From a virus: 21,966 nt of DNA. The translations under genes and the position numbers were made by a program. The stretch spans positions 1 to 21,966 of IMG/VR virus record IMGVR_UViG_3300044611_000499; one strand, written 5' to 3'. This document shows, piece after piece, positions 1-21,966 of the stretch (positions within the stretch are counted from its first letter, which is position 1; the number at the start of each line of letters is the position of its first letter). The notes below the pieces were generated by a model. That model saw nothing but the letters and a program-made list of their open reading frames with translations. It was not told the origin of the DNA and searched no databases.

Positions 1-232
1 CAAGAACCTGGTCAACTGCAACCTCACCAAAGTCTGGCTGGAACTGTAGTTCCAAACCATTCATTGTGTAACCTACGTTACGGAAATCAGAGTCATTAGA
101 GAGAGTCTCCTTGAATGATGTTCCTGCTACGTATGCTGGAAGGTCTGTATCTGTTAGTGTGCCTGCTTCGTATGTGAAGAGGGCTGCTGCGCCAACGATA
201 ATGTTAGCGTTGCTACCACGTGTGTATGCCAT
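1..232 (-). CDS. Probable major tail tube protein, N-terminal part (runs off the window)
   Basis: The ATG at 232 is preceded by a GAGGTG ribosome binding site 6 nt away, and the frame stays open to the window edge, so about 77 residues are visible and the C-terminus is missing. The protein begins MAYTRGSNANIIVG and carries a stretch reading RNVGYTMNGLELQF followed by FGEVAVDQVL. That opening (short Gly/Ala-rich start, then 'NVGYT..G' and 'P.FGEVAVDQ') is what I recall from tail tube or major tail proteins of actinobacterial and related phages. The place, directly after four head-tail connector genes, is the normal place for the tail tube gene. It has its own upstream spacer with a probable promoter, as expected for an abundant virion protein. 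The family call is from pattern memory and position only; a decoration or other abundant structural protein is the alternative. Confidence 0.6.
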   Translation of the reverse strand, partial: MAYTRGSNANIIVGAAALFTYEAGTLTDTDLPAYVAGTSFKETLSNDSDFRNVGYTMNGLELQFQPDFGEVAVDQVL

Positions 233-286
233 ATATTTCACCTCTTTTTTCTTTGTTGAAATTGTAGGCGTGTTTCCTCAGTTATA

Positions 287-295
287 AGTATAACA
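287..295 (-). promoter_or_regulatory. Extended -10 promoter upstream of the tail tube gene
   Basis: The minus strand reads TGTTATACT, an extended -10 box (TG, one base, TATACT), in the 76-nt spacer between the upstream stop codon and the tail tube start at 232. Transcription from here would give a leader of roughly 45-50 nt that includes the GAGGTG ribosome binding site. I see no good -35 box, which is typical of extended -10 promoters. The box lies inside an inverted repeat (GTTATA / TATAAC, 281-294), which could be an operator or chance in AT-rich DNA. Confidence 0.5.
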
Positions 296-308
296 GCCTT
301 TTTAATGA

Positions 309-878
309 TTAGATTATTGCTTTTGTGGTTTGTCTTGGCTCTGGCCCTGCTGGGATTAGGTCATTCATCTGATGATAGTCAAAATCAATAATGATCTTGT
401 TTCCTCCATATGTTCGTGCTGTTCCAAAATCAATGATGTCTCTGGTTTCTTCCAGTTGGTAGACCTTGAAGTTGTGGAAATAGAACATGTTATCTATGAC
501 GGATCCATCGTCTAACCGTATTTGTCTATTAGCACACCAAGCGTTTAACTCTTCTGCCGTTTCATCAAATCTGTCCATTAGTCTAAGAACTGATTCTTGT
601 ATTTTTACCATTGTAATTATTGGTTCTGAACCTTGAGCATAGAAATAATACATCAATTGTTCACACTTAATATGTGGAAAACCAGTTCTATTCATTTTTA
701 CAAGTCTATCCCACGTAGCCATTGCCCCACCTGGTGGAAACTCCTTCTGAAGAGTCTCAAGTGTGGATGGGGTGGATGGAAAGAATGGTAGTTCTAGCCC
801 TGTCATTAACGGAATTTTTGCCTGTAGATATTTATTTATCCATAGAACTGGGGTATTCAACAAGTCGTCATTTGCCAT
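309..878 (-). CDS. Putative tail completion / tail terminator-like protein
   Basis: This 189-residue protein has no family that I recognise with certainty. It starts MANDDLLNTPVLWINKYL, and its start overlaps the preceding stop as TAATG, so it is translationally coupled to the gene before it. It is a soluble mixed protein without signal peptide or membrane segment; a Trp/Cys-containing stretch near the middle (ELNAWCANRQIRLDDGS) and a run ending in IIIDFDYHQMND look like a mixed alpha/beta fold. In tailed phages the gene just before the tail tube is usually the tail terminator or tail completion protein, which caps the tube and joins it to the head. The size fits that role. The assignment rests on gene order, not on a motif. 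Confidence 0.4.
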   Translation of the reverse strand: MANDDLLNTPVLWINKYLQAKIPLMTGLELPFFPSTPSTLETLQKEFPPGGAMATWDRLVKMNRTGFPHIKCEQLMYYFYAQGSEPIITMVKIQESVLRLMDRFDETAEELNAWCANRQIRLDDGSVIDNMFYFHNFKVYQLEETRDIIDFGTARTYGGNKIIIDFDYHQMNDLIPAGPEPRQTTKAII

Positions 879-1552
879 TATGCTACACCTACCTTAGTCA
901 TCCAATTATACCCAGCCTTTAATCCTGCACCACGGCCATTTCTTTTTCCTGCTTGTAGACTTCTCTTAAACTCAACTGGGTTATTCAAGTGCATTGCAAC
1001 CTTGCTTGTCTTTAAAAATGATTGAGTGAAGTATCTTGAAAAGAATATATTGCAAACATTCTCAAACCCTCTTTGAGCCTGCTGCCCACCTGGATTTTCT
1101 ACTACGACTGGTGTCTTTGTAAAAACCTGTTCTCCATCTATATCAAAAGATAGGACATCTGAGTTTCTTGGCTTGATAACAACCGTCTGTCCACTTTCCA
1201 TAATTGAGGCCTTATTATAAAATGGCGTATTAGACCCACTCTGAATTGTAGTTGACTGCTTAAAGTTTGTTTTAAAGTTAATGGATTTTGAGTTTGATAC
1301 ATAAACAATATCAAATAATCTTGCCTCTGGGCTGCCAGTCTGATACCACTCATAAACGTGCTGTAAGGTCGCTGGAGAGACTCTAGCATTGGCATCTATG
1401 AATTCCCCTAGCAATAGCGCAGTCTCTTCTCCTAGGGCCCTCATGAACTGAATCTTACCTGCTTGAGCGCCATCAAGGAACCCGATGGAGTAGTTTATTA
1501 TATTGTTCATTTCTCTATTAAACATCTTTGAATCAAACTTTATTTTTATCAT
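878..1552 (-). CDS. Putative neck / head-tail joining protein (HK97 gp10-like by position)
   Basis: This protein has 224 residues. Its ATG overlaps the previous gene's TGA stop as ATGA, a classic coupling arrangement, and its own stop overlaps the next start as TAATG. The N-terminus (MIKIKFDSKMFNREMNN) leads into a predicted helix, and the C-terminal third is basic (FKRSLQAGKRNGRGAGLKAG). A basic protein of about 200 residues between a head-closure-sized gene and a tail terminator-sized gene usually belongs to the HK97-gp10/neck protein group, which helps attach the tail. I see no diagnostic motif, so the family name is an inference from synteny. A minor capsid or generic neck protein is equally possible. 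Confidence 0.4.
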   Translation of the reverse strand: MIKIKFDSKMFNREMNNIINYSIGFLDGAQAGKIQFMRALGEETALLLGEFIDANARVSPATLQHVYEWYQTGSPEARLFDIVYVSNSKSINFKTNFKQSTTIQSGSNTPFYNKASIMESGQTVVIKPRNSDVLSFDIDGEQVFTKTPVVVENPGGQQAQRGFENVCNIFFSRYFTQSFLKTSKVAMHLNNPVEFKRSLQAGKRNGRGAGLKAGYNWMTKVGVA

Positions 1553-1995
1553 ATATCTACCGACTGATTCTCAGAACGACGTATAATTATGCTGTAATAC
1601 TCTACACTTCCAAATGGCCCCATGTATGGCTCTATCTTAGCAATCTCAAAAATAGTAGACTTGCCAGATCTTGGACCAGAAGTTTCAATGTATACTGGAG
1701 TGCAATTTCTATCTTGAACATTGCTAATAATAACATTTGTGATTGAGTTTGAGCCCTGTGTTGAGGCTATTCTTGGATCTGTCTTGCATCTTCCAATTAA
1801 TAGTTTTTCTTGTGTAATATTTACGTTTGGGACAACATCCTCTTTTGTTGCTGAGCCAGCAGCATTAAAGTTACAGGCTATAGTCCTATCTTGAATCCAC
1901 TGCTTTTTAACATTTCCATATGCGCCTTGCTCAACAATAGGATAAAATATATCTGCTTGCATAGGGAATATAAAGTCGGTTGATTCGCATTTCAT
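1549..1995 (-). CDS. Putative head closure protein
   Basis: This protein has 148 residues, starts MKCESTDFIFPMQADIFY, and looks mostly beta-rich. The start overlaps the previous stop by one nucleotide (TAATG), and its stop overlaps the next start (ATGA). Its middle contains RTIACNFNAAG and its C-terminal half SGKSTIFEIAKIEPYMGP; the latter is not a P-loop, since the preceding glycines are missing (GPRSGKS has no GxxxxGK pattern). Small beta-barrel proteins in this position, after the adaptor and before the neck protein, are head closure proteins of the SPP1 gp16 type, which seal the portal after DNA packaging. This is a positional call. Confidence 0.4.
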   Translation of the reverse strand: MKCESTDFIFPMQADIFYPIVEQGAYGNVKKQWIQDRTIACNFNAAGSATKEDVVPNVNITQEKLLIGRCKTDPRIASTQGSNSITNVIISNVQDRNCTPVYIETSGPRSGKSTIFEIAKIEPYMGPFGSVEYYSIIIRRSENQSVDI

Positions 1996-2912
1996 TAAAT
2001 TATCCCTGGCTTGACAATGGTCTTAACATATTTGTCAAGTATCTTATCTACTAGGAAATTACCAGTGCCACTAAGCATTACCTTATCAAACTGAATTCTA
2101 AATTGGTCGGTGTTGTAGGATGTTACATATCTCTTATAGTAGTCTAACTTACCACACTTAAGGTCTTCAATCAACAACTTTGTAGCATACTCAATGTCTG
2201 CTGGAATTGTTATGTATCCGTAGTCAACAATAAACGTATAGTCGTGACCTTGTGGAAACCCAACACCCTCATAGCCATAATATCCAAGGTCTCCTCTTCC
2301 AATAGGAAGGTTTGGAGCGGTTGACTCATATCTGTTTAGTTGATCTGAAGAAACCTTCTGTATAGCGGTCTTATCTGCAGTGATCGCATATTCATACTTA
2401 TTTAATTCTGGAGTTGCTCTATCGTAGACTAGTTCATTGTTTTCATAAACCTTGAATACTCTATAAACTTTTTCCCATAAAGGAAAATAGTCTGAACCAT
2501 TTCCAGTGCCTATAACTGTAACTTTTTTATTGTAAAATCCTTCTGGACAGAATGTATCTATCATTGATCTTGCTACTAATTCTAATGTTGTGTATTCAGC
2601 AATCTCTGATGCTGTTGTTCCTAATGTGTTTGGGTCTACGTATGGTCGGATTAACTCGTAGTATTCTTCGTGAACAAGTTCATCTGATTCGCTAACCCTA
2701 TAAATCTCTACCCTGTAATTATTGTCATATCTTCCAGGCAAATTAATGTAAATCGTTTCTCCTGTAGAGAAACCAAAAAAGTTTTCAGTCCTAACTGAAA
2801 GGTCCGCCATATCTGTTATATTTGCGTAGAAATCTCTTGGGTTACTTCCAGAGGAAGGAACTACAAAGGTTACTACAATATCATCATATGGCGGAACTCT
2901 CAACATCTCCAT
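1995..2912 (-). CDS. Putative head-tail adaptor protein with an extended N-terminal domain
   Basis: This protein has 305 residues. The chosen start is the ATG at 2912, 3 nt after the previous stop, with a modest GGTAAG ribosome binding site; a second in-frame ATG two codons later is possible. The N-terminal part (about residues 1-90) is beta-rich (DDIVVTFVVPSSG and GETIYINLPGRYD). The rest carries helices and ends with a basic tail (DKYVKTIVKPGII). The stretch IPADIEYATKLLIEDLKCGKL near residues 235-255 looks like the long helix of phage head-tail connector (gp6-like) proteins, in which a short 'P..v..A...l..dl' helix is common. It follows capsid-module genes and precedes closure-type genes, which fits an adaptor. 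It is longer than a usual adaptor (100-200 residues), so an added domain is likely. Confidence 0.4.
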   Translation of the reverse strand: MEMLRVPPYDDIVVTFVVPSSGSNPRDFYANITDMADLSVRTENFFGFSTGETIYINLPGRYDNNYRVEIYRVSESDELVHEEYYELIRPYVDPNTLGTTASEIAEYTTLELVARSMIDTFCPEGFYNKKVTVIGTGNGSDYFPLWEKVYRVFKVYENNELVYDRATPELNKYEYAITADKTAIQKVSSDQLNRYESTAPNLPIGRGDLGYYGYEGVGFPQGHDYTFIVDYGYITIPADIEYATKLLIEDLKCGKLDYYKRYVTSYNTDQFRIQFDKVMLSGTGNFLVDKILDKYVKTIVKPGII

Positions 2913-2915
2913 GGA

Positions 2916-3401
2916 TTACTTACCGAATTCCTTCGCAACTTCTTCTGGTGTTGCTACACGAACGTGGTCACGAGTGAGCCACTTGTCTGCAGCAGATACT
3001 GGAACGATGTTGTATCCACGATAAACCTTGCCTACTTCAGCCCATGTAACATTCTTGGTTGAGTATAGTGCAATCTTGTCTTCCTTTGGCTTATCCTTTT
3101 TAGCAGGAGTTCTACGTAGTGTTGGTGCTGAAACTGTTGTTCCAATAGCGCCACCTGCGGTGACTCCAACTCCCTGAACTTCTTCTCTTGCACCGTATAC
3201 TGGACGTTCTACAACTTCCTGCTTTGGTGCTTCTGGTGCAACTTCTGGAGCAACTTCAACTACTGGTGCTTCTTCAACTGTTTCAACAACTGGTGCTTCA
3301 ACGACTGGCGCTTCCACAACTGCTTCTTCTACAACTGGAGATTCTACAATAGGATCTACTGCTAAAGGAGTTGACTCATTTTCATTATTAATTTCTGACA
3401 T
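2916..3401 (-). CDS. Acidic Val/Glu/Pro-rich protein directly after the major capsid gene
   Basis: This protein has 161 residues. An ideal AAGGAGG ribosome binding site stands 6 nt before the ATG, so strong translation is expected. The first 65 residues are low-complexity and acidic: repeats of V-V-E-A-P (EEAVVEAPVVEAPVVE) with many Val, Glu, Pro and Ala, surely disordered. The middle is basic (LRRTPAKKDKPKEDK). The last 50 residues look folded (NVTWAEVGKVYRGYNIVPV, then WLTRDHVRVATPEEVAKEF). It lies downstream of the capsid gene with its own promoter and behind a hairpin. The disordered half resembles the acidic linker of the scaffold domain at 4669-5277. It could be a capsid decoration, head fibre or assembly-helper protein. 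I do not recognise a family. Confidence 0.75.
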   Translation of the reverse strand: MSEINNENESTPLAVDPIVESPVVEEAVVEAPVVEAPVVETVEEAPVVEVAPEVAPEAPKQEVVERPVYGAREEVQGVGVTAGGAIGTTVSAPTLRRTPAKKDKPKEDKIALYSTKNVTWAEVGKVYRGYNIVPVSAADKWLTRDHVRVATPEEVAKEFGK

Positions 3402-3419
3402 ATTAGCCTCCTTGTTAGT

Positions 3420-3428
3420 ATTATATCA
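3420..3428 (-). promoter_or_regulatory. Extended -10 promoter upstream of the acidic protein gene
   Basis: The minus strand reads TGATATAAT, a perfect extended -10 box, starting 13 nt after the hairpin at 3442-3469. Transcription would start around 3413, giving a short leader that still contains the AAGGAGG ribosome binding site for the start at 3401. No -35 box is visible, since the hairpin occupies that place. Confidence 0.55.
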
Positions 3429-3441
3429 TTAAACTATTAAA

Positions 3442-3469
3442 GGGAGTAGGAGCGTTAACTCCTACTCCC
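3442..3469 (-). terminator. Perfect hairpin after the major capsid gene, probable terminator or mRNA-stabilising stem
   Basis: The arms GGGAGTAGGAG (3442-3452) and CTCCTACTCCC (3459-3469) are perfect complements of 11 bp with a 6-nt loop. The hairpin starts about 20 nt after the capsid stop codon. On the minus strand the stem is followed by TTTAATAGTTT, an interrupted U-tract, so termination would be partial. It is followed directly by an extended -10 promoter. A role in protecting the 3' end of an abundant capsid mRNA is the main alternative. Confidence 0.7.
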
Positions 3470-3490
3470 CTAATATTTACTGTTTACAGA

Positions 3491-4645
3491 TTATGCATCT
3501 GATGCAGCGTCAGCGAATGCGATTGCATCCTGTTCTTCCCACTGAATACCGAAGCGGACGAAGACTGTATATTCTACAGTATCCTTCTTTGGCTTGTATT
3601 CACGGTTTACAGTGATGTCACGCTGGAATCCCCATACACGGTTCTGTGGGAATGTCAAGTCGACATATCCTGCAGGGTAGTATGGAACTTCCTGAACATC
3701 GATTCCAAGAACACGAGTTGTTCGTGCTGATCCCAATGTCTGAGCGTTTCCGTCAAGGTATGATTGACGCATAGCAGGTGTTCCTGCAGCGCCAGGGTGT
3801 GAACCAAAGGCTTCTGCAATTGCATCTGCCAATGTTCCGTTGTTCTTTACAATGCCCTGGAACGCATCGGTTCCTGCATAGAACTTCAAGTTAGACTTGA
3901 TAGCACGATACTTGCGTGGCATTGCTAGGATAATGTTCTGCATAACTTCTGGAGTCCATGCGTTGTTAGCAACGGTGACTACAGATTCATGTGCATCTCC
4001 CTCAGTCTTTACACGGTTTACGAAACCGTTCATGATACCAAGGAATGCTCCGTCACCTGATGATCCTGTTCCATTAATGGCAAGATCTTCGATATCGTTA
4101 GCAAAAGCATTTGTCATCAGTCTTACGACGTGATCTTCAAGTGCTGCTCCTTCGATATTGTCTTCAAGTGCTTCTGATGATACTTCCCAGTCAAGACGGA
4201 TCTTCTTTGTTGTAAGTTCCACCTTTGAGAATGTTGCACCAGCATTTGTGTATGCGCCATCTGCCTGAGCAGCAGCACGAATTACACGCTCACCAACGTT
4301 AACCTTTTCAAGTTCCATGGTGTTTGCTCTCATGGTCACTTTGCGACCATCCTGAGCCAATACAGTTGCATCCCACACGTAGTCAATAAAACGACGTGCT
4401 TGTTCAGGGCGTAGAATACCGCTTCCAGTATCACCTGAAGGATTTACTGCATTTGCGCCTGATGTTACACCAAATGTTGCATTTGGAATGTTTCCAACTG
4501 CTCCACCGTCTGTGTAGTTACCAGGGATATTTGAACCTGCCTCAGATCCAGATGCGAATGCACCTTGTCCTTGATAAAGTCCTGGCGCTGTTCCGCCTAG
4601 TTCACCTGCTGTTCCAGGCTGATTCTTCTTAATTTCTTCCGACAT
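3491..4645 (-). CDS. Major capsid protein, HK97 fold
   Basis: This protein has 384 residues and forms the icosahedral head shell. I chose the ATG at 4645 because GGAGGTG lies 6 nt upstream and the protein then begins MSEEIKKNQPG; the longer frame up to 4711 would overlap the protease gene and has no ribosome binding site. The first 70 residues are Gly/Ser/Ala-rich and probably disordered (delta-like region). The core carries hallmarks of the phage capsid family: KVELTTKKIRLDWEVSSEAL followed by an acidic helix ending in FANDIEDLAINGTG, which is the usual 'E.D.A.l.G.G' end of the spine helix. The C-terminus holds the P-domain strands (REYKPKKDTVEYTVFVRFGI). It follows the protease-scaffold gene by 23 nt, the standard capsid module order. 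The hairpin after the gene suits a highly expressed mRNA. Confidence 0.92.
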   Translation of the reverse strand: MSEEIKKNQPGTAGELGGTAPGLYQGQGAFASGSEAGSNIPGNYTDGGAVGNIPNATFGVTSGANAVNPSGDTGSGILRPEQARRFIDYVWDATVLAQDGRKVTMRANTMELEKVNVGERVIRAAAQADGAYTNAGATFSKVELTTKKIRLDWEVSSEALEDNIEGAALEDHVVRLMTNAFANDIEDLAINGTGSSGDGAFLGIMNGFVNRVKTEGDAHESVVTVANNAWTPEVMQNIILAMPRKYRAIKSNLKFYAGTDAFQGIVKNNGTLADAIAEAFGSHPGAAGTPAMRQSYLDGNAQTLGSARTTRVLGIDVQEVPYYPAGYVDLTFPQNRVWGFQRDITVNREYKPKKDTVEYTVFVRFGIQWEEQDAIAFADAASDA

Positions 4646-4668
4646 ATATTTCACCTCCAAGTGATTTT

Positions 4669-5277
4669 CTAATTGAATAGATCGGCTGTTTTGAGGAAAC
4701 GTCCGCCCCATAGGGATTTTTCAACCATTTCAGGTTGATTCTGGATAATCTCGCCGAGATCACCAGACTTTCGGAAAGCCGTGTCTGCTTCAACAGCGTC
4801 TACTCGCTTACCAAACTTGTCGAATTCTTCACGTGCTGATGCAATATCTTTTGCAACTGCTTCGAAAGAATTTTTTGCTGTGTCAATATCTACCTTTGAA
4901 GACTTGAGAAGTTCTACTTCTGCCTTCAAAGACTTGACTGTATTTACTAGATCGCTAAAGGCTGATGTTAGAGTATTATTGATTTCTGCAATTGACTCTG
5001 CAATTACTTCATCTGACTTAGGTGCCATTGGCTTCTTATCTTCCGCTTCTTCATCTGCAGGAGTTTCCTCTGCATCTTCTGCAGGAGTTTCTTCAGCAGA
5101 TCCTGGCTTTGCAGCCTTCTCTGTTGTTTCTTCTTCTGCTTCTACGGTATCTGCCTTTGCATCTGCCTCTGGAGCGACCTCTACTGCTTCAACTACTTCA
5201 GTAGTTTCAACTACTTCTGCTACAACATCTGTCTTCTCAACGATTTCTTCTGTTGTCTTTTTTGTTGCTTTTGCCAT
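4669..5277 (-). CDS. Nested scaffold protein made from an internal start (predicted)
   Basis: Within the protease-scaffold gene, the in-frame ATG at 5277 is preceded by AAGGAGG at 8 nt, stronger than the signal of the full-length gene. The product would be 202 residues, MAKATKKTTEEIVEK to the common C-terminus: a short basic start, an acidic Glu/Val/Ala linker (EEETTEKAAKPGSAEETPAE and similar), a coiled coil, and the C-terminal capsid-contact segment. This is the same arrangement as phage lambda, where scaffold Nu3 starts inside the protease gene C. It would give many scaffold chains per protease chain. The start signal is seen in the sequence; separate expression is inferred. Confidence 0.65.
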   Translation of the reverse strand: MAKATKKTTEEIVEKTDVVAEVVETTEVVEAVEVAPEADAKADTVEAEEETTEKAAKPGSAEETPAEDAEETPADEEAEDKKPMAPKSDEVIAESIAEINNTLTSAFSDLVNTVKSLKAEVELLKSSKVDIDTAKNSFEAVAKDIASAREEFDKFGKRVDAVEADTAFRKSGDLGEIIQNQPEMVEKSLWGGRFLKTADLFN

Positions 5278-6030
5278 AAGGTTTTCCTCCTTGTTCATCT
5301 TAGAAGTATTAATGCCTTTAGCACTATCAACTAAGAACTTTATCATATTTAGTTTTTCACTATCCGTTTTTTCAACGAACCCTATGTTGGTCATTTGTTC
5401 ACCTGTTGTAGGGCTAACTTCTGACTCATTCTCTGAAACCATTACGAGACCAGTTTCTTGATCCCAAAAAACATTCTCTAATACTGTCTCATCACCTTTA
5501 ATAATATCCATACCATCTACCTTTTCAACAGAAACAATATTTGCAAACTGATTAGCAGGGGAATCAACAAGACTCAACTCTACCAAATCATATTCTTTAA
5601 TAACTCTAATTGACTTATCTGACTTCTCATCATAAGCATCGTCCCACTTATTCATTCGTCCACCAATAGAAAACCCAGTGAGAGTTCCATCTAGAACTTT
5701 CTCCCAAGTATCTTGTGCACCCTTTGAAACATATGCAGAAACAAATACTCCATTATAAAACTTTTTTGTTTCTGGATCAAAATACTTATCTTCTTTGAAT
5801 GAAACCATCTTGCCAACTGCTACTGGCTGATGCATTTCTCTAATGTTCCCACGAAATTTTGCAAATGCTGCCATGGATGCTTCTGCTGTTACAATATCAT
5901 CTTGCTTGTCAACATTGTCAAGAGATGCGAAACCAGATACGACTCGGCGTTCCTTGTCAACTTTTGTCAAAGGCATCGATAGGCGAACATTCTCGCCCTC
6001 AGTGTTCCAATGGGCTTTAGAGATACTCAT
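4669..6030 (-). CDS. Prohead protease fused to capsid scaffold domain
   Basis: This protein has 453 residues. Residues 1-175 form a HK97/XkdF-type prohead serine protease: DKQDDIV (41-47), the likely catalytic His67 in REMHQP, the likely catalytic Ser121 in TGFSIGG, and the conserved ELSLVDSPAN (151-160). Residues 230-330 are low-complexity and acidic. Residues 340-410 are a predicted coiled coil (AEINNTLTSAFSDLVNTVKS onward), typical of scaffold proteins that template the shell and are then digested. No ribosome binding site precedes the ATG at 6030; instead two TATAAT boxes lie within 16 nt, so the message may be nearly leaderless. The gene sits between portal and capsid. An internal start with a strong ribosome binding site predicts that the scaffold half is also made alone. 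Confidence 0.85.
   Translation of the reverse strand: MSISKAHWNTEGENVRLSMPLTKVDKERRVVSGFASLDNVDKQDDIVTAEASMAAFAKFRGNIREMHQPVAVGKMVSFKEDKYFDPETKKFYNGVFVSAYVSKGAQDTWEKVLDGTLTGFSIGGRMNKWDDAYDEKSDKSIRVIKEYDLVELSLVDSPANQFANIVSVEKVDGMDIIKGDETVLENVFWDQETGLVMVSENESEVSPTTGEQMTNIGFVEKTDSEKLNMIKFLVDSAKGINTSKMNKEENLMAKATKKTTEEIVEKTDVVAEVVETTEVVEAVEVAPEADAKADTVEAEEETTEKAAKPGSAEETPAEDAEETPADEEAEDKKPMAPKSDEVIAESIAEINNTLTSAFSDLVNTVKSLKAEVELLKSSKVDIDTAKNSFEAVAKDIASAREEFDKFGKRVDAVEADTAFRKSGDLGEIIQNQPEMVEKSLWGGRFLKTADLFN
5286..5292 (-). promoter_or_regulatory. Internal ribosome binding site for the nested scaffold start
   Basis: The minus strand reads AAGGAGG, a full-strength Shine-Dalgarno sequence, 8 nt before the ATG at 5277. 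It is encoded in codons for Asn-Lys-Glu-Glu of the longer protein (MNKEENLMAKA). Chance is possible but the spacing is ideal and the position falls exactly at the domain border. Confidence 0.7.
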
Positions 6031-6033
6031 AGT

Positions 6034-6046
6034 ATTATATATTATA
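6034..6046 (-). promoter_or_regulatory. Double TATAAT box in front of the protease-scaffold gene
   Basis: Two TATAAT hexamers on the minus strand (6041-6046 and 6034-6039) stand 10 and 3 nt before the ATG at 6030, and no ribosome binding site is present. Use of the first box would start the mRNA within a few bases of the ATG, i.e. a nearly leaderless message. Unlike the other promoters here it lacks the upstream TG. AT-richness could produce this by chance. Confidence 0.35.
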
Positions 6047-6058
6047 GGCCCCTTTTTT

Positions 6059-6075
6059 AAATAGTCTTACTATTT
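6059..6075 (-). repeat. Short inverted repeat between portal and protease genes
   Basis: The arms AAATAGT and ACTATTT are perfect 7-bp complements with a 3-nt loop. On the minus strand the stem is followed by A-rich sequence and then GGGG, so it is not a normal intrinsic terminator. It might stabilise the 3' end of the portal message or be chance. Confidence 0.35.
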
Positions 6076-6078
6076 GGA

Positions 6079-7668
6079 CTATTCAGAAGAGCGACCTTCC
6101 CCTTTCGGATTTCGTCCGCTAACTGTGGCTGCGCCATCAGACTGATTATTAGTTCTTTCAGAGTCTCTTTCACGGTTAGCGTTGTCACTGGAAACCTGCT
6201 GTGGCTTTAGGTCAAGAACCTTATCTCCGCCATCACGCTGTGGCAGTCTGAGCGCAACTCTTGCTTCATTTGGAGTCATGACCTGAGTCTTTACATATCT
6301 CTCAAGGATCTGAGACTGAGCAATTTCATCTGTTAGAGTTAGTTCGTTGAACTTAAATTCTAAAATATCTGTCTTTTCACGCATAATCTTGTTGATCATT
6401 TTTTCTAAATTTCTTTGTGCAGGTCGTGCAACCTGCTCCTTAAATGTGCGGTCTTGTGACAATGCAGAAGCAATTGCAGAAGAGTCTGAACCACCTAATT
6501 TTGAAAGAGGGACCTGATGCGCTACAAGGATGTCATCTCTATTTGATTTACGATATTCTTTAAAGGATCCTTCTTGAACACCATTTTCAATAGGTTCCAT
6601 TTTAAAATCAACTTTATTGTTTTCTGAATCTCCAGGAAGTGGAATATAAAGTGTTCTGTGATTTTGTCCTTTAAGTCCAGTCTGTAAGAATCTAAACATT
6701 TTATCTTCCGCATCGGCTGACAACTTTGCACCCTTAAGAGTTACAACATATCTTGGAGTTGCTTTATTTTGGAAATAGTCAATGTTGTATTGTGATGCTA
6801 ATGAATCACCGTGCAAGGCGCTAATTGCAGAAATAATATCTGGAACTCCATAAAAAGTATTTAGTGGAGAATATTGCTTAAAATGAATAATCTCATTTGG
6901 TCTTGGATCATCCGTTACTGGGTTTTGATTCTTTGCACCAAAGTTGCGGAAGTAAACTACTTTGTTTCCAATAACTTGAACAAAGCCATCACGAAGTCTA
7001 CGAACTCTCATTGTTGTTGCTGGAATGTGACCTACATAACCAATCTCACCCTTGACTGTTCTACCAATTTCAAGGTATCCATTTCCAATGGCTTGCATAT
7101 CTGTAAAAACTTTTTCCATTGTAGAGGTAAAAGAGTCTTCATCATTTAAAGACTCTAGCCAGTCTGTCAACTCAATCTTTGCCCTTTCAATTCTTTTACG
7201 TGCTCTATCTGTTGCACCAGAATCAGTAGACGACTCCAACTTTAGCATTGTCCTTGGTGATACTTCAAAGTCATATCCTAGGCCAACAATGTTCTCAACC
7301 TTTGCGTCAATAGCAGCGTGGTTAGCAAATGATGTATCATAAAAACTGGCTAGTTCGTAAACATTCCAAGGTGGTGTAATTACATCAAAAAGTCCATAGC
7401 CATTTCTATAAAGCATTCCAGGATTAATTTCTTTTGACTTAGCCCCGTCAATTCCTGTGCTTACGGCATTTGCAGAATCTAAATATGCTGGTGTTGCTTC
7501 AGCCTTTGACATTCTTGATGCACGGCGCTTGAAGTTATTATCTAAACCAGTAAGAGTCTTTAGTTCATCCCAAGACTTATTAAATGGATCTTGTTTTGCA
7601 AAAGTATCATCTGCTTTTGCAATTTGATCAATTCTTGCACCAATAAAATATTCGTTATCTTCAGACAT
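6079..7668 (-). CDS. Portal protein
   Basis: This protein has 529 residues. It forms the dodecameric ring at one head vertex through which DNA is packaged and released, and onto which the tail docks. The region from about residue 250 to 480 shows the phage portal family pattern: IIHFKQYSPLNTFYGVPDI, then a long helix (ALHGDSLASQYNIDYFQN), KATPRYVV, a stretch ending in GGSDSSAIASALSQDRTF, and the C-terminal helix with MTPNEARVALRLPQRDGGD. The 'NEaR..lgl' motif near the end is typical of HK97/PBSX-type portals. The C-terminal 45 residues are hydrophilic and probably disordered. Its start overlaps the stop of the upstream small gene as TAATG with GGAG a short distance before it. The next genes are protease-scaffold and capsid, the normal order. 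Terminase, usually just upstream, is absent from this window. Confidence 0.93.
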   Translation of the reverse strand: MSEDNEYFIGARIDQIAKADDTFAKQDPFNKSWDELKTLTGLDNNFKRRASRMSKAEATPAYLDSANAVSTGIDGAKSKEINPGMLYRNGYGLFDVITPPWNVYELASFYDTSFANHAAIDAKVENIVGLGYDFEVSPRTMLKLESSTDSGATDRARKRIERAKIELTDWLESLNDEDSFTSTMEKVFTDMQAIGNGYLEIGRTVKGEIGYVGHIPATTMRVRRLRDGFVQVIGNKVVYFRNFGAKNQNPVTDDPRPNEIIHFKQYSPLNTFYGVPDIISAISALHGDSLASQYNIDYFQNKATPRYVVTLKGAKLSADAEDKMFRFLQTGLKGQNHRTLYIPLPGDSENNKVDFKMEPIENGVQEGSFKEYRKSNRDDILVAHQVPLSKLGGSDSSAIASALSQDRTFKEQVARPAQRNLEKMINKIMREKTDILEFKFNELTLTDEIAQSQILERYVKTQVMTPNEARVALRLPQRDGGDKVLDLKPQQVSSDNANRERDSERTNNQSDGAATVSGRNPKGEGRSSE

Positions 7669-8072
7669 TACTCTTCATCTCCATACATTGCAATAGTATC
7701 TTTTGCTGCTTGAACAGCGCCAAGGTCATTTAGGTTAGGAATAAGCCCAGCCTTCATTCTATCTACTTGTTCGCTATACTCTTCATCAGATATTCTTCCC
7801 ATTCCTGGGAAAAAATGCGGTTCGCCTTCTGGCTCACCATAATATTCTGCAGCCTCTTTTAGTTTTGCAAGTTGTCCTAGATCACCACGGAATGATGGGA
7901 CATTTAGAATGTTTCCTTCTCCATCTGTAAACCACTTGCCATTCTTTCTTTTCCAAACATAAACTCCCCAGTTATAATTCTTTTCAACCATTGTTACTTT
8001 TGTTTCACCAATTTGACCTGGCATGCGTGGTTTGCCATTTTTACCAAAAAGTAGTCCGTCTTTATTGTTCAT
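7668..8072 (-). CDS. Small phage protein of unknown function coupled to the portal gene
   Basis: This protein has 134 residues from the ATG at 8072; a GTG two codons upstream (8078) is the alternative start. There is no ribosome binding site, but an extended -10 box ends 7 nt before the ATG, so a leaderless message is likely and favours 8072. The N-terminal half is basic and rich in Gly and aromatics (MPGQIGETKVTMVEKNYNWG, then WKRKNGKWFTDGEGNI) and looks like a small beta domain. The C-terminal half is acidic and helical (EYSEQVDRMKAGL, ending AMYGDEE). The stop overlaps the portal start, so the two are co-translated. I do not recognise a family. A packaging or portal-assembly helper would fit the position. 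Confidence 0.7.
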   Translation of the reverse strand: MNNKDGLLFGKNGKPRMPGQIGETKVTMVEKNYNWGVYVWKRKNGKWFTDGEGNILNVPSFRGDLGQLAKLKEAAEYYGEPEGEPHFFPGMGRISDEEYSEQVDRMKAGLIPNLNDLGAVQAAKDTIAMYGDEE

Positions 8073-8079
8073 AACCACA

Positions 8080-8088
8080 AGTATACCA
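8080..8088 (-). promoter_or_regulatory. Extended -10 promoter in front of the portal operon, leaderless type
   Basis: The minus strand reads TGGTATACT between the stop of the LamG gene and the start at 8072. The box ends 7 nt before the ATG, the distance at which transcription starts on or next to the A of ATG. No ribosome binding site is present. This would be the promoter for the small gene and the portal. Confidence 0.55.
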
Positions 8089-8090
8089 TA

Positions 8091-11000
8091 TTAAAGGGCG
8101 TCTTGAACTGTCTTGTTCCATACTACGTCAGAATATAGGGAGTATTCATAGTTTTTAAGCGATAGCCCATAATTATCTCCAACCACTATCTTATTTGTCC
8201 CAATATATGCGCTATAAATGTCTGCTGGGTCTACACCATAAAGGTTTGTTGTTGACTGAATCAGGGTCTCATTCCAAGTAAATGATCCATACCAATACGT
8301 CCAGTTTAGGTCATAAGATCCTGAACCCATTAACTTAAACCATGGTCTGGTAAACTTTTTCTGAACCTGCTGCAATCTTATAGACTGGTAGTAAGATATA
8401 GCATTAAAAAGTAGTGGTCCATTTAATTTTAAAGACCCAGAGTATTCTGAAAAATCTAACAACTTAGAAAATGAAATGCCCAAGAATGCCCACTCTCCCA
8501 CAGTTATCACTGCCTCACGAACCACGTTTCCATTCAGATAATACCCAATGCCGTTTTCTCTTTGACCATTTTTATAGTTAATGGCATATATCTTTCCACG
8601 CTTTCCATCTTGCTGTATGGCCTGAATATAAAATTTAATTAAACTATTCTTATCTTCTACCTGAAATATTTCTGTTGGGGATAATGGGAATGCATCTTTG
8701 TCGTATCTAATTCCAGCCTGCAAAGCCATTACCTTGTAGTTTGGATTTTTTGATTTATTAATTGGAATAGCGATTCCACGATCAACCATAGGATCATATC
8801 CACCACGTAGTTCAATTCCACTTGTTCTTGTTAGATATAAATATGGAGAACTTCCCTTGTATATTGTGAATGGGTTTAGAGCCTTATAGTCATAATAAAT
8901 TCCAGACTTTTGATATGGGTATACATCCTCTGAAAACCTTGTTCCAATAGGGTTAAAACTATTAGAGTTAAACGCTTGAGAGGCTACTTGCATTTTTTTA
9001 ACTTTAAGTGGATTTGATAAAATTCCAGAAACATTAAAGTCTAAATGCATAACTAATGCTAAATCATTAAAATCAACACCCTTTGGTGGATAGGCGATCA
9101 TGTTATTAACAAACTCATACTTTGTTGTTGTCCATCCATCTAATGGCTGAATTACTCCGTTTTGAGGTGCGTCATCTACATCTGTAAAAAATCTATGATT
9201 TGCATTTGCACCTGTTGCAATATACTGAAAACTAATATAAGACTTTAGTAACGCAGCATCTGTATCATAGGCGTAGTTTTTATTTACACGATTTTTTAAA
9301 TCTAGGTAATCGTTGTATCCAGTATAAAGATGGTTATCTAATGAAGAGTATGTTCTTTGAAGTGGTGCCTGATACTCATACTGTAACTCTTGATATGTCC
9401 AAGTTCCAGTCTTCTTTTCTACCTCTTTATATATATTTGGAGTTGGATAGTCAATGTTCAACTGCAAAAAGTCTAAATCATAATACATAGAACCAGTTGT
9501 GTCTTCTACATACTTTGCAAAATATGTAAGGGGAACATAGTCTTCCCAGTATCCGTTTGAGTCTATATCAAGTATAAATTTTTCCATATATAATCTTGGC
9601 CTCAACGTATAGGTTCCTACGTGAGAATGCAAATTACTTACAGCAAAACTTCTGGGGCTTCCTCCATCTAAAAAGTAATCCCACATAGATCTACTATATA
9701 AGTCTGAATCCGCAATATTTTCTGATAAATTATCAAACGCATTTTCATTAAATAGGACTACTCCAGTTTCTCCAAAAGAATCTTTTATTTTAGAAAGATT
9801 TCTTGAATTACAAAAACCAAAAGAATATATATTGCCCAAAAATGTATTCGATAATTCCCTAGATCCTCCCACATAAACTGAAAGGTTAGATGGGTTGCCA
9901 AAGAAGGTTGAAAGGTTTTGTCCATAATAGTCCGAGAATGTTTTAATATTAAAACCAACAGCAAATACTTCATTAATAATATATCCTGGGGCAGATTCTA
10001 TTACTGACTCTTCCCCATTAAACTTAAACCTATACTTAACGTCTTCCATTTCTAAATCAACTGATAGGTAATTGCCATTTGTCAAGTCTTCTATTCTAAA
10101 CAAAATTTGTTTATTTTGAGTCAAAGTTTTATTTTTAAATATTCCATACAATGCTTTTGTTTGACCACCAATTAGATCTATATTATTAAATGCAAGGTTG
10201 CCCTGTAGGTTATCAAATTCTGTAGACTCAAGGTAACGACTTATTCCAAAGGTTATGAAGTTGTCCTGTTCTGCCTGAATTGATGTAGAATTGTGTGTAT
10301 TTATAAAGTTTAATGCGTTAGACTTGTTTAGCGTTATAGATGGTAGTTGGTAATTTGGAATTGATAAAATATTATTATCGACTCTGAGATTGTCAACGAT
10401 TCCTTGTGACCATCTTCCTATATCTGGGTAGGTATAGTTATTTGTATATTTAGAAAATGGAAAATCAAAGTATACGGATGTTCCACCAAATCCACTATTG
10501 ATTGATTCTGCAAACTCTACGCCCTGGCCATAAACAAATCTTCTTTTAGCAACAGTTGTAGGAACCTTATAAGAATATACAGCAACACAGTCAAGTTCAA
10601 ACCTTGGAATATATTCTGATGCGTAAAACCCCAACCAGTCCTGATCAATATTAATTCCTCCAATTTCTTTTGATTTATCTGGAAATGTAATACTAGACTG
10701 ATCTATTGTAAATGAAATAACTTCATCTCCGTTTAAAAGAAGGCTTGCAGTATCATCTACAACTCGGATATGTATGAGCATTGGTCTGGACCATTCACCA
10801 ACACAGTGTGCCCCAACATAGTCACCAACCTTTAACTTTAAGAATGGACCACTTACGTATAATCCATCTGTTGATTTTATTGGACCAAAAATCCTTGTAT
10901 CATCAGAAGTGTAGGAATCAATTTTTAACCACATCTCTACGGTATACTCTTTGTGCTTTCCACTTTCATTTAAAAATCCACCGCCTGGAATAATTAAAGA

Positions 11001-11807
11001 TGGGCCATCCATAGGTCTGATGATTGTTGTATTTGAAGCACCAAAAACCATTGGAACTCCACTATTTTTTGCACCAAGAAATGTAAGATCTTCAGATATA
11101 AGGTAGTATCCAGATTGCTCACTTAGCCCATAAGCCTTTGCTTCAATTCCGTATGACTGATCGACTGGTAGATTTTGAGGAAGTGTAACTGGAAAAACTC
11201 CAAGAGAGTTTGAGTTAAATTCTTCTGACCATTGCCCAACACTTAAACCATTTAACAAAAATATGTTTGAAATATTTTCTTCTGCCCCACCATAATATTT
11301 AATCTTGAGAACAATTCTAAATGATGTGTTTTCATCTGGTATCATGAATGTTTCTGATCCAAGAATCCAAGTTTCAGAAACAGATACGCTGAATGGTTTT
11401 AGGTTTCTGACAAGTTCTCCACTAGTTGTATCGTCATACTCATACCCAATCTCTATACCAGCAAAATAGGGGCTAAGGGATTTTATATATGTTCCTACAG
11501 TAAAAGTCCCTAAATCAGAATTTAACTGATTAAGGTTTAAAGGCATATCTGGACTTACGCACACAATTGTTCCAAGAATATTGTCTGGAATTACATCCCC
11601 AGTTATTCTTGTCGTTACGCTTTCTGGAAAAGGCTCATCTGAAATAGAATACTCGGAATTTATTCCTCCAGTTATCTCCCAAGAGTCCATATCTCTAAAA
11701 GACTCATTGATTAATGAAATGTAGTCACACTTATCATCTAGAGCCCACAAAGATTTTGGGTGCTCTGAAAATATTTTTTCCGCATATAGGTTTGATGGAC
11801 TAGACAT
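8091..11807 (-). CDS. Large LamG/carbohydrate-binding virion protein
   Basis: This protein has 1238 residues, the longest in the window. It begins with a short segment typical of phage lectin-like proteins (SEHPKSLWALDDKCDYISL). Residues about 80-200 look like a CBM4/9-type jelly roll (TFTVGTYIKSLSPYFAGIEI, later ETWILGSETFMIP and FLLNGLSVGQW). Residues about 285-425 match the LamG/concanavalin A-like lectin pattern (EYTVEMWLKIDSYTSDDTRI, LLLNGDEVISFTI, FELDCVAVYSYKVP). A second LamG-like region follows near 560-700. The C-terminal third is rich in Tyr and Asn without a family I recognise. Such proteins are usually appendages that bind sugars on the host surface. There is no signal peptide. 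It lies between the reductase and the portal operon; its start has an extended -10 box only 9 nt upstream and no ribosome binding site. Confidence 0.75.
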   Translation of the reverse strand: MSSPSNLYAEKIFSEHPKSLWALDDKCDYISLINESFRDMDSWEITGGINSEYSISDEPFPESVTTRITGDVIPDNILGTIVCVSPDMPLNLNQLNSDLGTFTVGTYIKSLSPYFAGIEIGYEYDDTTSGELVRNLKPFSVSVSETWILGSETFMIPDENTSFRIVLKIKYYGGAEENISNIFLLNGLSVGQWSEEFNSNSLGVFPVTLPQNLPVDQSYGIEAKAYGLSEQSGYYLISEDLTFLGAKNSGVPMVFGASNTTIIRPMDGPSLIIPGGGFLNESGKHKEYTVEMWLKIDSYTSDDTRIFGPIKSTDGLYVSGPFLKLKVGDYVGAHCVGEWSRPMLIHIRVVDDTASLLLNGDEVISFTIDQSSITFPDKSKEIGGINIDQDWLGFYASEYIPRFELDCVAVYSYKVPTTVAKRRFVYGQGVEFAESINSGFGGTSVYFDFPFSKYTNNYTYPDIGRWSQGIVDNLRVDNNILSIPNYQLPSITLNKSNALNFINTHNSTSIQAEQDNFITFGISRYLESTEFDNLQGNLAFNNIDLIGGQTKALYGIFKNKTLTQNKQILFRIEDLTNGNYLSVDLEMEDVKYRFKFNGEESVIESAPGYIINEVFAVGFNIKTFSDYYGQNLSTFFGNPSNLSVYVGGSRELSNTFLGNIYSFGFCNSRNLSKIKDSFGETGVVLFNENAFDNLSENIADSDLYSRSMWDYFLDGGSPRSFAVSNLHSHVGTYTLRPRLYMEKFILDIDSNGYWEDYVPLTYFAKYVEDTTGSMYYDLDFLQLNIDYPTPNIYKEVEKKTGTWTYQELQYEYQAPLQRTYSSLDNHLYTGYNDYLDLKNRVNKNYAYDTDAALLKSYISFQYIATGANANHRFFTDVDDAPQNGVIQPLDGWTTTKYEFVNNMIAYPPKGVDFNDLALVMHLDFNVSGILSNPLKVKKMQVASQAFNSNSFNPIGTRFSEDVYPYQKSGIYYDYKALNPFTIYKGSSPYLYLTRTSGIELRGGYDPMVDRGIAIPINKSKNPNYKVMALQAGIRYDKDAFPLSPTEIFQVEDKNSLIKFYIQAIQQDGKRGKIYAINYKNGQRENGIGYYLNGNVVREAVITVGEWAFLGISFSKLLDFSEYSGSLKLNGPLLFNAISYYQSIRLQQVQKKFTRPWFKLMGSGSYDLNWTYWYGSFTWNETLIQSTTNLYGVDPADIYSAYIGTNKIVVGDNYGLSLKNYEYSLYSDVVWNKTVQDAL

Positions 11808-11816
11808 TATAAGTCT

Positions 11817-11825
11817 ATTTTATCA
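11817..11825 (-). promoter_or_regulatory. Extended -10-like box in front of the LamG protein gene
   Basis: The minus strand reads TGATAAAAT in the 20-nt gap between the reductase stop and the ATG at 11807; the box ends 9 nt before the ATG. TAAAAT is one base from consensus. The gap holds no ribosome binding site, which supports a near-leaderless start, but the AT-rich context makes this weaker than the other boxes. Confidence 0.4.
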
Positions 11826-11827
11826 TA

Positions 11828-13858
11828 CTACTTGGCTTTAATTTCGCAATAATCTGTTGTGCAGTAAGCCTCGCCCATCGCCTCTAGATTATCTACACCG
11901 TCATAAATAGCGCCAAAATCAATATGCTTTAACTTTCCAACATATCCTTCATATTCTTCTTCAGTAATCTGAGTATATGGCTGCTGTGGATATGTGTGAT
12001 TTCCCATTGGTAGGAATGAGACTGCCTTTAACTGTCCCTCATACATATGCAGCGCAGGTGCGACATGCTTCGACTCTGTTTCTTTGTCAAATGAAAGTGT
12101 TACAGAAACACCATTATCTGACCAATACTTTTGAGCAGTTGCTGCAAGAGCAATCTTTTCAAATAATGTAACATCCTTTTCGGATCTTGGATGACCTGAC
12201 TTAATTGGGAAGTATACAACTGACGTGTTTGCTGATACAACATCTTTTTCAACATTGTAATTTGCTGCTCTAAATAGGTGAAGCATTGGATCTGTATCTC
12301 CAAATCTTACTGCTCGAAGGAAAAAGTTTCCTCCAGGTCCCCAGTGAACTCCAGGAGTTGCACCAGAAAGAATTGAAACTGATCCTGATGGCTTAACTGT
12401 TGTTACACGAATTGATTCACGAACACATAGCCATTCTGAATACTGATGATCATAGTGACGGATCTTTTTATATCCTTCATCCATCCATTCACGGACTGCT
12501 GGTAATCCCTTTTGATCAGCGAAGGATGCAATACCAGTTAGAGAAGTTCCAATACGACGGTTTCTCTGCATGATACCGTTTGTCTGCTGCCAGTGTGTTG
12601 GTAGCAGTGTAACAGTCTTTCCATAAAGGTAAGCAAACTTTAATGTCTTGAGGAAGTCCTCCTTGGATTCATGTCGATTAAGGTGAACTTCAACAAGTGT
12701 GCAAAGTTCATACGACTCCAATGGCTGCTCCGCACAAGGATTAAAGCCCATAACACGATAGTCTTTTCCATCTGCAGGATCTGCTAGACGACCAAAGTTA
12801 CGAGCAACATCAAGCCAGATAAAACCTGGCTCTCCATTGTTAACAATTAGATCAGTATACTTCTCGTAATCCATTCCAACTGTTGCAGAAACTGAGTTAT
12901 TTGACATCCAAGCCCAACCTGGATTTTCTGGGTCAAACGAGTTGCGCTCTGGGAATACTTCAGAATTCTTAAGATTAATAAAGTCTTCATCTCCTGCTGC
13001 ACCTAAAGCAAGAGTTGCAGAACGACGAACATTTCCAGAAACAACACATGTTCCAATAAGATTAATGATATCCGTAATAGCACGGCTATCAAGAGTTTCT
13101 CCTGCTCTACCGCCGATTACCTTGTCGATCTGTGCATGTAGTTGAATCAAGGGGGCTGGTCCGCTGGCTACCCCTCCAAAGCCCTTAATGGGTGCTCCTA
13201 GAGGACGGATGAGGTCATAGTTAAACTTCTGAATAGGCTGGTTCTGACGAAGGTAAGAGTTTAGCAAAATGCGAACTGATTCTACCCAACCTTCACGAGT
13301 GTCTGGAATATCAAAGATCGCTGCTGGTTCTGAAGGAGTATAGATCTGAAAACCTTTTTCCTGTCCAACTGTATCAAAGCCAACACCAATGCCAAGCATT
13401 AGAGCATCCATTACCCAAGCAAATAGGGCTCCTGGATCATTCTTGTCGAGGTCTTTTGTTGAAACCATCGCACAGTTTTGTAGTGCTGCAGAGTTTTTCT
13501 TCTCCATAGTCATAGGAGTTCCAAATGTCCACATACCTCTTCCTGGTGGTGTCCACTTTAACTCAAACATTCTTTGGAATGCTTCTTGTGCAGACTTCTG
13601 AGCCTTATAGTCATTCCAAGGCAAACGGTTTTCTTTAGCATGGTTCTTCTGAACTGAATACATACCCTCAATTACACGACGACAAACTTCATGCCATCTT
13701 TCCTTAGTTCCATCCTCCTTCACACGAGAATATGTGCGAATAAAAGTAATCTCTCCAAGTGAGTTTTCTGCTGCATCTTTAAAACCAAATGGGCTTTCCT
13801 GAGACTTATACTTTTCTACAAAATCCTCTGGGAGTTTAAAACTAAAAAAATCTGACAT
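11828..13858 (-). CDS. nrdJ: Adenosylcobalamin-dependent (class II) ribonucleoside-triphosphate reductase, monomeric
   Basis: This protein has 676 residues, close to the Lactobacillus leichmannii-type enzyme (about 740). It reduces ribonucleotides to deoxyribonucleotides with a radical made from adenosylcobalamin, without oxygen or an NrdB partner. Key residues are present: the disulfide pair Cys129 (LQNCAMVS) and Cys386 (ELCTLVE), the thiyl radical Cys375 and Glu377 in FNPCAEQP, and the C-terminal swinging pair Cys666/Cys671 in YCTTDYC, which is re-reduced by thioredoxin. SGNVRRSATLALG (274-286) and VKPSGSVSILSG are conserved barrel motifs. No intein or frameshift interrupts it. It has its own promoter and an AAAGGA ribosome binding site 8 nt before the ATG. 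Its place amid virion genes, next to the LamG gene, is unusual. The host must supply cobalamin. Confidence 0.95.
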   Translation of the reverse strand: MSDFFSFKLPEDFVEKYKSQESPFGFKDAAENSLGEITFIRTYSRVKEDGTKERWHEVCRRVIEGMYSVQKNHAKENRLPWNDYKAQKSAQEAFQRMFELKWTPPGRGMWTFGTPMTMEKKNSAALQNCAMVSTKDLDKNDPGALFAWVMDALMLGIGVGFDTVGQEKGFQIYTPSEPAAIFDIPDTREGWVESVRILLNSYLRQNQPIQKFNYDLIRPLGAPIKGFGGVASGPAPLIQLHAQIDKVIGGRAGETLDSRAITDIINLIGTCVVSGNVRRSATLALGAAGDEDFINLKNSEVFPERNSFDPENPGWAWMSNNSVSATVGMDYEKYTDLIVNNGEPGFIWLDVARNFGRLADPADGKDYRVMGFNPCAEQPLESYELCTLVEVHLNRHESKEDFLKTLKFAYLYGKTVTLLPTHWQQTNGIMQRNRRIGTSLTGIASFADQKGLPAVREWMDEGYKKIRHYDHQYSEWLCVRESIRVTTVKPSGSVSILSGATPGVHWGPGGNFFLRAVRFGDTDPMLHLFRAANYNVEKDVVSANTSVVYFPIKSGHPRSEKDVTLFEKIALAATAQKYWSDNGVSVTLSFDKETESKHVAPALHMYEGQLKAVSFLPMGNHTYPQQPYTQITEEEYEGYVGKLKHIDFGAIYDGVDNLEAMGEAYCTTDYCEIKAK

Positions 13859-13891
13859 GTGTTTCGTCCTTTCTAAAACGGAATAGAGTTA

Positions 13892-13900
13892 ATTATAGCA
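13892..13900 (-). promoter_or_regulatory. Extended -10 promoter of the ribonucleotide reductase gene
   Basis: The minus strand reads TGCTATAAT, a perfect extended -10 box, with TTTACT 16 nt upstream as a possible weak -35. Transcription would start near 13885, giving a leader of about 27 nt that carries the AAAGGA ribosome binding site. The spacer between the epimerase and reductase genes is 90 nt, one of the longest here. Confidence 0.6.
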
Positions 13901-13924
13901 GAGTTTTGTAAAAAGTAAAACTCT
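13900..13924 (-). repeat. Inverted repeat overlapping the reductase promoter
   Basis: The arms AGAGTTTT (13900-13907) and AAAACTCT (13917-13924) are perfect 8-bp complements with a 9-nt loop. It lies across the spacer and -35 region of the reductase promoter, immediately upstream of the -10 box. It could be an operator for a dimeric regulator. As a transcript of the upstream epimerase gene it would be a hairpin followed by no good U-tract, so termination is less likely. Confidence 0.5.
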
Positions 13925-13948
13925 CACCCTTATGTATAGATACAGTTT

Positions 13949-14953
13949 TTAAGAATTGAAAATGCTGTGGTCAATCCAAGTTTTTGGAGTAATGCTACTT
14001 ACAATCTCTACTGGTAAATAAAAATCAAAATCTTTAGGTCCACGCCTTTTAACAAATTCTATCATATCTTTAATAGTTTTGTCAAGAGGTGTTACTGGGT
14101 CATACCCAAGAATAGCCTTTGCTTTATTTGCAGAGCAGTTTGCAAACCTAACCTCTTTTGGCCTATCTGGTAAGAATATTGGATCTAAATCAAAACCAAT
14201 TATATCTGCAATCTTTTCTGCCAAATCCTTTATTGTTATAAAATTTGAGTCTGGCCCAATATTAATTATTTCCCCATTCCCAACATCGGTTTCAACTATT
14301 TTTACAATTGGATCTACAACATCTGATATATCTGAAAAACATCTCATCTGCAATCCGTTGCCATATATTACTGGCTGTCTACCATTAAGCATTCTGTTAA
14401 TCATGATACCTGCAACATTCCTAAAAGGGTCTGTATAGACCTGTCCTGGACCTATTATATTATGTGGGACTACAATTGCATACTCCATACCGTGAACTTC
14501 TGAGAGGACCTTCAAAGACTCCTCAAAGGCATACTTGGAGATGCCATACGGGTCTTGTGGCTTTGGCCTCATATCCTCAGTAAACGGAACAACTTCTTGA
14601 GTTCCATATCTCGCCATACTAGAAGTAAAGATAAATTTTTTGACATTAGCCTGAATCGAGCATGTTAATATGTTCATAGAAATTCCGTAAGTATTGTCTG
14701 TAATTGTTTTTGGTGAAAATATTGACAAGCCTTCGTGAGGTGTGCAAGCAGCGTGAATCACTACATCTACACCTTCAAAAATATCAGACTTTACGGACCC
14801 ACAATCATCTTTGATAAACTCAATGCCGTCTGGAATGTTATCCTGATATCCACCAGTAAGATTGTCAAGACCCACAACTTCATGGTTTTTAGATAGGCTT
14901 CTTGCTAAAGAACTACCTACCAATCCAGCAACACCTGTAATTAAAACTTTCAT
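13949..14953 (-). CDS. NAD-dependent epimerase/dehydratase (extended short-chain dehydrogenase)
   Basis: This protein has 334 residues, the usual length for UDP-glucose 4-epimerase and related sugar-nucleotide enzymes. It shows the N-terminal Rossmann motif GVAGLVGS (residues 7-14), an acidic end of strand 2 (GLDNL), an Ala-rich HAAC segment, TSSMARYG (110-117) and the catalytic YxxxK as Tyr136 and Lys140 in PYGISK. The C-terminal domain contains the usual dimer and substrate-binding elements (IIGPGQVYTDPFRNVAGIMI, then DVVDPIVKIVE). It probably epimerises, reduces or dehydrates a nucleotide sugar; which one cannot be read from the sequence. The start overlaps the glycosyltransferase stop as TAATG, so the two are made together and likely act in one sugar pathway. 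Confidence 0.88.
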   Translation of the reverse strand: MKVLITGVAGLVGSSLARSLSKNHEVVGLDNLTGGYQDNIPDGIEFIKDDCGSVKSDIFEGVDVVIHAACTPHEGLSIFSPKTITDNTYGISMNILTCSIQANVKKFIFTSSMARYGTQEVVPFTEDMRPKPQDPYGISKYAFEESLKVLSEVHGMEYAIVVPHNIIGPGQVYTDPFRNVAGIMINRMLNGRQPVIYGNGLQMRCFSDISDVVDPIVKIVETDVGNGEIINIGPDSNFITIKDLAEKIADIIGFDLDPIFLPDRPKEVRFANCSANKAKAILGYDPVTPLDKTIKDMIEFVKRRGPKDFDFYLPVEIVSSITPKTWIDHSIFNS

Positions 14954-16065
14954 TATAGATGAACCACGTTCTTTAGTTTGATAAATTCATTAACCATCCC
15001 CTGATGAGATTTTCCCCAACCGATAGCACCATAGTATTCAGATAATACTAGGGCATCAATAGTGTTGATTCCATTATTTAAAATATTATTTATTGAAGAA
15101 ACAACATTGTCACAAAATCCATCTTCTACATTATTTAAAAACTCTTTTGCTTTATTTTTGTTATTAAGAACACAGTGATATATTGCCAATCTAAGATTTA
15201 TATCATTTCTTATATTAGTATCATTTACTATATCTAGCAAACTTTCTAAGGATTCTCCAGCATCTGCCATTCTATAAACAGACATCGCTAAAGTTATAAG
15301 ATAAAAAGATAAAACAGTATACTCTCTTTCTTTATCTTGGAAATCTGCTGTTTCATAAAAATTAATAAAATCATGATAATATCTAACAAAGTTTTCATAA
15401 TCTTCTGATTCAAAATAAGACAAGGCTATTAGTTTTAGTGTATGAAGTTTATGATCTCTTGAGGAGTATAATTCAATAGTTTTTAATTCATTTATAAAAG
15501 CCTCTATATACAAAGGCTCTCTGTGCTCAAATCTTTCAAGGCTCCCGATCAAATGCTTAATTACAATTGGAACGGTCAATCTTTCATTTAGATCTCTTTT
15601 GTAGTCAAAGGTTATGGGTCTATACTTAACCCAAGAGATTCCCCCTCTTTCGTGAATCCAAGAACTTGTTGTAGTAACAACTGAGTCAATATAACCAGTG
15701 TTAGACGTGTATTGATGTTCTGCAATGCCAAATCCTAATTCTATATCTGACAGTATCTCTTTCCAGTTCTCAGTTACAATTACCTGATCAAGGTCAAGGC
15801 AGACGCATATATCTATATCATTTGGCAGAAGCGCTAGTGCTGTATTCTTTGCTTGAGTTTCTGACCATGGCAAAAAGGATGCGGATAAAACATTTATACC
15901 CAGACTTTTAGCAATTTCGACTGTGTTATCTGTAGATCCAGTATCTAATAAAAAGATATAGTCTGCATTTTTAGCAGATTCATACCAAGTTAGGATGTTT
16001 GACTCTTCATTTTTACAAACTCCATAGACCGCAACTCTATTCTTCTTTGACACCTTTAGCCCCAC
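14953..16065 (-). CDS. Family 2 (GT-A) glycosyltransferase with helical C-terminal region
   Basis: This protein has 370 residues from a GTG at 16065; another GTG at 16053 is possible and both overlap the small gene upstream. GT2 signatures are clear: YGVCKNEE (14-21), LLDTGSTDNTVEIAKSLG (39-56), FLPWSETQAKN (64-74), and the metal-binding Asp91-x-Asp93 in CLDLDQV. This variant, with a W..Q.KN element and a C-terminal helical/TPR-like half (from about residue 200: HTLKLIALSYFESEDYENF and further helix pairs), is common in bacteria and phages that glycosylate surface glycans or proteins. It transfers a sugar from a nucleotide donor to an unknown acceptor. It is coupled to the epimerase gene. No membrane segment is visible, so it acts in the cytoplasm. 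Confidence 0.88.
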   Translation of the reverse strand: MGLKVSKKNRVAVYGVCKNEESNILTWYESAKNADYIFLLDTGSTDNTVEIAKSLGINVLSASFLPWSETQAKNTALALLPNDIDICVCLDLDQVIVTENWKEILSDIELGFGIAEHQYTSNTGYIDSVVTTTSSWIHERGGISWVKYRPITFDYKRDLNERLTVPIVIKHLIGSLERFEHREPLYIEAFINELKTIELYSSRDHKLHTLKLIALSYFESEDYENFVRYYHDFINFYETADFQDKEREYTVLSFYLITLAMSVYRMADAGESLESLLDIVNDTNIRNDINLRLAIYHCVLNNKNKAKEFLNNVEDGFCDNVVSSINNILNNGINTIDALVLSEYYGAIGWGKSHQGMVNEFIKLKNVVHL

Positions 16066-16159
16066 ATCTTAGACATGTCTGATAGGTCTTTAGAGTGTAT
16101 GGACAATGAGACTCTTCAATTTTGTGTCCGAGAAATCTGCACCTAATAGAGTTAATCAT
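16037..16159 (-). CDS. 40-residue Cys/His mini-protein
   Basis: This small gene fills what would otherwise be a gap between the ferredoxin and glycosyltransferase genes. The ATG at 16159 overlaps the ferredoxin stop by 8 nt, and the TAG at 16037-16039 lies inside the glycosyltransferase start. The product begins MINSIRCRFLGHK and has four Cys and two His: Cys7, His12, His18, Cys19, then C-L-R-C at 29-32. The N-terminal C-R-F-L-G-H-K and C-terminal C-x-x-C are like small phage proteins of the DUF1660 type and point to one zinc site. The ribosome binding site is weak (AGAAG), so coupling to the ferredoxin gene is probable. Function unknown. Confidence 0.75.
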   Translation of the reverse strand: MINSIRCRFLGHKIEESHCPYTLKTYQTCLRCGAKGVKEE

Positions 16160-16352
16160 TTTCAACTTCTAAAAACGATATTGCTCTATTAGGGCAGTGT
16201 GATTGTGCACTTTTAATTCCAGCAAGATTTGAGTCATCTACCAAATATTTCCAAGTTTTTCTTTCGCTATCAACTAAATCAAAAACTTGTGGTGCGTCAA
16301 AAATGCACTGACCCCAAGCCTGACAGGCTTTAGAAATGCTTACCTCAATCAC
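16152..16352 (-). CDS. Small [3Fe-4S]-type ferredoxin
   Basis: This protein has 66 residues from a GTG at 16352 with GGAG upstream. The cysteine spacing Cys10-x5-Cys16 ... Cys53-Pro54, with IFDAPQVFDL after the second Cys, is the pattern of the small single-cluster ferredoxins that serve cytochromes P450 and other oxidases in actinobacteria. The residue between the first two cysteines, where a fourth ligand would make a [4Fe-4S] cluster, is not Cys (CQAWGQC), so a [3Fe-4S] cluster is likely. It carries single electrons. No reductase or P450 is encoded nearby; the host must supply the reductase. A possible client is an oxidase or radical enzyme elsewhere in the phage; the adjacent 2OG oxygenase and the B12 reductase do not normally need ferredoxin. 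Ferredoxins of other kinds occur in cyanophages. Confidence 0.88.
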   Translation of the reverse strand: MIEVSISKACQAWGQCIFDAPQVFDLVDSERKTWKYLVDDSNLAGIKSAQSHCPNRAISFLEVEND

Positions 16353-16355
16353 GTT

Positions 16356-16667
16356 TTACTCTCCGTAACTATCGATGTCTTTTAATGCTGAAAGAATCTC
16401 TTCTTTTACATTGTCAAAATCTTTAAACTCAGTTTCTTCAATGTCTTTTGATAGTTTTGCAATCTTAAGTTTTAGTGCATTATATGGATTGACAAAGTTT
16501 TTTTGATACTCTATCTCTTTTGTTCTTGAATTAATAAACTTCCACATATTTGCTCTAAACTGATTTCTATCCTTGGTAATCTCTTTGATTGTTATTTGAG
16601 TATCAATATGATACTTATAAAAAACCAAAAGAGTTAGGGCAAGTATAAAGACAAGAAGTATTGACAT
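16356..16667 (-). CDS. Membrane-anchored coiled-coil protein
   Basis: This protein has 103 residues. Residues 1-19 (MSILLVFILALTLLVFYKY) form one hydrophobic membrane segment or uncleaved signal anchor; the rest is charged and helical (EITKDRNQFRANMWKF, later ALKLKIAKLSKDIEETEF), probably a coiled coil. The start overlaps the previous stop as TAATG with AAGGA just upstream. The shape (N-terminal anchor plus coiled coil) resembles inner-membrane spanins and several other small phage membrane proteins, but no lysis genes are beside it, so I do not call it a spanin. It could tether a neighbour to the membrane. Unknown function. Confidence 0.7.
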   Translation of the reverse strand: MSILLVFILALTLLVFYKYHIDTQITIKEITKDRNQFRANMWKFINSRTKEIEYQKNFVNPYNALKLKIAKLSKDIEETEFKDFDNVKEEILSALKDIDSYGE

Positions 16668-16801
16668 TATTCCTTTTCCACTATAACTATTTTATCTGAA
16701 CAGCATCTAACTAGTTCATCGGCAAGTGCCTCTGTTACTCCAAAGCCAGCACCGCCTGGTCCACCAATTAAAATGTCTACAGATTTTTCAATTTTTCCCA
16801 T
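16667..16801 (-). CDS. 44-residue mini-Rossmann (beta-alpha-beta) protein
   Basis: The ATG at 16801 gives 44 residues beginning MGKIEKSVD; the longer frame upstream only shadows the oxygenase gene. The whole protein is one beta-alpha-beta unit: strand VDILIGG, a glycine loop GGPGGAGFG with a proper GxGxxG (Gly14, Gly16, Gly19), a helix (VTEALADELVRCC), and strand KIVIVEKE ending in acids. This is the dinucleotide (FAD or NAD) fingerprint of flavoprotein oxidoreductases without the rest of the enzyme. It starts 7 nt after the oxygenase stop and couples to the next gene (TAATG). There is no ribosome binding site, but an extended -10 box precedes it. It may be a remnant, a subunit, or an unrelated small protein. 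Confidence 0.55.
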   Translation of the reverse strand: MGKIEKSVDILIGGPGGAGFGVTEALADELVRCCSDKIVIVEKE

Positions 16802-16807
16802 ATTATT

Positions 16808-16816
16808 ATTATACCA
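16808..16816 (-). promoter_or_regulatory. Extended -10 promoter in front of the mini-Rossmann gene, leaderless type
   Basis: The minus strand reads TGGTATAAT, the full extended -10 consensus. It ends 6 nt before the ATG at 16801, so the mRNA would start at or next to the ATG. The box overlaps the last codons and stop (CTG GTA TAA) of the oxygenase gene, so part of the match is dictated by coding. It would drive the block from 16801 to the epimerase. Confidence 0.5.
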
Positions 16817-17471
16817 GTGGAATCCAGTGTTGTTCCCATTCTTTAGGAATAAACCTAAGTGGGATAACATCGTAAGCCATCGTAACTCTTGGACCTTCCC
16901 AATCCCAATCACCCATAGCATGTGGGTGCCCAGTTTCTGAAAGAATTGCACGATTGTTTTTATTTACATTTTCAATTTCCTCATCAAATACACGGTAATG
17001 AGTTATTGAAGGCTCAGCGTTAACACAATAGTATCCATGGAAGTGTGGGGCTCCATCACCACCGTGTTCATGCCAGTCTAACTTTCCAACATGATTATAG
17101 TTAATGTTAAACCAACCCTGAACCATAAACTGCTCTTTAATAAAGTCAAGTTCGTAGTATTCACAGGCATCTTGTGCCATATCTCTGACTGCACGGAAAA
17201 GTGTGTGAATGTTTTCATCGTAGATCTGGAACACATTATACTTATTCCAGTTTACAGTAGTTACGCTACCAGAGTTGTCCCATGGAGTGTTTTCATTTTT
17301 AGGACCAGAAATTAATTCTCCATTTTTAATTCTGTCGTAAGTAACATGAAGAACCTTTTCTAGTTCTTCCAAGTTATTCATATCAATCTGTCTCTCAAAG
17401 AACTTCTGAGGCTTTGATGACTTACTGGTGCTTTTCATTTTAGAGTCACCATATACTTGCTGATCTTCCAT
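16809..17471 (-). CDS. 2OG-Fe(II) oxygenase-like protein
   Basis: This protein has 220 residues. I chose the ATG at 17471 (MEDQQVYG) because AAGGAG lies 6 nt before it, next to the upstream stop; the frame's earlier ATG at 17528 overlaps that gene by 47 nt without a ribosome binding site. Residues 1-30 are hydrophilic and unstructured. The core shows the phage 2OG-FeII_Oxy_5-like pattern: QGWFNINYNHVGKLDWHEH (118-136) with His134/His136, FHGYYCVNA (144-152), a distal HPH (182-184), and a C-terminal PRVTMAYDVIP in which Arg195 would bind 2-oxoglutarate. The usual HxD acidic ligand is not obvious (HEH is there), so activity is not certain. Such enzymes hydroxylate proteins, small molecules or nucleobases; the substrate is unknown. 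Confidence 0.68.
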   Translation of the reverse strand: MEDQQVYGDSKMKSTSKSSKPQKFFERQIDMNNLEELEKVLHVTYDRIKNGELISGPKNENTPWDNSGSVTTVNWNKYNVFQIYDENIHTLFRAVRDMAQDACEYYELDFIKEQFMVQGWFNINYNHVGKLDWHEHGGDGAPHFHGYYCVNAEPSITHYRVFDEEIENVNKNNRAILSETGHPHAMGDWDWEGPRVTMAYDVIPLRFIPKEWEQHWIPLV

Positions 17472-17481
17472 TTCTTTCTCC

Positions 17482-18243
17482 TTATCTGTATTTTTTTCTA
17501 ATCCAACGATGCTTCTTGTAGAAGCCATAGATATAATTTCTTTTTCTTTCTAGATCCCAACTGCCTTCATTTTGAAGTTTATGATCTACTTCCATCTGCC
17601 AATTTGCTCTTTTAATAGGTATCATAGACATAATTGGGGTTCCTTCTGGAATTACCCCTTCAAAATCTTTTCTTAGGAAAAAAGTAACCACGTTGTTTGT
17701 AGACCACCTGTCTGCATCTTGAATAGCAGTCATAGTTATAAATGGTAAATCCCATCTTCCAACTGGATGAGTAATCATTAATGACCAACCATCTGGAAGT
17801 TTTGTTCCCCATCTCATATCCCAAACAAAGTGAATTGGATAACAGCCAGATGGAACTGGCAACTCAATGTGTCCACGCATCTCTACTGGTCTTGGACGAT
17901 CTTCATCCCAAGTTATATCTGGCCTGTTTGGATCATCTGTTTTTTTAACTGTGATTGTGGTAGGCAAACTGTAATGATAACCTGCAGTTAATGCATCAAA
18001 ATATGGCATGCAATGCTTTACACTGATTGCTGCAGAGTCTGCACCACGGTTATTCATAATTCCTAATTTTTGAATATCGTCATTTTTTTGATACAGAGGT
18101 CTGTCTTTCCACCACTTTGGCAAATTTGTGATTGCTGGAACTGGTGGTGGTGTTGTTTCAATATATGCGGTTGAAGTCCAGAACTTTACAGTTAAATCTT
18201 CTAAAGGTTCAGGGTTAGCATATTTATCTGAGTGTAGGTCCAT
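17482..18243 (-). CDS. Uncharacterised protein, second of two tandem paralogues
   Basis: This protein has 253 residues, starts MDLHSDKYANPEPL, and is soluble with no signal peptide. It shares a colinear set of features with the gene just upstream (18245-18952): a Trp-pair segment (NLPKWWKD), a Cys-centred helix (VKHCMPYFDALTAGYHYSLP), a WG-rich segment (GTKLPDGWSLMITHP), and a C-terminal strand pair (FLRKDFEGVIPEGTPIMSMIPIKRANW). It differs from its partner by an insertion near residues 95-125 (WDEDRPRPVEM and after) and a basic C-terminus (YGFYKKHRWIRKKYR). The gap to the partner is 1 nt, so translation is coupled. The pattern recalls DUF6065-like phage proteins, from memory only. Function unknown. 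Confidence 0.72.
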   Translation of the reverse strand: MDLHSDKYANPEPLEDLTVKFWTSTAYIETTPPPVPAITNLPKWWKDRPLYQKNDDIQKLGIMNNRGADSAAISVKHCMPYFDALTAGYHYSLPTTITVKKTDDPNRPDITWDEDRPRPVEMRGHIELPVPSGCYPIHFVWDMRWGTKLPDGWSLMITHPVGRWDLPFITMTAIQDADRWSTNNVVTFFLRKDFEGVIPEGTPIMSMIPIKRANWQMEVDHKLQNEGSWDLERKRNYIYGFYKKHRWIRKKYR

Positions 18244-18244
18244 C

Positions 18245-18952
18245 TTATTTAAAAACCTTCTTTTCCCACATTAGAGCCTTGTATGCTCCACCAAACTTAT
18301 ACTTTAACTTAACTCCAAGTGTGCTAAAAACTTTAAGCAAAGGCTTTTCTAGTATATCCGCTGACCATTCTTCTCTTTTGTAAGGTATACATTGAACAAT
18401 TGGTGTTCCAGCCTCAATTACTCCTTTAAAACCTCTTTTTACCCTAAAAGAAAATGGACCATCAGAAACATACATATCTGTATCAATAATTGCTGGGACT
18501 GTTTCAAATGGTAGGTTATTATAAAAGGATGGATGAATAAAGAGTGTGCTGTATCCTTTTGGAGTTCCAACTACCCACATAGGATGAATCCTAAAGATAT
18601 CATCCATAAATAATTCACGATCAAAATCCCAGGATTCAATCTGATCTCTTGTGTGCATAGAGATTGACTGCCTGTGAAGTTCTTGAACCTGAAACTCTAC
18701 TTTATCTCCAGTTGCATCAATGTATATGTCGCATGGTGTCTTTAGTAAATACCCAGTAGTTAGTAAGTCAAGTATTCCTGGACATTTTTTTACTGTTTCG
18801 TTATACTGCCCATTAATTACCTTTTTTTCTCCACCAGCATACGGCTGTGACTTTCTCCACCAAGTTGGCAAGTTCTTTGACATTGGCTCTGGCTTTGGAG
18901 CATATTCAATAACATATTCATTTTTTGGAATGAACGTAATTTTTTTACTCAA
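18245..18952 (-). CDS. Uncharacterised protein, first of two tandem paralogues (TTG start)
   Basis: This protein has 235 residues from a TTG at 18952, set by a GGAGG ribosome binding site about 9 nt upstream; the start overlaps the previous gene's end. It matches the next gene in order: NLPTWWRK, VKKCPGILDLLTTGYLLKTP, GTPKGYSTLFIHPSFYNNLP, then FRVKRGFKGVIEAGTPIVQC and IPYKREEW. The shared order of motifs in two adjacent genes shows a tandem duplication followed by divergence. No membrane segment or catalytic signature is visible. The segment 'I..G.PI.q.iP.+r.eW' recalls DUF6065 proteins that sit beside phage modification genes; this is memory, not a search. Both copies precede the oxygenase gene, which hints at a shared pathway. 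Confidence 0.72.
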   Translation of the reverse strand: MSKKITFIPKNEYVIEYAPKPEPMSKNLPTWWRKSQPYAGGEKKVINGQYNETVKKCPGILDLLTTGYLLKTPCDIYIDATGDKVEFQVQELHRQSISMHTRDQIESWDFDRELFMDDIFRIHPMWVVGTPKGYSTLFIHPSFYNNLPFETVPAIIDTDMYVSDGPFSFRVKRGFKGVIEAGTPIVQCIPYKREEWSADILEKPLLKVFSTLGVKLKYKFGGAYKALMWEKKVFK

Positions 18953-19679
18953 TTTCTTCGACCTCCATATACATTATTAAAGAATCATGCTTAATGTAAG
19001 GCATGCTTAACTTTAAATCTGATTTAAAATAAACAGGCACTTCTACATTTACCATCTCATCATTACATTCTATCACAAATCTCTCAACTTTGCAATGTAA
19101 TGCCTTTTCTATATCTTCTGTGCTGTAAAATGTTAGCCTACAGTTGTTTTTAGGTAGCCATCTAACTACCCAGTTATACGTTGCTGCACACCATTCAGAA
19201 TTTGCTAGATCTCCATAGTCTACAAAGTCTAATTGCTCTGGCCTATCTTTAATATACCTATATAAAGTTCTGCTAATAAAATTATACCCTATTGCTTGAA
19301 CATCTTTATTTTTACCCCGATATATCCTTGGATAATCCTTTATGTATACATCTGCATCTAAATAAATTGCATACAGATTATCTTTTACATGCACTGGTCC
19401 CCTTTGAACTTCGTGTGCCCATCTATTTTCTGGAATAAAATAACTTTCATCTCTTAAATAGTGGTCATACCAGGACTCGTCATGGATTTCTCTCATCACT
19501 TCTTCTGAAGGCATTTGTGCCTTTTCGCTGAATTGTTTTGTAAACTCTGCAATTTGAGGACTAATTGAATATGGAGTGGATTTTCCTACTCTGTCCTTAT
19601 TCAATGCTATAGTTGCATCTGGAATAGTGTAGGGATCGTCCCATTCTTCAGGAAAATATCCTCTTCCTGGTTTTCTCAT
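18945..19679 (-). CDS. Uncharacterised phage protein
   Basis: This protein has 244 residues, starts MRKPGRGYFPEEWDD, and has a weak AG-rich ribosome binding site. The N-terminal 90 residues are hydrophilic with many Asp, Glu, Tyr and Trp (HDESWYDHYLRDESYFIPEN). The middle contains YAIYLDADVYIKDYPRIY and a Trp-rich stretch (SEWCAATYNWVVRWLPKNN). The C-terminus is beta-rich (VEVPVYFKSDLKLSMPYI). Its last codons overlap the TTG start of the next gene, and those codons (MEVEEIE) also supply that gene's ribosome binding site. I recognise no family. By position it could be a minor virion protein or the first member of the accessory block; nothing in the sequence decides. Confidence 0.65.
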   Translation of the reverse strand: MRKPGRGYFPEEWDDPYTIPDATIALNKDRVGKSTPYSISPQIAEFTKQFSEKAQMPSEEVMREIHDESWYDHYLRDESYFIPENRWAHEVQRGPVHVKDNLYAIYLDADVYIKDYPRIYRGKNKDVQAIGYNFISRTLYRYIKDRPEQLDFVDYGDLANSEWCAATYNWVVRWLPKNNCRLTFYSTEDIEKALHCKVERFVIECNDEMVNVEVPVYFKSDLKLSMPYIKHDSLIMYMEVEEIE

Positions 19680-19694
19680 ATCTTCTCTTTTCTG

Positions 19695-20807
19695 TTAGTT
19701 GCCAGAGCCGTTAGGGTAAATTGGGTTGCCATCTTCATCAAGAATTGCATTACCCTCATTGTCTGTTAGCCATGAGATAGAATCGTGAGTCAACATGTTC
19801 TGTGTAAAGAAGATATCATAAGGTTCGCAGTTAATTGTATAAACTTGTTCGATGTAAGCAATTACCTCAACATCTGTTACTGGGATCCAATCTCTTTCTT
19901 CTAGAGACCATACGTGATACTCTTCTGTAATGTTTTCAGATCTTACAAAAGAAACAACTCCATCTGGTCCTTTTGCAAGAATTAAGTGTGGCGCAGTAAA
20001 GATGTCACCATTAATGACTATTGCGGTATCTGAAACATAAGATGAAACAGATACAACCGTTGTTTCAACTACTCCAAGAGCCTGAAAGTCTTCTTCGGTA
20101 GAACTAAAGTTTGGAATTCCTTGAATTGTTGGATCTAGGTTTGCAATATCAAGAGAGTAAAGTTTGTCTCCTACCTGAATCTCTTGTGCTTGCTTGATAC
20201 CGTCAACTGTGTGAACTCCTGTAGTTGCTCCAAGAGAGATGAATCCAGGATATCCAGGATAGATACCGTTCATTGCAACCGTGGAAAATCCTCCGTATGA
20301 GTGAGTAAATCCGTGGTAGAATCCTGCGTAGTGTGTAAACCCTGCATAGTGTGTAAAGCCATGGTAGAATCCATGGTAGAACGCTGAGTAGTGTGCGAAG
20401 CCATGGTAGAACCCATGATAGAACCCTGCGTAGTGTGCAAAGCCTGCATAGTGTGTAAACCCGTGATAAAACCCATGATAGAAGCCTGCGTAGTGTGTGA
20501 AACCATGGTAAAATCCGTGGTAGAATCCTGCGTAGTGTGTAAACCCTGCATAGTGAGAAAATCCAGAGTATACATACTGATAGTAGTTTACGCTAACGTT
20601 CGACCCAATGTTTACAACGGTTCCTGCTGCAGTTCCTTGAGAAATAACCTTTTGGTCAAGTCCAGCGTCACCAGTAGTAGTAGATGTTTCAGTATAGGTT
20701 AGGCCATTAGAAGACAGTGCAGCCTGATATTGGGTTCTTGTCATTCCTGATAGGTTTGGAACGCTTACCTTGCGTATTCCTCTATCGCCAGTCTTTTGAA
20801 GTGCCAT
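19695..20807 (-). CDS. PASTA - aromatic/His repeat - Hint domain protein (putative host-contact protein)
   Basis: This protein has 370 residues, with GGGAGA 8 nt before the ATG. Three parts follow. Residues about 14-76 are one PASTA domain (VPNLSGMTRTQYQAALSSNG onward, ending VNIGSNVSVNYY), a fold that in bacteria binds peptidoglycan. Residues 82-174 are an array built of G-F-x-H-Y-A and F-Y-H-G units, almost only Gly, Phe, His, Tyr, Ala and Thr. Residues 191-342 are a Hint (hedgehog/intein) domain with block A (SLGATTGVHTVDG, then IQVGDKLYSLD), block B TxxH (Thr271-Ala-Pro-His274) and a C-terminal LTHD-S. It follows the tail fibre gene directly, so a role on the virion tip in wall binding is likely. 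Alternatives are a secreted or capsid-displayed adhesin. The domain calls are from visible motifs; the function is inferred. Confidence 0.82.
   Translation of the reverse strand: MALQKTGDRGIRKVSVPNLSGMTRTQYQAALSSNGLTYTETSTTTGDAGLDQKVISQGTAAGTVVNIGSNVSVNYYQYVYSGFSHYAGFTHYAGFYHGFYHGFTHYAGFYHGFYHGFTHYAGFAHYAGFYHGFYHGFAHYSAFYHGFYHGFTHYAGFTHYAGFYHGFTHSYGGFSTVAMNGIYPGYPGFISLGATTGVHTVDGIKQAQEIQVGDKLYSLDIANLDPTIQGIPNFSSTEEDFQALGVVETTVVSVSSYVSDTAIVINGDIFTAPHLILAKGPDGVVSFVRSENITEEYHVWSLEERDWIPVTDVEVIAYIEQVYTINCEPYDIFFTQNMLTHDSISWLTDNEGNAILDEDGNPIYPNGSGN
19782..20237 (-). other. Hint domain (intein-like) region inside the PASTA-repeat protein
   Basis: Residues 191-342 of the protein at 19695-20807. Residue 1 of the domain is Ser191 where inteins have Cys1 (Ser is also found); the block B TxxH is intact (Thr271, His274); the end is His341-Asp342 followed by Ser343 where inteins have His-Asn then Cys, Ser or Thr. 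The length of about 152 residues equals a mini-intein. It may be an active autoprocessing domain or a relic. Confidence 0.6.
20286..20564 (-). repeat. Tandem repeat array coding for GF(T/Y/A)H units
   Basis: This stretch codes for residues 82-174 of the PASTA/Hint protein. Units such as HYAGFTHYAGF and HGFYHGFTHYAGF recur about seven times in a mixed order, and the DNA itself is repetitive (recurring TAGTGTG and CCATGGTAGAA on the plus strand). The repeats keep other frames open over the same stretch. Copy number is likely to vary by recombination or slippage. Confidence 0.85.
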
Positions 20808-20835
20808 ATTTTAAATCTCCCATTCCTATTTTTGA

Positions 20836-20841
20836 ATTATA
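20836..20841 (-). promoter_or_regulatory. TATAAT -10 box upstream of the PASTA/Hint gene
   Basis: The minus strand reads TAGTATAAT in the 41-nt gap after the tail fibre stop. The TATAAT is perfect but the extended TG is TA here, and no -35 box is clear. A start near 20829 would give a leader of about 22 nt with the GGGAGA ribosome binding site. Confidence 0.4.
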
Positions 20842-20848
20842 CTACTTT

Positions 20849-21966
20849 TTATGAAGACGCTAGATCTCCAACGACAACGAATGTATTTGCTGCTCGCTTA
20901 ATAATTGTTGCACCAGACCAAGTTGTTCTTGTCTTGGTAGTAGGAGTTCCATTTACTGTTACCCCTGCTGCGCCTGCAATAGTCACTTGTCCTCCTGAAA
21001 CCTGAAGAACTTCAAGTCTTTGTCCATCTGGCCAGAAAGAGTTATCAGATGGAATCGTAAAGGATGCCCCTGAACCTGAGTTAAACTCAATAATTGAGTT
21101 AACATCTGCTGATGCAATTGTATAGGCTCCTGACTTTGACGAAATTGCTGCTGTCTTATCTGCCTTTGTTGCCAAAGTTGCTGAAAGTGCAGTTCCGTTT
21201 AGTGTTACAGATGATGCTGCAGGTAGTGCAACAGTTCCTGTAAATGTTGGTGAAGCAAGAGGTGCTTTAGATGCAAGGTTAGTTGTAACTGTTGAAGCAA
21301 AGTTTGCGTCATCTCCAAGTGCTGCTGCTAGTTCATCAAGAGTGTTTAGCGCTCCTGGTGCTGCTGCGATTACTGCGTCAACTTCTGATTTAACAAATGC
21401 TGTTGTTGCAATCTGTGTTGTGTTGGTTCCTGCTGATGCAGTTGGGGCAGTTGGAGTTCCAGTAAGTGCTGGTGAAGCCAAAGGTGCCTTTGAAGCAACT
21501 ACTGAGTCAGCGTATGTATTTGCTGAGGCGATTGCATTTGTTCCTGCGGTATCTGCATAAGTCTTAGTTGCAAGGGCTGCAGTATCTGCAATTCCGTGAA
21601 CTGTTGTTGTCTTTGCATCATGTGAATTAAAGTTTGAAGTTGTAGTTGCAAGAGTTGCTTCTGCTGTATCGAGATCACCCTGCAGCGTGTCAATGTCAGA
21701 CTTTGCTGTTGTAACGTCTGACTCCAATGTTGCAATAGATCCAGAATGAGATGTTGTTAAAGTCTCTAGTCCAGAAACATCTGATACTAAAGTAGCAGAG
21801 GTAGACTCAAGTGCTGTAATATCTGTTTTTGCTTCTGTAACATCTGATTCCAATGAAGTGATGCTTCCAGTGTGAGAGGCAGTTAGAGTTTCTAGAGCAG
21901 TAATGTCAGATGCACCAGTTGCAGCGCTTGACTGCAAAGTTACAACGTCTGACTCTACGTCAGAAA
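20849..21966 (-). CDS. Tail fibre protein, C-terminal part (starts outside the window)
   Basis: About 371 residues are visible. The frame is open to the window edge with no start signal, and the upstream codons continue the same repeat, so the true N-terminus lies outside. The first 110 residues are a parallel coiled coil of recurring LESDVT(E/T)AK(T/S)DI and LETLT(A/T)SH(T/S)GSI units, as in trimeric fibres. A phage tail fibre repeat region follows (ASKAPLASPALTGTPTAPTA, GTNTTQIATTAFVKSEVDA, then a second ASKAPLASPTFTG). The end is the small C-terminal domain common in fibres (NSIIEFNSGSGASFTIPSDN, later SGGQVTIAGAAGVTVNG, closing with ANTFVVVGDLASS). It is a shaft with a receptor or trimerisation tip that contacts the host. 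The next gene, PASTA/Hint, is probably part of the same host-recognition apparatus. Confidence 0.87.
   Translation of the reverse strand, partial: SDVESDVVTLQSSAATGASDITALETLTASHTGSITSLESDVTEAKTDITALESTSATLVSDVSGLETLTTSHSGSIATLESDVTTAKSDIDTLQGDLDTAEATLATTTSNFNSHDAKTTTVHGIADTAALATKTYADTAGTNAIASANTYADSVVASKAPLASPALTGTPTAPTASAGTNTTQIATTAFVKSEVDAVIAAAPGALNTLDELAAALGDDANFASTVTTNLASKAPLASPTFTGTVALPAASSVTLNGTALSATLATKADKTAAISSKSGAYTIASADVNSIIEFNSGSGASFTIPSDNSFWPDGQRLEVLQVSGGQVTIAGAAGVTVNGTPTTKTRTTWSGATIIKRAANTFVVVGDLASS

Follow-up and report, generated by a model that had tools for sequence, protein, structure and literature searches.

The window, a stretch of 21,966 nucleotides of viral DNA, encodes on its minus strand a 370-residue protein that ends in a Hint domain, and the assignment of residues 191-342 to this fold class is a firm one, based on homology from a 60-member profile together with the modelled fold. 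Tentatively, and with somewhat less than even confidence, we read the protein as a host-facing tail-fibre accessory of an actinobacterial phage, in which the Ser1-type Hint would cleave itself off a part made of a PASTA domain and an aromatic stalk. The coordinates 19695-20807 given for this gene in an earlier, sequence-only reading are correct, and its parts are laid out as follows.

19695-20807, minus strand: open reading frame of 370 aa with the order PASTA, aromatic/His stalk, C-terminal Hint
20589-20768, minus strand: PASTA domain, residues 14-73 (Pfam PF03793, E 6.8e-8)
20301-20564, minus strand: uncharged GF-x-HYA / GFYH array of 18 units, residues 82-169
19782-20237, minus strand: Hint domain, residues 191-342, with BIL domains, inteins and Hedgehog among its profile and fold matches
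20235-20237, minus strand: codon of Ser191, Hint position 1 and predicted nucleophile
19986-19997, minus strand: block B, T271-x-x-H274
19782-19844, minus strand: blocks F/G, residues 322-342, VYTINCEPYDIFFTQNMLTHD, ending in His-Asp and not in His-Asn
19698-19781, minus strand: C-terminal tail of 28 residues after the Hint, the first being Ser +1
20849-21964, minus strand: 3' part of a tail-fibre gene, directly upstream and cut by the window end (tail-fibre PHROGs)

A PASTA pattern had been claimed at residues 14-76 and an array of GF-x-HYA and FYHG units at 82-174, and both were recovered within slightly narrower limits. PF03793 reaches 32.8 bits (cut-off 23.2) over residues 14-73 (model positions 1-60 of 64), and the 18 GF-x-H units, each of six (GFTHYA) or four (GFYH) residues, occupy residues 82-169. 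From residue 82 onward, 95 residues consist only of G, F, H, Y, A, T and S and carry zero charge, and the array is also a tandem repeat at the DNA level (Tandem Repeats Finder score 352). AlphaFold (AF2) gives the 370-residue protein a pLDDT of about 80 over the PASTA domain, about 22 over the array and about 92 over most of residues 190-345. The array is accordingly predicted to be disordered and flexible, and the PASTA domain would bind the cell wall or peptidoglycan.

For the Hint domain, the single window sequence matches Pfam Intein_splicing at E 0.034 (14.4 bits, below the curated cut-off of 35.8) and phrog_38766 at E 3.7e-5, and a PDB search with it returned weak, irrelevant matches only. 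The profile built from 60 members, run against the PDB with hmmsearch, reached the Clostridium thermocellum BIL domain 2lwy at E 2.4e-5 and the gp41-1 intein at 5e-4, and within the same set of 60 relatives Intein_splicing is matched by 32, Hint_2 by 13 and phrog_38766 by 53. Two AlphaFold models, with pLDDT of about 92 over the Hint domain, were searched with Foldseek (E 3.6e-8 to 6e-4), and all 50 matches listed are Hint structures; the PDB entries among those listed include BIL2 6y75, BIL 2lwy, the DnaB and gp41-1 inteins and Hedgehog 6tyy. In a set of 2152 ORFs, a profile made from the PASTA/GFxHYA relatives of the window protein also picked out the Hint at the C-terminus of proteins from Erwinia and Yersinia jumbo phages, with E-values of 4e-11 and 3e-10. 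Profile and fold searches thus agree with the Hint blocks previously proposed at residues 191-343, and blocks A, B and F/G lie where they had been placed. The peptidase S74 chaperone family has no Pfam match in the window protein at E up to 1, and the fold is that of a Hint.

The residues expected for the first step of Hint chemistry are strongly conserved. In an alignment of 60 sequences, from which the relative L022 and two jumbo-phage proteins were excluded, Ser191 (position 1) and His274 (B:10) are among 14 columns invariant in 60/60, and 57 sequences have Ser or Thr at position 271 (B:7). Of 73 distinct proteins, 70 have Ser at position 1 and the two from jumbo phages have Cys; the residue is lost in L022, the sole complete relative without Ser1, in which His-B:10 is absent too and the ORF is retained. 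The patterns of the main profile scan contained neither Ser191 nor His274, so the conservation of these two is not built in; that of block F partly is, because block F patterns were the main means of collecting the relatives. The Ser191 codon is TCN in 55 sequences and AGY in 15, and the presence of this serine in both codon boxes points to selection for serine itself; the conservation of Ser1 and His-B:10 could also be structural in role. The first acyl shift has been assigned to position 1, Thr-B:7 and His-B:10 (PMC4031507). At the other end of the domain the last residue is Asp in 57 of the 60, preceded by Phe, His or Tyr; inteins ending in Asp exist (PMC4031507), and in B-type BIL domains the C-terminal motif is missing and cleavage takes place at the N-terminus (PMC7765530). 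Taken together, the Ser1-type pattern fits an N-terminal acyl-shift self-cleavage in which splicing would usually have been lost, and such cleavage is plausible because Ser1 and the block-B Ser/Thr-x-x-His are kept. At F:4, where inteins usually have Asp, these Hints have Ser/Thr, a difference that argues for caution on self-cleavage; in addition, Ser1 esters are less easily formed than Cys1 thioesters.

The window protein belongs to a wider family. The same domain order was sought in other phage genomes: a first scan gave 22 loci, and a profile scan of IMG/VR gave 225 relatives, of which 80 were kept and about 70 analysed. Their common plan is an N-terminal PASTA (1-4 copies) or Fn3, a changeable aromatic or proline-rich stalk and a C-terminal Hint, which ends 3-28 residues from the C-terminus in all of them and 3-13 outside the window clade. 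Among 67 full-length proteins, 24 have a Pfam match to PASTA and 31 to fn3, with four PASTA copies in one relative and two in another. Stalks are of the GFxHYA, FFPP, FxPFGF, NPGF, IIAEP or PPV type, many of them about one-third aromatic and uncharged. The design requires neither PASTA nor the aromatic/His array, since relatives have Fn3 or stalks of other types instead, and the idea that the array is indispensable was dropped.

A tree of the Hint domains places the window clade together with relatives that have NPGF or other stalks and apart from other GFxHYA proteins (SH-aLRT 96, quick method). The N-terminus and the stalk both switch type repeatedly across the tree, with counts of switches that are rough because the labels come from simple patterns. 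One record, L072, carries two paralogues (1-882 and 7329-8591) whose Hint DNA is identical at 457 of 462 positions (98.9%) and whose N-terminal proteins are about 50% identical, a pair that suggests gene conversion. Switching on the tree and this pair together point to module exchange. Long records carry one copy in 16 of 17 cases and two in the remaining one. Searches by tblastn of 50,697 phage records gave zero matches with the whole window protein or its Hint and, with the Hint of a divergent relative, matches in jumbo phages only; a scan of bacterial and archaeal genomes confirmed no relative.

The setting of the gene is conserved as well. It had been described as lying directly after a tail fibre gene, and the upstream gene indeed has many tail-fibre PHROG matches; a full-length copy of it in the related locus L005 has an N-terminal Mtd_N (E 4e-13) and a coiled coil. 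The tail-fibre gene is immediately upstream of the Hint gene in 24 of 26 related loci, and closer relatives share a conserved set of downstream genes. Just downstream lie two adjacent paralogues of phrog_7084, a family of unknown function (17482-18243 and 18245-18952, minus strand), which are kept in close relatives. The gene at 16809-17528 (minus strand) lies close to the Hint gene in the majority of related loci and is duplicated in some of them (L079, L081); its reading as a 2OG-Fe(II) oxygenase, a guess from HxD...H motifs, found no support in Pfam or PHROGs and was rejected. A 66-residue protein at 16152-16352 (minus strand), retained in closer relatives, weakly matches a single-cluster 4Fe-4S ferredoxin (Fer4_15, E 0.0016, below cut-off). 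Further along the minus strand are a nucleotide-sugar epimerase and glycosyltransferase pair beside the tail genes (13949-16065), found in some relatives only, and a class II (B12-type) ribonucleotide reductase (11828-13858) with up to 98% identity between related phages, above that of its neighbours.

The head genes resemble those of Streptomyces phages (portal 48%, capsid 42%). WhiB scores above cut-off in all nine records longer than 90 kb, with a control search positive only in Corynebacterium, and the window itself, at 22 kb, has no WhiB. Because all nine long records carry it, actinobacterial hosts are likely for the family. The actinophage literature suggests a freshwater origin (PMC6802176), and the host actinobacteria are probably aquatic.

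According to the reading that we tentatively favour, the protein would carry a binding module, here PASTA, at its N-terminus, followed by an aromatic stalk that is uncharged and flexible, and a Hint of the Ser1 type at its C-terminus. Once folded, the Hint would convert the peptide bond between Ile190 and Ser191 into an ester at Ser191, assisted by Thr271 and His274. Resolution of this ester would free the PASTA-stalk part from the Hint, whose role would be that of a C-terminal domain needed for maturation or assembly and then removed. The homologous Hint of the jumbo phages, with canonical Cys1, TxxH and HN, also speaks for this reading. A chaperone-like purpose of the Hint can be suggested by analogy only. 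We infer the location in the virion, the cleavage, its timing and its purpose, as well as wall binding through PASTA. The sequence-only reading had proposed a host-wall adhesin whose display or crosslinking depends on self-cleavage. Domain order and the tail-fibre-locus setting make a host-facing role likely, and this part stands; self-cleavage is plausible, with a C-terminal His-Asn that is not conserved counting against it, and nothing here favours crosslinking.

The main rival, on balance unlikely, is a catalytically dead Hint whose part would be that of a stable, beta-rich domain for the tip or for attachment, with PASTA and stalk remaining joined in the virion. Loss of the C-terminal His-Asn and replacement of the Asp at F:4 are consistent with it, as is the degenerate L022, which retains its ORF after losing both key residues, and the nearly identical Hint DNA under different N-termini in the L072 paralogues is what a shared docking module would be expected to show. 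However, a structural role explains less well why Ser1 and His-B:10 are invariant in the alignment and why Ser1 is kept in two codon boxes. Alternatively, though improbably, an outside nucleophile could attack the Ser1 ester, and the PASTA-stalk part would then be moved covalently to a virion protein or the host wall, comparable to Hedgehog and cholesterol. The corresponding picture of a self-ligating adhesin system, in which the Hint passes on a display module (wall-binding or Fn3) and heads and stalks can be exchanged, is equally improbable. The Hog-like pattern of kept N-terminal chemistry and lost C-terminal motif, the presence of Hedgehog among the fold matches and the common Hint under modular N-termini all agree with such a transfer, but there is no region resembling sterol recognition, only 3-28 residues follow the Hint, and no acceptor or product is known.

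Very improbably, and then only in the window clade, the domain could function as a mini-intein and join the PASTA-stalk part to the tail of 28 residues, splicing being conceivable there because of the junction H341-D342-S343. Ser1, T-x-x-H, His341-Asp342 and Ser+1 are all present in the window protein, and inteins that end in Asp are known (PMC4031507). This H-D-S is not conserved in the family, the domain is C-terminal and not inserted, and Phe or Tyr before the Asp in most relatives, together with a variable +1 residue, indicates that splicing is not under family-wide selection. It is also distinctly improbable that the protein acts outside the virion, either released at lysis or working in the infected cell, given its conserved place directly behind the tail-fibre gene and a jumbo-phage homologue whose PHROG is annotated as virion structural. 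Among established classes, a class 3 intein with Cys327 as nucleophile was rejected, as Ser1 is present and Cys327 falls at F:7, three positions off F:4 in our own alignment; a type A BIL domain does not match, with the C-terminal His-Asn not conserved and Asp as the last residue in 57 of 60; and a Hedgehog Hog domain was dismissed on account of Ser at position 1 and only 28 residues after the Hint.

Of the known systems, B-type BIL domains share the Hint fold, the N-terminal chemistry residues, the missing C-terminal His-Asn and variable modular host proteins, but the phage family differs by having Ser1 almost throughout and by its tail-fibre-locus setting. The likeness to type B is an agreement of motif pattern with the published definition, and the best fold and profile matches are the BIL structures 6y75 and 2lwy. 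The phrog_38766 proteins of two cultured phages, the Erwinia and Yersinia jumbo phages, likewise carry a C-terminal Hint, here after a low-complexity collagen part, and are annotated as virion structural; unlike the window family they have canonical Cys1, TxxH and HN, Gram-negative hosts and no PASTA or Fn3 match. Hedgehog (Hog-Hint) also joins an N-terminal ligand module to a C-terminal Hint whose chemistry stops at the first acyl shift, whereas it has Cys1 and a sterol-recognition region and is an animal protein. The T-even gp38 adhesin and fibre chaperones of the intramolecular or transient kind (PMC10579305) share a gene position beside the tail fibre, glycine-rich or removable domains and a tendency to recombine, but no homology to the window family was detected and the likeness is one of role only.

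The sequence-only reading knew of no described system with this order of domains. For the literature this holds, as no description of a PASTA - stalk - Hint order in phages was found in open-access publications. It does not hold for databases: in BFVD, two proteins of uncultured Caudovirales phage, A0A6J5NY54 (PASTA_pknB) and A0A6J5MFV5 (Fibronectin type III), have the same Hint fold under names that cover the PASTA or Fn3 part only, and they probably belong to the window family. Fold and chemistry are known, and the architecture is new to the open-access literature but not to databases. Hint autoprocessing, familiar from inteins, Hedgehog and bacterial BIL domains, would extend to a large unnamed class of proteins at the tail-fibre loci of actinobacterial phages. 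If active, these Hints would join the fibre chaperones as a second self-processing domain type of the tail-fibre region, and the family would offer a natural series of swappable heads and stalks.
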